The notes beneath the pieces were generated by a model. The model ran no database searches, was not told the DNA's origin, and saw nothing but the letters and a program-made list of their open reading frames with translations. From assembly GCF_002252635.1 (NCBI RefSeq), contig NZ_NQKX01000009.1:62001-126000 (forward strand): a DNA stretch of 64,000 nucleotides, in the 5' to 3' direction. Made by a program: the position numbers and the translations under genes. Positions 1-64,000 of this stretch are shown here, one piece after another; position 1 is the first letter of the stretch, and each line of letters starts with the position of its first letter. This stretch comes from Synechococcus sp. MW101C3. GTDB lineage: Bacteria; Cyanobacteriota; Cyanobacteriia; PCC-6307; Cyanobiaceae.

Positions 1-63
1 GCCCGGGGTCAGCAGCAGCCACGGCCAGTGGCGCCGGAGTTCAGCCCTCGGTGATACGGGCAA
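1..63 (-). CDS. ABC transporter permease, N-terminal fragment (PotB/PotC-like), cut by window edge
   Basis: A reading frame enters from the left edge and encodes a basic stretch followed by the start of a hydrophobic segment (RRHWPWLLLTPG). This is how spermidine/putrescine-type permeases often begin. The only plausible start I find in frame is TTG at 61-63, which would overlap the end of the substrate-binding protein gene by about 20 bases. Gene order ATPase, binding protein, permease on one strand supports the call. Only about 20 residues are visible, so the family is inferred mainly from context. Confidence 0.5.
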   Translation of the reverse strand, partial: MPVSPRAELRRHWPWLLLTPG

Positions 64-1252
64 AGCGTTCCTCCCAGCGGGCTTCCTCCTGATCGCTGAG
101 CGGCCCGAAGACATGCAGCTTCTTCTGCATGGCCGCATCCGGGAACATCAGCGGGTTGTTTGCCAACGGGGCGGTGGCGGGATCCTTCGCCAGCACCTCG
201 CGCACCCCTTCCACCGGGGAGATGTACTGCACCGCAGCGGCGATGCGTGCCGCTTCCACCGGCTCGTAGACCCAGTTGAGCCAGCGGGCCACCTCCTGCG
301 GGTGGCGGGCGCCCTTGGGCATCAGCATCACGTCGGCCCAGAGCACACCGCCGCTGTCCGGCACCAGGAAGCGCAGATCGGGCTGCTCCATGGAGAGCTG
401 CGCCACATCCCCCGACCAGCCGATGCAGGCGGCCAGGTTTCCGGCCAGCAAATCGGTCTGGTAGTCGTTGCCGGTGAAGCGACGGATCTGGCCGTCCTTG
501 CGGGCCTGCTCCAACCGGTCGAAGGAGGGCTGGGCTGCGGCCCAGGTGGGGCGGGTGATGTCCTGGCCGTCGGCCAGCATCAGCAGGCCCATGGTGTCGC
601 GCATCTCCAGCAGCGCCGACACGCGGCCCTTGAGCTTTGGATCGAACAGATCATCGATGCCGCGCAGTTCCCGGCCCGTGGCCTTGATGTTGTAAGCAAT
701 GCCAGCGATCCCCGACTGCCAGGGCAGGCTGAAGCGCTGCTCCGGATCCCAGGAAGGCTTGCGCAGGGAGGGGACAAGATTGCGGGCGTTGGGCACCTCC
801 GCCAGCGGCAGCGGTTCCATCCAGCCCAGCCGGATCAGCCGTTCGGCCATCCAGCCGGTGAGCACGATCAGGTCCTGGGCGAGCGGCCGGCCGGCAGCCA
901 GCTGGGGCTGGATGCGGGCGAAGAACTGGCGCACATCATTCACGTCCTCGACGTAGCGCACCTGGATGCCGGTGTCCTTCTGGAAGCGCGCCACACTGCC
1001 GGGGGCGCCAGGGGCGTCCACATCGATATAGAGGGGGAAGTTGGAGATCACCAGCTCCCTGTCCTTGCCGCCGCCGTCGCCGCCCTCGCTCTGGCCGCCG
1101 GTGCCGCCGCCACCCCCACCGCCACAGGCCTGCAGCAGCGGCGGTGTGAGCGCCACCCCCGCAGCCGCCAGCCCCAGCTGGCGCAGAAAGACCCGGCGGC
1201 TGCGGGGGGATGGGGCGGAGCCGGAGCGGGAGGGGGTGAACGGACGGGTCAT
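41..1252 (-). CDS. polyamine/Fe-type ABC transporter substrate-binding lipoprotein (PotD-like)
   Basis: Extracytoplasmic binding protein expected to deliver spermidine/putrescine or a similar cation to the neighbouring permease and ATPase. Starting at ATG 1250-1252 gives 403 residues. The N-terminus has a twin-arginine signature (RR at 19-20, then VFLRQLG) and a lipobox ending LLQAC at Cys43, so it looks like a Tat-exported lipoprotein. A Gly-rich linker follows, then a type 2 periplasmic-binding fold typical of PotD/PotF. The start ATG overlaps the ATPase stop as ATGA, which implies translational coupling. An earlier in-frame ATG at 1303 would bury the start inside the ATPase gene and is less likely. 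The substrate cannot be told from sequence. Confidence 0.85.
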   Translation of the reverse strand: MTRPFTPSRSGSAPSPRSRRVFLRQLGLAAAGVALTPPLLQACGGGGGGGTGGQSEGGDGGGKDRELVISNFPLYIDVDAPGAPGSVARFQKDTGIQVRYVEDVNDVRQFFARIQPQLAAGRPLAQDLIVLTGWMAERLIRLGWMEPLPLAEVPNARNLVPSLRKPSWDPEQRFSLPWQSGIAGIAYNIKATGRELRGIDDLFDPKLKGRVSALLEMRDTMGLLMLADGQDITRPTWAAAQPSFDRLEQARKDGQIRRFTGNDYQTDLLAGNLAACIGWSGDVAQLSMEQPDLRFLVPDSGGVLWADVMLMPKGARHPQEVARWLNWVYEPVEAARIAAAVQYISPVEGVREVLAKDPATAPLANNPLMFPDAAMQKKLHVFGPLSDQEEARWEERFARITEG

Positions 1253-2298
1253 GGGCGGCTGGGCGGCTGGAGGGCGTGGCTGTCGGCGGGGTTCCACCGG
1301 CACCAGAGCTCGGTGCCGATGGAGAGATCGTCCGGCAGGCCGGCGCTGGTATCGATCGCGATCAGCGGCAGATCATTGGCACAGCGCAGACGCACCTCCA
1401 CCGTGGCTCCCTGAAAGGCGAGTTCGCGCACCCGCGCCCGCAGTCCCCGCTCCCCTTCCCCCGGCGGGGAGGCGCTGAGCCGCAGGCGCTCGGGCCGCAG
1501 CAGCCGCACACCCTCCCCGGCACCGTTGGGCAGCAGGTTGGCGGCGCCCAGGAAGGTGGCCACCACGGCGCTGGTGGGGCGTTCATAGAGCTCCCGCGGC
1601 GTGCCCACCTGCTCGAGCCGGCCGCGGTGCAGCACCGCCAGCCGGTCGCTCAGGCTGAGGGCTTCTTCCCGGTCGTGGGTGACCAGCAGGAAGGTGATGC
1701 CCACCTCCCGCTGGATGCGCTTGAGCTCGGAGCGCATGGTGCGACGCAGATCGGGATCGAGTGCCGCCAGCGGTTCGTCCAGCAGCAGGGCAGCCGGGGC
1801 GTTCACCAGCGCCCGCGCCAGCGCCACCCGCTGCTGCTGGCCGCCGGAGAGCTGGTGAGGCCGGCGCCGGGCCAGCTCCGTGAGCCGCACCACCTCAAGC
1901 GCTTCGCCCACCCGGCGGCGGATCTCCGGCTCCGGCCGGCGCAGCGAACGGGGCCCGAAAGCCACGTTGTCCCAGACGCTGAGGTGCGGGAACAGGGCGT
2001 AGTTCTGGAAGACCAGATTCACCGGCCGCCGGTGAGGCGGCGCCTGGGTGAGGTCCTGGCCCTGCAGCAGGATCCGGCCCGCCTGGGGGCGCTCGAAACC
2101 GGCGATCAGGCGCAGGGTGGTGGTCTTGCCGCAGCCGGAGGGGCCCAGCAAGGAGAAGAACTCGCCGGCAGCGATCGACAGGCTGAGGTCGTCGAGGGCG
2201 GCCTGATCGCCGTAGCGATGGCTCACATGGCGCAGCGCGATCGCCTCGGCGGGGAGGGCCGCGACGCGGCCGCTCTCCAGGACGGGCTGCGTGAGCAC
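1249..2298 (-). CDS. potA: ABC transporter ATP-binding protein, PotA-like
   Basis: ATPase of the importer encoded with the two genes downstream. From the chosen GTG at 2296-2298 it has 349 residues. Visible motifs are Walker A GPSGCGKTT near residues 52-60, Q-loop region QNYALFP, signature LSGGQQQRVALARAL, Walker B ALLLDEP followed by D-loop LAALD, and switch histidine in LLVTHD. The C-terminal 100 residues form a TOBE-like regulatory domain, the usual layout of the PotA/FbpC/CysA class. Start choice is uncertain: ATG codons at 2367 and 2436 are also in frame, and a TAGGGC hexamer lies just upstream of 2436. Homology becomes recognisable only from about residue 20 of the version given. Confidence 0.88.
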   Translation of the reverse strand: MLTQPVLESGRVAALPAEAIALRHVSHRYGDQAALDDLSLSIAAGEFFSLLGPSGCGKTTTLRLIAGFERPQAGRILLQGQDLTQAPPHRRPVNLVFQNYALFPHLSVWDNVAFGPRSLRRPEPEIRRRVGEALEVVRLTELARRRPHQLSGGQQQRVALARALVNAPAALLLDEPLAALDPDLRRTMRSELKRIQREVGITFLLVTHDREEALSLSDRLAVLHRGRLEQVGTPRELYERPTSAVVATFLGAANLLPNGAGEGVRLLRPERLRLSASPPGEGERGLRARVRELAFQGATVEVRLRCANDLPLIAIDTSAGLPDDLSIGTELWCRWNPADSHALQPPSRP

Positions 2299-2460
2299 AG
2301 AGGAAGCGCGAATGGGCCCCCTTTTAGCAATGTCCGGCCCGCTGTGATGTCCACCAGCAGCTGGCATCAGCAGTTGAACAGATGGCGCCGGCATGGGGCA
2401 GCGGAGCCAGCCGTTCAGACAGGCGCGACAGGCCATGGCAGGCCTGGGGCCCTAGGTGGC

Positions 2461-3483
2461 CTACTTGATCGCCACCACCATCGAATCAGGCCCTACGAGG
2501 GGTTCCACCCGGCTGCTGGAGAAGCCCGCCTCCCGCATCCAGCCGGCGCAATCGGCGCCGGTGTAATCGAAGCCGCCGGGTGTTTCGATGAGCATGTTGA
2601 GGCTCATCATCAGACCGAAGGCATTCTGCGAGCGGTCGTCGTCGATGATGGCCTCGTAGACGATCAGGGCACCGCCGGGCGGGAGTGCGTCGTAGGCCTT
2701 GGAGATCAGCATCTTCTTTGTGGCGAGATCCCAGTCGTGCAGGATGTGCCCCATCAGCACCACATCGGCCTGAGGCAAGGCCTGCTGAAAGAAGTCACCC
2801 GGCTGGAAGCTGAGGCGATCTGCCACTCCAGCCGCGGCGACATACTCCTCGAACAGCGGCGCCACCTGCGGCAGATCAAAGCCGATGCCCCGCAGGTGTG
2901 GGTTGGCGAGGGCGATCTGGGTAGCGAGATCCCCCTGTGCCGTGCCCACATCCACGAATGTGCCTGCGGTCTGCCAGGGGTAGTGGCGGGCGATCGCCAT
3001 GTTGGCCCCCCGGCTGATGCCGGTCATGGAGGAGAGGAATTCCTTCAGCCGGGCCGGGTCGCTGTAGAGCGTTTCAAACAGCCCCGTGCCGCCGTTGCGC
3101 AACTCGTTCTGCGGCGCGCCCGTGCGCAACGCTTCGGTGAGGTGACCCCAGAAGGGATAGAGGCGATGGTTCGCCATCTCGAGAATGCCGCCCAGGTAGG
3201 TGGGCTTGTTGGGATCGAGGAAGAGATCGCTGTCCGGAGCATTGGCATAGCCGGCCGGGCCACGGCTGAGGAAGCCGAGGGCCACCAGCGCATCGAGAAA
3301 GTCGCGCGCCGCACGCGGATGCAGACCAAGGCGCTCGCTGAGACCTTCGAAAGGTTCCGGACCATCCGCCAGCGCACGGAACACACCGATCTCGATGGCG
3401 CTGAGCAATGTTTTCGAGGCCCAGAACGCCAGGCCGGTCTGCAGGATCTTGTCCGGAGTGGGTTGCTCAGGCACGCGGGTCAC
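2461..3483 (-). CDS. SAM-dependent O-methyltransferase, plant/polyketide (Methyltransf_2) type
   Basis: 340 residues. The first 100 residues look like the winged-helix dimerisation domain of acetylserotonin/caffeate-type O-methyltransferases ([20 protein letters not shown], then a helix-turn-helix-like [19 protein letters not shown]). The Rossmann domain carries the SAM-binding loop [11 protein letters not shown] near residue 180 and the family HILHDW segment with the catalytic-type His. Cyanobacteria have several members of unknown substrate, and small hydroxylated aromatics or carotenoid/chlorophyll-related compounds are possible. The gene stands alone, with 329 bases of non-coding DNA upstream, so it probably has its own promoter. 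The specific substrate is not inferable. Confidence 0.85.
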
Positions 3484-3812
3484 CAGATGTTGAAGGGGGG
3501 TCGCAGCAGCGGCCGTGGTTGAGGGTTGACGCCTCTGACAGCGGTTCGCCGCGGTGCAAGCCCGGCGCTACCGCAGCGTCGCTGACGGCGGCAGGGGCAC
3601 TGGAGCCTAAAAGAGGAAGGGTCTGTGGCTGAATCGCGCCTTGGCTGAATCACCCTGCCGGCCGTGGCCGAGGGGGCCGGGCGTGGCCCAGGTGGCACCC
3701 AACCCGCCACGCCCGAGGCCGGCCGTGCGGGTTCCATGAACAGCTGGGACTCCTGCAACCACGCTGATGGGCAGGAACAGTGGCCAATCAGGGGCGCCAG
3801 CACGTGCGCGCC
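3484..3812. other. intergenic region with a large inverted repeat
   Basis: 329 bases with no convincing gene between two leftward genes. GGGCGTGGC at 3679-3687 can pair with GCCACGCCC at 3716-3724, with a 28-base loop. This could end transcription of the membrane-protein gene on the right, although no T-run follows on that strand. The left part should hold the promoter of the methyltransferase gene, but I see no clear -35/-10 pair. Confidence 0.4.
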
Positions 3813-4364
3813 TTAAAACTCCAGCCGGAGCGACAGCAGCAGCAGGGCAGCAGCCGCACCCACCAGGAGGCCGGGGAAACCACCGGCAACCAGCCCTGCC
3901 ACAACCATGAGCACCGCGAACAGAATTTGAACCCTGCGCAGATCACGATTGAGTTGCCTGGTTGAATCCTGGAGCAACCGCCTGCGGGCGATCCGGTTCA
4001 AACGGCTCCTCTCACGCTGTTCAAACAGATTGTTCGTGCTGGAACTGGACGAGGCTGCCTGCCTCCTCTCCTGCAGCCATCGAGCCTGTTGAGTGAACAG
4101 CTGACGGCGGCAGGCCTCAACACTGGCTGTGTGCGCAAGCTGCTCGCCATTGCTGCTGGCGGCGCTACGCGCGCTTTGGAGAGCGGGGCTCTCGGAGATA
4201 CCGGAAGTTGTTGCAGAAAGGGATGAGGCTGCAGGCCTGGAAGCTGATGCAGAGCTGGAATCAGCAGGGAGCGGCGTGGAATCGGAAGCCTCAGGTTCCG
4301 CTGGGTTGGACTGTGTCTTGGGGTTTGGCCTGAGCGGTTCGCTTGGCTGTTCCCGATGAGACAT
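3813..4364 (-). CDS. small membrane protein with long Ser/Pro-rich N-terminal region, unknown function
   Basis: Not recognised. With ATG at 4362-4364 it has 183 residues. Residues 1-80 are low-complexity and rich in Pro, Ser and Ala. A charged segment with several Arg and Gln follows (QARWLQERRQ, RERSRLNRIARRRLL), then two close hydrophobic helices at the C-terminus (ILFAVLMVVAGLVAGGF and LLVGAAAALLLLSL). The layout suggests a soluble disordered or coiled head anchored by a C-terminal hairpin. In-frame ATGs further upstream (4472, 4436, 4412) cannot be excluded. The C-terminal hairpin is the part most likely to be conserved. Confidence 0.6.
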   Translation of the reverse strand: MSHREQPSEPLRPNPKTQSNPAEPEASDSTPLPADSSSASASRPAASSLSATTSGISESPALQSARSAASSNGEQLAHTASVEACRRQLFTQQARWLQERRQAASSSSSTNNLFEQRERSRLNRIARRRLLQDSTRQLNRDLRRVQILFAVLMVVAGLVAGGFPGLLVGAAAALLLLSLRLEF

Positions 4365-5326
4365 ATTGAAGTCGGGAACCCACCAGCGCGGAACATCGGT
4401 CCCCCACTTCATGCGTCTATTGCGATCCTCCGCGGTCATCTCGGGAACAGACGCTGTTATAGACAGCTGCAAAGACTCAAGAGCTTATAGCAGAAGCAGC
4501 AGCAATTCAAGTCAACGCAGGTCGCCGCCTGCTGGCAATCTCAGAGGAAACTCCGCAAGCCGCAAGAAGGGCTGGGGCCCGAAGGGAATTGGCTTCACTT
4601 GTCTATGGGCTTACAGACAAGAACGGGGGCCAAGAGACTGGTGCTTGAAGTCCAGGAAACCATTGGAAAGCGTTTCGGGTCTCCCTTCGCAACCCCGCGA
4701 GGCTCAACGGAGAGGCAGCCCCAGTCAGATCTCGGCCACGGTTCGCCATGCCGGACCACTGAAAGACGTCGGCCCGAAGAGTTCACCCCGAATCGCTAGG
4801 CGTCTGCAGACATGACCAACAGCCTTAAGAGCCCGAAGCCAGAAGCATGGAGCATGGAGCATGGAGTATGGAGTATGGAGTATGGAGTGTTTAACCAGCC
4901 AGAACATACCAGCCCTAGCCGTGAGCAATGGACAAGAAGTATTCAGCAACGAGCAATGAGTGATGGGACATAGGTGATGGGTGATCAGACATGAGCAATC
5001 AGAGAAGCACCTTGGAGATGACGAAGGGGGAAGACAAGACAAACAGAACGATCAATTCAGGCCACTGCGCAGAAACAAGGCTGCCCTGGTGGGCGGGGAT
5101 GATGATGCAGGGCACCAATCAAGCCTGAACCATTACAAACGAAAGCGGAAAACAGGACCCATCCACAACAGCAGGGACAGGACCGCCAAGCGCGGAAAAG
5201 CTGACGAGATAGCCCATCAGGGCAGTGAGGCGGACCTGCCGACGGAGGCGAATGGCTTGAAGCCGTGCAGGCGGAGGCGACCACCTGGGTGTCCCTTCAG
5301 CTGGAGACAAACAGCTGGATGTCTCT
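4365..5326. other. long intergenic region with simple-sequence repeats
   Basis: Almost 1 kb without a credible gene, unusual for this tightly packed window. It holds a heptamer tandem array (4847-4888), a looser stretch of related short words from about 4915 to 5000 (gagcaatg, agtgatgg, ggtgatgg), and the 30-base repeats described separately. Open frames here on both strands are short, rich in Cys/Ser/Pro or Arg, and run through the repeats. It may be a decayed gene or a repeat-expansion zone. I see no tRNA or riboswitch fold in it. Confidence 0.55.
4847..4888. repeat. heptamer tandem repeat ATGGAGY x6 (STRR-like)
   Basis: Six perfect-phase 7-base units: two ATGGAGC followed by four ATGGAGT. 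Heptameric short tandemly repeated repetitive (STRR) sequences are a known feature of cyanobacterial intergenic DNA. Looser relatives follow downstream to about 5000. It lies in non-coding DNA between a membrane-protein gene and the cupin gene. Confidence 0.85.
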
Positions 5327-5347
5327 TCAGGTGGAGGCGAACACCTT
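5244..5347. repeat. degenerate 30-base tandem repeats reaching into the cupin gene
   Basis: Units begin with GGAGGCGA or GGAGACAA at 5244, 5273, 5303 and 5333, with spacings of 29, 30 and 30 bases. Copies share the words CCTGGGTGTC/GCTGGATGTC and CTTCAG. The last partial unit (5333-5347) lies inside the 3' end of the cupin gene, whose stop codon is at 5327-5329. The repeat therefore shapes that protein's last residues. Confidence 0.7.
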
Positions 5348-5821
5348 GAGCAATGACGCCGCCTGGGGGAAGGATTGCCCGAGGACCTCCAGCTCCATCC
5401 GCTCAACCTCCTCCGGCATCACCCGGCCCCACACGGCCGTGCCCAGCAGCGCGTAGCCAAAGGAGCCTCCGGGGGCCACCCGTCCGGCATGGAATGTGCC
5501 GCCTGGAATGGCCAGCTGGGGCCGCTGACCAGACGCCAGGTCACTGCCGACCTGCGCGATCGAGGCATGGCCTTCGGGCGACACCAGCAGCACTTGCAGC
5601 GGGTCTCCCAGGTGGTGGTGATACACCTGGTCGTGGCAGATGCGGTGCAGCTGGATGCCCCGCTCCGGGCTGGCAAGAAAGTAGAGGGTGCCGCCTGGAA
5701 TCTCCCGGGCCACGAAGCTCTCGGCCACCCTGCCGCAGGTGCGATGGGTCTCCAGCCCGAGCCAGGCAACCACCTGCTCGGCGCTGGGTGGCTGGGCCCC
5801 TTTCGGGCCGTGGCCGGGCAA
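5327..5821 (-). CDS. cupin_5 (DUF985) family protein
   Basis: 164 residues matching the small single-cupin family DUF985/cupin_5. The pattern is ETHRTCGRVAESF, then GGTLYFLASPERG, HRICHDQVYHHHLGDPL, a PGGTFHAGRV segment and a GYALLGTAVWGR segment, in the family order. Metal ligands are likely among the His of YHHHLG. The family's function is unsettled; some members are annotated as sugar epimerase-like. It starts with TTG at 5819-5821, only two bases after the thiC stop, so it is almost certainly co-transcribed and translationally coupled with thiC under the TPP riboswitch. The last few residues are encoded inside a 30-base tandem repeat, so the C-terminus may vary between strains. Confidence 0.82.
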   Translation of the reverse strand: MPGHGPKGAQPPSAEQVVAWLGLETHRTCGRVAESFVAREIPGGTLYFLASPERGIQLHRICHDQVYHHHLGDPLQVLLVSPEGHASIAQVGSDLASGQRPQLAIPGGTFHAGRVAPGGSFGYALLGTAVWGRVMPEEVERMELEVLGQSFPQAASLLKVFAST

Positions 5822-5823
5822 CT

Positions 5824-7421
<1,598 letters not shown>

Positions 7422-7430
7422 GACCGGCCA

Positions 7431-7436
7431 AAGCTA
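7431..7436 (-). promoter_or_regulatory. candidate -10 box for thiC
   Basis: TAGCTT on the minus strand lies about 10 bases before the first conserved riboswitch block, where a -10 element would be expected. No good -35 hexamer sits 17 bases upstream, so this is a positional guess. Confidence 0.35.
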
Positions 7437-7478
7437 GCAAGGGTGCCTGTGAATGCCGGAGTTCAGCACAGAACCCAT

Positions 7479-8099
7479 TCAGGGCTGCAGTCCGTTGAGG
7501 GCGGCCGCCACCACCCGGTGGTCGGGGTCGTTCTGCAGACCGCGCAACAGCGCCCGCACCGCTTCGGCACCCTCCGCCGGCGCCGCTTCATGCGCCAGCC
7601 GGCCGAGGATTTCGGCGCCACCCACCCGCACCGAGCTGTCGGGATCGGCGATCGCCATGCGCGCCAGCTCCAGCAGCGGTTCAAACCCCATCACCGCCTG
7701 CTCGGCCAGGGCCGAGAGGATGCTGCAGCGCACCAGCCACTGGTCGTCGGCGGCGAAGGCCTCGCGCAGCAGCGGCCAGGCCTGCTCGGCGCCATAGCTG
7801 GCCAGGGCGTTGGCGGCCTCCGCCCGCACGTTGGCGTCGTCGTCGTGGCGCAGGGCCCGCTGCAGCGCCTCCCAGCCCGCCGCACTGCGCTTCACGCCCA
7901 GGCCGGCGCAGCTGAGCGAGCGCACGATGAAGGGTTCCTGCTCCAGGCCGAGCAGCAGCAGCGGGATCGCCACCTCGCTTTCCACGCCCCGCAGCCCCGC
8001 CAGGGCCGGCATCGCCTGCACCGGATCACCGGAGGCGATGGCGGCGCGCAGGGCGTCCGCATCCAGCGGCGGCTTGCTGTCGGAAGAGGAATCGGCCAT
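7479..8099 (-). CDS. HEAT-repeat protein (NblB / CpcE-like)
   Basis: 206 residues made of about five HEAT-like helical pairs (for example DDDANVRAEAANALASYG, DDQWLVRCSILSALAEQ, DPDSSVRVGGAEILGRLA, DPDHRVVAAALNGL). Cyanobacteria carry many such proteins. The E/F-type phycobilin lyases (CpcE, PecE) and the phycobilisome degradation factor NblB share this pattern and length, so a role in bilin or phycobilisome handling is the best guess. It is transcribed leftward and separated by the riboswitch region from thiC. The exact partner is unknown. Confidence 0.75.
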   Translation of the reverse strand: MADSSSDSKPPLDADALRAAIASGDPVQAMPALAGLRGVESEVAIPLLLLGLEQEPFIVRSLSCAGLGVKRSAAGWEALQRALRHDDDANVRAEAANALASYGAEQAWPLLREAFAADDQWLVRCSILSALAEQAVMGFEPLLELARMAIADPDSSVRVGGAEILGRLAHEAAPAEGAEAVRALLRGLQNDPDHRVVAAALNGLQP

Positions 8100-8111
8100 G
8101 GCTCCACCCTG

Positions 8112-8345
8112 TCACGGAGGGGGAGGAAATGACTGCACCTGCCGGAGGCATTCCCGCACCACCCGGCGGCGACGACGGCGGCGCAGGCTGCTGCTCACCA
8201 GCAGGCCGCTGCCGATCAGCAGCGCCGGCAGACCCTGCACCCGCTGGATTCCCTGACGCGACACGATGCTGACCAGCGCCAGCAGGATCAGCAGCGGCGC
8301 CGACAGCGCCAGCAGCGCGCGGAGTGTGCGGTCGCGGGTGCTCAC
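8112..8345 (-). CDS. small two-helix membrane protein, unknown function
   Basis: 77 residues beginning with GTG at 8343-8345, which overlaps the preceding amidohydrolase stop as GTGA. Two hydrophobic helices (ALLALSAPLLILLALVSIV and LPALLIGSGLLVSS) are followed by a run of seven Arg, consistent with a cytoplasmic basic tail. It resembles the small cyanobacterial proteins grouped as DUF3188, recalled from pattern only. The tight coupling places it last or near last in the ruvB-TPR-amidohydrolase run. Confidence 0.65.
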   Translation of the reverse strand: MSTRDRTLRALLALSAPLLILLALVSIVSRQGIQRVQGLPALLIGSGLLVSSSLRRRRRRRVVRECLRQVQSFPPPP

Positions 8346-9580
8346 ACCCGGCGCTCCATCCAGAGCAGCAGGCTGAGCGTGAGCACCTGCACGCCGACGG
8401 CGATCGCCCCTTCGTCAGGGTCGAAGCCGCCGTTGTGGAGGGCCGCGCAACCCTCGGGCCCGGCCACCCCCAGCCGGAACATGGTGCCCGGCGCAGCAGT
8501 GAGCAGCTCGGCGAAATCCTCCGCCCCCAGGGACGGCTGCTCCAGCCGCCGCACCTGCGGACGATCGAGCAGCGCCAGGGCCGCCTCCTCCACCAGCTCG
8601 GTGAGCGCCGGGTCGTTGTGCACCGGCGGCGAGATGCAGCGGTAGCGCACCCGCGCCTCGCCGCCGTAGCCGCGGCAGATGGCATGCACCGTGTCCTCGA
8701 TCCAGCCGGGCAGTTCGGCGTGCACCTCGGTGTCGAGGCAGCGCACCGTGCCCAGCAGGCGCACATGGTCGGCGATCACATTGAAGGCCTTGCCCCCCTC
8801 GATCCTGCCGAAGCTCACCACCACCGGCTGCAGCGCATCCAGCCGCCGGCTGATCGCCTCCTGCAGACCGCTCACCACCCGGGCCGCGATCCAGATCGCA
8901 TCGGTGGACTGGTGCGGCCGGGCGCCGTGGCCGCCTTCGCCCAGCACCTCCACTTCCAGCTCGCCCGCCGCGGCCGTGAGGCTGCCGCTGCGCACGCCGA
9001 TGCTGCCCACCGGCAGGCTTGGGAACACATGCACGCCGAACAGGGCCTGCACCCCCTCCATGGCGCCGTCGGCCAGCATCCAGGCCGCCCCCTGGGCGAT
9101 TTCCTCGGCTGGCTGAAACAGCAGCCGCACCCGGGCCGTGAGCCGCGGGGCGAGGGGCGCCAGCAGCCGCGCCACCCCCAGGCCGATCGCGGTGTGCAGG
9201 TCGTGCCCGCAGGCATGCATCAGCCCCTGATGGCAGGAGGCGAAAGGCAGGCCGGTGCGCTCCTCCACCGGCAGCGCGTCCATGTCGACCCGCAGAGCCA
9301 GCAGTGGCGCCGCTTCAGGGCCCAGCTCCGCGACCACGCCGGTGCGGCCCACCCCTTCGCGCACGTCCCACCCCAGCAGGCGCAGCTCCCCGGCCACCAG
9401 GGCGGCGGTCTGGTGTTCCGCCCCGCTCAGCTCCGGATGGGCATGAATGTGGCGACGCAGCCCGATCAACTCCGGCATCGCCTGCTGGAGGGCCGCCTCC
9501 AGCTCAAACTGCTGCCAGAGCCTCAGCGGCGCGACCGGCAGGCTGGACAGGGACGGACGCGTTGACGCGGCAGGGCTCAT
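8342..9580 (-). CDS. M20-family amidohydrolase (N-acyl amino acid / hippurate hydrolase type)
   Basis: 412 residues from ATG 9578-9580. Metal-site motifs of the M20D amidohydrolases are clear: RHIHAHPELSG near residue 43, DMDALPVEE, the HACGHDLHTA cysteine/histidine motif, QPAEE, and a later LGAEDFAELL. The lid/dimerisation domain sits in the middle (GEGGHGARPHQSTDAI). It would cleave an N-acyl or amide bond, possibly an auxin-conjugate, hippurate or N-acetyl amino acid type. The start ATG overlaps the TPR gene stop as ATGA, which fixes the start. An ORF reading further upstream (to 10210) is only the shadow of the TPR gene. Confidence 0.92.
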   Translation of the reverse strand: MSPAASTRPSLSSLPVAPLRLWQQFELEAALQQAMPELIGLRRHIHAHPELSGAEHQTAALVAGELRLLGWDVREGVGRTGVVAELGPEAAPLLALRVDMDALPVEERTGLPFASCHQGLMHACGHDLHTAIGLGVARLLAPLAPRLTARVRLLFQPAEEIAQGAAWMLADGAMEGVQALFGVHVFPSLPVGSIGVRSGSLTAAAGELEVEVLGEGGHGARPHQSTDAIWIAARVVSGLQEAISRRLDALQPVVVSFGRIEGGKAFNVIADHVRLLGTVRCLDTEVHAELPGWIEDTVHAICRGYGGEARVRYRCISPPVHNDPALTELVEEAALALLDRPQVRRLEQPSLGAEDFAELLTAAPGTMFRLGVAGPEGCAALHNGGFDPDEGAIAVGVQVLTLSLLLWMERRV

Positions 9581-10323
9581 CGACGGGCCAGTTGCAGAAA
9601 ATCCTGAAGAGCGTGCACCGGCAGGGGAGGCCAGCGCCGTATCTGCAGGAGCCATTCTGGCTGCCGGTAGCGGGGGTCGAGGCCGGAGGCCGCCGCCCAG
9701 TTGCTCTCCGCCTCCCCTGAGGCGCCGCGTTGCCACAGCACAGCCGTGAGGCCGGCGCGGGCATCGGCGAACAGCGGGTAGCGGCGGATCAGCAGGCGCA
9801 GTTCCCGCTCGGCCGCCGCCCCATCCCCCTGCTGGAAGGCCGCCAGGGCGGCGCTGGAGCGGGCCATCGCAAAGCCCGGCCGGGCCAGATCGGCCGCTTC
9901 GAAGCAGCGGCGCGCCTGGTCCCAGTGTCCCTGGGAGCCGCGGACATTGCCGAGGTTGTAGAGCGCCGCCGCATCGGCCGGATCGTTCTGGAGGATCGCC
10001 TCGTAGTCGGCAGCGGCCAGGTCCCACTGCTGCAGGGACTCCTCGGCGATGCCCCGGTTCAGGTAGGGGTCGGCGCTGCCGGGTTCCAGCGCGATCGCGC
10101 GGTTCTGGTCGCTGATCGCGCCCTGCGGATCCCCCATCGCCAGCCGCACGTTGCCGCGGTTGCTCCAGACGGAGGCATCGCCGGGCAGCTGCTCCACCAC
10201 CTGATCCCACAGGGGCAGGGCCTCACCGAAGCGCCCGTCGCGGCTGGCGCTCAGGGCCGCATCGAACAGCTGGGGCACACTCATTTGCGCGGCCAGCAGC
10301 ACCGCCAGCAGGGTGGCGAGCAT
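9577..10323 (-). CDS. TPR-repeat protein with N-terminal signal/anchor
   Basis: 248 residues. A short hydrophobic N-terminus (LATLLAVLLAAQM) suggests export or anchoring. Tetratricopeptide repeats follow with the usual small/large residue spacing: WSNRGNVRLAMGDPQGAISDQNRAIALEPG, PYLNRGIAEESLQQWDLAAADYEAIL, ALYNLGNVRGSQGHWDQARRCFEAA. Close relatives occur widely in cyanobacteria as thylakoid or periplasmic scaffold proteins of mostly unknown role. The start ATG shares one base with the ruvB stop (TGATG), so translation is coupled to ruvB. Confidence 0.85.
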   Translation of the reverse strand: MLATLLAVLLAAQMSVPQLFDAALSASRDGRFGEALPLWDQVVEQLPGDASVWSNRGNVRLAMGDPQGAISDQNRAIALEPGSADPYLNRGIAEESLQQWDLAAADYEAILQNDPADAAALYNLGNVRGSQGHWDQARRCFEAADLARPGFAMARSSAALAAFQQGDGAAAERELRLLIRRYPLFADARAGLTAVLWQRGASGEAESNWAAASGLDPRYRQPEWLLQIRRWPPLPVHALQDFLQLARR

Positions 10324-11483
10324 CAGGCCGCCTCCGGCCAGGCGAGGTGTTCACGGGCGGCGGCGGTGGCGATGCGGCCCCGCGGGGTGCGCTGCAGGAA
10401 GCCCAGCTGCAGCAGGAAGGGCTCCACCACCGTTTCCAGCGTGACCGGGTCTTCGCCCAGCCCGGCGGCCAGGGTCTCGAGGCCCACCGGGCCACCGCCG
10501 TAGCCCTCCAACAGCAGCTGCAGCAACCGCCGGTCGCTGGCATCGAGGCCGCGGGCATCCACGCGGTGCAGGCTGAGGGCTTCAGCCACCAGCGCCGCAT
10601 CGATGCAGGCGTGGCCGCGCACGCTCGCCACATCCCGGACGCGACGCAGCAGGCGGTTGGCGATCCGGGGGGTGCCGCGGCAGCGGCGGGCCACCTCGAT
10701 CGCGGCATCGCCCGCGAGCTCCAGCTTCAGCAGGCCGGCGGCCCGCTCCACGATCGCCTGCAGATCGGGCAGGTCATAGAACTCCAGCCGCTGGATCAAC
10801 CCGAAGCGATCACGCAACGGCGAACTCAACGCTCCCGCCCGGGTGGTGGCCCCCACCAGCGTGAACGGCGCCAGCGGCACGGCGCGGGTGCGGGCCGTGG
10901 TGCCCTTGCCCACGGTGAGATCCAGCCGGCAGTCCTCCATGGCGGGGTAGAGCAGTTCTTCAGCCACTCGGTTGAGCCGGTGGATCTCATCGATGAACAG
11001 CAGGTCGCGCGGCTGCAGGTTCATCAGCAGCCCGACGATGTCGCGCGGGCGTTCCAGCGCCGGCGCACTGGTGATGCGGCAGCGCACGCCCAGCTCCTCG
11101 GCCAGCACCAGGGCCATGGTGGTCTTGCCGAGGCCGGGGGGGCCGTAGAGCAGCACGTGATCGAGCGCATCGCCGCGGTTGCGGGTGGCCTCCACCGCGA
11201 TCGCCAGCACCTGCTTGAGCTCCCGCTGGCCGATGTACTCGCCGAGCCGGCGCGGGCGGAGCGTGTCCTCGCGCAGCAACCGCGGGGCCTCGGCTGTGCC
11301 GCTCAGCTCAGCGGCGCCGGCTGAATCGGCTGGGTCGCCGGCCTCAGCCCTGTCGAGGCCTGCGGCGGGGTCCAGGGCGCTGTCATACGGATGGGGCTGC
11401 GCATCCACCAGGCGTCTGGAGCCCAGGCGACTGGAGCCCTTGCCAGAGGCTCGATCGGACGGGCCGGAGGACACGATCGCCAT
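10323..11483 (-). CDS. ruvB: Holliday junction branch migration helicase RuvB
   Basis: AAA+ motor that drives RuvA-bound Holliday junctions during recombinational repair. 386 residues from ATG 11481-11483. The first 60 residues are a low-complexity extension, then [11 protein letters not shown] begins the conserved core, with Walker [10 protein letters not shown], Walker [13 protein letters not shown], sensor 1 [18 protein letters not shown] and a C-terminal winged helix ([16 protein letters not shown]). It is divergent from smpB, with 59 bases between the chosen start codons, and is the first gene of a four-gene overlapping run to the left. An ATG at 11543 is in frame but would overlap smpB. 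Confidence 0.97.
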
Positions 11484-11542
11484 GGCAGGAGCGTAGGGAG
11501 GACCGGGCCTGCTTAGGGTCGAGCCTGAGGCCGGGGGTGGCA

Positions 11543-12040
11543 ATGGCGAAGGCAGCGGGAAAGAAAGCCGCGCGGGCAGCCCGTGATGCGGCCAACCGCC
11601 TGCTGGCCGACAACCGCTTCGCCCGTCACCAGTACGAGATTCTCGAAACGCTGGAAACCGGTCTGGAGCTGGTGGGCACCGAGGTGAAGTCGATCCGGGC
11701 CGGCAAGGCCAACCTGCGCGATGGCTTCTGCCTGATCCGCCAAGGGGAACTGCAGCTGCACAACGTGCATATCTCGCCCCACAGCCACGCCGGCGCCTAT
11801 TTCAACCACGAGCCGCTGCGCACCCGCAAGCTGCTGGCCCACCGCCGCGAGATCGACAGGCTGCGCATCGCCATCGATCAGAAGGGGCTGACGCTCATCC
11901 CCCTGAACCTGCACCTCAAGGGCTCATGGATCAAGCTCACGCTCGGCCTGGCCAAGGGCCGCAAGCTGCACGACAAACGCCAGGAGGAGCGTCGCAAGGA
12001 CGCCGACAGGGAAGTGCGCGCGGCCTTGACCCGCGGCTGA
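11543..12040 (+). CDS. smpB: SsrA (tmRNA)-binding protein SmpB
   Basis: Partner of tmRNA in trans-translation, which rescues stalled ribosomes. 165 residues from ATG 11543, or 167 if the GTG at 11537 is used. Conserved segments include [31 protein letters not shown], the GKANLRDGF block, [19 protein letters not shown] and the basic C-terminal tail [19 protein letters not shown], which becomes helical in the ribosome. The tmRNA gene itself is not in this window. Confidence 0.97.
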
Positions 12041-12045
12041 ACCCG

Positions 12046-12068
12046 GCCACCGCCCCGGGCCCGGTGGC
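12046..12068 (+). terminator. candidate hairpin after smpB
   Basis: GCCACCG at 12046-12052 pairs perfectly with CGGTGGC at 12062-12068 around a 9-base GC-rich loop, a few bases after the smpB stop. There is no T-run, so it may slow or end transcription only weakly. Confidence 0.4.
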
Positions 12069-12107
12069 ACGCCATACAGTCGCCACGCCCCATCGCCAGC
12101 AGCTGCC

Positions 12108-13106
12108 ATGTCGGCATTGACCCGCTGCCTGCAGGAAGAGGCCGCCGCGATCGCCGCTGCCGCAGGCCGGATCGAAAGCTGCCAGGTGGATGCAGCCCTG
12201 GCGATGCTGGACCGCTGCGCCGACCAACGGGCCAAGCTCGTGATCACGGGGGTAGGCAAGAGCGGCATCGTGGCCCGCAAGATCGCGGCCACCTTCTCCT
12301 CGATCGGGCTGATGTCGCTGTACCTCAACCCGCTCGATGCCCTGCACGGAGACCTGGGTGTGGTGGCCCCGCAGGACGTGGTGCTGCTGCTCTCCAACAG
12401 CGGCGAAACCGGCGAACTGCTCGAAATCCTTCCCCACCTGCGCCGGCGTGGCACCGGCCGCATCGCCCTGGTGGGAAAACTGCAGTCGAGCCTGGCCCGC
12501 GGCTGCGATGTCGTGCTCGATGCCTCGGTGGACCGGGAGGTCTGCCCGCTCAATCTGGCCCCCACCGCCAGCACGGCGGTGGCGATGGCGATCGGCGATG
12601 CCCTGGCCGCCGTGTGGATGGAGCGGCGCGGCATCTCCCCGGCCGACTTCGCCCTCAACCATCCGGCCGGTGCGCTCGGCAAACAGCTCACGCTCACAGT
12701 GGCCGATCTGATGCTGCCCACCACCCAGCTGCATCCGCTGGAGGAAAGCGACAGCCTCAGCGCCGTGATCGCCCTGCTCACGCGCGATGGTGCCGGGGCC
12801 TGCTGGGTGCGCCGCAGCGGCGCGCCGCAGCAGCTGGCGGGCCTGATCACCGACGGCGACCTGCGCCGGGCCCTGGAGCAGAACGCCGCGTCCGGATGGG
12901 CTGAGCTGTGCGCCAGTCAGCTGATGACGGCCGATCCGATCACGGTGGGGCCGGGCATGCTGGCAGTGGAAGCGTTGGAACGCATGGAGCGCAACAGCCG
13001 CAAGCCGATCGGCGTGCTGCCCGTGCTCGACGACGCGGGAACCATGCTGGGCCTGCTGCGACTCCACGACCTGATCCAGGCGGGGCTGAGCCCCAGCTTG
13101 AGCTGA
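12108..13106 (+). CDS. kdsD: arabinose-5-phosphate isomerase KdsD
   Basis: Interconverts D-ribulose 5-phosphate and D-arabinose 5-phosphate, the first step of KDO synthesis. 332 residues: an N-terminal SIS domain (GVGKSGIVARKIAATFSSIG near 45-65, SNSGETGE for sugar-phosphate binding, the family LAPTASTAVAMAIGDALA block) and two C-terminal CBS domains (DLMLPTTQLHP..., QLMTADPITVGPGMLAVEAL...). This is the classic KdsD/GutQ architecture. With kdsB, kdsA and kdsC within 5 kb, the KDO role is well supported. Confidence 0.95.
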   Translation: MSALTRCLQEEAAAIAAAAGRIESCQVDAALAMLDRCADQRAKLVITGVGKSGIVARKIAATFSSIGLMSLYLNPLDALHGDLGVVAPQDVVLLLSNSGETGELLEILPHLRRRGTGRIALVGKLQSSLARGCDVVLDASVDREVCPLNLAPTASTAVAMAIGDALAAVWMERRGISPADFALNHPAGALGKQLTLTVADLMLPTTQLHPLEESDSLSAVIALLTRDGAGACWVRRSGAPQQLAGLITDGDLRRALEQNAASGWAELCASQLMTADPITVGPGMLAVEALERMERNSRKPIGVLPVLDDAGTMLGLLRLHDLIQAGLSPSLS

Positions 13107-13148
13107 AGGTGTGGCCGCATGGCGTCCTGCAGAGTGGGCGGGGCCCGC

Positions 13149-14012
13149 TCAGGCGGCAGCCAGGCGGCGGGCCTGCTCCAGCTGGGCGGCGGTGTCGACC
13201 GAGAGGAAATCACCCTCCACCGGGAAGGTGCCCACCGTGAGGCCCGCCTCGATCAGCCGCAGCTGCTCCAGCTTCTCGGTGTGCTCCAGCGGTGAGTGGG
13301 GCAAGGCATTCCAGCGGGCCAGCACGTCGGCGCGGTAGCCGTAGATGCCTACATGGCCCCAGTAGGGCGCATGGGCGTGCCAGTGCTGCGGATCCTCACC
13401 GCGTACGTGCGGGATAGCGGAGCGGGAGAAGTAGAGCGCGCGGCCATCGGCAGCCAGCAGCGTCTTGACCACATTGGGGTCGTGGATCTTCTCCGGCGGC
13501 ATTCGGTAGATCGGGGTGAGCACCTCCGGCGTGGGCGTGCGCCGCTCAAACTCCAGTGCCATCGCATCGATCACGGCCGGATCAATGAACGGCTGATCCC
13601 CCTGCACATTGATGATCACGCTGCGGGCCGCGGCCAAGGCGCCACCCGTGGCCCCCGCCCGGGCAATCAGGGCCTCCACCACCGAGGCGAGCCGCTCGCT
13701 GCCGGAGCTGCAGCTGGCGCTGGTCATCAGCACCGGAAATCCCCAGCCCTCGGCCGCCGCCCGCAGCACCTCGCTGTCGGTGCAGAGCACCACCGCAGCA
13801 GGCCGCTGCGCCAGGCGGCAACGCAGCAGCACCCGCTGCAGCATCGGCTGGCCGCCGATGTCGGCCATCACCTTGTTGGGCAGGCGGGACGACTCCAGCC
13901 GCGCCGGCACGGCCACCACGCAGGCCAGCGCCGGTGGGCTGGCGAGGGCGGCAGGCTCCGGCGCCGAGGCGCCACCACCGTGCTGCCGATCGCTCAAGCC
14001 ACTGCCCGTCAT
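13149..14012 (-). CDS. kdsB: CMP-KDO synthetase (3-deoxy-manno-octulosonate cytidylyltransferase) KdsB
   Basis: Activates KDO with CTP to give CMP-KDO. From ATG 14010-14012 it has 287 residues, with a 30-residue low-complexity N-terminal extension before VVAVPARLESSRLPNKVMADIGGQPM, the nucleotide-binding P-loop of the family. Further hallmarks are VQGDQPFIDP (metal-binding Asp), YFSRSAIPHVR, and the HVGIYGYRADVLARW and PLEHTEKLEQLRLIEAG blocks. It converges on kdsD. Upstream ATGs in frame fall inside the HIT gene and were rejected. Confidence 0.95.
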   Translation of the reverse strand: MTGSGLSDRQHGGGASAPEPAALASPPALACVVAVPARLESSRLPNKVMADIGGQPMLQRVLLRCRLAQRPAAVVLCTDSEVLRAAAEGWGFPVLMTSASCSSGSERLASVVEALIARAGATGGALAAARSVIINVQGDQPFIDPAVIDAMALEFERRTPTPEVLTPIYRMPPEKIHDPNVVKTLLAADGRALYFSRSAIPHVRGEDPQHWHAHAPYWGHVGIYGYRADVLARWNALPHSPLEHTEKLEQLRLIEAGLTVGTFPVEGDFLSVDTAAQLEQARRLAAA

Positions 14013-14040
14013 CTGCTGCCAAGACCCTGGTGGCGGGAGC

Positions 14041-14511
14041 CTATTCCCACAGCGCCGTGAGGCTGCGGGCCTGCCGCACCAGCGCTTCCACCCGCTCGGG
14101 CGCCGCCGCTGGCCGGGCGCCGGCCTCCATCTGCCGGTACACATCCGCCACCCGCCAGGCGGCGGTGTCGGGGTCGGCGGCATGGCGGGGGATCAGGTGC
14201 GCGTGCAGGTGCCGGGCCCCCTCCCCGAAAGCGATCACATAGACGCGCTCGCAGCCGGTGAGCTGGCGCACCAGGGCACTGCAGCGCTGCAACATCGGCC
14301 CGAAGCCCGCCGCCTCCGCGGCCGTGAAGGCGGCCGGGCCATCGAGGTGGCGGACCGCATCGAGCAGCAGCCAGCCCGGCAGCGGCGCCGGTGTGGGGTG
14401 GTGCCGCAGCAGCCACAGGGGCCGGCGCAGGATCTCGTACAGGGCGATCGCCTCCGGCTCGGCGTGCAGACGGCAGACGCCACAACCGGCGGCCACTTCG
14501 CTCAATCCCAC
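14041..14511 (-). CDS. HIT-family hydrolase/transferase-like protein
   Basis: 156 residues if started at GTG 14509-14511, which overlaps the upstream glycosyltransferase stop by 10 bases. Two N-terminal Cys (CGVCRLH) resemble the zinc-binding start of some HIT proteins. The histidine-triad motif is HLHAHLIPR, so the last triad His is replaced: the pattern HxHxHxx is present only as H-L-H-A-H-L. Family members act on nucleotidyl phosphate bonds (Hint, Ap4A hydrolase, galactose-1-P uridylyltransferase). The substrate is unknown; its place among KDO genes could be incidental. Confidence 0.72.
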   Translation of the reverse strand: MGLSEVAAGCGVCRLHAEPEAIALYEILRRPLWLLRHHPTPAPLPGWLLLDAVRHLDGPAAFTAAEAAGFGPMLQRCSALVRQLTGCERVYVIAFGEGARHLHAHLIPRHAADPDTAAWRVADVYRQMEAGARPAAAPERVEALVRQARSLTALWE

Positions 14512-15212
14512 AGACGCATGGCGTCGTCGCGGGCGGCATACCAGCGGGCGGCCAGGGGCCCGCCCATCGTGCGGCATTCACGGAACCAGGGGCCGCCCAG
14601 CGTCCAGTGCAGCAGGGCGGCACCGCCCGGCTCCGGTGCCAGCGGCGGCGGCGCCTGCACATCGACGAGATGGTTCCAGCGGTCGGGCAGGGCGCCGATC
14701 TCGTGATCCCCCGCCAACCAGTGGAAGCGGTGCAGATCGAGGCCGGAGGCGGTGTTGACGTACTCGGGGGTGAGCGCGGTGCAGCGGCTGGTGTTGAACA
14801 GCATCAACGAACTCCAGTTTTTCTTCGGATAGGCCGATTGCCGCTCACCGAGAAACTTCACGGTTTCGCCAGGAACGTGATCGTGCTGCACGCACATCAC
14901 CGCGAAGCGATCATCCCGCAGGGCCCAGAGTTCAGTGATGTCACTGAGACACAACATGTCGCAGTCCATGAAAATCGCCCAGCCCTGATAGCCGCACAGC
15001 TGCGGCACGAGGAAGCGGGTGAACGAAAAGGCCGTGCTTTGCCTGGGATCCCGCTGGCGCCAGTACAACCCCTGGCACTCCAGCTGCGGCGTCTCGAGTG
15101 GTGTGATCGCCAGCGTTTGTGTGCTGGTCTGATACAGACTGTCGATCAACACATTGGTGGCCGCCCGCTCGCGCGGATCGACACCGATGAAAATGGGGAT
15201 GGGCCTACTCAT
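14502..15212 (-). CDS. small glycosyltransferase, GT8-like
   Basis: 236 residues from ATG 15210-15212 (15224 is also in frame). It begins PIPIFIGVDPRERAATNVLIDSL, the opening of a GT-A fold, and contains AIFMDCDMLCL, a DxD-type metal/sugar-nucleotide motif, plus LHWTLGGPWF near the C-terminus, as in GT8-like transferases. Located between kdsB/HIT and kdsA, it probably adds a sugar to a lipopolysaccharide or other glycan. Donor and acceptor are unknown. It is transcribed divergently from kdsA, with about 60 bases between the starts. Confidence 0.75.
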   Translation of the reverse strand: MSRPIPIFIGVDPRERAATNVLIDSLYQTSTQTLAITPLETPQLECQGLYWRQRDPRQSTAFSFTRFLVPQLCGYQGWAIFMDCDMLCLSDITELWALRDDRFAVMCVQHDHVPGETVKFLGERQSAYPKKNWSSLMLFNTSRCTALTPEYVNTASGLDLHRFHWLAGDHEIGALPDRWNHLVDVQAPPPLAPEPGGAALLHWTLGGPWFRECRTMGGPLAARWYAARDDAMRLWD

Positions 15213-15274
15213 TGGGGTGAGCATATGTCCCGGCTCCCGTGAGCCATGCTGAGGGCACCTGCACGCGGTGGACC

Positions 15275-16087
15275 GTGAGTTTCATCCTGATCGCCGGCCC
15301 CTGTGTGATCGAAAGCCCGGAACTTGTGTTCGAGGTGGCCGAGCGGGTCAAGGCCATCACCGAGCGGCTCGGCATCACCTATGTGTTCAAGGCCAGCTTC
15401 GACAAGGCCAACCGCAGCTCCGGCGGCTCCTACCGCGGCCCCGGCGTGGCCGAGGGCCTGGAGGTGCTGGCGGAAGTGAAGCGCCGCACCGGGCTGCCTC
15501 TGCTCACCGACATTCACGAAAGCCAGCAGGCCGCTCCAGTGGCCGCCGTGGTGGACGTGCTGCAGATTCCCGCCTTCCTCTGCCGTCAGACCGATCTGCT
15601 GCTGGCCGCCGCTGACGCCGTTCGCGGCACCGGCAAGACGATCAACGTGAAGAAAGGCCAGTTCCTCGCCCCCTGGGACATGGCCCAGGTGGTGACCAAA
15701 CTGCGCGAGGCCGGCGTGGAGAAGCTCTGGCTCACCGAGCGGGGCTCCAGCTTCGGATACAACACCCTGGTGGTGGACTACCGCGGCCTGCCCCAGCTGC
15801 GGGCGCTCGGCTGCCCGGTGATCTTCGATGCCACCCACTCTGTGCAGCAGCCCGGTGGTCGTGGCAGCAGCAGCGGCGGCCAGCGTGAATACGTGGCGCC
15901 GCTGGCGCGCGCCGCCGTGGCCGTGGGGGTGGACGGCCTGTTCATGGAGGTGCATCCCGACCCGGAGAACGCCCTCAGCGACGGGCCCAACATGGTGCCG
16001 CTGCATCGCCTCGAACCCCTGCTGGAGCAGTTGCTGGCGATCCGCGCCCCGCTGCAGCAGCGCCCTGAAGCGGTCAGCACGCTGTGA
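15275..16087 (+). CDS. kdsA: 3-deoxy-8-phosphooctulonate synthase KdsA
   Basis: Condenses arabinose 5-phosphate with phosphoenolpyruvate to give KDO 8-phosphate. From GTG 15275 it has 270 residues, the family length, starting just before [10 protein letters not shown]. Family blocks are [74 protein letters not shown] and [11 protein letters not shown]. An ATG at 15246 is out of the family start, and an in-frame start at 15239 would add 12 unlikely residues. The last codons overlap kdsC as GTGA, indicating coupling. Confidence 0.96.
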
Positions 16088-16710
16088 ATGGCGGCTGGCT
16101 GGCCCGCGGCCGCAGCCGGCTGGCGGCGCGGCGCTGCCGCGATCGGCTGCGGCAGCTGAAGCTGCTGGTGCTGGATGTGGACGGGGTGCTCACCGATGGC
16201 GGCCTCTGGACCACCGAGAGCGGTGAGGTGATCAAACGCTTCGATGTGCGCGACGGGCTGGGCATCCGCCTGCTGCAGCAGGCCGGGCTGGAGGTGGCCC
16301 TGCTGAGCGGCGGCAAGAGCGGTGCCACCGAGCAGCGGGCCCGCTACCTGGGCGTGCAGCACTGCCTCACCGGCGTGAAGGACAAACCCGCCGCCCTGGC
16401 GGCCCTGCAGCGGCAGCTGGGGCTGACCCCCGCCGCCACGGCCTTCGTGGGCGACGACCTCAACGACCTGCCGGTGCGGCCGGTGGTGGCGCTGCTGCTG
16501 TGCCCCGCCGACGCGGCGGCCCCCCTGCGACGCCACTGCGACTGGGTGCTGCCGCGGCGCGGCGGGGACGGGGCCGTGCGCCTAGTGGCGGAGGCGATCC
16601 TGCAGGCGCAGGGGCGCTGGCAGGCGCTGGCCGGCGCCGGCTGGCTCGATCGCAACGACGGACCCGCAGCGCCGCTCACCACCGCTCCCGGTCGAGCCGC
16701 TCCGCCCTGA
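16084..16710 (+). CDS. kdsC: KDO 8-phosphate phosphatase KdsC (HAD family)
   Basis: Removes phosphate from KDO 8-phosphate. 208 residues from a GTG overlapping the kdsA stop. HAD motif I is [11 protein letters not shown] with the nucleophile Asp, followed by [14 protein letters not shown], motif II region ALLSGGKS, the family GVKDKPAAL, and motif [13 protein letters not shown]. About 30 residues precede motif I and a basic Pro/Ala tail follows the core, so both ends are longer than usual. The 3' end overlaps the convergent CCA enzyme gene by 35 bases. Confidence 0.93.
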
Positions 16711-17947
16711 GGGCACGCAGGCGCTCGCCCAGCGCTGGCCCCTGGGTCAGGCCCGTGGCCAGCAGCTCCGCCGCTGTGCACGGGGGCGGCAGCTGGCGCC
16801 AGCGCAGCAGCCAGCGCAGCAGTCCGCGGCGCAACGCCAGCCCAGGGGCGGGAGCGGCCGGCCCCGCGCCGCAGGCCAGGGCCAGCACCACGGAGTCGAG
16901 CGGCAGGCCCTTGCGCTCCAGCCGCTGGCTCAGCGCCGCCGGCGAGCGCGGCAGGGAGCCGCTGGGCAGGCGTTGCAGGCCCCGCAGTGCCTGCAGGCTG
17001 CGTTCTGGCAGTTGCAGGCGCTGCGCGGGCGGCAGCGGATCCTGGAGCGCAGCCAGCAGGGCCAGCAGCCGCCACGGGCCTGGCGACCAGCCCGGTAAAT
17101 CCGCTGCCGCCCGCAGCCGGTCGGCCCAGCGCAGCCGCCGCCGCCAGCTGCTGTCGCCCTGCAGACCCGGCGCCAGCAGCGCCAGCCCCTGCCAGCCCTG
17201 CAGCAGCTGCAGGGCCTGCGGCCAGGGTTCGCGGCCCAGCAGCAGCTCCAGTTCCCGCCGCAGGCGCGTGCCCAGCGAGGGCACCGTGCCCGCCGCCGGC
17301 CAGGGCCAGCGGGCCAGGGTGTCGGTCCACTGCCGCAGGCTGCCGGGCGCCAGGTCCATGCCCAGGCGGGCGCCATAACGGGCCGCCCGCACCAGCCGGG
17401 TCGGGTCGTCGCTGAGGCTGCCGGCGTGGAGGAAACGCAGCCGCCGCGCGGCCAGATCTGCCAGACCGTCGTGGGGATCGAGCAGGGCGCCATCGGCGAG
17501 CACCAGCGCCATGGCGTTGATGCTCAGGTCGCGGCGGGCCAGGTCGTCGTCGAGGGAGCCGAAAAACACCGTGGGGTTGGCACCTGGATGGGCGTAGCGC
17601 TCGCCGCGTGCCGTGGCCAGATCCAGCACCACCCCATCGATCTCAAGCTCGGCGGTGCCATAGGCCGGATGCAGCTGACAGAAGCCCAGCCCCGCTCCCG
17701 GTGTGCCCCGCAGGCGCTCCACCACCCGGTGGGCCGCCGGCGGTCCCGCCGCTTCACTGCCTTCTTCCACCACCAGATCGAGATCGGGCAGGCCACGCCA
17801 GGGGTCGTTGTGGACGCGGTGCAGCAGCAGATCCCGCACCGCACCGCCCACCAGAGCCACCCGCAGCGGCGCTGCGGCGCGCACCACCGTGGCCAGCACC
17901 CGCTGCACGGGGGGATCGAGCGCGTCGAGCAGCGAAAGGCCGGGCAT
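16676..17947 (-). CDS. tRNA nucleotidyltransferase / poly(A) polymerase family (CCA-adding type)
   Basis: 423 residues from ATG 17945-17947. The class II nucleotidyltransferase head is clear: LVGGAVRDLLLHR, then DLDLVVEEG (catalytic Asp pair), FGSLDDDLARRDLSINAMAL and DPHDGLADLAARRLRFLH, where the RNA-binding motif LVRAARYGARLG follows. The C-terminal half is Leu/Ala/Arg-rich and helical as in CCA-adding enzymes. Cyanobacteria can carry separate CC-adding and A-adding enzymes, so which activity this has is open. It is convergent with kdsC. Confidence 0.88.
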   Translation of the reverse strand: MPGLSLLDALDPPVQRVLATVVRAAAPLRVALVGGAVRDLLLHRVHNDPWRGLPDLDLVVEEGSEAAGPPAAHRVVERLRGTPGAGLGFCQLHPAYGTAELEIDGVVLDLATARGERYAHPGANPTVFFGSLDDDLARRDLSINAMALVLADGALLDPHDGLADLAARRLRFLHAGSLSDDPTRLVRAARYGARLGMDLAPGSLRQWTDTLARWPWPAAGTVPSLGTRLRRELELLLGREPWPQALQLLQGWQGLALLAPGLQGDSSWRRRLRWADRLRAAADLPGWSPGPWRLLALLAALQDPLPPAQRLQLPERSLQALRGLQRLPSGSLPRSPAALSQRLERKGLPLDSVVLALACGAGPAAPAPGLALRRGLLRWLLRWRQLPPPCTAAELLATGLTQGPALGERLRALRAERLDRERW

Positions 17948-18036
17948 GGGGGGAAAGCGATTGTTCTGAGTGAAGCGACGCCAGCCTTGTCCATCAGCAC
18001 TTCACTGCACCACGAAGGTGCGAACGCCTCCTGTGA

Positions 18037-18912
18037 TCACATCAAGCCACCGGGATCGACCAGATCATTGGAATAAACGAGCCGCCGGTTCATGCCCTGC
18101 CATCCCGGCAGCAGCAAGGCCAGATGGACAGGCAGAAAGGGGCTGTTGAGCCAAGCGGCGTCGTAACGGATGCGGGCACTTTTCACTGGATCAAAACGCA
18201 TGTGATTGCCGCTGAGGATGTGGCTGCCGGTGGAAGGGCCCGGCATGAGCATCGCCGGCTCAAAGCTCAGATCAAGCCAGTGGCACAAGCGGGTGAGCGC
18301 AGCTTCGGGGGCCAGAGCTAGCTCCTCATAACCCAGGAGAAACACAGGCTTGCCCGCCGTTTGCAGGCGCCGCTCGAGCTGGCCATTGACACGGCGCCAG
18401 CGGACCAGCGACCGCCAGCCACTGGCCACCTGGCGCCGGGGGCGGCGTGCGATCGCGTGAACCCAGGAGCGCACATCGCGGACCAGAAACAGCACCCGGA
18501 TTTCCATGCCAAGCGCCGCATCAGGCAGGGTCAGCAACTCCAGATCCGACTGAAACGAGTCGACCATCCAGCGCAGTGGCTCGGCGAGGGCTTGCTCTTG
18601 AGCATGCGCCACCAAACGCTGCCACTTTTGAGCCAGCGGCAGGTGATCGTGAGCCGGTAGCCACTCCAGAAGCGGCCCCCAGACCGGGCATTGCGCCGCG
18701 ATACAACCGCAGGTGCAGAGACGTTCGTTGCGCAGTTCGCGCCGCAGCCTGGCCGGACCACCGCCTTCCTCACCGGGCGCTGGCCTACGCAACAGGCGCA
18801 CCGCCTCGCCGAAGCCCTGCACCTGGGGATGGGCACCGAGCGCCAAATCAAGAAGGGTGGTACCGCTGTGGCCCAATCCGCGGATGAGCAGCAGCTTCGG
18901 GCGAGTCGTCAT
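18037..18912 (-). CDS. P-loop sulfotransferase-family protein
   Basis: 291 residues from ATG 18910-18912. The N-terminus KLLLIRGLGHSGTTLLDLALG is a 5'-phosphosulfate-binding loop of the sulfotransferase superfamily (PAPS donor). A later segment IRVLFLVRDVRSWVHAIARRPR matches the 3'-phosphate-binding region (R...S). Two Cys pairs (LCTCGCIAAQCPVW) sit near residue 85, an unusual insertion that may bind metal. Located beside polysaccharide genes, it may sulfate an extracellular glycan. An ATG 30 codons upstream is in frame but precedes any homology. The acceptor is unknown. Confidence 0.8.
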   Translation of the reverse strand: MTTRPKLLLIRGLGHSGTTLLDLALGAHPQVQGFGEAVRLLRRPAPGEEGGGPARLRRELRNERLCTCGCIAAQCPVWGPLLEWLPAHDHLPLAQKWQRLVAHAQEQALAEPLRWMVDSFQSDLELLTLPDAALGMEIRVLFLVRDVRSWVHAIARRPRRQVASGWRSLVRWRRVNGQLERRLQTAGKPVFLLGYEELALAPEAALTRLCHWLDLSFEPAMLMPGPSTGSHILSGNHMRFDPVKSARIRYDAAWLNSPFLPVHLALLLPGWQGMNRRLVYSNDLVDPGGLM

Positions 18913-19031
18913 CACTGGGAAATGCGTAGCGTTCGGGAAACACGCTGTGGGGAGTGAAACAATCGATCCCGTGTCGATGCTGGGATCAAAGTTTATCCAC
19001 ACGCATACCTATAGACGCCAGGCATCTGAAA

Positions 19032-20561
19032 TCATGCATCGCGGTGTTTGGACTGGACACATTGCCGAAGCCCAAAAGACTGCGGCCGCACATGTGCACT
19101 TTCTGGTATCACAATGAAGGTACTTAATGCTGTGAATTGGCGAGGCTCCCAACACGATGCTCCTGAATGGGCCGCAAGCAGTGGCTGAATCAACTCTTTA
19201 TCCCCGTGCAGACCAACAAAAGGCAGCATGACAGCAGAAAAACCATTCACTCCCTCGGGATCAACACGCTGCAAAGGAATGGAATCAAAATAAGGCACCA
19301 GCCTATGCTTTTTAGCAGAAACGCTTGTGCACCCTTGCCGACAAACCCCTGTTTCACCAATAAAGCGAGCCAAATACTTGTAGTTCTGAAGGGGATAAAT
19401 CTTGGCAGAAAGCACTTCCTGGGAGTGCCAGAAATGCATGCTAATAATAATGGCCAAGACACACACTGTTGCTCGTCTTACATAAGGACTACCTGAGGCA
19501 ATCAGACGTTGCCCCACACCCCCCAAAGCGAGGGCGAAGCAAGGGAGAAGCACAATAAAATATCGTTCAACAGCGAGTGGCTTAACCAGATCGATCAAAC
19601 TGATGAGCCCCAAAAATCCCGCCGCACCAGACAACAACCAACAGGCTTCGCTGGAACCACGAACACTATCCCTTAGCTGAAGCCCTCTGTCTTTATCTCT
19701 TGATCGCCGCTGGCTTCCAACCGCTGAAATCAGCATGGCGAGCACGATCACGACCACTGCAGCAGGAAAGGCTGGAAAGGCTCCATTCATCGCGGTGCTG
19801 AACACACCGATGACCGGCTGAGACACAATCCAACTGGTTCTTCCACCACCTGCGCCACCGACCAAGACATGAAGCAACGGCCAAGCAAAGAGTGCCGGCA
19901 GAAGAGCTAGGCCCCAGCGACGACGACCAAGACATGGCGCCCCTCTCAGGACATCCAGCACCAGGAGCGTGAGGGCGTAGAAAAAGCCGAAGTAATGACT
20001 AAGAGAAAGCAGCAGCAGGGAAACGATAAAACAAAGGCGCAGAGCGTTAACTCTTGGCAGGTGAACCGAAGGCCCTTGCTGCTGAGACCGCCAGAGTATG
20101 GTCATGACCCCCACTGATACTGTGGCAAAAAGCAGAGTCCAGGAATAAGGTCGAACTTCCTGGGCATAAAGACTGAAGAGGGGGCTTGTTCCGAGGAACA
20201 GGATCGCGATGATCTGGCGGGCGAAACCGCCGTTTTGCGTGGTCCATGCAATGGCGATCAGGCTCAGCCAGGCAGGAATCAGGCTCAGAAAGCGGGTCGG
20301 GATCTCACCAGATCCAAACATGCCGACCCACAGCCGCAGCAGGGTCAGATGAAGGGGGGGATGGGTATCAGGAAGAATCCATTCCTTGAACAAGACATGC
20401 CATGAGGAAGCATTGGCAGCCCCAATGGAGAACAATTCATCGTGCCAGTAAGAGTACGCTTGAAACACGCCCCTCGAGCAGAGGAGTATCAGTAAAAGCA
20501 GAACGACCAGCAAGATCCGGCGTTGTTGCTTGATCTCCGTTGGATAGCGGCTCTCCTTCAC
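19032..20561 (-). CDS. polytopic membrane glycosyltransferase-like protein (GT39/ArnT-like, GT-C)
   Basis: 509 residues with about ten hydrophobic helices. After the first helix comes AYSYWHDELFSIG, an acidic loop like the catalytic DE loop of lipid-linked GT-C enzymes, and later LPDTHPPLHLTLLRLW and FSLYAQEVRPYSWTLLFA, both typical of the PMT_2/ArnT-like family. A large C-terminal extracytoplasmic part follows the last helices. It would use a polyprenyl-phosphate sugar on the far side of the membrane. It starts with GTG at 20559-20561, overlapping the helicase stop (GTGA). Its base composition is poorer in G+C than its flanks. Confidence 0.8.
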   Translation of the reverse strand: MKESRYPTEIKQQRRILLVVLLLLILLCSRGVFQAYSYWHDELFSIGAANASSWHVLFKEWILPDTHPPLHLTLLRLWVGMFGSGEIPTRFLSLIPAWLSLIAIAWTTQNGGFARQIIAILFLGTSPLFSLYAQEVRPYSWTLLFATVSVGVMTILWRSQQQGPSVHLPRVNALRLCFIVSLLLLSLSHYFGFFYALTLLVLDVLRGAPCLGRRRWGLALLPALFAWPLLHVLVGGAGGGRTSWIVSQPVIGVFSTAMNGAFPAFPAAVVVIVLAMLISAVGSQRRSRDKDRGLQLRDSVRGSSEACWLLSGAAGFLGLISLIDLVKPLAVERYFIVLLPCFALALGGVGQRLIASGSPYVRRATVCVLAIIISMHFWHSQEVLSAKIYPLQNYKYLARFIGETGVCRQGCTSVSAKKHRLVPYFDSIPLQRVDPEGVNGFSAVMLPFVGLHGDKELIQPLLAAHSGASCWEPRQFTALSTFIVIPESAHVRPQSFGLRQCVQSKHRDA

Positions 20562-22975
20562 CGCGGCTTGATCGGCGCCAGCCGGGGATCGAGGATCTTG
20601 GCGCTCATTCCCTCGAACTTCACCGCGATCGAGATCTTCTCACCGCTGCCGAACAGGTGGGTGATGATCCCGTCGCCGAAGCTGGCATGGTGCAGGGTGT
20701 CACCTACCGCCCAGAGCCGCGCCGGGGCGCGGTGGCGCACGGCATTGACCGGCTCAACAGAACCACCGCCGTCAGCAGCGCCGCCCCCGGCCCGTTGTGC
20801 GCTGCGCGGGTTGTCGTCCCGGTCGACACGGGTGAGCCGGTCGAGCCGCTGCTCACGGCGCAGCGCCGCACCGCCGCTGCGGGGCACATCGCCCTGCACC
20901 AGCTCCGGCGGCAGCTCCGAGAGAAACACCGACGGCACCGCCGGCTCGCGCATGCCACCCCACAGCCGCCGCTCGCTGGCGTGGGACAGGAACAGCCGCT
21001 CCTTGGCACGGGTGATGCCCACATAACAGAGGCGCCGCTCCTCCTCCAGGGCAGCGGGATCCTCCAGGGAGCGGTAGCTGGGGAACAGCCCCTGCTCCAG
21101 CCCCACCAGGCACACCACCGGAAACTCCAGCCCCTTGCTGGCGTGCAGGGTCATCAGAGTGACGCGATCGGACTCGGTGTCCTTGCTGTCGGCGTCGCTG
21201 GCCAGGGCGGCGGAGGCCAGGAAACCCTCCAGCGAACCCTCCTCGTTCTCCTCCTGGTATTGCAGGGCCGCGTTCACCAGTTCCTGCAGGTTGCGCCGCC
21301 GCTCCTCCGCCTCATCGGTGCCCTCGCTGATCAGTTCGGCCACATAGCCGCTCTGCTCCATCACCCGCTGCACCAGCTCCGAGGGGGGCGCGTCCTGCAC
21401 GCGGCGGCTCAGGTCGCCGATCAGCTCGGCGAACTGCAGCAGCCCCTTCGCCGAGCGGCCCGCCAGCGAGCGCACCGCCTCGGGGTCGTTCACCACCTCC
21501 CACAGCGGCAGACCGAGCTGGCTGGCGGCATCGCTGAGCCGCTGCACGGTGGTCTTGCCGATGCCGCGGCGCGGCACATTCATCACCCGCAGCAGGCTGA
21601 CGCTGTCCGCCGGGTTGACCAGCAGCCGCAGGTAGGCGAGCACATCCTTGATCTCGCGCCGGTCGTAGAAGCGCAGACCCCCCACCACGATGTAGGGGAG
21701 GCCCCAGCGCACCAGGGATTCCTCCATCGCCCGGCTCTGGGCGTTGGTGCGATACAGCACGGCCATGTCGCCCCAGCGCAGCTCCGGGTGGGCCGCCTCG
21801 AGCATGCGCAGGCGGTGCACCACCGCCTCGGCCTCGGCGATCTCGTCGTCGCAGCGGGTGACCACGATCGGCTCCCCCTCGCCGCGGGTGGGGCGCAGCA
21901 CCTTGTCGATGCGCTCGCTGTTGTGGGCGATCAGGGCGTTGGCCGCCTCCAGGATCGTGGCGGTGGAGCGGTAGTTCTCCTCCAGCTTCACCATCGTGCG
22001 GGTGGCCTCGTCGCTGGCCTTGTCGCCGAAGTCGTCCTGGAAGCCCATCAGGATCGTGAAATCGGCGGCGCGGAAGCTGTAGATGCTCTGATCCGCATCC
22101 CCCACCACGAACACCGAGCGCTGGCCCCAGTCGTCGAACTGCTCGGGGTCGCGGCCGCCCGTGACCAGCAGCTTGATCAGGTCGTACTGGGTGCGGTTGG
22201 TGTCCTGGTATTCATCCACCAGCACGTGGCGGAAACGGCCGTGCCAGTAGTGCCGCACCTGCTCGTTGGTCTGCAGCAGCTGCACCGGCAGCAGCAGCAG
22301 GTCGTCGAAGTCGAGGGCGTTGTTGGCCGCCAGGGCGCGGCGGTAGCGGCGGTACACATCCGCCACCATCTTTCCCCGCTGCCCCTGCTGCTCCTGCTCC
22401 AGCTGCTCGGGCAGCCAGCCCTGGTTCTTGGCGTTGCTGATCGCCCAGCGCACCTTCTTGGGCTCGAAGCGCTTGGGATCAAGCCCCAGCTCCTGGGTGA
22501 CGATCTCCTTCACCAGGGTCTGGGCGTCGCCCTCGTCGTAGATGGAGAACTGGCGGGTCCAGGTGAGCCCTTCGGGATCCCGGTACTTGTCGATGTCGAA
22601 GCGCAGCAGCCGCGCGAACAGGGCGTGGAAGGTGCCGATCCACAGCTCCTTGGTGATCTCCCGGTAGATGCGGGTGCGCAGCTGACGCTGCTGCACCGGC
22701 GAGAGGGTGCTCAGCGGCTGGCCGAACTGGCTGGTGGCGAGCCGCTGGGCCAGCAGCAGCTCCAGCCGCTCCTTCATCTCCCGCGCCGCCTTGTTGGTGA
22801 AGGTGACGGCCAGGAGCTGGTGCGGATCGACGCCGTGATGGCCGATCAGGTGGGCAATGCGGTGCGTGAGCGCGCGCGTCTTGCCGCTGCCGGCACCGGC
22901 CACCACCAGCAGCGGGCCGTTGTGGTGGTCCACCGCCCGGCGCTGGGCGTCGTTGAGGCCGGCTAGGAAGCTCAC
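20558..22975 (-). CDS. pcrA: UvrD/PcrA-family 3'-5' DNA helicase
   Basis: 805 residues. Superfamily 1A motifs appear in order: LNDAQRRAVDHH with Q motif, Walker A AGAGSGKTRAL, TFTNKAAREMKERL (Ia), HVLVDEYQDTNRTQYDLIKLL (II), GDADQSIYSFRAAD (III), ENYRS (IV), TLMTLHASKGLEFPVVCLVG (V), RRLCYVGITRAKERL (VI). It acts in nucleotide-excision and mismatch repair and in clearing recombination intermediates. The start is GTG at 22973-22975; a TAGGCT hexamer ends only 6 bases upstream, which raises the chance of a leaderless transcript. It sits between two membrane glycan genes on the same strand. Confidence 0.96.
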   Translation of the reverse strand: MSFLAGLNDAQRRAVDHHNGPLLVVAGAGSGKTRALTHRIAHLIGHHGVDPHQLLAVTFTNKAAREMKERLELLLAQRLATSQFGQPLSTLSPVQQRQLRTRIYREITKELWIGTFHALFARLLRFDIDKYRDPEGLTWTRQFSIYDEGDAQTLVKEIVTQELGLDPKRFEPKKVRWAISNAKNQGWLPEQLEQEQQGQRGKMVADVYRRYRRALAANNALDFDDLLLLPVQLLQTNEQVRHYWHGRFRHVLVDEYQDTNRTQYDLIKLLVTGGRDPEQFDDWGQRSVFVVGDADQSIYSFRAADFTILMGFQDDFGDKASDEATRTMVKLEENYRSTATILEAANALIAHNSERIDKVLRPTRGEGEPIVVTRCDDEIAEAEAVVHRLRMLEAAHPELRWGDMAVLYRTNAQSRAMEESLVRWGLPYIVVGGLRFYDRREIKDVLAYLRLLVNPADSVSLLRVMNVPRRGIGKTTVQRLSDAASQLGLPLWEVVNDPEAVRSLAGRSAKGLLQFAELIGDLSRRVQDAPPSELVQRVMEQSGYVAELISEGTDEAEERRRNLQELVNAALQYQEENEEGSLEGFLASAALASDADSKDTESDRVTLMTLHASKGLEFPVVCLVGLEQGLFPSYRSLEDPAALEEERRLCYVGITRAKERLFLSHASERRLWGGMREPAVPSVFLSELPPELVQGDVPRSGGAALRREQRLDRLTRVDRDDNPRSAQRAGGGAADGGGSVEPVNAVRHRAPARLWAVGDTLHHASFGDGIITHLFGSGEKISIAVKFEGMSAKILDPRLAPIKPR

Positions 22976-22984
22976 GGGTTGAGC

Positions 22985-24490
22985 CTAGGGGGCCATGCCA
23001 TCACCGAAAGCCATCGTCCGACGATCCAGCTGCGACGCGAAGGGATGATGGAGCAACAGTGCCAAGGCAACCAGGCTGAGGGGAATCAGAGGAGCGGAAT
23101 AACGAATCAAAAAATGGGTTGAAAGTCCGTAGAACAAAAAGTAGCCAGCGGGCAACAGTGAGATCAGGATCCAGTCAGGCTTCCGCAGCCAGAGCCCAAG
23201 CAAAGGCATGAACACCAGGGAGAGCATTGCCACCCCATTCAGGATCGTGGTGCTCCAGCTGTAAGCGTGAGCGAAGGACCAGATACCCTTCCAAAGGAAA
23301 GCTGGGGTAACAAGCAGATGACGAAGGCTGTTGGCCTGAATGTTGCGAACAGCGATCTTCTTGAGAGCATTTTCCTGATCAGACAGTTGGTCGACAGGAA
23401 GGTTTGCTTTGAGCTTTGCGGGCACCACGCGCTTCCCAACCTGATAGAAACTCACGACCTCATCCAAGCGGCCAGCGGTGATTGCACGCTGGTCACAGGG
23501 GAGATTGCGTGTGAATCGCTGTAGTGAGCCATCGCATTCCAGCTGACTCGGGGCAAAGCCGAGAAAGGGTTCAAACAGGTCCTCGCGCAGACGCTCTGGC
23601 GAGAATGCATAGAAGGCGCCTCGAAGCTCATCGGCAGTCATCTTATTGTAACTGGCACGGATGAGCAGCACATCGGCACCTCCGCGTGCAAGGGCGAAAT
23701 CATTGAAGAGAAGAAAGTTGCGAGTCATCCATGGCACAGTGAACAGACAGATTCCCAGTAACAGAGCAGTGGCGCATACGAAGGGCCTCTGATGCCTCCG
23801 CTGCGCTTCTCGCATGATCAGCACGAGGATCACCGGGACGGCAATCATGCAGACGTACTGGCCGGAAGCCTTGGTGAGCAACACCAGCGAAATCCCACCG
23901 CCAGCGAGCAATGCAAGGGGGGCGCCAGGTCGACGTCGGGCCAACACCAACAGCACTGCACTCAGGACGAAGAAGGCAGCTGCCGGTAACTCCGTCTTGA
24001 AGTTCTCAAGCTCGGATGAAACCAAAAAGGACCAGCTACCCAGCAGCACACCCATAGCAACGATGTGGGCCAGCCAGGGCGGTCGAAACAACAACCAGCA
24101 GAGCCACCAGAGCCCCGCGAACAGCATGAGTGCGTACAGGAGATTCACCTTCAACGCCTGCTCCAGGAGACCAGGGTCTGCAAGGAAACGGGAGAATGGC
24201 TGAGGCAGACCAGGGCCTTTGGAGAGTGACAGCACGGATGCGAGGATCAGGTTTGGAAGGGGTTCACGCCTGTACCCTGGGATCGCTGGATTCTCCTCAA
24301 AGCCATAGGTGCCGCCAACCACCAAGTTGTAGGCAGCATGCAGGTTCTGTCGCGCATCGCCTCCCACCGGCTCCAGCCGAATCTCTTGGCCGGCCTCCAG
24401 AAGCAACCAGCAGATCAGGACCCCCACCACAGCCGCCAGAACCGATGCCCAACGCAGACCCGTAACCTTGGTGAGCCAGGGCAATCGCAT
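22985..24490 (-). CDS. polytopic membrane protein, GT-C glycosyltransferase-like
   Basis: 501 residues from ATG 24488-24490, where a signal-anchor helix begins (WASVLAAVVGVLICWLLL). About ten hydrophobic helices follow. An early extracytoplasmic loop has GGDARQNLHAAYNLVVGGTYG, which resembles the acidic first loop of lipid-dependent GT-C enzymes. The large loop near residues 290-400 contains two Cys (CDGSLQRFTRNLPCDQ). It lies head to head with a GT2 gene that may make the polyprenyl-phosphate sugar donor. The family assignment is moderate, and a plain DUF membrane protein is possible. Confidence 0.68.
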   Translation of the reverse strand: MRLPWLTKVTGLRWASVLAAVVGVLICWLLLEAGQEIRLEPVGGDARQNLHAAYNLVVGGTYGFEENPAIPGYRREPLPNLILASVLSLSKGPGLPQPFSRFLADPGLLEQALKVNLLYALMLFAGLWWLCWLLFRPPWLAHIVAMGVLLGSWSFLVSSELENFKTELPAAAFFVLSAVLLVLARRRPGAPLALLAGGGISLVLLTKASGQYVCMIAVPVILVLIMREAQRRHQRPFVCATALLLGICLFTVPWMTRNFLLFNDFALARGGADVLLIRASYNKMTADELRGAFYAFSPERLREDLFEPFLGFAPSQLECDGSLQRFTRNLPCDQRAITAGRLDEVVSFYQVGKRVVPAKLKANLPVDQLSDQENALKKIAVRNIQANSLRHLLVTPAFLWKGIWSFAHAYSWSTTILNGVAMLSLVFMPLLGLWLRKPDWILISLLPAGYFLFYGLSTHFLIRYSAPLIPLSLVALALLLHHPFASQLDRRTMAFGDGMAP

Positions 24491-24629
24491 GTTCAGCGAA
24501 AACTCTGCCCCATCGTCGCATCCCTTCAACGTTGGATGGAGATCCTTGAGCCAAGCGGAAACGAGCCGAATCCTTAATGCACGCCAGGAAGATCGGTCGC
24601 CAGAGCGGGATCGGAATGATGGCATCACC

Positions 24630-25514
24630 ATGGAGTCACCCTCGGTATCGGTGATCATTCCCTGTTTCAACGAAGCAGGTGCGATTCGCCGCACGGTGGA
24701 GGAAATCCTGGCTGCCATTGACACCAGCGGACTCAAGGCCGTGGAGGTGATGGTGGTCGACGACGGCTCCAACGACGGCAGCGCTGAGATTCTTAGTGAG
24801 CTGGAGAATCTGTATGGCAGCCGGCGAATGCGAGTGATTGGCCATAGTCGAAACCGTGGCTACGGGGCTGCTCTGAAAACCGGCATCCGCCGGTCCCATT
24901 CCGAACTGATCTGCATCACCGATGCCGATGGCACTTACCCGAATGAGCTGATTCCTGAATTGGTCGATGAAGCCGCGGACCACGACATGCTCGTGGGTGC
25001 ACGCATTGCCGAAGATGTCGAGTATTCGAAGCTGCGCACGATTCCTAAACTCTTCCTGGTTCCTTGGGTTTCCTTTCTTTCTGGCCAGGATGTGCCAGAT
25101 ATAAATTCTGGCTTTCGCTTTTTCCGCAGGGATGTTGCTTTGCGCTTCCTGGAATTATTGCCGAACGGATTCAGCTTTACAACCACCATAACGATCTGCA
25201 TGCTGCGAAACAACTTCGATGTTGCCTACATTCCGATCAGCTATCGGCGTCGAATCGGCAATAGCCATATTCAGCCAATCAAGGACACCATTAATTTCGT
25301 TCATCTGATTAGCCGCACTGGCATGTACTTTGCTCCACTTCGGCTTCTCTTGCCGCTCGTGGTGGCGCTGAGCATCTGCTTCATTCTCAGCCTGTTCTAT
25401 GATGCCTTTGTGTTGCGTAATCTCACAGATAAGACGATCCTCATTGGCTTTGCAGCTCTCAACATCCTGATGTTTGCCATGTTGGCCGACATGATCGACA
25501 AACGCAACATCTAA
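24630..25514 (+). CDS. family 2 glycosyltransferase, DPM1/GtrB-like with C-terminal membrane helices
   Basis: 294 residues from ATG 24630. GT-A motifs: SVIIPCFNEAGAIRRTVEEIL, VMVVDDGSNDGSAEIL (first DxD-like), GYGAALKTGIRRSHSELICITDADGTYP (metal-binding DAD), then a DINSGFRFFRRD block and the Arg-rich SYRRRIGNSHIQP. Two hydrophobic helices close the protein. This is the layout of enzymes that load a sugar onto undecaprenyl phosphate for GT-C partners. It is divergent from the GT-C-like gene on its left, with 139 bases between starts. Starting further upstream (24468) would overlap that gene's 5' end. Confidence 0.88.
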   Translation: MESPSVSVIIPCFNEAGAIRRTVEEILAAIDTSGLKAVEVMVVDDGSNDGSAEILSELENLYGSRRMRVIGHSRNRGYGAALKTGIRRSHSELICITDADGTYPNELIPELVDEAADHDMLVGARIAEDVEYSKLRTIPKLFLVPWVSFLSGQDVPDINSGFRFFRRDVALRFLELLPNGFSFTTTITICMLRNNFDVAYIPISYRRRIGNSHIQPIKDTINFVHLISRTGMYFAPLRLLLPLVVALSICFILSLFYDAFVLRNLTDKTILIGFAALNILMFAMLADMIDKRNI

Positions 25515-25677
25515 GTCGTTTCCATACCAGATTCAGCTCACAGGGTTGGCCAATCAAGTTGGCGGAGCCAGAACCTGGCAGCGAACGGGCTGGGGACAGG
25601 GAATCCTCCTGACCCGGTTGGGCTTCCGGTTGACAGCCAACTCACGCTCCCTCCTTTGTGGACCTGCCCAAACCTTC

Positions 25678-26847
25678 CTATTCCTTTTGGCCCGACCTCT
25701 CTGCGCACTGGCTCAGAAGGGTGGCCAACTGGTCGTGGTGATGGCCCGTCGTGAACCTGGTCAGGCATCGATGGCGGCCTCGATTGCCGAGCCTTTCGGC
25801 AAAGGCGGGGTCAGCAGCCAGGCGGCTGATCGCTTTCCCCATCGCCTTCCAGTCCCCCTCGGGCACCAGGATCCCTGTCTCGCCGTCAATCACCACGTCC
25901 GGGATCCCCGCATGCCATGTGGCCACGACGGGCAAACCGCTCAGCTGGGCCTCCATCACCGCTACGGGTGAGCCTTCCTGGTCGCCATCGGGGGCGGTGA
26001 GCGAGTGTTGGAGGAAGCCTCTGCTGTGGCGCATCAACTCCGCCACCTCGGCAGGCGTCCGCAGGCCGGCAAAACTCACCCGTTCGGCGATGCCCAGCTG
26101 GATGGCCCGCTGGTGTGCCTGAGCGAGCAGGGGCCCCTCCCCGACCATCACCAGCTGGAGCTCTGGCAAGTCCCTGGCAGCCAGGGCGAAGGCGGCCAGG
26201 GTGAGCAGCGGACCTTTCTTGGCCACGAACCGACCGACACTGAGGAACAGGGGGGGGGCCGCGGCAGGATCGGCTCCGTGGAACACGGCTGGATTCGCCC
26301 CGGACGGACTCACCAGCACGGGCAGGGGGCTTGTTCGTCTGTGGGCCAGACCCAACACCGTCTTGCGCATGATCTCCGACTTCACCACAGCTGCGCTCGA
26401 GAGCTCCAGCAACCGCTCGTAGCGCTCCTTCAGGTGGAACAGGTAGCGGTGGGCGGATGCATCGGCCCCCCGGAAATGCACGATCAGGGGAAGGCCGGTG
26501 GCCGGAACCAGTTCCATGATCTGCACCGCATGGAAGCCGAACTCCGCCAGCACCACAACGGGTTGCTCTGTTCGGCAGATCCTGCTCACCAGCCGGGAGG
26601 GCAGCCAGGTGCCGAACCGCCTCACCGCTTGCGCCAGACATCTGGGAAGAGCCGGTGCCAGCCGATGGAGCGCCTTGCTGACCACAATCGAAAGGCCGTA
26701 GGCCGTCCGCAGCGGCGGGCCTGACCAGGGAATCTCGTCAGCGCAGACCACGACCGTGTCGAAGGGCAGCCCGGTGGCATTGGCCCTGATGAAGGTTTCC
26801 GAGGGTGCCCTGAGGCTTGGCACCAGGAGCAGCAACCGCTTAGCCAT
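25678..26847 (-). CDS. family 4 glycosyltransferase
   Basis: 389 residues with the GT-B fold. The N-terminus KRLLLLVPSLRAPSETFIRANATGLP is typical of GT4 enzymes, and the C-terminal half has FLSVGRFVAKKGPLLTLAAFALA, then GEGPLLAQAHQRAIQLGIAERVSFAGL, and the nucleotide-sugar EX7E-type region SPVAVMEAQLSGLPVVATWHAGIPDVV. It is the last gene of the eight-gene leftward operon. The codons near residue 197 include a run of nine C on the coding strand (26250-26258), in frame here. Its start overlaps the upstream GT4 stop by 8 bases. Sugar specificity is unknown. Confidence 0.9.
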   Translation of the reverse strand: MAKRLLLLVPSLRAPSETFIRANATGLPFDTVVVCADEIPWSGPPLRTAYGLSIVVSKALHRLAPALPRCLAQAVRRFGTWLPSRLVSRICRTEQPVVVLAEFGFHAVQIMELVPATGLPLIVHFRGADASAHRYLFHLKERYERLLELSSAAVVKSEIMRKTVLGLAHRRTSPLPVLVSPSGANPAVFHGADPAAAPPLFLSVGRFVAKKGPLLTLAAFALAARDLPELQLVMVGEGPLLAQAHQRAIQLGIAERVSFAGLRTPAEVAELMRHSRGFLQHSLTAPDGDQEGSPVAVMEAQLSGLPVVATWHAGIPDVVIDGETGILVPEGDWKAMGKAISRLAADPAFAERLGNRGRHRCLTRFTTGHHHDQLATLLSQCAERSGQKE

Positions 26848-28111
26848 CGGGCTCAGGCGCTGCGACGGGCAGGTTCAGAGCCCACCGCCACAGGGGCTCG
26901 ATTTCCGTCCACTCCTGCGATGCCAGCCGCTGACGGCCTGCTGACCCGAGCCGTGCACAACGCCGCTCATCGGACAGCAGGGCTTCGATCGCTTCGGCCA
27001 GGCACCCGGGGTTCTCGGCCGGCACCACGAGACCGGTGCGGTCGTGCTCCACCAGCTCAAGCGGCCCCGGGGAGGAATCCGTCACGATCACCGGCAGACC
27101 GGTGGCCATCGCCTCCAGCAAGGCATTGGGCATCCCTTCGAACCGGGAGGGCAACACGAAGATCCTGGCCTGGTGGAGATAGGGAAGAACGGTGCTCTGG
27201 AAGCCCTCGAAGCGAACCTTGGCTGCGATCCCCAGGGACCGGGCCTGCTCCTCCAGGGCCCCACGCTCCGGACCATCCCCCACGACCACCAAGCGCCACT
27301 CCCCCGAGGCTGGTGACACTCGGGCCATGGCTTCCAGCAACAGATCGAGTCCTTTCTGGGGCACCAGCCGAGCCACGGCGAGACAAACCTTCGACGGTTG
27401 GAGGTCCGGCCGTCCTGCACCGGCCAGGGATATCCCGGGCGGCAGGGGGTTGGGCAACAGGCGAGCCTGGGTGAGGCCCAGATCGGTTTCCAGGGTCGCC
27501 AGCACCCCGAGCGTGTTGGCGGTGAGCGCATCGGCGCGTCGGTAAAGCAGACGCCGCAGCCGCTGCCACGGGAAGCCAAGGGTCTGCCGGCGGGGATCGT
27601 TGCGTTCCGACACGGCCAGGTGGAGGGGCAGATCCCAGCAGGCCTGGCAGGCGAGCATGTTGGTCTTGGTGAGCAGGGCCAGCAGCCGGGGTGGTCGCTC
27701 CGCCAGCACCCGTTCCCGCAGCAAGGAGGCCTGGGGCCCACCCACCCCGCGCACCAGCCAACGCAACAGGCCGGCGCCCTGGGGAGGGCGCAACCGCCGA
27801 AGCCAGGGCCAGAGGGTGATGAGCAGGAACCAGGACGCCAGGCGCGGCAGCCACAGCTTGAGGAATCGGCGACCGCGGGCGAACAGGGAGCGGTTCCACC
27901 AATCGCCGCGGCGGGCCGCCGCGACGGCGGCGCCAAGGTCGAGCAGCCGTACCCCCGCCGGCACCGCGTGCACCGGGGTCGGATCCGGCAGCAGGGAGAC
28001 AACCGTGATCTGGTAGCCCTGCCCGGCGAAATGGGCAGCGGCCAGCATGGCGACCTTCTGGGCACCCCCAGGACCCAGATGAGGCAGCACGATCCAGAGG
28101 TCGTCAGCCAT
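26840..28111 (-). CDS. family 4 glycosyltransferase
   Basis: 423 residues from ATG 28109-28111. It opens LWIVLPHLGPGGAQKVAMLAA, the GPGGA acceptor-side loop of GT4 enzymes. The donor domain shows CLAVARLVPQKGLDLLLEAMARV, VVGDGPERGALEEQARSLGI and the SRFEGMPNALLEAMATGLPVIVTD block with the E-rich catalytic motif. The middle 100 residues are unusually rich in Arg and Trp. It overlaps both neighbours by 8 bases, so the operon is translated in close succession. The acceptor is unknown. Confidence 0.9.
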   Translation of the reverse strand: MADDLWIVLPHLGPGGAQKVAMLAAAHFAGQGYQITVVSLLPDPTPVHAVPAGVRLLDLGAAVAAARRGDWWNRSLFARGRRFLKLWLPRLASWFLLITLWPWLRRLRPPQGAGLLRWLVRGVGGPQASLLRERVLAERPPRLLALLTKTNMLACQACWDLPLHLAVSERNDPRRQTLGFPWQRLRRLLYRRADALTANTLGVLATLETDLGLTQARLLPNPLPPGISLAGAGRPDLQPSKVCLAVARLVPQKGLDLLLEAMARVSPASGEWRLVVVGDGPERGALEEQARSLGIAAKVRFEGFQSTVLPYLHQARIFVLPSRFEGMPNALLEAMATGLPVIVTDSSPGPLELVEHDRTGLVVPAENPGCLAEAIEALLSDERRCARLGSAGRQRLASQEWTEIEPLWRWALNLPVAAPEPDG

Positions 28112-29273
28112 TGAGGGCCTCGATGAAGCGTTGTGCGAGCTGTGCGTCGCTGAACTGTTCACGCACGTGCTGAGCTGCCTGGCCCAGGCGGCGCCGCAAG
28201 CGGGCATCCCGGTGCAGGGTGGTGATGGCGTTCGCCAACTCCAGATCCGAGGCTGCTTCGGGCAACAGCAGTCCGTTCTCCCCATCCCGGATCAGGTCGG
28301 CTGGGCCGGTCGGACAGTCGCAGGCCACGCAGGCGCAGCCCGAGGCCATGGCCTCCAGAAGAACATTGGGGAAGCCTTCGAAACGGGAGGGCAGGATGAA
28401 CATCTCGCAAGCCGAATACCAGTCGCCAATGTTTCCCACCACCCCTGGAAAGTGGACGCGCCCCATGGCTGCCGAGGAGGGGGGCAGCGAGGACTGTAGG
28501 TCGGCCACCTGATCCCTACCGCGGTAGGGCTTGATGGTGAGTCCAGCTATCACAAGGTGGAGCCCTGGGCAGTCGTCAGCGATCAACGCAAACGCCCTCA
28601 CCAAGCGATCGAAGCCTTTCTGAAACGCTTTGGTTCCAACTGCAAGAAGAAGGGCGGGTGGAGGCCCAGCAGTGCCTGAATCGTCATGTCGGAGACAAGG
28701 ACCAAGAACAGTAACTGGATCCACATGAGGCGCAAATGAAGGCAACGGCCAGCTCACCGAATTCGGCAGCAACAGCTGTGGCGTGGCGCCCAGATGCCGC
28801 CTGAGCCAATCACCGGTCTGATGGGTCTGCACGAGATGAAGGTCAGCCCTGCGGTAGGTGAGCCATCGCAGCAGGCGCCATGGCAGAGACGGGGGCTTGG
28901 CGGGTGGATAGTTGCGCTCAGAGATCCAGCACTTCAGCGGCAGACCCCATACCGCCAGGATCAGTTTGATCGCTGGAAGGGTAGTCATCCCAATCGCGAT
29001 CTCGATTCGGTTGCGGCGTAGCCAATGCCGTAACGTCAGCACCCTCCATGGGAATCCCAGCCAGCCCAAGGCAGCCACCCAGGCTGGATCAGGGGCTTCA
29101 ACCTCACGTAAAACACCCTCAGGGAGTGGGTAGAAGTCGTGGCGGGCCTGCCGCCGCGTGAGGACAACAGGAAGATAGCCAGCCTCGCGACACCATTGCG
29201 CCATCCGCAGCGTCACGCGTTCAGCACCACCAGTCTTGAGAGAGTCGATGTAGAACGCCACACGCACTGTCAT
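28104..29273 (-). CDS. family 4 glycosyltransferase
   Basis: 389 residues. The start VRVAFYIDSLKTGGAERVTLRMAQW is a classic GT4 N-terminus, and the C-terminal donor domain carries LLLAVGTKAFQKGFDRLVRAFALI, a shortened LHLVIAGL segment, and PSRFEGFPNVLLEAMASGCACVACDCPTGPADLI. It is close in pattern to the two downstream GT4 enzymes, and the three may add successive residues of one repeat unit. ATG overlaps the preceding unknown gene stop as ATGA. Confidence 0.9.
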   Translation of the reverse strand: MTVRVAFYIDSLKTGGAERVTLRMAQWCREAGYLPVVLTRRQARHDFYPLPEGVLREVEAPDPAWVAALGWLGFPWRVLTLRHWLRRNRIEIAIGMTTLPAIKLILAVWGLPLKCWISERNYPPAKPPSLPWRLLRWLTYRRADLHLVQTHQTGDWLRRHLGATPQLLLPNSVSWPLPSFAPHVDPVTVLGPCLRHDDSGTAGPPPALLLAVGTKAFQKGFDRLVRAFALIADDCPGLHLVIAGLTIKPYRGRDQVADLQSSLPPSSAAMGRVHFPGVVGNIGDWYSACEMFILPSRFEGFPNVLLEAMASGCACVACDCPTGPADLIRDGENGLLLPEAASDLELANAITTLHRDARLRRRLGQAAQHVREQFSDAQLAQRFIEALNG

Positions 29274-30286
29274 TGCGACGGAGCCAGGTAGGAAGCAAAC
29301 ATAACTCTGATCTTGGGGAGGAAACGTGGCTCAAACGTGGTCTTGATGATGAGAGTGATCAAGTGATGGATCTGCTCATCTTCCTTCGCAACCAACCAGC
29401 CCGTGCCATCTGTTGTTGCAACTGCCCCAAGCATCTCCCTGGCGAACCCACGGTGATCTTCCTGAGCACTGCTGGCATCAAAGCAAGGCCTGTGGCAATG
29501 GTCGTGGACTCGGCGCAATCGATGACAGGCGAGCCGCCACCGCTCAGCATCCTGTTGGTGCCAAGCCTGAAGGGCTTCAATGGCCAGGCATCGCATCAGA
29601 TTACGGGTAGATCTGTAGGCGCTATCGGGATCAATGGCCGTGAGGTCAACGCTGTCGATGATGGCAGAGACTCGAATCCCCACAGACTCGAAGGAATCAA
29701 TACTCCCCAGAGATAGATACAACCTAGAAAGTGCTGTGAAAACCGAAACCAGCAGCTTTGCTCGGTTTTCCCGGTTGGCGCGCTGGCAGACAAACACGCC
29801 TGGATCGCTCAACAGCTGCTGGACCAGCCGCTCCAGATCAGCAGCCGTATGCTCCATCAGTGGGAAATCATCAGTTGCAATCGCCTGGTAAGCAATGATG
29901 ATCAAGGAATACCAGCGATAGTGCTCAGGAAGCTTGCTGCTGGCAGCGATCAACTGAAACAGAGCCAGTCGCTGCTTCAGATCACCAGGCCGCATTGACC
30001 GGCGAAAGAGAAGGCGATGAAGATAATGCGTATGGCCTGAGTTAAGCCATAGATCCTCAATCTTGCACACGGCAAAGGAATAATCATTCCGAGCCATTGC
30101 CTGAGGGATAATCGCGGCAAGCACCGCAGGATTGCGGGGCCACCGCTCCAGAAACCGCATCAAGAGCTGATAGGCAGCAAGCCGCCTGCCGAAGCAACGT
30201 AAGCCGGCAGCTATCGCTACAGTCACCCAAGCCAGAACCCACTCAGGAAGGTAAGTGCGGATTCGCCGCCTACTGGGCTGGATCAT
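29270..30286 (-). CDS. unknown helical protein in the polysaccharide operon
   Basis: 338 residues with no family I recognise. Near the N-terminus there is one possible membrane helix (WVLAWVTVAIAAGLRCFG). The rest is mostly amphipathic helix, with blocks such as HYRWYSLIIIAYQAIATDDFPLMEH and RLYLSLGSIDSFESVGI, so a TPR-like or alpha-solenoid fold is possible. A His/Cys-rich patch (RRVHDHCHRPCFD) occurs near residue 270. Base composition is lower in G+C than in the rest of the window. It sits between the polymerase-like gene and the GT4 row and may be a length regulator, scaffold or a diverged transferase. Confidence 0.6.
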   Translation of the reverse strand: MIQPSRRRIRTYLPEWVLAWVTVAIAAGLRCFGRRLAAYQLLMRFLERWPRNPAVLAAIIPQAMARNDYSFAVCKIEDLWLNSGHTHYLHRLLFRRSMRPGDLKQRLALFQLIAASSKLPEHYRWYSLIIIAYQAIATDDFPLMEHTAADLERLVQQLLSDPGVFVCQRANRENRAKLLVSVFTALSRLYLSLGSIDSFESVGIRVSAIIDSVDLTAIDPDSAYRSTRNLMRCLAIEALQAWHQQDAERWRLACHRLRRVHDHCHRPCFDASSAQEDHRGFAREMLGAVATTDGTGWLVAKEDEQIHHLITLIIKTTFEPRFLPKIRVMFASYLAPSQ

Positions 30287-30302
30287 TGATGGCTTAAGTG
30301 CC

Positions 30303-31619
30303 TCACGGGATTGGGTCGGCTGTCAGTGAACTGTCTACTGACGGCTCAGAGGTAAGGGTGACGTCCGCGGGAGCACTGAACAGGCACAGCGACGTGGCCG
30401 CCAGGAAACCGATCAAACACTGGGTGACTTGATTGGTGCGATAGATGGTAGTGGCGAGGGTGTTGAGCAGGAGCAACACGTTGAGGGAAACAGCTACTTG
30501 AAAAAACGCAAGGTGTGAGGGCGTTGTGTCACATCGGGACGCAATGCTCTGGAACTGTCGCCTTAGACCCATGGAGACGAGAATCACCACAATCAGAAAT
30601 GCCATTATGCCAAGCACACCAAGCTGGCCACCGACCTGAGCGATCGTGTTGTGAGCATGGCCGAATCCACCTCCTTCCCTCAGGTGGCTGCACATATCGT
30701 TTGCCTGTGGGCCGTAGCCCACACCATAAAGAAACCGATTCGCCCCAGTAAACATCAACGACAGCCAACATGCCCCCGCTCTCAGCCTACCCATATCCGA
30801 AGACTGATTGATGTTCGCATCAGGGGCCAAGAAAAACCACCACGACCCAATGACCATGACAGCCATGGCAGCGGTGGCAAACACAACGGAAAGAAACTTT
30901 GTGGAGCCCCTCCTCCAGCGTGCAGCTACCCAACCAACCAAAAGAGCCACTGGCGGAGCTATCTGGGCAAGGCGGGAATCCGTGCTCACGCAGAGAGCAT
31001 AACCAACAACTGCTGCCGTGGTGCCGATCAGACGCTCGAGTAACGATCGAGAGAGCAATGAGTAACTGGCCGAACTGAGCGTAAGAAGCATAAGGATCGT
31101 GGCAAAACGATTGATGCCTCCATGGCCATCCATGGTCGCCTCGTACACATCTCTAACGTATGATGTGCTCCAAAAGCTTGCGGCAGAATGATGCTGCAAA
31201 AAGTAGGCCATCAGCAGCAAGGGGGTGAGCGCCAACCATCCGAATGAAAACCTCCATTCGCGCAAGCTTTGGCCGGCACCGATCATGAAGCCGATGGCAA
31301 TCAACAGGAAGGTCGTAGGCCCATCAATATCCTCACGGAGAACAATCAAGCGAGTGTTCACGAGCAGAAGAGCCAACAGAATGGCTTCCAGCGGAGGCTG
31401 CAAGGAGTGTGTCCTAAACTTGGCAACCATCTGATTGGTCAAGCGGATAGCCATCCAGATCACCAGCAAACCCAGCGCGGGCTTGCGTCCTTCAGTGAAG
31501 GAATGAAGTGTGATCACAATGGGAAGAATGCCGTCATAGGCCTGAATGGCCCAAAGACGCGATAGGAGCAGATTGGGCAGGCAAACAAGCAAATTCCAAA
31601 CTTGATTGCGTTCGATCAT
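30303..31619 (-). CDS. O-antigen polymerase/ligase-like membrane protein (Wzy/WaaL type)
   Basis: 438 residues with about eleven hydrophobic helices. The large loop in the C-terminal half contains NRFLYGVGYGPQANDM... and GGGFGHAHNTIAQVGGQLGVLG, the G-x-G and H-N pattern of the Wzy_C/O-antigen ligase superfamily. Such proteins either polymerise undecaprenyl-linked repeat units or transfer glycan to lipid A or protein. Sequence alone does not separate the roles. ATG overlaps the glycosyltransferase stop as ATGA. Composition is AT-richer than flanking housekeeping genes. Confidence 0.82.
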   Translation of the reverse strand: MIERNQVWNLLVCLPNLLLSRLWAIQAYDGILPIVITLHSFTEGRKPALGLLVIWMAIRLTNQMVAKFRTHSLQPPLEAILLALLLVNTRLIVLREDIDGPTTFLLIAIGFMIGAGQSLREWRFSFGWLALTPLLLMAYFLQHHSAASFWSTSYVRDVYEATMDGHGGINRFATILMLLTLSSASYSLLSRSLLERLIGTTAAVVGYALCVSTDSRLAQIAPPVALLVGWVAARWRRGSTKFLSVVFATAAMAVMVIGSWWFFLAPDANINQSSDMGRLRAGACWLSLMFTGANRFLYGVGYGPQANDMCSHLREGGGFGHAHNTIAQVGGQLGVLGIMAFLIVVILVSMGLRRQFQSIASRCDTTPSHLAFFQVAVSLNVLLLLNTLATTIYRTNQVTQCLIGFLAATSLCLFSAPADVTLTSEPSVDSSLTADPIP

Positions 31620-32788
31620 TCCACCGAGGCAATGTTACGAAGACAACGAAGCATGGCTTGGGTACGGCGATGATAGGTATGCTGAGCGGCACATTCGATA
31701 CGCGCCTCAAGCGGGCATCCCAGGCCCTTGAGAGTGTTATTCAGAGCGGCGAGGAATGAATCCACTGTTGGCTCGCAAAGAGCAGCAAACGGGCGATAAC
31801 TCTCCAAAGCATCAATGGCCGAAGCCACAACCGGCAGCCCGGCGGCCAGATACTCAAAGAACTTCATGGGAAACATGGAGCGGGTGTATCTGTTGAATCG
31901 AAGAGGCAGAAGGCCCACATCAAGACCCTTCATATAGGCAGGTAAATCATGATAGGACTTGACGCCAAGCCAATAAACATTAGAACAATCCAGCAAGCCG
32001 GAAAGCTGGGTACTGGGGTCACCCTCACCAACGGGACCGATCATCACATAGGACCAGCTTGGCGACGCCTCTACAAGCTTGGCAAGCAAGTCAAGGTCAA
32101 GCTTGTACGCACTTATGGCCCCCACAAAGCCGATTCTTGGTTGGGGGATGATGGCAATATCGCGAGGAATCTCAAGATCAGGCTCAAGTGCCTGCGCGAA
32201 GTGATTGTAGTCAGCAACGTTTGAGAAGTAGTACGTATTAGGATTATACTTACGACGACTCTCCTGAAGGGCAGGAGAGGTTACAAAGACAAGATCAGCA
32301 GCCCGACAAAGACGCTCCTCCCACGCGGAGAGATCCAGATCATCCATGTCCGGTTGAGCCTGGATGTCATCTACGCAATGGTAAACCAGAGTTGCATACG
32401 GACCGGGCATCCCATAAGCAAGGGTCTTTGGATTGTAAGTCCATAACAATTCCGCTCGCATCCCCAGCCAGCGCCGAGCCAGAGCTAGACCGCCAAGCAA
32501 GATCAATCGGTTGATCCGAGTGGCAAGTTGACCACGAACCCCAGGCAAAACCAATGGTGACCAAACCCAGAGGTTGGACTTCTGCTGCCGTGGCGGCATC
32601 AAGCCCTTGACTAAACGACGTAAAATTCTGCCAAAATCTTGAGCCTGACGACGCGGTGCACGTAAACCCAGTGACTCGACATAAAGAACTCGATGACCAA
32701 GATCAGCCAACTCGGAAGCGACGTGTTGCTTATTGGTCCAAAGTAGTTGATCCCAATCTGCAGTGGCCAGAAGGGTGATGTCAGCCAT
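31616..32788 (-). CDS. glycosyltransferase, GT4/TuaH-like
   Basis: 390 residues from ATG 32786-32788. It opens DITLLATADWDQLLWTNKQHVASELADLGHRVLYVESLG, the pattern of TuaH-like enzymes that start with a sugar-handling loop carrying W-T-N-K-Q. The donor domain has IGFVGAISAYKLDLDLLAKL, SYVMIGPVGEGDP and LLPLRFNRYTRSMFPMKFFEYLAAGLPVVAS, including the KxxEYLAAG motif. It overlaps the ABC transporter stop by 8 bases. Likely transfers a sugar in the same repeat-unit pathway. Confidence 0.87.
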   Translation of the reverse strand: MADITLLATADWDQLLWTNKQHVASELADLGHRVLYVESLGLRAPRRQAQDFGRILRRLVKGLMPPRQQKSNLWVWSPLVLPGVRGQLATRINRLILLGGLALARRWLGMRAELLWTYNPKTLAYGMPGPYATLVYHCVDDIQAQPDMDDLDLSAWEERLCRAADLVFVTSPALQESRRKYNPNTYYFSNVADYNHFAQALEPDLEIPRDIAIIPQPRIGFVGAISAYKLDLDLLAKLVEASPSWSYVMIGPVGEGDPSTQLSGLLDCSNVYWLGVKSYHDLPAYMKGLDVGLLPLRFNRYTRSMFPMKFFEYLAAGLPVVASAIDALESYRPFAALCEPTVDSFLAALNNTLKGLGCPLEARIECAAQHTYHRRTQAMLRCLRNIASVE

Positions 32789-34613
32789 TGTCCAGCGAAA
32801 CAAGCTCCCTGAAGGTTTCCGACCTGGCCTGAAGCTGTTGATAATCTCCGTAGGCCCTAATCATCCCATCCGCAAATTCATAGATTCGATCGCAGTTCTT
32901 AACAGTGCTTAAGCGATGTGCAATCACAATTGTGGTGCATCTACGACCGATCAGCTCAAGCGAGTCTAAAACGCTGCTCTCAGTTTTATTGTCCAAAGAG
33001 CTTGTCGCCTCATCCAGAACGAGTACCTTGGCCTTCTTGTAAAAAGCCCTTGCAAGGGCGAGGCGCTGACGCTGTCCACCGGAGAGTCGCAAACCATTTT
33101 CCCCGATCATTGTATAGAGTCCATATGGCAACTCAGAGACAAACTCATTTAACTGAGCAGCTTCCAAAGCCTCCCAAATGGCATAATCATTGATCTCTTC
33201 CTCATCCACTCCAAAAGCAACATTTTCACGGATGCTCGTATCGAGCAGAACAATCGATTGAGGGACCATCGCGCAGCAAGCCTGCCAAGCTGGCGTTTCT
33301 TCATAAGCCAATTCAATCCCATCCAGCTCGATGCATCCCCTTTGCGGCTTATAGAGGGCAAGCAGGAGGTGGGCGGTGGTGGATTTACCTCCACCAGTTT
33401 TGCCGACCAAAGCAACCCTTGACCCAATGGGGATCGTGATGTTGACTCCTTTGATCACCCAATCTTCCGAACTGGCATAACGGAACCAAACATCATTCAG
33501 TCTGATTGTGTGCTTAGGCATCACCCCAGCAGGAGAGGGGGTACCCGGGCTTAGAAGAGTGGCCCGTGACGCCTTCAGATCCAGCAGCTGTAAGGCATCC
33601 GAGATATCTGGAAGGCTGCCTCGAAACCGGTTGACAGATCGAAAAATCGACTGGATTGGTGCTGAGATTCTCAAGGCTGCAAACATGACAGCTGCCAATG
33701 CAGGCAAGGCTTGCTGCAGCTTTCTATCTGGATCCAACAAGATGGGAATAAGGCCAATCGCGAAGAGCATCGTGATTCCGGCCGGCTCAATGATATAGCG
33801 AGGAATATCAGGCAGAAGCTTTGAAATTCTGTCGTAACGTTTTCCTGTGATTCCAATGGACCAGAACTTGTCGATGAATCGCTGCTCGGCCGCATAGAGC
33901 TGAACATCACGGATTGAACGAATAGATTCGACCAGCAACGAGTTGATTCTCAACGCAAACCGGAGCTTCTGCTTGGAGGCAAGCCTTAAGGGTGCAATCA
34001 GCAGTGCCGACACCGAGGCGTAGGCAGCAACGAGAGTGACAAAGAGAATGATCGCAACAGGGCCCAGGACAACTGCGACACCAATCGTAAGCACACCAAC
34101 AGATAATGCGCTGGAAATCACTGACAGCATAGGCAGAATGATGTCATCAGATATTTTGCTGAGGATACGGTTGAGACGTGCAAGAAGGTGGGCAGACTTT
34201 TGAGCCTGGAAGTACTCGTAATCTTGCATCAGAATATTTGCATAGATCCGATTGCCGTAATCCGACCAAATCTGCGCGCTAAGGAAACTCTGGAGTGCAG
34301 CAGTGAGAAACTTTAAGCCTGTTGACAACCAAATCAATCCAATTAGGATGCTCACCATCCAAAGTGATTGAGAGGCTCTACCGCCGCCAAAGAACCAGAT
34401 CTGTGGAATTCTGTCGGGCAGCTTGACCCCGCTCAAGGCACCCACAAGGCGAGCCAGAAGCCCAACGAAAACCAGATCCAGCAGGCCAACCAATAAAGAG
34501 ATCACCAGCAAAGCGATCAGACCCTGCAGACGCTTTTTTGGCAAAAATGACAATAATCGGCCCAGTTGGGCCAGCGTCTGGCTTTGCAGCCCGGCAGGGA
34601 GGCTCAACTTCAC
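32781..34613 (-). CDS. ABC exporter, MsbA/PglK-like lipid-glycan flippase
   Basis: 610-residue half-transporter: about six membrane helices in residues 1-330, then an ATPase domain with Walker A VGKTGGGKSTTAHLLL, Q-loop MVPQSIVLLDTSIRENVAFG, signature LSGGQRQRLALARAF, Walker B VLVLDEATSSLD and switch His in IVIAHRLSTV. The family exports lipid A, lipid-linked oligosaccharides or peptides. Because it lies with GT4 enzymes and a Wzy/WaaL-like protein and no Wzx-type flippase is seen here, a PglK-like role flipping the lipid-linked glycan is the best inference. Confidence 0.87.
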   Translation of the reverse strand: MKLSLPAGLQSQTLAQLGRLLSFLPKKRLQGLIALLVISLLVGLLDLVFVGLLARLVGALSGVKLPDRIPQIWFFGGGRASQSLWMVSILIGLIWLSTGLKFLTAALQSFLSAQIWSDYGNRIYANILMQDYEYFQAQKSAHLLARLNRILSKISDDIILPMLSVISSALSVGVLTIGVAVVLGPVAIILFVTLVAAYASVSALLIAPLRLASKQKLRFALRINSLLVESIRSIRDVQLYAAEQRFIDKFWSIGITGKRYDRISKLLPDIPRYIIEPAGITMLFAIGLIPILLDPDRKLQQALPALAAVMFAALRISAPIQSIFRSVNRFRGSLPDISDALQLLDLKASRATLLSPGTPSPAGVMPKHTIRLNDVWFRYASSEDWVIKGVNITIPIGSRVALVGKTGGGKSTTAHLLLALYKPQRGCIELDGIELAYEETPAWQACCAMVPQSIVLLDTSIRENVAFGVDEEEINDYAIWEALEAAQLNEFVSELPYGLYTMIGENGLRLSGGQRQRLALARAFYKKAKVLVLDEATSSLDNKTESSVLDSLELIGRRCTTIVIAHRLSTVKNCDRIYEFADGMIRAYGDYQQLQARSETFRELVSLDNG

Positions 34614-34688
34614 TGAAATCGAAGACTCTGCTCAATGGCCCGATAACCTTATCGGTCACATCCGACAGGGTGCCTGCGTCCAAGCCAG

Positions 34689-35738
34689 TCACAGAACCGA
34701 TCGTCCACGCCAGCGGCTTGTGAGGCTGCGCAGCTTGGAGAGGATCCTCATGGCTTCCAGGCTCGCGGGCGAAGGATTCCGCAGCGGCGGAGTGAGGGAT
34801 GACAGCCGGTCCCAATGCTGGTCGATGGACTTGAGGGCCTCTGCCCAGCGGTACCTCAGTTCCTGCTCCGAGAACATGGACAACAGCCTGTTGCATTGGG
34901 CGGGGTCTGCCTGCCAATGGCCCGGATCAGCAGCCGCAGCAATGATTCGCTCTAGGTCGGCCTGGAGTGTGCCAAAGCCGATCTGGTGGCCAACCGCCCC
35001 CGGGTCAAGGAAGTCAGCCAGGGCATGGTTGACACTGCTGAACACCACACAGCCACTGGCAAGTGCCTCCAGTGGTGGAAGTCCGAAGCCCTCGCTGAGC
35101 CCTTCGCTGCGCCAGTAATCGGCCGAGTCGTAGAGATACACCTTGGCGGAGCGGAACAAGCCCACCAGGTCGTCGACCCAGCCGCTCTGCACCTCAACCC
35201 GGAGGCCTTGGGCCCGCAAGGCCGGCACCAGTTGCTGCAGCACGTAGGCGCTGCTCTTGCGAGCCTGCACCAGCACATCAATAGGGCGCCGGGCCACCAG
35301 GGCCGGATCGGCGACTCTGTCGTCGTCCCCCCAGCTTGCATCAATGGCATTTGGCACCAGAAACAGCGGGTTGCGTGGCGCCCGATTTCCCCAGTACCCG
35401 AGCGTGTTGCGGCTCACCGCCAACACCGGCACGCCAGCGGGCAAATCAAAGCCATACCCAGTGCTATGGGCGTGATACGCCACCGCCCGACCCCGTAGCA
35501 GACGCAGCTGCCTGGGCACGTCAAACCCCCAGCTCACGATCCAAAGCGCCGAACCGGGTGCTCGCTCCTGGCGAAGCAGATCGGCCAGATAAGGCCTGCC
35601 GGGTTCCTTTCGCCGATAGGTGACCACCTCCGTGGGCACGATTGAAGCGGTGAGGCGGGCCGTTTGCAGTTCAACCTGAAGACCGCCACAGCGGAAGCGA
35701 CCGCTGGTGCCGGGCACAAGGAAGCGAAGGGGGCGCAA
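34689..35738 (-). CDS. glycosyltransferase, GT4-like
   Basis: 349 residues. The N-terminus PLRFLVPGTSGRFRCGGLQVELQTARL has the GGLQVEL motif found in a group of GT4-like enzymes of cyanobacterial polysaccharide clusters. The C-terminal part has VYLYDSADYWRSEGLSEGFGLPPLEALASGCVVFSSVNHALADFLDPG, a clear donor-binding E-x7-E-type region. It is the first gene of the eight-gene operon and, unlike the middle genes, is rich in G+C. The gap to the ABC exporter gene is 75 bases, the largest inside the operon. Confidence 0.85.
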   Translation of the reverse strand: MRPLRFLVPGTSGRFRCGGLQVELQTARLTASIVPTEVVTYRRKEPGRPYLADLLRQERAPGSALWIVSWGFDVPRQLRLLRGRAVAYHAHSTGYGFDLPAGVPVLAVSRNTLGYWGNRAPRNPLFLVPNAIDASWGDDDRVADPALVARRPIDVLVQARKSSAYVLQQLVPALRAQGLRVEVQSGWVDDLVGLFRSAKVYLYDSADYWRSEGLSEGFGLPPLEALASGCVVFSSVNHALADFLDPGAVGHQIGFGTLQADLERIIAAAADPGHWQADPAQCNRLLSMFSEQELRYRWAEALKSIDQHWDRLSSLTPPLRNPSPASLEAMRILSKLRSLTSRWRGRSVL

Positions 35739-35791
35739 AGGCGATCTGGCAGCCGCCGCTGACTCTGGCGCAGGGGAGGGCCGGTGCCGGC

Positions 35792-36505
35792 TCAGGCGGC
35801 GACGGCCTCGGTGCTGCCGGTGCGCTGGCGCCGGGTGAGGAAGCCGAACAGCACCTTGCCGATGGCGGCCACCAGGTTGCCTTCCAACTCCTGGAACATC
35901 ACCATGTTGAGGTGGAAGGCGTGGTTGGCCTCCTCCACGATGCGATCGGCCGTGGCTTGATCAATCGGCAACTGATCGAGGCTTTCGCGATAGCTGGCCT
36001 TGAAGGCCTTCTCATCGGGAATGGCATCGAATTCGTAGAACCGCAGGCCATCGTGTTCGCCCAGGTTCATCGCTTTCTGAGCGATGTTCTTGAGGATCTG
36101 GCCGCCGGAAAGGTCGCCGATGTAGCGGGTGTAGTGGTGACCCACCAGCAGCTCGGGGGATTCTTTGGCCACCTGATGAAGGCGTTCCACGTACTTCTGG
36201 GCGCCCGGAGTGGGCTGCACCTGCTGACGCCAGCCGGCGCCGAAGTAGAAGGCAAGATCAGCCTCAAGAGCGCTGCGGCGGTTGAGGGCGTCGTGGGCGA
36301 TAGGCCCCACCACCGGGTGAGACTTGAGGGCGCCGATCTCTTCCTCCATCGCGCTGTACACGAAGTAGAGGTCGGCGACCAGCTTGCGGTAGCTGATCTT
36401 GTCGACCACCCCTTTGAGAAAGCAGGTGACGAAGCCGGTGTTCTCGGCCATCGTGTGCGCCTTTTTGGTGCCTTCGCGCAACTGTGAAGCAAGGGCGACA
36501 GCCAT
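35792..36505 (-). CDS. ho1: heme oxygenase (biliverdin-producing)
   Basis: Opens heme to biliverdin IX-alpha with ferredoxin as donor, the first step to phycobilins. 237 residues from ATG 36503-36505. Family signs: LREGTKKAHTMAENTGFV with the proximal His ligand (TKKAHT), FVYSAMEEEIG, HHYTRYIGDLSGGQILKNIAQKA (distal helix, GDLSGG), and FYEFDAIPDEKAFKASYRE. The C-terminal 20 residues are variable. It is transcribed leftward, like its right-hand neighbour of unknown function 77 bases upstream. Confidence 0.97.
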   Translation of the reverse strand: MAVALASQLREGTKKAHTMAENTGFVTCFLKGVVDKISYRKLVADLYFVYSAMEEEIGALKSHPVVGPIAHDALNRRSALEADLAFYFGAGWRQQVQPTPGAQKYVERLHQVAKESPELLVGHHYTRYIGDLSGGQILKNIAQKAMNLGEHDGLRFYEFDAIPDEKAFKASYRESLDQLPIDQATADRIVEEANHAFHLNMVMFQELEGNLVAAIGKVLFGFLTRRQRTGSTEAVAA

Positions 36506-36582
36506 AGAAGCCGGTGTGCCGTAGGTCGTGGCCAACAAGTTAGGGCCGTGCTGCCGGCACGGGCGGCTCAGGTTGCGAAGGG

Positions 36583-37044
36583 TTAAGCGGCCTCGTCGCT
36601 GGCGGCGGCGGCTGGCCCCTCGCCCAGCAGGGCGAACAGGTCGCGGCAGACGAGCCGCAGCTTCTCCGCCACCTCGGGCTGGGGCAGGTTCACCCCACTC
36701 GCTTCCCAGTCGCCCACGGTGGCGAGCCGCCACTGCTCGCCCTGGAAGGTCATGCCGCTGAGCAGCACCCCCAGCAGCCGCGGGGTACCGCCGCCACCGG
36801 CGACCGGAGCCTCGGCGAGGCGCAGCTGCATCAGCAGGCTGCGGCACTGCAGGCGGGGGCTCCAGCCGGGGAAGTGGAAGGCCAGGTCCACCGAGGCCTG
36901 CTCCTCGAAGCGGCGGGTGTCGGGGTCGTCGCGCCAGGGGGTGAGATTGGCGCGGGCATCAGGGAAATGGCGCCGGAACAGGGCGGCGGCGGAGGCGATG
37001 GCGTGGGCCATCTCCGGACTTCGGGCCAGGTCTGCCGCATTCAT
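36583..37044 (-). CDS. conserved-looking cytosolic protein, unknown function
   Basis: 153 residues from ATG 37042-37044, divergent from icd. Contains RRHFPDARANLTPWRDDPDTRRFEEQASVDLAFHFPGWSPRLQCRSLLMQLRL, an ordered-looking block, and a central GVLLSGMTFQGEQWRLATVGDWE. No membrane segment or known motif. It may be a picocyanobacterial orphan family. It sits 77 bases before the heme oxygenase gene on the same strand, so the two may share a transcript. Confidence 0.62.
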   Translation of the reverse strand: MNAADLARSPEMAHAIASAAALFRRHFPDARANLTPWRDDPDTRRFEEQASVDLAFHFPGWSPRLQCRSLLMQLRLAEAPVAGGGGTPRLLGVLLSGMTFQGEQWRLATVGDWEASGVNLPQPEVAEKLRLVCRDLFALLGEGPAAAASDEAA

Positions 37045-37079
37045 GGCGTTTCCCCTGAGCAGAACAGCGGATGGAACGG

Positions 37080-37089
37080 AACCTAGGCT
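37080..37089. promoter_or_regulatory. possible back-to-back -10 elements between the 36.6-kb gene and icd
   Basis: The 10-mer AACCTAGGCT contains TAGGCT on the plus strand (37084-37089), facing icd, and TAGGTT on the minus strand (37085-37080), facing the unknown gene. Both fit the loose TAnnnT -10 pattern. No convincing -35 elements are seen. Confidence 0.35.
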
Positions 37090-37196
37090 CCGCGAGCCGA
37101 CCCATGCTGGAGTTTCCCGAGGGAGGCTGCGCCAGCGGGCCGGCACCACGACCACGGACCGCCGTCGGTCGCGCCGTTTCCCCCCTCCTGCCGCCG

Positions 37197-38642
<1,446 letters not shown>

Positions 38643-38643
38643 A

Positions 38644-38660
38644 GCCCGGAGATTCCGGGC
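38644..38660 (+). terminator. candidate hairpin after icd
   Basis: GCCCGGA (38644-38650) pairs with TCCGGGC (38654-38660) around a 3-base loop, starting one base after the icd stop. No T-run follows; a GC-only hairpin like this may still act in cyanobacteria. Confidence 0.45.
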
Positions 38661-38688
38661 AGGGGTGCGGCCGAGGACAATCGGGGGG

Positions 38689-38825
38689 ATGCGTGCCCCC
38701 CCCATCAGATCGCTCGCAGAGCCGAGATCGACGGCCTCAGAGCCGTCGCCATCGTTGCCGTCATCGTCAACCACCTGAACAAGTCCCTGCTGCCGAGCGG
38801 CTATGTCGGGGTTGACGTTTTTTTT
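38689..38825 (+). other. 5' coding segment of the acyltransferase, out of frame with its only ATG
   Basis: Codons from 38718 on read RAEIDGLRAVAIVAVIV-N-H-LN and then YVGVDVFF, the unmistakable beginning of an acyltransferase_3 protein, in the same frame as the downstream gene. No ATG, GTG or TTG lies in that frame between about 38664 and 38826. The only nearby ATG (38689-38691) is in another frame. One extra base between them, most naturally in the C8 run at 38696-38703, would give M-R-A-P-P-H-Q-I-A-R-R-A-E-I-D and a full-length protein. Confidence 0.8.
38696..38703 (+). repeat. homopolymer run C8
   Basis: Eight C in a row, seven bases after the start of the ATG at 38689. With nine C the ATG would read into the acyltransferase frame; with eight it does not. 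Runs of this length slip during replication and are also prone to sequencing error. Confidence 0.9.
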
Positions 38826-40715
38826 GTGATCTCCGGCTACGTGATCACCCGATCGCTGGAGCACAGGCCAACGGCCGACAGCCGCGGAGCCTTCCTGGCC
38901 GGGTTCTACCGCCGACGCATCCAGCGACTGGTCCCGGCTCTGAGCGCTTGTGTCGTCGTCACCGCCTTGCTGACCTGCCTGGTGGTTCCTGATCCGGCGG
39001 CCTCCCTGTGGACAGGGCTTCTTGCGCTGGCGGGGGCCTCGAACGTGTTCCTGCACCAGCAGGCCACCGATTACTTCGGCACCAGCGCCCAGCTCAACAG
39101 CTTCACCCAGACCTGGTTCCTGGGTGTGGATTATCAGTTTTATCTGGTGTTTCCGCTGGCTGCCTGGCAGCTCGGACTTGGCAGAGCCGGGGGAGCGGGG
39201 CGAAGGCGGTTTCGCCTGGGGATGGCCCTGGTGGCCGTGCTGTCACTGATCCTGTTCCTGCAGATGCGGCAGGTCGATTCATCCGCCGCCTACTTCCTCA
39301 CGGGGCCGAGAGTCTGGGAGTTGGCGGTCGGTTGTCTGCTGACTGCGAACGGGGAGGATCCGCAGGGGGAACCCGGACAGGCCCCCCTTCGCGACGGGCT
39401 GGCTTGGGGGGCCTTCCTGGCTCTGGTCGGCGTGACCCTGGCGCCCCAGGGTTCCAGTTCGATCCCGATGCTGGTCAGCGTGGCGGCAACCTGCGCGCTG
39501 ATCCGAACCCTGCGGGGACGTTCCTTGCTCGGCCGGCTCCTCACGTGCCCCCCGGTGCTCCGCATCGGCCAGATTTCGTACTCGCTCTACCTGTGGCACT
39601 GGAGCGTCATCGTGCTCAGCCGCTGGACGATCGGCATCCACGCCTGGAGTGTGCCGTTTCAGTTGCTGCTGATCCTGGGGCTGGCAGAACTGTCCTACCG
39701 GACGCTTGAAACCCCCTTCGGTTCGAAGCCGTGGGCCCCCACCAACCAACAGACCATCCTGATCGGAGTCGGAATCAACACCGCCGCCGCAACCATGCTG
39801 CTGTTGCTGATCGGCGGAGGGCTCGGACCCCATCTTTATCTCGGCCAGCGGCCGGCCACGTTGTCCGAGGAACGGCGGAACCAGCGCATTGCCGGCACGA
39901 CCATCACCTCAACGGCCTGTCTGATCGATCGAAACGATGTGCTCGATCGCCCTCAGATCGATGCCAAGGCCAGGACCTGCTCGGTCGAGTCCGCGCCCCA
40001 GGGCGCAGCCCAAGGTCGGACCATCTTCGTGGTCGGTGACAGCCATGCCACTGCCTTGATTCCCCTGGCCGCCGAGCTCCACCGGGAGGGCGCCGGAATC
40101 ACACTGCTGACCAAAGCCGGCTGCCCGTTCCCGGCCACCGCATTCGGCCATCTGGATCCTGGCTGTGAGCGCTTCCAGGATGAGATTGCTTCCCGGATCC
40201 TCGCCACCAGCCGACCCGGAGATGGCGTTCTGATCGCGGGCTATCAGCTCAGTCACCTGGGCAGCGGCCTGCGGGCCACCCGTGACCATTTCCTGGATCG
40301 AACCGGACAGCCGGTGCGGGGCACCGAAGCGAAGACGGCGCTTTACATGAAGGCGCTGGATGCCTTTTCAGACAGGGCTGGTGCCAAGGGGCTGCAGGTC
40401 GCCCTGATCGGGGCCAGTCCGAGGCTGATCGGACGGGAGCTCTGTCTGCCGGAGTGGTTCCGCCCCGCTCGATGGAGCGAGCCCTGCCTGAACACCCTGC
40501 GAGAGGATGCCACCTCCACCAGGACGATCAACGTTCAACTGAGCCGGAATCTCCCTGACCGCGTGCGCTTCATCGATCCGATGCCGTGGATCTGCCCGAA
40601 GGGCTGCTCCCTCGACGATCTGAAGTGGCAGCTGGCCGACGACGACCATCTCACCGCCGCGGCGGTTCGGCGGCTGAAGCAGCCGGTCCTGGAAGCCCTG
40701 AGCCGGGCAGACTGA
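38826..40715 (+). CDS. acyltransferase 3 (OafA-type) with C-terminal SGNH domain, 5' end frameshifted
   Basis: In the visible frame it begins at GTG 38826 with ISGYVITRSLEH, in the middle of the first conserved acyltransferase_3 block, giving 629 residues. Ten or so membrane helices form the transferase part. The soluble C-terminal half shows FVVGDSHATALIPLA (GDSH block) and a terminal DDDHLTAAAVRRL (Asp-x-x-His), the SGNH hydrolase triad. Such fusions O-acetylate O-antigen or exopolysaccharide sugars. The catalytic-type His of the N-terminal block (VNH) lies upstream of 38826, so the protein as read would lack it. Either the gene is off in this sequence or a base is missing. Confidence 0.82.
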   Translation: MISGYVITRSLEHRPTADSRGAFLAGFYRRRIQRLVPALSACVVVTALLTCLVVPDPAASLWTGLLALAGASNVFLHQQATDYFGTSAQLNSFTQTWFLGVDYQFYLVFPLAAWQLGLGRAGGAGRRRFRLGMALVAVLSLILFLQMRQVDSSAAYFLTGPRVWELAVGCLLTANGEDPQGEPGQAPLRDGLAWGAFLALVGVTLAPQGSSSIPMLVSVAATCALIRTLRGRSLLGRLLTCPPVLRIGQISYSLYLWHWSVIVLSRWTIGIHAWSVPFQLLLILGLAELSYRTLETPFGSKPWAPTNQQTILIGVGINTAAATMLLLLIGGGLGPHLYLGQRPATLSEERRNQRIAGTTITSTACLIDRNDVLDRPQIDAKARTCSVESAPQGAAQGRTIFVVGDSHATALIPLAAELHREGAGITLLTKAGCPFPATAFGHLDPGCERFQDEIASRILATSRPGDGVLIAGYQLSHLGSGLRATRDHFLDRTGQPVRGTEAKTALYMKALDAFSDRAGAKGLQVALIGASPRLIGRELCLPEWFRPARWSEPCLNTLREDATSTRTINVQLSRNLPDRVRFIDPMPWICPKGCSLDDLKWQLADDDHLTAAAVRRLKQPVLEALSRAD

Positions 40716-40720
40716 GTGCC

Positions 40721-42073
40721 ATGCCTTCTCCAGTCACCGATCCCTGCATCCACTGCGGTTTCTGCCTGCCCACCTGCGCCAGCTACCGGGTGCTGGGCAC
40801 GGAGATGGATTCACCGCGGGGGCGTATCCACATGCTCAAGGCGATCAATGCCGGTGAGCTGGCGCTGGATGCCACCGTGGCGAGCCACTTCGATTCCTGC
40901 CTGGGCTGCCTCGCCTGCGTGAGCGCCTGCCCGGCCGGTGTCCGCTACGACGAACTGATCGAGGCCACCCGCCCGAAACTCAACGCCCTGGAGCTGCGCA
41001 GCGGCAGCCAGTGGGCCTTCCGCAGGCTGCTGTTCCAGTTGCTGCCCTATCCCCAGCGGCTCCGGGCCGTACTGCAGCCGCTGCGGCTCTATGCCGGCAC
41101 ACCGCTGCAACGGCTGGCCCGGCGCAGCGGCCTCACCCGCCTGTTCGGGCCCGGGCTGGCGGCGATGGAGCGGCTGCTGCCGCCGCTGGCCGAGGAGTCG
41201 TTCACCGATCCGCTGCCGCTGGTAACCCCGGCCCGGGGCGAGCGGCGCTACCGCGTGGGCCTCGTGCTGGGCTGCGTGCAGCGGTTGTTCGAGCCGGCCG
41301 TGAACCGGGCGGCGGTGCAGGTGCTGAGCGCCAACGGCATCGAGGTGGTGATCCCGCCGGCCCAGGGCTGCTGCGGCGCCGTCACCCACCACCAGGGGGA
41401 AGAGGCCCAGACCCATGCCCTGGCCGCAGCCTTGATCGACGCCTTCGACGCCGTGATCGGCCCGGGCAAGCCGGCGGGCGCCGAACCGCTCGATGCGGTG
41501 CTGGTGGCGGCCTCCGGCTGTGGCCACACGCTCAAGGCCTACGGCCGCCTGCTGGCCGGTGATCCGGCCTGGGCCGCGCGCGGCAGCGCCTTCGGGGGCC
41601 GTGTGGCGGACATCCAGGAATTCCTGCACCGGGTGGGGTTGAGCGAAGCGGTGCGCCAGCGGTTGCAGCCGCTGCGCCACAGCGACGGCAGCCGCGCCAG
41701 CGCCGAGCGTCCGCTGCGGCTCGCTTATCACGATGCCTGCCACATGCTGCACGGCCAGGGGCTGCGCGAACAGCCCCGGGCGCTGCTGCGCCAGATCCCT
41801 CACCTGCGGCTGCTGGAGGCCACAGAAGCGGGGGTGTGCTGCGGCAGCGCCGGTATCTACAACCTGGTGCAACCCGTGGAAGCCGCCGAGCTGGGCCGCC
41901 TCAAAGCCACCGACCTGAGCAGCACCGGCGCCGACCTGGCGGTGAGCGCCAACATCGGCTGCACGCTGCAGATCCGGCAGCATATGGAGAGCGCGCCGCG
42001 GCCGCTGGCGGTGCTGCATCCGGTGCAGCTGCTGGCCATGAGCCTGGATGGCGGATCCGACCGGCCGGCTTGA
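40721..42073 (+). CDS. glcF: glycolate dehydrogenase iron-sulfur subunit GlcF
   Basis: 450 residues from ATG 40721, five bases after the acyltransferase stop. Two 4Fe-4S motifs at the N-terminus: CIHCGFCLPTC...and CLGCLACVSACP. Two CCG domains follow: GCVQRLFEPAVNRAAVQVLSANG with PPAQGCCGAVTHHQGEE, and AYHDACHMLHGQGLREQPR with EAGVCCGSAGIYN. This is the electron-transfer subunit for oxidising photorespiratory glycolate to glyoxylate. A GlcE-like flavoprotein gene lies 2.4 kb downstream on the same strand. Confidence 0.94.
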   Translation: MPSPVTDPCIHCGFCLPTCASYRVLGTEMDSPRGRIHMLKAINAGELALDATVASHFDSCLGCLACVSACPAGVRYDELIEATRPKLNALELRSGSQWAFRRLLFQLLPYPQRLRAVLQPLRLYAGTPLQRLARRSGLTRLFGPGLAAMERLLPPLAEESFTDPLPLVTPARGERRYRVGLVLGCVQRLFEPAVNRAAVQVLSANGIEVVIPPAQGCCGAVTHHQGEEAQTHALAAALIDAFDAVIGPGKPAGAEPLDAVLVAASGCGHTLKAYGRLLAGDPAWAARGSAFGGRVADIQEFLHRVGLSEAVRQRLQPLRHSDGSRASAERPLRLAYHDACHMLHGQGLREQPRALLRQIPHLRLLEATEAGVCCGSAGIYNLVQPVEAAELGRLKATDLSSTGADLAVSANIGCTLQIRQHMESAPRPLAVLHPVQLLAMSLDGGSDRPA

Positions 42074-42130
42074 GCGGCCAGAAGCAGGGAACGGCGCAGC
42101 GGAGCGCCAGGCACCAACACGACGCGGAGC

Positions 42131-42895
42131 GTGATGCACCACCGCTTCGATGCTCACTTCCACATCATCGATCCAGCCTTTCCGCTGCTGCCGAACCACG
42201 GCTTTCTGCCCGAGCCCTTCACCGTCGCCGACTACCGCCGCAGCACCGAGGTCCTGGGAATCACGGCAGGGGCGGTGGTATCAGGCTCCTTCCAGGGTTT
42301 CGGTCAACGCCATCTGCTCAGTGCCCTGCAGCAACTGGGCCCTGGCTTCGTGGGTGTGATCCAGCTGTCGGCCCAGGCCACCGATGCGGAGATCCTCGCG
42401 CTCAACGCCAGGGGCGTGCGGGCCGTGCGCTTCAACCTGCGGCGTGGGGGCTCAGAACGCGTGCAGCACCTGGAGGCGCTGGCGCTGCGCCTGCATGCGC
42501 TGGTGGGCTGGCCTGTGGAGCTGTATGTGGAGTCGCGTGAGCTGGCGGCCCTGCAGCCGTTGCTGCGGCGGCTGCCGGCGGTGAGCATCGATCACCTCGG
42601 CCTCTCGCGCGACGGCTTTGCCACGCTGCTGCAGCTCGCCGAGCAGGGCGTGCGCGTGAAAGCCAGCGGCTTCTCCCGGGTGGAGCTGCCGGTGGCCGAG
42701 GCCCTGGGCGCCCTGCACGCCGCCAATCCCCAGGCCCTGATGTTCGGCACCGACCTGCCGTCCACGCGGGCGCCGCGGCCGTTCCACCCCAGCGACCTCA
42801 CTCTGCTGATCGACACCCTGGGCGAGCCGGCAGCACAGAAGGCCCTGTGGAGCAATGCGGCCTCCTTCTACCGGCTGCCGGCGCCATCGGTCTGA
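42131..42895 (+). CDS. amidohydrolase_2-family TIM-barrel hydrolase (PDC-lactonase-like)
   Basis: 254 residues. Begins HHRFDAHFHIIDPAFPLLPNHGFLPE, with the H-x-H metal site of the amidohydrolase fold, and continues with RAVRFNLRRGG, PVELYVESRELAALQPLL, VSIDHLGLSRDG and MFGTDLPSTRAPRPFHPSDL (catalytic Asp). This matches the family of 2-pyrone-4,6-dicarboxylate lactonase and related lactone or decarboxylating hydrolases. The natural substrate in a cyanobacterium is unknown. It follows glcF by 57 bases on the same strand and may be co-transcribed. Confidence 0.85.
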   Translation: MMHHRFDAHFHIIDPAFPLLPNHGFLPEPFTVADYRRSTEVLGITAGAVVSGSFQGFGQRHLLSALQQLGPGFVGVIQLSAQATDAEILALNARGVRAVRFNLRRGGSERVQHLEALALRLHALVGWPVELYVESRELAALQPLLRRLPAVSIDHLGLSRDGFATLLQLAEQGVRVKASGFSRVELPVAEALGALHAANPQALMFGTDLPSTRAPRPFHPSDLTLLIDTLGEPAAQKALWSNAASFYRLPAPSV

Positions 42896-42962
42896 ACTCA
42901 GCCTCACCTCAGCACCTCAGCGCCAAACACCACACCCGGGTTCCAAACAGCAACCTTCAGGC

Positions 42963-42983
42963 TTCCTGGTTCCTGGTTCCTGG
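42963..42983. repeat. heptamer TTCCTGG x3
   Basis: Three perfect 7-base units in the 229-base gap between two convergent genes. It is another heptameric simple repeat in this window. Confidence 0.8.
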
Positions 42984-43124
42984 CACAACATGGCCAGGGA
43001 GCCCGCTCCCCAAGCCAGTGCCCCCTGCTGCCCGTCTGCTGGCCGTCGCCAACGCCCTGCTGAACCTGGCGTCAGCGGAGGTGGCCGCCGATGCGCGGCA
43101 GGCGGCAGCTGGTGATGCAGGCGA

Positions 43125-44507
43125 TCACTGCTCCATCTGCTCCCAGGCCTGCCGCAGCGTGTCCGCCTGGCCCAGATTGCCGGGAAAGGTGAGCACCGGC
43201 AGCAGCGGCGCGGTTTCGTGCTCCGCGCCCGTGCGCAGCATCGACAGCCCAGGCAGCAGCTGACCCTCCAGCCGCACCTGGCTGAGGCCCAGCCCTTCGG
43301 CCAGCAGGGTCTGGCTGGTGATGCCCCCCTTGCTGATCAGGTACCCCAGCTGCGGCGCCAGCGCGCCCCCCAGCCGGGCCATCGCCGCCGCCAGGGCCAG
43401 GCCCAGCCGCCGCCGCTCCTCGGCATGGCGGCAGACCAGCTCCCCCCGGCTGGTGAACAGCACCGGGGTGCGGCCGCTGGCCAGCACGGCGCGCAGCTGT
43501 GCCAGCCAGGCCGCTTCCAGTGAGGGCAGCAAATGGTCGGGCAGGGGGCCTTCCAGCACCCGCGCCACACGGGCCACCGGGATCTCCACGCCTACGCAAC
43601 CCGGCGCCGCCAGCAACCGCTCCAACTGGGCATCGGCCAGCGGCACGTGCGATCCCACCAGCACCAGCCCCGGCAGGGGGCCCGAGGCCGCGCGCCGGCG
43701 CAGGCCGGCCAGGGCCGCCGGGTTCAGGGGCTGCGGCGGCAAGTCCACCAGGGCGTTCAGCAGGCTGGCGGCCGACTGGAACAGCAGCCGCAGCGGCCGT
43801 TGGCCCGCCGGGGGCTGCACCACGGCGCGCACCGCCTCTCCCAGCACCTGCAGCTGCTGCGGACGCTCCGCATCCACCACCACCCAGGGGTTACCCGACA
43901 GCCCGCGCAACCGCTGGATCAACACCTCACGGCCGGCCGGCACCAGTTCGTCCAGGCCGATCTGCTGCACCGCCGCGGCCAGCAGCCGCCCGCCGCTCTT
44001 CTCGGCCAGCCAGTCACGCAGCACGCTGGTGCCGTAGCCGAAGCGGCGATCACGGGCGAAGGGTGTGCGATGCACCGGCTCGCCGTGCAGCAGATGGCAG
44101 CCCCCCACCGTGGTGCGCCCCCCTTCCAGGAAGGCGGGCACCAGCAGGGTGGCGTCGAAGGGGCCCAGCTCCGCGGCGATCAGCTCCGCCTCCAGCGGCG
44201 TGTGCCCCCGCAGGGTGGAGTCGCCACGGCTCACCACCAGCCAGCGATCGATGCCGGCCGCCGCCAGCGCCGGCCGCAGCGCCCGGCAGATCTGGCGCAC
44301 CCGATCGGCCGCCGGCTCCGGCTCCAGGGCACGGGTGTCGGTGAGCAGGAACAGCAGCGGCGACGGGTCGCGCAGGGCGCTCAGCAGGGTGTCCGGATCC
44401 CAGCGGAGCAGCAGCAGGCAGCCATGCACCGTCTGCGAACCGGTGGGATCGTCGTCGAAAACGACCACCTTGAACGGGGATGCGGGTGGGGGGGGCGGGG
44501 CGGCCAT
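43125..44507 (-). CDS. four-carbon acid sugar kinase family (DUF1537)
   Basis: 460 residues with the two-domain DUF1537 layout. The N-terminal domain begins FKVVVFDDDPTGSQTVHGC (metal/substrate Asp cluster), then VSRGDSTLRGHTPLEAELI and VPAFLEGGRTTVGGCHLLHGEPVHRTPFARD. The C-terminal domain has LVLVGSHVPLADAQL, VLFTSRGELV and LGYLISKGGITSQTLLAEGLGLSQVRLEGQLLPGLSML, the ATP-binding end. Characterised relatives phosphorylate threonate, erythronate or 3-oxo-tetronates. No aldolase or dehydrogenase partner is nearby. The N-terminal codons contain a C8 run, in frame. It is divergent from the GlcE-like gene with only 14 bases between starts. Confidence 0.88.
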   Translation of the reverse strand: MAAPPPPPASPFKVVVFDDDPTGSQTVHGCLLLLRWDPDTLLSALRDPSPLLFLLTDTRALEPEPAADRVRQICRALRPALAAAGIDRWLVVSRGDSTLRGHTPLEAELIAAELGPFDATLLVPAFLEGGRTTVGGCHLLHGEPVHRTPFARDRRFGYGTSVLRDWLAEKSGGRLLAAAVQQIGLDELVPAGREVLIQRLRGLSGNPWVVVDAERPQQLQVLGEAVRAVVQPPAGQRPLRLLFQSAASLLNALVDLPPQPLNPAALAGLRRRAASGPLPGLVLVGSHVPLADAQLERLLAAPGCVGVEIPVARVARVLEGPLPDHLLPSLEAAWLAQLRAVLASGRTPVLFTSRGELVCRHAEERRRLGLALAAAMARLGGALAPQLGYLISKGGITSQTLLAEGLGLSQVRLEGQLLPGLSMLRTGAEHETAPLLPVLTFPGNLGQADTLRQAWEQMEQ

Positions 44508-44521
44508 GGCACCATCGTGCC

Positions 44522-45727
44522 GTGATCACTCCCGCGTCCCACGAGCTGCCCGACCTCGTGCGGCAGCTGCATGCCGCCGGCACACCGTGGCTGCCTGCCG
44601 GCACGGGCAGCCGCCTGGGCTGGGGGCCGCCGGTGCGGCACACCGACACGGTGCTGAGCGTGGCGCGCCTGAACCGCCTGCTCGACCACGCCAGCGGCGA
44701 TTTCACCGTGACCGTGGAGGCTGGGCTGCCGCTGCGTGAGCTGCAGGAGGCCCTGCGCGCGCGCAACCAGTGGCTCGCCGTCGACTGGCCCTGGGGCACA
44801 GGCGCCAACGGCGAAGGGGCCGGCAGCGTGGGCGGGCTGGTGGCTCGGGGGCTCGGCGGCGGCCTGCGCCAGCGCTACCTGGGTGTGCGCGATCAGGTGA
44901 TCGGCATCGGCCTGCTGCGCGCCGATGGTGTGGCCGCCCACGCCGGCGGCCGGGTGGTGAAGAACGTGGCCGGCTACGACCTGATGCGCCTGTTCACGGG
45001 CAGCTGGGGCGCGCTCGGCCTGATCACCGAACTCACCCTGCGCACCTTCCCGCTGCCGCCGCAACGGCGCGGGCTGCTGGTGCAGGGGCCGCTGGAGGGG
45101 CTGGAGCGCCTGCGCCAGTGGCTGCTGCGCTCCAGCCTCACCCCCGAACTGATCGACTGGTGGAGCAGTGCCCTGGCGGAGCAGGCCGGAGCCGAAGCCC
45201 AGCCCGCCCTGCTGCTGGCCCTGGCCAGTGTGAGCAGCGAGGCCCTGGACGACCAGCTCGTCACCCTGCGCGCCCAGGCCGACAGCCACGCACTCAAGGG
45301 GCTGCCGCTCGATCCCGAACGGCTGGAGGCCCTGCGCGTGCTGGGGCTCGGCGGCCAGCAGCCGCAACCGGTATCCGGCGCAGACGAGCCGCTCTGGCTG
45401 CTGCGGCCGGGTGTGCTGCCCAGCCACACCGCGGCGCTGCTGGCGGATCGCTCCGTCGCCGGCCTGCCGCTGGCCCTGGGGGCCGGCAGCGGCCTCGGCT
45501 ACGCGTGGTCGGCGGCGGCGGCCCTGCCGGCCTACCGGGTGGAAGCACTGCGGCGCCGCTGCCAGGAGCTGGGCGGCCAGCTCACGGTGCTGCAGCAACC
45601 CAGCGGCAGCACCGTGCCCGCCTGGGAGGACGCCCCTGCCGTGGCGATGATCCAGGCGGTCAAGCGCCAGTTCGACCCAAGGCAGCAACTGGCCCGCGGG
45701 CGCCTGCCGGGCGTCAGAGCGGCCTGA
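44522..45727 (+). CDS. glcE: GlcE-like FAD-binding glycolate oxidase subunit
   Basis: 401 residues from GTG 44522. The FAD-binding PCMH-type domain is evident: WLPAGTGSRLGWGPPV, DFTVTVEAGLPLRELQEAL, AVDWPWGTGANGEGAGSVGGLVA, RYLGVRDQVIGIGLLRADG, and GGRVVKNVAGYDLMRLFTGSWGALGLITELTLRTFP, which is highly conserved in GlcE/GlcD. The final FDPRQQLARGRLPG is also typical. Length and lack of a full C-terminal catalytic half fit GlcE rather than GlcD. Starts 44480 or earlier would run into the divergent kinase gene. Confidence 0.88.
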   Translation: MITPASHELPDLVRQLHAAGTPWLPAGTGSRLGWGPPVRHTDTVLSVARLNRLLDHASGDFTVTVEAGLPLRELQEALRARNQWLAVDWPWGTGANGEGAGSVGGLVARGLGGGLRQRYLGVRDQVIGIGLLRADGVAAHAGGRVVKNVAGYDLMRLFTGSWGALGLITELTLRTFPLPPQRRGLLVQGPLEGLERLRQWLLRSSLTPELIDWWSSALAEQAGAEAQPALLLALASVSSEALDDQLVTLRAQADSHALKGLPLDPERLEALRVLGLGGQQPQPVSGADEPLWLLRPGVLPSHTAALLADRSVAGLPLALGAGSGLGYAWSAAAALPAYRVEALRRRCQELGGQLTVLQQPSGSTVPAWEDAPAVAMIQAVKRQFDPRQQLARGRLPGVRAA

Positions 45728-46607
45728 GCACGTAGCGACTCTGCAGCGTGCAGCTCGCGCCGGCTGCCACCTCCAGCCGCCGGTCGCCGCTCACCAGTGC
45801 GCCGCGTGGGCCGGTCCAGGGCTCCAGGCACACCATCGGCCGGGGCGGATCGGTCCACACCACGGCCAGGTCAAAGGGGGCGAAGGGTTGCAGCTCCAGC
45901 GCCAGCCCGGCATCCGGATCCACCAGCCGCACCGGCCCCTCGGGCCGCGCCAGCAGGTCCACCCCAGCGGCCAGCGGCGCGAGTGTGGCGGCGGTGTCCG
46001 CCTCCGCCATCAGCTGATGGTTGAAGCAGCGCTCCGGCAGCCCTTCCAGGTGCACCGCGGCGTTGCCGCTGTCTGGCGCCGGCAGCGCCGACACATTGAA
46101 GTAGGGGTGCAGGCCGAAGCTGAAGGGCAGCGGCCGCCGGCCGCTGTTCTCCAGCACCGCCGTGATCGCCAGGGCAGCAGGCTCAAGGCGCAGCTGCAGC
46201 CGCAGGCAGAAAGGGAACGGAAAGGCCGCCAGGGTGGCAGGGCTGTCGCGCAGCTCGAGTTCCACCCCCGCCTCCTGGGGCAGGGCGCGCAGCTGCCAGG
46301 GCAGATCCCGGGCGAAGCCGTGCTGACGCAGGGTGAAGCTGCCCTCCGGCAACGGCAACTGATCGCCCGGCAGGTTGCCGCAGATCGGAAACAGCACCGG
46401 CATTCCCCCCCGCACCGAGAGGGCGGGATCGGCAAAACGCTCCGCATCGAGATACAGCAGCTCGCGGCCATTGCAACGCCAGCCGGTGAGCAGGCCGCCC
46501 CGCTCAGGCACCAGGCGCAGCAGGTCGGGGCTGCCCGGAGCATCGGAGTTGCCCGGAGCGCTGTACTCCCAGTGGGGATAGGGAAGGGTTCGTTGCAGGA
46601 GGGGCAT
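45714..46607 (-). CDS. aldose 1-epimerase (galactose mutarotase)-family protein
   Basis: 297 residues. Pattern of the GalM/YihR-like group: GGLLTGWRCNGRELLYLDAERF, GGMPVLFPICGNLPGD, LRQHGFARDLPWQL, PFSFGLHPYFNVS with the catalytic His, and near the end FDLAVVWTDPPRPMVCLEPWTGPRGAL (catalytic Glu and W). It would equilibrate alpha and beta anomers of hexoses or hexose-6-phosphates. Its 3' end overlaps the GlcE-like gene by 14 bases, and it lies 3 bases after the alpha/beta hydrolase gene on the same strand. Confidence 0.9.
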   Translation of the reverse strand: MPLLQRTLPYPHWEYSAPGNSDAPGSPDLLRLVPERGGLLTGWRCNGRELLYLDAERFADPALSVRGGMPVLFPICGNLPGDQLPLPEGSFTLRQHGFARDLPWQLRALPQEAGVELELRDSPATLAAFPFPFCLRLQLRLEPAALAITAVLENSGRRPLPFSFGLHPYFNVSALPAPDSGNAAVHLEGLPERCFNHQLMAEADTAATLAPLAAGVDLLARPEGPVRLVDPDAGLALELQPFAPFDLAVVWTDPPRPMVCLEPWTGPRGALVSGDRRLEVAAGASCTLQSRYVLRPL

Positions 46608-46610
46608 GGC

Positions 46611-47558
46611 TCAGGCGCTCGGCAGGCCGGCCACCCACTCCAGCAGGGCGGCGTTCACCTGATCGGGCACCTCATCGTGGGGGCAATGGCCGGCGTCGAG
46701 CACCACCTCGGCGGTGCCGGCGGGGGCGTGGCGCTGGAAGGCGGCGCGGCGGCCCACGGCATTGATCCAGGGGTCGCGGATGCCCCAGAGCAGGAGGAGC
46801 GGGGCGGTGAGGGCGGCGAACAGCTCATCGAGCGGCTGACCGCTCGGGATGTCGAACACGGTGCGGAACACCCCGAAAGCGCCCGGGTCGCGTGAGGGGC
46901 GCAGGATCGATTCCACCAGCGCCTCATCGACGTTGGTGCGATCGATGTACACCTGATGGAGGGTGCGGCGGATCGTGGAGCGGCGGCGCAGGTTTTCGAA
47001 CAGCAGCCGCTGTAGCACCGGGCTGCGCAGCAGCGCTCCCCCGATCGTGCGCCGCGCGATCGCCCCCCAGCCCTGGGGAGGCGCCTGCTCGTCGCTGAAG
47101 GGGCCGGCCGCATTGATCAGCACCACACCGGCGGCGTCGGGGCCCAGCGCCACACCGGCGGCCAGCACGGCAAAGCCGCCGAGGGAGTTGCCCACCAGCA
47201 CGGTGGGGCGGCCGATGCGTTCGTGCACGTAGGCGGCCAGCTGGTCGCGCCAGAGGGCCCCGCCATAACGCAGCTCGCCGGGCTTGGCACTGCGGCCGAA
47301 GCCCAGCAGGTCGATGGCATGCACCTCGTGCCGTGCCGCCAGGGCCGGAATGTTGTAGCGCCAGTGGTCGGTGGAAGCACCGAAGCCGTGCACCAGCAGG
47401 AAGGCCGGCCCCACCGGCTCTGCGGGGGCGGCCCGCACCGCGTGCACGGCATGGCCCAGGTAAGTCCAGGGCTGCGCGCAGGGAAGGGCGGGGGAAGGGG
47501 TAGCCGGCACCACGGCGGTGCCGGGCTCTGCGCTGGGTGCTGCGCTTGAAGGGATCAC
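46611..47558 (-). CDS. alpha/beta-hydrolase fold protein
   Basis: 315 residues if started at GTG 47556-47558. The oxyanion loop is FLLVHGFGASTDHWRYNIPAL, the nucleophile elbow GNSLGGFAVLA (Ser), an Asp in LWGIRDPWINAVG, and a terminal His in DAGHCPHDEVPDQVN. Similar proteins are common in cyanobacteria and plastids, some acting as pheophytinase-like or lipid esterases. Start choice is soft because the first 40 residues are low-complexity. The gene is divergent from a small membrane-protein gene starting at 47612. Confidence 0.85.
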   Translation of the reverse strand: MIPSSAAPSAEPGTAVVPATPSPALPCAQPWTYLGHAVHAVRAAPAEPVGPAFLLVHGFGASTDHWRYNIPALAARHEVHAIDLLGFGRSAKPGELRYGGALWRDQLAAYVHERIGRPTVLVGNSLGGFAVLAAGVALGPDAAGVVLINAAGPFSDEQAPPQGWGAIARRTIGGALLRSPVLQRLLFENLRRRSTIRRTLHQVYIDRTNVDEALVESILRPSRDPGAFGVFRTVFDIPSGQPLDELFAALTAPLLLLWGIRDPWINAVGRRAAFQRHAPAGTAEVVLDAGHCPHDEVPDQVNAALLEWVAGLPSA

Positions 47559-47611
47559 CGGAAGCCTGCCTCGGTGGCCGATGCTAGGGAGCAGTTTGAG
47601 CGGCCCGCTCC

Positions 47612-47908
47612 GTGCGCGACTGGTCCAGCCTGCTGTCGGGGGGGGCGCTGTGGGCGCTGGCGCTCTACCTGCCGCTGACGGTGCCGCTGGCGCGCTTCGA
47701 GGAAGCACTGGCCGACGGGCCGCTGAACGAAGGCCTGCGCCAGCTGGCCCTGGTGGTGAGCAGCCTGCTGCTGGCCCTGGTTGTGGGGGGAATCACCCAG
47801 CTGGGCCTGAGCTGGGCGCTCAGCCCGAGCTGGGCGGCCAGCCTCGGGCTGATGGCGGTGCTGGCCGGAGCCTTCTGGGGGCTGGCCAGCCGCCGCGATT
47901 CCGAGTGA
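47612..47908 (+). CDS. small three-helix membrane protein, unknown function
   Basis: 98 residues from GTG 47612. Three hydrophobic helices (GALWALALYLPLTVPL, LALVVSSLLLALVVGGITQLGL, LGLMAVLAGAFWGLA) and a short charged C-terminus. No known motif. It is nearly end to end with the convergent antiporter gene (gap of one base). A GCCGGC inverted repeat in the antiporter's last codons could act as a shared terminator. Confidence 0.65.
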   Translation: MRDWSSLLSGGALWALALYLPLTVPLARFEEALADGPLNEGLRQLALVVSSLLLALVVGGITQLGLSWALSPSWAASLGLMAVLAGAFWGLASRRDSE

Positions 47909-47909
47909 G

Positions 47910-49253
47910 TCAGGCCGGCTGTTCGGCCGGCGCTTCCTTGCCTCCGAGCACCAGGCGCAGCAGCAGCGGTGCCAGGAAGGTGGTGCCGATCACCATGATC
48001 AGGATGGCGGCCTCCAGCGCAGGGTTGAGCAGCTTGGCCTGGGTGCCGAGGCCGAGGAAGATCAGGCCCACTTCGCCGCGGGGCATCATCCCCAGACCCA
48101 CCACCAGCCGGTTGGTTTTCTCCTTGCTGAGGTAGCTCCAGCCGGACACCAGCTTGCCGAGGATCGCCACGGTGAGCAGGAAGGCGGCCACCACCAGGCC
48201 TTCGCGGTTGCTGGGGTCGAGCGGATTGAGCACCGAGAGATCCATGCTCGTGCCGATCAGCACGAAGAAGATGGTGGCGAACAGGGCCACCAGCGGCTTC
48301 ACCGTGTCCTGGATCAGATGGGTGTGCTTCGAGCTGCTCAGGATCAGGCCGGCGGCGAAGGCACCGAGGGCCGCTTCGAGGCCGATGGCCTGGGCCGCGA
48401 AGCAGCAGAGGCAGAGCACCACGAAGGACGCCACCACCACTTCACCGGGGGCCTTGAGCTGATCCAGAACCCAGTCAAACAGGGGGGCAGCCGTGCGGCT
48501 GAGGAACAGGGACGCCGCCACGAACACCGCCGCGGCCACCAGCAGCTTGATGATCGGGCCGATCTCCAGAGCGCCGCCACCGGCCAGGGCCACCACCACC
48601 GCCAGGATCACGATGCCGAGGATGTCGTCGAGCACGGCGGCGCCGATCACGATCTGACCTTCCTTGGTGCGCAGATATTTGAGTTCGCCGAACACACTCG
48701 CCGTGATGCCGATGCTGGTGGCGGTCATCGCCGCACCCGCGAACACCGCCGGGATCAATGGCAGATGGAAGATATAGAGAAGGCCGAGCGTGCCGAGCGC
48801 GAAGGGCACCACCACGCCGGTCACGGCCACGGTGCTGGCCTGCAGGCCCACCGCCACCAGCTCATCGAGTTCACTCTCGAGGCCGGTGAGGAACAACAGC
48901 GCGAACAGGCCGAGCGTGGCGAGCGATTCCAGATTCGGGAACGTGGAGTTGTAGATCGACTGCACCACGTCGGGAGTGACATCCGACAGTGAGCTGACCA
49001 GATTCAGCAGCGTGCTGTTCAGCTGCGCACCGGTTTCGGGGGGAAGGATGAAATGGAGGCCGGAGAATCCGATCAGCACACCGGCCAGCAGCTCCCCGAG
49101 GATCGTGGGCAGCTGCAATCGCACCATCACTTCGGCGAGCGCACGGGCCGCTACGAAGATCAGCAGGATCCGCCCAACCGAGATCAAGGTGGAAGCCACC
49201 TCCATCTCATGGGAGCCCATCTGGAGCAACAACTGAGGGACAGACGAGATCAT
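47910..49253 (-). CDS. CPA2-type cation/proton antiporter (NapA/NhaS3-like)
   Basis: 447 residues from ATG 49251-49253, about twelve hydrophobic helices. Landmarks are [67 protein letters not shown], a conserved Asp pair in [17 protein letters not shown], and [14 protein letters not shown]. This is the pattern of cyanobacterial NapA/NhaS3 antiporters that exchange Na+ or K+ for H+; NhaS3 is essential in Synechocystis. No regulatory RCK domain is attached. A start far upstream (49721) would include only low-complexity shadow sequence. Confidence 0.9.
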
Positions 49254-49611
49254 TGGGTGGAGGTCGTTCCCCGGCGGGGAGCAGCAAATTGCGTTGGACC
49301 TTAATGGGAATCCTGCTGATCTGACATGTGTCGAACCCGACGGATTGCAGCGTTCGGCCCCGCAAGGGGGCGGTGGGAGTGCGCCTGGGCGAAGGCGCGA
49401 AGGGCGAGCGCAGCGGCGGCCCCGGCGGCAGCGCGGGGGTGAGGGAACGCCCATCCAGGGGCGAGCGGCCTTGCGGCCACGGCGGTGCTTGAACAGCCTG
49501 TCCCTGAGTCGGGACGACCCGCGTGCTGCAGCCGACCGTCCTGGCGCCGCACCGTGCCTACGGTTCCGGGTGCGCCCCGAGCCCCATCTCCGCCCTTCGC
49601 CACCCGCTCCC
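49254..49611. other. intergenic region upstream of the antiporter and xfp genes
   Basis: 358 very GC-rich bases between divergent genes. Holds a small hairpin GTCCC-TGAGTC-GGGAC (49500-49515) and a GCGGCC/GGCCAC stretch before it that can also fold. These may belong to the xfp leader. No riboswitch class I know fits, and the open frames here are low-complexity Arg/Pro/Gly. Confidence 0.4.
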
Positions 49612-52065
49612 ATGACGATCACCTCGGCCAGCAGCGCTGGCCAGACCCAGGGGACAGGGACCCAGGCCCCGCTTGATGCCGTCGAACTGCAGCGGCTGGA
49701 TGCCTGGTGGCGCGCCGCCAACTATCTGGCGGTGGGGATGATCTATCTGCAGGCCAACCCGCTGCTGCGCGAGCCGCTCAAGCACGAGCACATCAAGAAC
49801 CGGCTGCTGGGGCACTGGGGCTCCAGCCCGGGCCAGGCGTTCATCTGGGCCCACGCCAACCGCCTGATCCGCGCCCACGATCTGGAGATGATCTACCTGT
49901 CGGGGCCAGGCCATGGCGCCCCCGGCGTGCTGGGCCCCACCTACCTCGACGGCAGCTACAGCGAGATCTATCCCGACAAGTCCCAGGACGCCCAAGGGCT
50001 GCGCAGCTTCTTCAAGCAGTTCTCCTTTCCCGGCCACATCGGCAGCCACTGCACCCCGGAAACCCCCGGCTCGATCCACGAGGGCGGCGAGCTCGGCTAC
50101 GTGCTCTCGCACGCCTGCGGCGCCGTCTTCGACAACCCCGAGCTGATCGCCCTGGCCTGCGTGGGGGATGGCGAGGCCGAAACCGGCCCGCTGGCCACCT
50201 CCTGGCACATCAACAAGTTCCTCAACCCGATCAGCGATGGCGCCGTGCTGCCGGTGCTGCACCTCAACGGCTACAAGATCGCCAACCCCACGCTGCTGGC
50301 CCGCATCAGCCGCGACGAGCTGGAAAGCCTGATGCGCGGCTACGGCTGGACGCCCTTGTTCGTGGAAGGGCATGAGCCGGCGGCCATGCACCAGGCGATG
50401 GCCGCCGCCATGGATGAGGCGGTGGACCAGATCCTCAGCGCCCGCGCCCAGGCGCGCCAGAGCGGCGAAGCGTTCCGGCCCGCCTGGCCAATGATCGTGC
50501 TGCGCTCTCCCAAGGGCTGGACCGGCCCCACCGAGCTGAACGGCAAGAAGCTGGAAGGCTTCTGGCGGTCGCACCAGGTGCCCCTGCCGGCCCCCAACAA
50601 GGACCCCGAGCAGCTGCAGATGCTGGAGAGCTGGCTGCGCAGCTATCGGCCTGAGGAGCTGTTCGATGAAGGCGGCACCTTGATGGCCGAACTCAGGGCC
50701 CTCTCTCCCACGGGCCAGCGGCGCATGGGCTCCAGCCCCCATGCCAATGGCGGTCTGCTGCGCCGCAAGCTGCGCCTGCCGCCGATGGAGGCCTACGAGG
50801 TGCCGGTGGATCACCCCGGTCAGCGGGAGCATGAGAACACGGCGCCGCTGGGCGAGCTGCTGCGCGACACCATCGCCCGCAACCCGGACAGCATGCGCGT
50901 GTTCGGCCCCGACGAGACCGCCTCCAACCGACTGCAGGCGATCTACGAGGTGAGCAAGAAGGTGTGGATGGAGGACATCCTTCCGGAAGACAGCGGCGGC
51001 AGCGAACTAGCCCGCAACGGCCGGGTGGTGGAGATGCTCTCGGAGCACACCCTGGTGGGAATGATGGAGGGCTACCTGCTCACCGGCCGAAATGGCCTGT
51101 TCCACACCTACGAGGCCTTCGCCCATGTGATCGCCTCGATGTTCAACCAGCACGCCAAGTGGCTGGAATCGTGCATTCACCACGCCCCCTGGCGGGCGCC
51201 GATCGCCCCCTGGAACTGCCTGATCTCCTCCACCGTGTGGCGCCAGGATCACAACGGCTTCACCCACCAGGATCCCGGCTTCATCGACCTGGCCGGCAAC
51301 AAGAGCGGTGAGGTGGTGCGGGTGTATCTGCCGGCCGATGCCAACTGCCTGTTGGCGGTGGCGGAGGAGGCGTTCCTGGAGCCCAACGTCTGCAACGTGA
51401 TCGTCTCCGACAAACAGAAGCACCTGCAGTACTTCACCCTGGAGCAGGCGCGGCGCCATGTGGCCAAGGGGATCGGCATCGTCTCCTGGGCCAGCAACGA
51501 CGATGACGGCACCGCACCGGATGAACCTGATGTGGTGATGGCCTGCGCCGGTGACATCCCCAGCAAGGAAACGCTGGCGGCGGTGGAGATCCTGCGCCAT
51601 CAGATTCCCACTCTCAAGATCCGCGTGATCAATGTGGTGAAGCTGTTCGCCCTCACCAAGCCCAGCGAGCACCCGCACGGGCTCTCCGACCGCGACTTCG
51701 ACAGCCTGTTCACAACGGACAAGCCCGTGCTGTTCAACTTCCACGGCTATCCCTGGCTGATTCACCGGCTCACCTATCACCGCAGCAACCACGGCAACAT
51801 GCACGTGCGGGGCTACAAGGAGAAGGGCAACATCAACACACCGCTGGAACTGGCGATGAACAACCAGATCGACCGCTTCAATCTGGTGATCGACGTGATC
51901 GACCGGGTGCCCTCGCTGGGATCACGGGCCGCCCACGTCAAGGAGAGGATGAAGGAGGAAATCCTGCGGCACCGCGCCTACGCCCACATCCACGGCATGG
52001 ACACCCCCGAGGTGACCAACTGGCGCTGGAGCCTTCCGGCCCCGTCAGTAGCGCCCGGCGCCTGA
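49612..52065 (+). CDS. xfp: phosphoketolase (xylulose-5-P/fructose-6-P)
   Basis: Cleaves xylulose 5-phosphate or fructose 6-phosphate with phosphate to acetyl-phosphate plus glyceraldehyde or erythrose phosphate, using thiamin diphosphate. 817 residues from ATG 49612. Family blocks: [57 protein letters not shown], the ThDP motif [11 protein letters not shown]...[39 protein letters not shown] and [21 protein letters not shown]. It begins a row with glgP and ackA. Upstream in-frame codons to 49294 encode only low-complexity sequence. Confidence 0.97.
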
Positions 52066-52111
52066 ACCGGCGCCTTCTCTCCTCTCCCGCGCCCCTTACC
52101 CGCCCCACTCG

Positions 52112-54649
<2,538 letters not shown>

Positions 54650-54662
54650 GCCGGAGGCCGCG

Positions 54663-55724
54663 ATGGAGCCCAGCGCAACGCAGGCCGCCGATCTGGTGCT
54701 GGTGCTCAACGTGGGCAGCTCCAGCCTCAAGGCTTGCCTGATCGACCCGGCCGGCACGCGGCTGTGGCAGGACCAGCGCCCCTGGGATCCCGCCGCAGCG
54801 GACGAGGTCCTGGCGTCGTTCCTGCCACAGGCGCTGGCCCCGTGGCGTCAGCGCCTGCTGCTCACCGCCCACCGGGTGGTGCACGGCGGTGCCGCGCTCA
54901 CGGAGCCCACCTGGATCACCCCGGCTCAGGAGGCGGCCCTGGAGGCGCTGGTGCCCCTGGCCCCCCTGCACAACGGGCCGGCGCTGGTGGTGATTCGCTG
55001 GATGATGCGCTGGCTGCCGCAGCTGCCGCAGTGGGCCTGCTTTGACACCGCCTTTCACGGCACCCTGCCGCGGGCGGCTTTCACCTACGCCATCCCCGCC
55101 GCCTGGCGCGCCGAGGGGTTGCGGCGTTTCGGCTTTCATGGGCTCAACCACCAGCACGTGAGTGAAGTGGTGGCGGTGCCGCGGCTGATCAGCTGCCACC
55201 TGGGGGCGGGCTGCTCCCTGGCGGCGGTGCGCAACGGCCTGAGCATCGACACCACGATGGGGTTCACGCCGCTGGAGGGGCTGGTGATGGCCAGCCGCAG
55301 CGGCTCGGTGGATCCCGGCCTGCTGCTCGATCGCCTACGGCAGGGCATGAGTGCTGCTGAGCTCGATCACGCTCTGCAGCACGAAAGCGGCCTGCGGGGG
55401 CTCTCGGAACTGAGCGGCGACATGCGCAGACTGCGGCAGGCGGCGGCGGCGGGCCACACCGGCGCCCAGCTGGCGCTGGAGGTGTTTCTGCACCGATTGC
55501 TTCAGGGCATCGGTGCCATGGCCGCCAGCCTGGGCGGGGTGGACGCGATCGCGCTCAGCGGCGGCATCGGCCAGAACGACTTGCTGCTGGAGCAGGAGCT
55601 GCGGGAGCACCTGGCCTGGCTGCCACCGTTTCAGCTGCTGCGCGTTGCCGCCGATGAGGAGGGCATGGCCGCCCGGCTCTGCCGCCGGGCCAGCGGCGGC
55701 AGAGCCGGGCCGAGCGAACACTGA
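54663..55724 (+). CDS. ackA: acetate kinase, shorter than usual
   Basis: Makes ATP and acetate from acetyl-phosphate. 353 residues versus about 400 for most AckA proteins. Conserved: LVLNVGSSSLKACL at the N-terminus, AHRVVHGG, CFDTAFHGTLP (catalytic Asp), FGFHGLNHQHVSE, CHLGAGCSLAAV, TTMGFTPLEGLVMASRSGSVDPG and GGIGQND, where most relatives have GGIGEN. About 20 residues are missing after HVSE, where others carry an extra helix. The core active-site residues are present, so activity is likely. Xfp upstream supplies its substrate. Confidence 0.93.
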   Translation: MEPSATQAADLVLVLNVGSSSLKACLIDPAGTRLWQDQRPWDPAAADEVLASFLPQALAPWRQRLLLTAHRVVHGGAALTEPTWITPAQEAALEALVPLAPLHNGPALVVIRWMMRWLPQLPQWACFDTAFHGTLPRAAFTYAIPAAWRAEGLRRFGFHGLNHQHVSEVVAVPRLISCHLGAGCSLAAVRNGLSIDTTMGFTPLEGLVMASRSGSVDPGLLLDRLRQGMSAAELDHALQHESGLRGLSELSGDMRRLRQAAAAGHTGAQLALEVFLHRLLQGIGAMAASLGGVDAIALSGGIGQNDLLLEQELREHLAWLPPFQLLRVAADEEGMAARLCRRASGGRAGPSEH

Positions 55725-55727
55725 CGC

Positions 55728-56207
55728 TCAGCTGCGATCGGGCAGATCGGGGGTCTGGTGCAGCAGACGGTTGAGACGCAGACGATCGGCATTGAGCGGA
55801 TCGGGAGCCAGCTCACCGGCCGTTTCCCGGAACTTCTGCTCCACCTCCTCCGGCACCCGCACATCAAAGATGCGCTCCATCAACGCCTCGATCGAGAAGA
55901 GGTGGGCATTGATGTTTTCGAGGTCACTGATCGCCTGCTGCAGGCTGTCCTGCTCCGGCGCGTCGTCGTCAGGCGCCTGGCCATCGGGCGCAACGGACCC
56001 GGCGGTGGCAGCGGCTGCATCGGTGGCGTCGTCGCCATGGGTTTTCTGCAGCTCTTCCAGCACGCGGCCCGCCAGGGTACGGAAGGCCTGAAGGGCAGCC
56101 CAGTTGAGCTCCTGCTGTTGGCGCAGGCTGGGATTTTCGCGGATCAGTCGGTCGTGCTCCCGATAGAAACGCTGACAATCAGGGCATTGGCAGGGCTCTT
56201 CGGGCAC
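55728..56207 (-). CDS. unknown protein with N-terminal Cys motif
   Basis: 159 residues, convergent with ackA. The N-terminus PEEPCQCPDCQRFYREHDRLI contains C-x-C-x2-C, a possible zinc knuckle. A low-complexity Ala/Asp stretch follows, then a helical C-terminal part (LENINAHLFSIEALMERIFDVRVPEEVEQKFRETAGEL). It has the look of a conserved cyanobacterial protein, but I cannot name a family. The next gene upstream (56263-56604) is on the same strand. Confidence 0.65.
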   Translation of the reverse strand: MPEEPCQCPDCQRFYREHDRLIRENPSLRQQQELNWAALQAFRTLAGRVLEELQKTHGDDATDAAAATAGSVAPDGQAPDDDAPEQDSLQQAISDLENINAHLFSIEALMERIFDVRVPEEVEQKFRETAGELAPDPLNADRLRLNRLLHQTPDLPDRS

Positions 56208-56262
56208 CGCGCTCCCTTGGTTCTTCTCAAACCATCATGCCATTGGACGCCAACCTGTGCCG

Positions 56263-56604
56263 TCAGGCGAGATCGATACAGGAATCCCCGGTGAAATCAT
56301 CGTCACCGAAGAGGTCGCCATCCTCCACCTGGGCGGCAGGCAAAGGAATTTCGATCGTGCTCACCACCTGAATCACATCGCGCAGCCGCATCGAATCGGC
56401 GAACCAGCTCATCGCCTGCTCCATGTCACCGCGCCGCTCCGCCTCACCGGCCTGCTCCTCGTGCGCTTCAGTGAGCAGGGCCAGCCAGCAGAGGCAACGG
56501 GCCTGCACCACGGAAAGATCGAGCTCATCGGGCTGGCCCCGGGCGATCCTTTCGCTCTCCTGCTGCACCAACAGCCTCAGCCGCAGATCATGGAGCTGGG
56601 TCAT
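56263..56604 (-). CDS. small acidic protein, unknown function
   Basis: 113 residues, mostly helical in the first 80 (LRLRLLVQQESERIARGQPDELDLSVVQARCLCWLALLTEAHEEQ), ending in an acidic tail (VEDGDLFGDDDFTGDSC). No recognised family. It lies 55 bases upstream of the gene with the Cys motif on the same strand, so they could be expressed together. Confidence 0.6.
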   Translation of the reverse strand: MTQLHDLRLRLLVQQESERIARGQPDELDLSVVQARCLCWLALLTEAHEEQAGEAERRGDMEQAMSWFADSMRLRDVIQVVSTIEIPLPAAQVEDGDLFGDDDFTGDSCIDLA

Positions 56605-56849
56605 GCTCAGAAAACGACCTCCCCTACACTAGTGGCGGTGGCCCGTTCAAGCACGGCACCAGTGGTAGTGCCTGCTACCCCTCTGCAAGGTCTGTATGGC
56701 CGCGAAGCGAGGTGGTGAGGTGCGGCGGTGAACCGTGTCTGCGGCTGTTTCCTGCCGCTGGCAGTGCCGGGGCCGGGGCCTGGTGAGTGTCGTTGCAGCG
56801 GTTCCCGCACGTCGGGCGGCGGCCGGCGGCGGCGTTCCGGGCCCAGGCT
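56605..56849. other. intergenic region, nothing recognised
   Basis: 245 bases with GC-rich and GTG-rich words. A tRNA-like GTTCAA word near 56643 has no matching arms. I see no gene or regulatory RNA I can name. Confidence 0.35.
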
Positions 56850-57509
56850 TCAGGCGTTGAGCGGCGCAAGGCCCAGATCCTGGCGCCAGTCGCTCAATGG
56901 GCGTTCCCAGTGGTCTTCAAAGCGCTGGGCAATCACCAGGCAGCCGGCCGAGAGGCCCATGGCAAAACCGTTGCTCAAGGCCTGCAACAGCGGGGCGATC
57001 GGTTCATCGTCCTGGAGCGTTTTCAGCAGGCCGCCGAAGATCAGCATCACCGCCAGCGGGGAGCGCACCTGGGCCAGATTGAAGGCCTGCAGACCGAGCT
57101 CGCCCACCGCATCGGTGCCGAAGCCGGTGAGCACATGCACGATGTCGTGGGTTTCGCGCAGGCGGTGCACCAGGTAGTCGGACGCGGAAGTGATCGGCGC
57201 AGGGTCAAGCAGCGCCTCCGGGGACAGGCCCTGCTCGCTCAGGTGCCGGGCATACGCATGGCCGAGGCTGCCTACCGGCATGGCTTCGAGCGCCTCAAGG
57301 TCCAGCGGTTGCGGTCGCCAGCCTTCTGCCACCAACGCCGCCATCTGCGGGTTGGCGAGCAGATGGCGGTGCATCTGATTGGACAGCGGACTGTTCTGCA
57401 GACTCCGCGCCACCGCAAACACGCTGTCGAGCTGGTCGGGGTTGCGCAGAAAGCCGCTCAGTGCCGCCACCATGCGCAGCGACTGCAGGCGCTGGGGAAG
57501 GTTGAACAT
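56850..57509 (-). CDS. COQ4-family protein
   Basis: 219 residues from ATG 57507-57509. The segment RETHDIVHVLTGFGTDAVGELGLQAF contains the complete COQ4 metal motif H-D-x2-H-x11-E. Flanking helices (LAVMLIFGGLLKTLQ, LLQALSNGFAMGLSAGCLVIAQRFEDHWERPLSDWRQDLGL) fit the family. In mitochondria and some bacteria COQ4 acts in ubiquinone ring modification or complex assembly. Cyanobacteria make plastoquinone instead, so a plastoquinone role is a reasonable inference but not shown. Upstream codons to 57767 lack homology. Confidence 0.85.
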   Translation of the reverse strand: MFNLPQRLQSLRMVAALSGFLRNPDQLDSVFAVARSLQNSPLSNQMHRHLLANPQMAALVAEGWRPQPLDLEALEAMPVGSLGHAYARHLSEQGLSPEALLDPAPITSASDYLVHRLRETHDIVHVLTGFGTDAVGELGLQAFNLAQVRSPLAVMLIFGGLLKTLQDDEPIAPLLQALSNGFAMGLSAGCLVIAQRFEDHWERPLSDWRQDLGLAPLNA

Positions 57510-57917
57510 GTGAGCGCTGGATGATTGCGACCATGTTGCCACCGCTGCACCAGGCGGCCGGCGCAGATCACCGTGATTCCAACGCCCTTCGAGGGATGCG
57601 CCGATCCATGAACGCCACAGCGCAAGCCATGGCAAGGTGAACAACATCACCGCAACTGCACCCCAATTGCTGACTCTGCTGCAGTGAATAGTGCAGTCAA
57701 CGCGAATGGGGAAGAGCCAGCCCGACGGACAGTGCCAACGGCAGACTGCGAGCCTGGAGAACAGCAAGCCTGGAGAACAGCAAGCCAGGAGAACAGCGAG
57801 CCTGGAGAACAGCGGTGTGTGTCAAGTGGAGATAATCTGGCTACACCGGAGTTCGCGGTTGGTTGCCGATGGCACAGCCGCCCCCATCAGGCCCTTCCGC
57901 TGGCTGAAAGCCACCCG
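57510..57917. other. intergenic region with 16-base tandem repeats
   Basis: 408 bases between the COQ4-like gene and the divergent cytochrome b561 gene. It holds the four-copy repeat at 57749-57812. A frame runs through it into cytochrome b561, but its codons give a repetitive low-complexity sequence that does not look like protein. Both promoters should be here, though I do not see clear boxes. Confidence 0.5.
57749..57812. repeat. 16-base tandem repeat x4
   Basis: Four head-to-tail copies of CGAGCCTGGAGAACAG with up to two substitutions per copy. Since 16 is not a multiple of three, copy changes would shift any frame, which argues the array is non-coding. It lies about 105 bases upstream of the cytochrome b561 start. 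Confidence 0.85.
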
Positions 57918-58511
57918 ATGAACCAAGACCTCACCACACCCCGAAGACCACGGCTCACCTCAGCCTTTCAGCGGCTGATGTCGGTGCATTGGTGGATGGC
58001 AGGGCTCTATCTGTTGTTGTTCAGCGGCGGTGCCTTCATGGCCCAGCTGAGTCGCGAGGTGTCTTTTCGTGGCTCTCTCTATGACATCCACAAATCGATC
58101 GGCCTGCTCACCATCGCCCTGCTGCTCTGGCGGATCGTGGTGCTGCAGCAGGTGTGGTGGAAGAAGTACACCCGGCACCTGCCTCGGTTGAGCCCGAAAT
58201 GGTGGCGCAACATGCTGCTTCACGCCCTGCTGTATGGCTTCATGGTGGTGGTTCCACTGGCCGGGTTGCTGCTGTCCAATTCCTTCAAGGCAGGCAATGT
58301 CGCCTTCTTCGGCCTTGTGATTCCCGATCTGTTTCCTGAAAACAAGGCAATGGTGGAGCTGGGCCGCAGCCTGCACTTCTGGCTCTCCTACACCTTCCTG
58401 GCCTTCATCGTTCTGCACACCCTCGCCCAGTGGCGCGTCGTGCAGGCCAACCTGCGCCGGCTGGGTGACACCATCAAGCGCCGGCGGGCCTCAGGGGTTG
58501 TTTCGCACTGA
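57918..58511 (+). CDS. cytochrome b561-family membrane protein
   Basis: 197 residues from ATG 57918. Four hydrophobic helices with heme-ligand-type His: FQRLMSVHWWMAGLYLLLFSGG, LYDIHKSIGLLTIALLLWRIVVL, a third with MLLHALLYGFMVVVPLAGLLLS, and LHFWLSYTFLAFIVLHTLAQWR. Spacing matches the bacterial cytochrome b561 (CybB) family. These proteins pass electrons from quinol to acceptors such as superoxide or to partner enzymes. Starting at 57684 would add repeat-encoded sequence and was rejected. The partner is unknown. Confidence 0.88.
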   Translation: MNQDLTTPRRPRLTSAFQRLMSVHWWMAGLYLLLFSGGAFMAQLSREVSFRGSLYDIHKSIGLLTIALLLWRIVVLQQVWWKKYTRHLPRLSPKWWRNMLLHALLYGFMVVVPLAGLLLSNSFKAGNVAFFGLVIPDLFPENKAMVELGRSLHFWLSYTFLAFIVLHTLAQWRVVQANLRRLGDTIKRRRASGVVSH

Positions 58512-58553
58512 AGCGGTCGGCATCGGTCAGAGGCCGCGCAGCGGCAGCGCCGA

Positions 58554-59702
58554 TCAGCAGCAGGCGCCGCTCGTTGCGGACGTGGCCGCCGCAGGCCCGT
58601 CGAACGGCAGGGCCGTGCCGCAGCCCTCGAACAGGCCGTAGTGGCGGCTGAAATCGCCGATGAAGCTGAAGTGGGGCGCCAGGCGGCTGCCTTCGAGCAT
58701 GCGGAAGGTGTTGCCACAGACGGGAAACACCTTGCCGGCCTCGATCCAGTGGTGCTTGTCGAAGGGCAGGGCGTGGGGGTGCTCGGCGATCGTGCCGCGG
58801 TAGATCACCGCCTGGCCGTGGTCTTCGCAGGCATCCTCCAGCTCGGGGAGGTGGAACAGCCGGTAGGTGGCGGAGAAGAAGCGGATGGCGCCGGTGCGGG
58901 CGGCCAGCTCGGGATCGGTGATCTCCAGGGGCCGGTCGCTCACCAGGCGGGGATCGGCGAAGCCGGCCTGGCGGGCCAGGCGCAGGAAGTCGTTCCAGTA
59001 GAGGGCGCCGCTGAGGCATTCGCCGTAGAGCACCGGATCGTGACGCAGCGCCTCGGGCACGCGCCGGTCGGCGTACACGTCGGCGAAGAAGAACTCACCG
59101 CCGCTCTTGAGCAGACGCCGCACCCCGTTCAGCACGGCCAGCTTGTCGGCCGAGAGGTTCACCACGCAGTTGGAGATCACCAGATCGAAGCTGCCGGGCT
59201 CCAGGGGCAGCTGATCGAGCTGCTCGATGCGGCCCTCCAGGAACTCCACGTTGGCGAAGCCGAACTGCTCGGCGTGATGCTGCTGGTGCCGCCGGGCCAC
59301 CGCCAACTGCTCGGGCGTCATGTCGACGCCCACCACCGCGCCGCTGGCGCCCACCAGCTGGGCCAGCAGGTACACATCACGGCCACTGCCGCAGCCCAGA
59401 TCCAGCACCCGCAGGCCCTCCAGCAGCGGCGGCACCACCAGGCCGCAGCCGTAGTAGCGCGACAGCACCTCGGGATGGATGCGGGCCAGCAGCGGACGCA
59501 GGGCCTGGGGCACGCTGCTGGCGTCGCAGCAGGCGTCGGTGCGCAGGTCGGCGCTGCTGCTGAGCGTGGCGCCGTAGTACTCCTGCACGCCGCGGCTGAC
59601 GTCGGTGGTGCTGGTGTCAGGGGTACTGGTGGCCGCCGGGCTGCAGCAGCTGGTGTCGGTGGAAGGGGCGTCGGCGCTGCTGGTGTGGGTGGGGCTGGCC
59701 AT
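58554..59702 (-). CDS. arsM: arsenite S-adenosylmethionine methyltransferase
   Basis: 382 residues from ATG 59700-59702. SAM-binding loop VLDLGCGSGRDVYLLAQLVG. The three cysteines needed for As(III) methylation in characterised ArsM are at equivalent places: TDACCDAS near residue 58, VISNCVVNLS and LYGECLSGAL. An extra 45-residue Ser/Thr/Cys-rich N-terminal region (CC at 19-20) and a C-terminal CC pair add further thiols. It turns As(III) into methylated, partly volatile species. The gene just upstream on the same strand encodes a disulfide-reductase fusion. Confidence 0.92.
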   Translation of the reverse strand: MASPTHTSSADAPSTDTSCCSPAATSTPDTSTTDVSRGVQEYYGATLSSSADLRTDACCDASSVPQALRPLLARIHPEVLSRYYGCGLVVPPLLEGLRVLDLGCGSGRDVYLLAQLVGASGAVVGVDMTPEQLAVARRHQQHHAEQFGFANVEFLEGRIEQLDQLPLEPGSFDLVISNCVVNLSADKLAVLNGVRRLLKSGGEFFFADVYADRRVPEALRHDPVLYGECLSGALYWNDFLRLARQAGFADPRLVSDRPLEITDPELAARTGAIRFFSATYRLFHLPELEDACEDHGQAVIYRGTIAEHPHALPFDKHHWIEAGKVFPVCGNTFRMLEGSRLAPHFSFIGDFSRHYGLFEGCGTALPFDGPAAATSATSGACC

Positions 59703-59743
59703 GGAAGGGTGCAGGGGGATGAACGGGAGGGCTTCGGGGGTGC

Positions 59744-61945
59744 TCAGCCGCGACGTCGCCAGGCGTGGTAGCGGCGCAGCCAGGGCATCAGGTGCTGGGG
59801 CACCCGCTGCTTCTTCCAGCTGGCGGCGGCGAACTTGTTGGCCTCCGCCATGGTGGGGTAGGCGTGAATGGTGGCAAAGATCCGGCCCAGCCCCAGGCCC
59901 CACGTCATCGCCAGCACAAACTCGGCCAGCAGCTCGCCGGCGTGCTCGCCCACGATCGTGGCGCCGAGGATGCGGTCGCCACCCGGCTGGGTGAGCACCT
60001 TCACGAAGCCCTGCTCGGCGCTCTCCACGATGGCGCGGTCGAGTTCGTGCAGGGGGAAACGGGTCACGTCCACGGCGATGCCCTGCTGCGCGGCGTCGGC
60101 TTCGGTGAGCCCCACCGTGGCCACCTCCGGTTCAGTGAAGGTGGTGCGGGGAATCACCCGGTAGTCGGCCTTGAAGGCGCGCAGGTTGCCAAACAGAGCG
60201 TTCACTGCCGCATACCAGCCCTGGTGGGCGGCGGTGTGGGTGAACTGGAACGGTCCGGCCACGTCGCCGGCGGCATAGATGTTCGGGTAGTTGGTCTGCA
60301 GGAAGGCGTTGGTGGTGACCGTGGCGCCGGTGGGGATGCCCAGCTCCTCCAGGCCGTAGCCCGTGAGCCGGGCGCGGCGGCCGAGGGCGCAGAGCACGGC
60401 ATCGCAGACGATCGCCCGCTCCTCCTCCCCCTGCCGCACCCGCACCGTGGTCACGCCCTGGGGGCCGGGCTGGCGCTCGAAGCCGAGCACCTGGGCGCCC
60501 ATCAGCAGCGTCACGCCGTCAGCTTCCAGGGCCCGTTGCACCTCGGCGGCCACGTCCGCGTCTTCCTTGCTGAGCAGGCGCTGGCTGCGCTGGATCTGGG
60601 TGATCGGCAGGCCCAGCTGGGCGAGGGCCTGCGCCAGTTCGCAGGCGATCGGACCGCCCCCCAGCACCGCCAGCCGCGGCCGCTCCAGGGCGCAGCTGCC
60701 GAGCCAGCTCCACACCGTTTCGCTGGTGAGAAGGGGCACCGTATCGCTCCCCGGCCAGTGAGGCAGCACCGGCTCGGCGCCGGTGGCCAGCACGATCGCG
60801 CGCGCCGTGAGCGTCTGCGCTTCCCCCTCGGACCCCTGGATCGCCACGGTCCAGGGATCAAGCAGGCGAGCCTGGCCGCGCAGCACCTCCACCCCCAGGC
60901 CCTCGTAGCGCTCGACGCTGTCGTGGGGCGCAATCGCCTCCACCTTGGCGGCCACCCGCGCGAACACCTGGCGCACGCTCAGGCGCGGCTCCACCGGCTC
61001 AAGGCCGTAGCGGTCGGCGCGACGCATGCGGGCCGCCAGCCGCGCCGAGCTGATCAGCGCCTTGCTGGGCACGCAGCCGGTGTTGAGGCAGTCGCCGCCC
61101 ATCTCGGCGCGCTCCACCAGGGTCACCCGCGCCTTCACCGTGGCGGCGATATAGGAGGTGACCAGTCCTGCCGCGCCGGCGCCGATCACGATCAGGTTGC
61201 GGTCGAAGTGGCGGGGGCGCCGCCAGGGGCGGTAGAGCTGCCAGATCTGCCAGCGGCGGGTGGCCGCCTTCGCCAGCCAGGGGAACAGGGCCAGCAGCAG
61301 CAGCGAGCCCAGCAGCGGCGGGCTGAGGATGCCGCCCAGGCCGCGCAGCTGGGCCAGCTGGGTGCCGGCGTTCACGTACACCAGCGTGCCGGGCAGCATG
61401 CCGATCTGGCTGGTGAGATAGAAGCTGGCGGCCCGCATCGGCGTCAGCGCCATCAGCAGGTTCACCAGAAAGAAAGGAAAAACCGGCGCCAGCCGCAGGC
61501 TGAGCAGGTAGAACACCCCATCGCGCGCCACGCCCGCCTCGATCGGCGCCAGCTGGCGGCCGAAGCGCCGCCGCACCAGATCGCGCAGCAGGGTGCGGGC
61601 CACCAGGAAGGCCAGCAGGGCGCCAACGCTGGAGGCGAACGACACCAGCAGGGTGCCGAGCCCTAGGCCGAAGATCGCCCCACCGGCCAGGGTGAGCACC
61701 GCGGCCCCCGGCAGCAACAGGGCCGTGACCAGCACGTAGAGGAGCATGTAGGCCCCGGCCACCAGCGCTGGCGCCTGCGCCCGTCGCTCCAGCAGGGCGC
61801 CGTGGGCGCGCTGCACGCCCTCGAGGGTGAGCTGGCGGTGCAGGCCCAGCCCGAAGAACAGCACCACCACCAGGGCGATGGCGGCGATCAGCAGCAACTG
61901 GCGCCAGCGGGGCCGGCCAGGGGGCGGTGAACCAGACGCAGACAT
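59744..61945 (-). CDS. TVP38/DedA-like membrane domain fused to a class I flavin disulfide reductase
   Basis: 733 residues. Residues 1-225 are a SNARE-associated/TVP38-type membrane domain (GGAIFGLGLGTLLVSFASSVGALLAFLVARTLLRD, then FPFFLVNLLMALTPMRAASFYLTSQIGMLPGTLVYVNAG). From about 245 a dihydrolipoamide dehydrogenase/mercuric reductase-like enzyme follows: NLIVIGAGAAGLVTSYIAA (FAD), the redox pair in GGDCLNTGCVPSK, LAVLGGGPIACELAQALAQLG (NAD), and the dimer region at the C-terminus (HAYPTMAEANK). The usual Hg-binding C-terminal Cys pair is absent. Its substrate is unknown. Start: ATG at 61943-61945. Confidence 0.88.
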   Translation of the reverse strand: MSASGSPPPGRPRWRQLLLIAAIALVVVLFFGLGLHRQLTLEGVQRAHGALLERRAQAPALVAGAYMLLYVLVTALLLPGAAVLTLAGGAIFGLGLGTLLVSFASSVGALLAFLVARTLLRDLVRRRFGRQLAPIEAGVARDGVFYLLSLRLAPVFPFFLVNLLMALTPMRAASFYLTSQIGMLPGTLVYVNAGTQLAQLRGLGGILSPPLLGSLLLLALFPWLAKAATRRWQIWQLYRPWRRPRHFDRNLIVIGAGAAGLVTSYIAATVKARVTLVERAEMGGDCLNTGCVPSKALISSARLAARMRRADRYGLEPVEPRLSVRQVFARVAAKVEAIAPHDSVERYEGLGVEVLRGQARLLDPWTVAIQGSEGEAQTLTARAIVLATGAEPVLPHWPGSDTVPLLTSETVWSWLGSCALERPRLAVLGGGPIACELAQALAQLGLPITQIQRSQRLLSKEDADVAAEVQRALEADGVTLLMGAQVLGFERQPGPQGVTTVRVRQGEEERAIVCDAVLCALGRRARLTGYGLEELGIPTGATVTTNAFLQTNYPNIYAAGDVAGPFQFTHTAAHQGWYAAVNALFGNLRAFKADYRVIPRTTFTEPEVATVGLTEADAAQQGIAVDVTRFPLHELDRAIVESAEQGFVKVLTQPGGDRILGATIVGEHAGELLAEFVLAMTWGLGLGRIFATIHAYPTMAEANKFAAASWKKQRVPQHLMPWLRRYHAWRRRG

Positions 61946-62044
61946 AGAGGAGACGCTTCCCTAGACCTACCGGCAACACCTTGGTGCGGATTGGCCGGCG
62001 ACACCGTGGCGTGAACCGGCCGGCTGGGGCAGGCGGCAAACCGG

Positions 62045-62518
62045 ATGGGCCACTGGTGGGTACTGCCTTGGAGACCACCCTGGAGGGCTACCCCCCTGCT
62101 CCCGCCTGTTCGAATCGTCATCCTCGCCAAAGCGCCCGTCCCGGGGCAGGTGAAGACCCGGCTGGAGCCGGCCCTGGGACCGGCCGGCGCCGCGCGGCTG
62201 GCCGAACGGCTGCTGCGCCGGACCATCCGCACCGCCTGCGCCAGCGGCCTGGGCGTGGTGGAGTTGTGCACGACGCCTGCTCCCGACCATCCGGCCTGGC
62301 GGCGGCTGAACCTGCCGGCGGAGCTGGCCTGGAGCGAGCAGAGCCCCCTGGCCGATATCGACGAGCCTGCCGATCTGGCTTTTCTGCCACTGGGACTGCG
62401 CGCACACCTCGAGACCTGCCATGGCCATCGATTCATCCCAGAGCCGACCGGAGCCCCAGCCCCCGTTCGCCAAGGAACTGCTCGACAGCCTGCAGGTGGT
62501 GATTCCGGTGCGCAATGA
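62045..62518 (+). pseudogene. DUF2064/TIGR04282-type transferase, internally deleted
   Basis: The N-terminal part RIVILAKAPVPGQVKTRLEPALGPAGAARLAERLLRRTI and VELCTTPAPDHPAWRRL match this family, and the C-terminal mark ADIDEPADLAFL is present. The roughly 90-100 residues normally between them, including the GTDCP block and the glycine-rich GGYxLxG block, are missing. The join lies near SEQSPLADIDEP at about 62350 and keeps the frame, so no stop codon betrays it. The remaining 3' codons overlap the GT2 gene. Most likely non-functional, though a small in-frame product could still be made. Confidence 0.75.
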
Positions 62519-63170
62519 ACGACTGACGATCGCCCATGTGATCGGCCAGCTGCAGCACCAGGGGCTGCGGCGCATCCGGGTGGTGGACAACGGCAGCAGC
62601 GATGGCAGCGCCCTGATCGCCGCCGCGCAGGGGGCGGAGGTGCTGAGCGAACCGCGCCTCGGCTACGGCAGGGCCTGCTGGCGCGGCTGCCTTGAGCTCG
62701 ACCCCGCGGTGCGCTGGCTGCTGTTCTGCGATGGCGACGGCAGCGATCCGATCGAGGAGCTGCCCCGCTTCCTGCCGCTGCTGCACGACCACGACCTGCT
62801 GCTGGGCGATCGCACCGCCACGGCCGCGGGGCGGGCGGCACTCACCCCCCTGCAGCACTGGGGCAACCGTCTGGCGACGGGGCTGGTGGCCCTGGGCTGG
62901 GGCTTCCGCTACCGCGACCTGGGGCCCCTGCGCCTGGTGCGCCGCTCTGCCTTCGAGGCGATGGGGATGCGCGACAGGGGCTACGGCTGGACGCTGGAGA
63001 TGCAGGTGCGGGCGATCGAGCTGGGCCTGCGCATCGGCGAGATTCCCATCTCCCACCGACCGCGCCTGGCCGGGGACTCAAAGATCTCCGGTCGCTGGCG
63101 CGCCAGTGTGCGGGCAGGGAGCGTGATCCTCCCCACCCTCGGCCGTCTGTGGCTGCGGCGATGGCACTGA
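62421..63170 (+). CDS. family 2 glycosyltransferase (DPM1-like)
   Basis: 249 residues. GT-A motifs: LQVVIPVRNERLTIAHVIGQL, RIRVVDNGSSDGSALIAAA, GYGRACWRGCLELDPAVRWLLFCDGDGSDP (DGD metal site), then LGDRTATAAGRAALTPLQHWGNRLATGLV and the Arg/Lys segment ISHRPRLAGDSKISG typical of this group. No C-terminal membrane helices. Its start lies inside the 3' part of the broken DUF2064 gene, and its stop overlaps the next gene by 10 bases. Probably makes a lipid-linked sugar donor. Confidence 0.88.
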   Translation: MAIDSSQSRPEPQPPFAKELLDSLQVVIPVRNERLTIAHVIGQLQHQGLRRIRVVDNGSSDGSALIAAAQGAEVLSEPRLGYGRACWRGCLELDPAVRWLLFCDGDGSDPIEELPRFLPLLHDHDLLLGDRTATAAGRAALTPLQHWGNRLATGLVALGWGFRYRDLGPLRLVRRSAFEAMGMRDRGYGWTLEMQVRAIELGLRIGEIPISHRPRLAGDSKISGRWRASVRAGSVILPTLGRLWLRRWH

Positions 63171-64000
63171 GACTCCAGCTGCCGGCTGGGCTGCGGCTGA
63201 CAGGGCTTCGGAAGGCCTGGCTGCGCCAAGCGGCCAGCGCCCTGCTGCTGATCGGCGGGGCATTGATGATGCGCCCCCACGGCGATCTGTTCGACCCCGC
63301 CAACCTGCAGCCGTTCTGGCTGGCGGCAGCGGTGATGGGGGCGGGCTTTGCCCTGTCCTGGTCGCTGGCCGCGCTGCCCCGGGCGCTGTTCTGGGCGGTG
63401 GCCGTGCTCACGCGGCTGGCGCTGCTGGGCATGGAGCCCGGCGATGACATCTGGCGCTACCTCTGGGAGGGGAGGATCCAGCTGCAGGGCTTCAGCCCCT
63501 ACGACCTGCCGCCGGATGCCGCGGCGCTGGAGGGGCTGCGCACGCCCTGGTGGCCGCAGATCAACCATGCCGGCACCACCGCCATCTATCCGCCGCTGGC
63601 GCAGCTGCTGTTTCGGCTGCATGCCGCCGTGGCCCAGCAGGCGCTGCTGTTCAAGCTCTCCTTCACCGCCGCCGACCTGGCGATCTGCGGCCTGCTGGCG
63701 GCGCGTTTCGGGGCGGCACGCACGGCGCTCTACGCCTGGAATCCGCTGGTGATCTACGGCATCAGCGGCGGCGGCCATTACGACAGCTGGTTCCTGCTGC
63801 CGCTGGTGGCGGCCTGGCTGCTGAGCGAGCGCACGCCCGGGCCCCAGGGCGCCCGCGCCCAGGCCGGGGTCGACCTGCTGCTGGGCCTGAGCGTGGCGTT
63901 GAAGTGGATCACCGTGCCGCTGCTGATCCAGCGGGCCTGGAGCCGCTGGCGGCAGACACGGCGGCCCGGGCCGCCCTTGGCCACCGTCCTGGTGGGGCTG
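63161..64000 (+). CDS. membrane glycosyltransferase (GT-C/mannosyltransferase-like), cut by window edge
   Basis: At least 280 residues from ATG 63161; the frame stays open to the end. Hydrophobic helices alternate with an early acidic loop, LGMEPGDDIWRYLWEGRIQLQGFSPYD, the D-D/R-Y-x-W-x-G pattern typical of polyprenol-phosphate-sugar-dependent mannosyl- and glucosyltransferases. Later WNPLVIYGISGGGHYDSWFLLPLV is also family-like. It overlaps the GT2 stop by 10 bases, and that GT2 probably makes its donor. The C-terminus is not seen. Confidence 0.82.
   Translation, partial: MALRLQLPAGLRLTGLRKAWLRQAASALLLIGGALMMRPHGDLFDPANLQPFWLAAAVMGAGFALSWSLAALPRALFWAVAVLTRLALLGMEPGDDIWRYLWEGRIQLQGFSPYDLPPDAAALEGLRTPWWPQINHAGTTAIYPPLAQLLFRLHAAVAQQALLFKLSFTAADLAICGLLAARFGAARTALYAWNPLVIYGISGGGHYDSWFLLPLVAAWLLSERTPGPQGARAQAGVDLLLGLSVALKWITVPLLIQRAWSRWRQTRRPGPPLATVLVGL

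Follow-up and report, generated by a model that had tools for sequence, protein, structure and literature searches.

An acyltransferase gene beside icd in Synechococcus sp. MW101C3 is probably either off or expressed from an unusual start

The window analyzed here is a stretch of 64,000 nucleotides, positions 62001-126000 of contig 9 in an assembly of 3.03 Mb in 18 contigs, with the gene content of a picocyanobacterium (Cyanobiaceae). On its plus strand it carries a gene at 37071-38642 that we take to be icd (isocitrate dehydrogenase) and, directly 3' of it, a stop-free frame at 38643-40715 that encodes an acyltransferase, the family-conserved part of which begins at about 38718. The TGA of icd (38640-38642) lies in the acyltransferase frame, 90 nt from the aspartate codon of a DGLR motif. 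No ATG, GTG, or TTG codon was found in this frame upstream of a GTG at 38826, which opens an ORF of 629 residues (38826-40715, plus strand), and the only in-frame near-cognate codons between the icd stop and the DGLR motif are ATT at 38652, ATC at 38709, and ATC at 38727. The GTG was rejected as the normal start, since the R-X10-H motif of the first helix falls within the 39 codons upstream of it, which are conserved at the protein level; the ORF that it opens also lacks the first 52 positions of the acyltransferase (AT3) profile. An ATG is present farther upstream (38689-38691), with a Shine-Dalgarno-like GAGGA (38673-38677) 11 nt ahead of it, and is followed, starting 4 nt past the ATG codon, by a run of eight C residues (38696-38703) across which it is offset by one nucleotide from the acyltransferase frame. 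The ORF that begins at this ATG has 29 codons (38689-38778) and ends at a TGA (38776-38778) within the acyltransferase gene. The first-pass annotation had pointed to this arrangement, and both its positions for the ATG, the C8 run, and a T8 run and its frame arithmetic, with the ATG one nucleotide out of register, are correct by the sequence. It did not mention that the third frame also has a GTG, at 38693, opening an ORF that stops at 38815, nor the ATC that stands in place of the start codon in two related species, described below. As had been anticipated, the C8 run is ordinary in itself, because a first-order model predicts 2.3 such runs per 64 kb, and one was found.

The frame matches the Acyl_transf_3 profile (PF01757) with 99.8 bits against a curated cut-off of 31, which bears out the earlier assignment to this family, and a fused C-terminal SGNH domain (PF19040) matches with 89.8 bits against a cut-off of 27. 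An R-X-X-R-type motif is present (RRRIQRL, 38910-38930), as are GDSH in VVGDSHA (40029-40049) and DDDH in DDDHLT (40638-40655), the motifs with a catalytic role in SGNH domains. The R-X10-H motif, as defined in PMC9833829, spans 38739-38774, with its arginine codon at 38739 and its histidine codon at 38772. By these matches, the gene encodes a full two-domain AT3-SGNH O-acyltransferase of the membrane, and the genome contains no other match to Acyl_transf_3. No solved structure matched the acyltransferase by sequence at E values up to 0.001. It shares with OafB of Salmonella and enzymes of that type, as they are described in PMC9833829 and PMC9558356, the AT3 domain with fused SGNH domain, the R-X10-H motif in the first helix, GDSH, and DDDH; unlike OafB, it is cyanobacterial, adjoins icd, and has its start out of frame. 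The target of acylation would be a surface glycan. The neighboring genes, presumably icd, a glycolate-oxidase-like gene, and a heme-oxygenase-like gene, give no substrate.

Relatives were sought by DNA searches of 400 genomes of the family, three genera (4, 9, and 3 genomes), 398 genomes of the order, and 394 relatives of one of the orthologous genomes (G106), with two candidates scored per genome in the large scans and with overlap between the genome sets. Among the matches listed, three are close orthologs, in G130 (84% DNA identity), G179 (76%), and G106 (75%), and a protein tree groups the window copy with G130 (support 0.996) and G179 with G106 (0.956). The gene follows icd in nine other genomes, namely these three and six more distant ones that belong to one genus (G386, G347, G302, G185, G370, and G284). 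The icd stop lies 86 nt from the aspartate of DGLR in G130, 81 nt in G179, and 99 nt in G106, and the six distant genomes have 194-581 nt between the end of icd and the motif. Protein and DNA searches found no true copy in the two other genomes of the window's own genus, one of which (G001) is only 88% complete. A DNA match in the other (G002) was rejected as a remnant of the gene; it falls in another coding region, which we take to be P-type-ATPase-like, and is spurious. A wider contig scan, in which records near the window's genome may have been left out, gave a best identity of 43% and no close ortholog among the best 80 of 589 confirmed loci.

The orthologs were compared at the codon 14 positions ahead of the DGLR aspartate (codon -14). 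In G130 it is an in-frame ATG with AAGGAG 9 nt ahead, which aligns with the GAGGA of the window, and it is on the basis of this in-frame ATG and ribosome site at the aligned place that ATG 38689 is the homologous start, as the first-pass annotation had supposed. In the window, codon -14 reads GAT (38688-38690), and the ATG falls one base later. In G179 and G106 the same codon is ATC, preceded in G179 by GGGAG at 7 nt and in G106 by a weak ribosome site, and neither genome has an in-frame ATG, GTG, or TTG from the icd stop to the motif. This ATC is the sole near-cognate codon there, apart from a conserved isoleucine codon at -1. The first canonical codons are the TTG for the leucine of the motif in G106 and a GTG for a valine behind the motif in G179, and initiation at either would remove conserved residues from the protein. 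Between codon -14 and the motif, the sequences of G130, G179, and G106 align without indels, and the distance from icd to the motif varies, which together point to codon -14 as the start in all three. Codon -14 is thus most likely where translation begins in G130, G179, and G106, with AUC used in two of them, and the alignment suggests that the orthologs of G179 and G106 are candidate AUC-initiated genes; as the two genomes are sisters in the tree, the ATC may reflect one event. The likeness is to infC of Escherichia coli, with its AUU start, and to CDS177, which PMC12350097 describes as a candidate AUC-start gene, in that AUC stands where a relative has AUG; G179 and G106 differ in being candidates by sequence comparison, and the window copy differs in having no AUC at the aligned place. 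In the distant genus, five of the six members have an in-frame ATG at -31 and a GTG at -8. In the remaining one, G302, the genus-conserved ATG is out of frame and opens a 23-codon ORF whose TGA overlaps the GTG at -8 (GTGA), an arrangement like that of coupled translation.

Of the four close orthologs, the window copy included, three therefore have no canonical start ahead of the motif, and they arrived at this by two routes. Such an absence is rare among related genes: with 51 loci set aside for lack of a motif in a long frame and 13 as duplicates, 82 distinct loci were left of the 146 AT3 loci scanned, and each of the 82 has an in-frame canonical codon no more than 30 codons from the motif. 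This control is lenient, as a chance ATG, GTG, or TTG in 30 codons is common, yet only one of the four close orthologs passes it. A control on neighboring genes in the window and three syntenic contigs flagged 11 of 114 tests as lacking a nearby canonical start. Three of the 11 were the acyltransferase itself, another was a thiC-like gene (5826-7221, minus strand) explained by the TPP riboswitch upstream of it, and the other seven, judged from the listing, appear to reflect an overlapping neighbor, a shadow frame, or a start located slightly within the gene, by a few codons. The absence of a canonical start in the window copy is beyond chance. The infC gene, which in E. coli starts with AUU, starts with ATG in all six genomes checked, and no second gene with a non-AUG start was found. 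The riboswitch (Rfam RF00059, 62.6 bits) lies at 7303-7428 on the minus strand, ahead of the thiC-like gene.

The leader of the gene contains a further conserved element. GGTANGGTC occurs 23 nt ahead of the ATC in both G179 and G106 and 30 nt ahead of the ATG in five of the six genomes of the distant genus, with G370 carrying it with one mismatch, so that it is found in eight of the nine relatives; nothing like it was seen in the upstream region of G130. Elsewhere it is rare, with two matches on both strands of 124 kb, equal to the number of known sites in the stretches searched. In the window, the site is occupied by GGCAGGGGT (38658-38666, plus strand), at the same 23-nt spacing to the start and in degraded form, and no exact GGTANGGTC occurs anywhere in the window, against 0.44 expected. 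Cyanobacterial -10 elements follow the pattern TAnnnT, and GGTANGGTC is perhaps a -10 box, which suggests that the acyltransferase may have its own promoter in G179 and G106. The nearest upstream ATG in G179 is part of GGTANGGTC and, if the element is indeed a -10 box, would be no start. No sigma-70-type promoter match was found in 38560-38860 of the window. Readthrough of the icd stop, which shares the acyltransferase frame in the window, G179, and G106 but not in G130, is not favored as a route to expression because the distances differ (90, 81, and 99 nt), the intervening stretch is poorly conserved, and the -10-like element suggests a separate promoter. A hairpin at the start was likewise dropped. 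The G6 and C8 runs around the ATG of the window can pair so as to leave the ATG looped out, and predicted loops contain or adjoin the other three starts as well. Windows of 40-60 nt around the starts are nevertheless not unusually stable compared with 600 random windows of the same contig; in GC-matched comparisons, the lowest fraction was 0.032 (for the 40-nt window of G130 and for one of the two 60-nt windows of G179), and those for G106 ranged from 0.74 to 0.97.

The coding sequence itself shows the marks of purifying selection. Across the six pairs of the four orthologs, dN/dS is 0.30-0.375 over about 660 codons, and in the 39 codons just 5' of GTG 38826 it is 0.08-0.36, which indicates that this stretch is translated in the acyltransferase frame in the ortholog group. 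With changes polarized by G179 and G106, the window branch carries 40 nonsynonymous (N) and 51 synonymous (S) changes over the whole gene, against 38 N and 29 S on the G130 branch (p = 0.15), so that the window copy is about as constrained overall as the intact copy of G130. When the gene is divided into its two domains, a split chosen after seeing the data, the AT3 half has 12 N and 35 S on the window branch against 22 N and 14 S on that of G130 (Fisher p = 0.0016), and the SGNH half has 28 N and 16 S against 16 N and 15 S (p = 0.35). No second lesion was found in the 2 kb of 38643-40715. Constraint like that of an intact copy implies that the gene fell out of register recently or that the shift is reversible or tolerated.

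The reading that we prefer, at a probability of roughly one half, is that this is a recently decoupled allele, in which ATG 38689 is the true start and a change of one nucleotide in the C tract has turned the gene off in the sequenced clone. The ancestor would have been in register, as G130 is, and a slip of one base in the tract behind the ATG would have sent ribosomes from that ATG into the 29-codon dead-end frame, leaving the sequenced clone with little or no enzyme and an unmodified surface glycan. The C8 run would then be real in the chromosome, and the slip would in principle be reversible at the rates at which homopolymers slip; some enzyme may also leak through slippage of RNA polymerase or of the ribosome. 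Precedent exists for both parts of this mechanism. A homopolymer of slip-prone length does lie between the start codon and the body of the gene, and in Neisseria meningitidis runs of at least eight are described as predominantly variable (PMC5084427). Homonucleotide runs of 3-8, G and C included, are described in PMC3812077 as permitting slippage or bypass that restores a functional protein, the sole run of eight in that account being of A; the likeness is a one-base indel at a run of up to eight identical bases in a functional gene, and the difference is that here the indel falls right behind the start codon and in C8, a run absent from that study. The closest parallel is oafA of Haemophilus influenzae, an AT3 gene reported to be phase variable and frameshifted in the sequenced strain Rd (PMC9558356). 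Phase-variable expression is reported for oafA, whereas the window offers one sequence and a tract that is absent from three orthologs. Against the off allele stand the branch counts for the whole gene and for the SGNH half, which do not favor constraint, and two observations from the comparison of leaders, namely that the degraded -10-like element is compatible as well with a gradual loss of the gene and that G179 and G106 have no canonical start ahead of the motif, so that canonical initiation may be unneeded for this gene.

Whether cells use the tract as an on/off switch is a separate question, and we consider it unlikely that they do. Comparison of the tract in relatives, proposed in the first-pass annotation as a check on phase variation, went against a switch, with C8 in none of the three close orthologs (G130, G179, and G106). 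Long G and C runs are also depleted in the assembly: in 344 kb, the window included, there are 10 of length at least 8 against about 42 expected (first-order model values summed up to length 10), an approximately fourfold depletion. An adaptive switch is therefore unproven, as the tract is kept in no close ortholog, such runs are depleted, and there is one sequence only. Runs of at least 7 are approximately threefold rarer than expected in the same 344 kb (41 against about 138).

The alternatives named in the first-pass annotation alongside a switch (a dead allele, an error, and a non-canonical start) were the right ones to weigh. An error in sequencing or assembly would mean that the tract is in register in the chromosome and the gene is as ordinary as that of G130. 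Homopolymers are a classical site of error, and one error here would be enough; purifying selection on the gene and the alignment of ATG, Shine-Dalgarno sequence, and N terminus with G130 are what an error would leave behind. The rest of the assembly gives a different picture. Of the nine other G or C runs of at least 8, four lie at gene borders or outside genes, and all five coding ones are frame-intact, two by automatic scoring (26250 in the window and 57880 in contig 6) and three by reading their translations (7823 and 8911 in contig 6, and 32834 in contig 9). The run at 26250 is a G9 through which three relatives align; the others lie in a gene that is presumably SufD-like, in a presumably helicase-like gene that holds two G8 runs, and in a small ORF. 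Four runs with an apparent frame change (three of length 7 and one of length 8) read as gene boundaries. The automatic score labels the C8 run of the window as lying in one frame, since icd and the acyltransferase share it, and would alone miss the break. A scan for frame breaks against three relatives flagged five places, one of which is the acyltransferase, where the frame of G130 continues through icd. None of the rest is a break: two at about 7,240-7,370 belong to the leader, with its riboswitch, of the thiC-like gene, the plus-strand frames at 36393-37068 are a shadow of a region where the coding score favors the minus strand, and 11534-12635 contains the boundary of two adjacent plus-strand genes. 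The two scans argue against a carelessly made assembly and so weaken the idea of a generally error-prone sequence, although a single error is possible and the sample small; we do not favor an error and judge it unlikely.

Two further explanations accept the sequence as it stands, and each seems quite improbable to us. If the gene is expressed as is, translation would begin at a non-AUG codon (ATC 38709, seven codons ahead of the DGLR aspartate, or through coupling to icd) or would depend on steady slippage of RNA polymerase or the ribosome on C8. The ORF is constrained, G179 and G106 manage with no canonical start in front of the motif, PMC12350097 cites AUC as one of the seven codons that initiate most strongly in E. 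coli, and the slippery sequence C CCC CCC is correctly phased for a -1 shift. On the other side, AUC is a weak initiator relative to AUG, no ribosome site is visible in front of ATC 38709, the aligned start codon of the window is GAT, no sigma-70-type match was found around the start, and infC begins with ATG in all six genomes checked, with no second non-AUG start found. A dead allele, in which the slip is fixed and the gene is being lost with no return, would account for a start out of register together with a degraded upstream element, for the lack of a match in the two other genomes of the genus (the spurious DNA match in G002 aside, and with G001 incomplete), and for the 28 N and 16 S on the window branch in the SGNH half. 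The intact ORF and the strong constraint on the AT3 half of the window branch count against it, so that any death must be recent; a long-dead allele, as one form of the earlier proposal, is weakened by that half, and the SGNH half does not carry the same signal. Taking the off allele and these alternatives together, we think it probable that the gene is either off or expressed from an unusual start.

That G179 and G106 have ATC in place of the start makes this a matter of more than one tract. It is possible, if doubtful, that the icd-linked start region acts as an evolutionary dial on surface acylation in one picocyanobacterial family, with AUC in two species and one-base uncoupling of the leader in two (the window and G302), and that weak, leaky, or switchable initiation is normal in part of the group. 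In Salmonella, O-antigen acetylation by an AT3-SGNH enzyme protects cells from lysis by a phage (PMC9558356), and if expression in these cyanobacteria depends on a single tract or a weak AUC start, the cells would have an inexpensive means of varying the surface that cyanophages meet. No report of a phase-variable acyltransferase in cyanobacteria was found in the literature searched, and the lack of a canonical start ahead of the motif in three of four close orthologs, by two routes, is the part worth an experiment. There are also implications for annotation, as gene callers that accept ATG, GTG, and TTG only would truncate AUC-started proteins in or behind the catalytic motif or miss the start altogether.

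The T8 run at 38818-38825, which had been noted as a second tract in the same gene, is indeed present, and such a run is unusual in this DNA (one in the window against 0.01 expected per 64 kb). It breaks nothing; it is in frame, encodes a conserved V-F-F, and is not the source of the break. At the same place, G130 and G106 have T7C.
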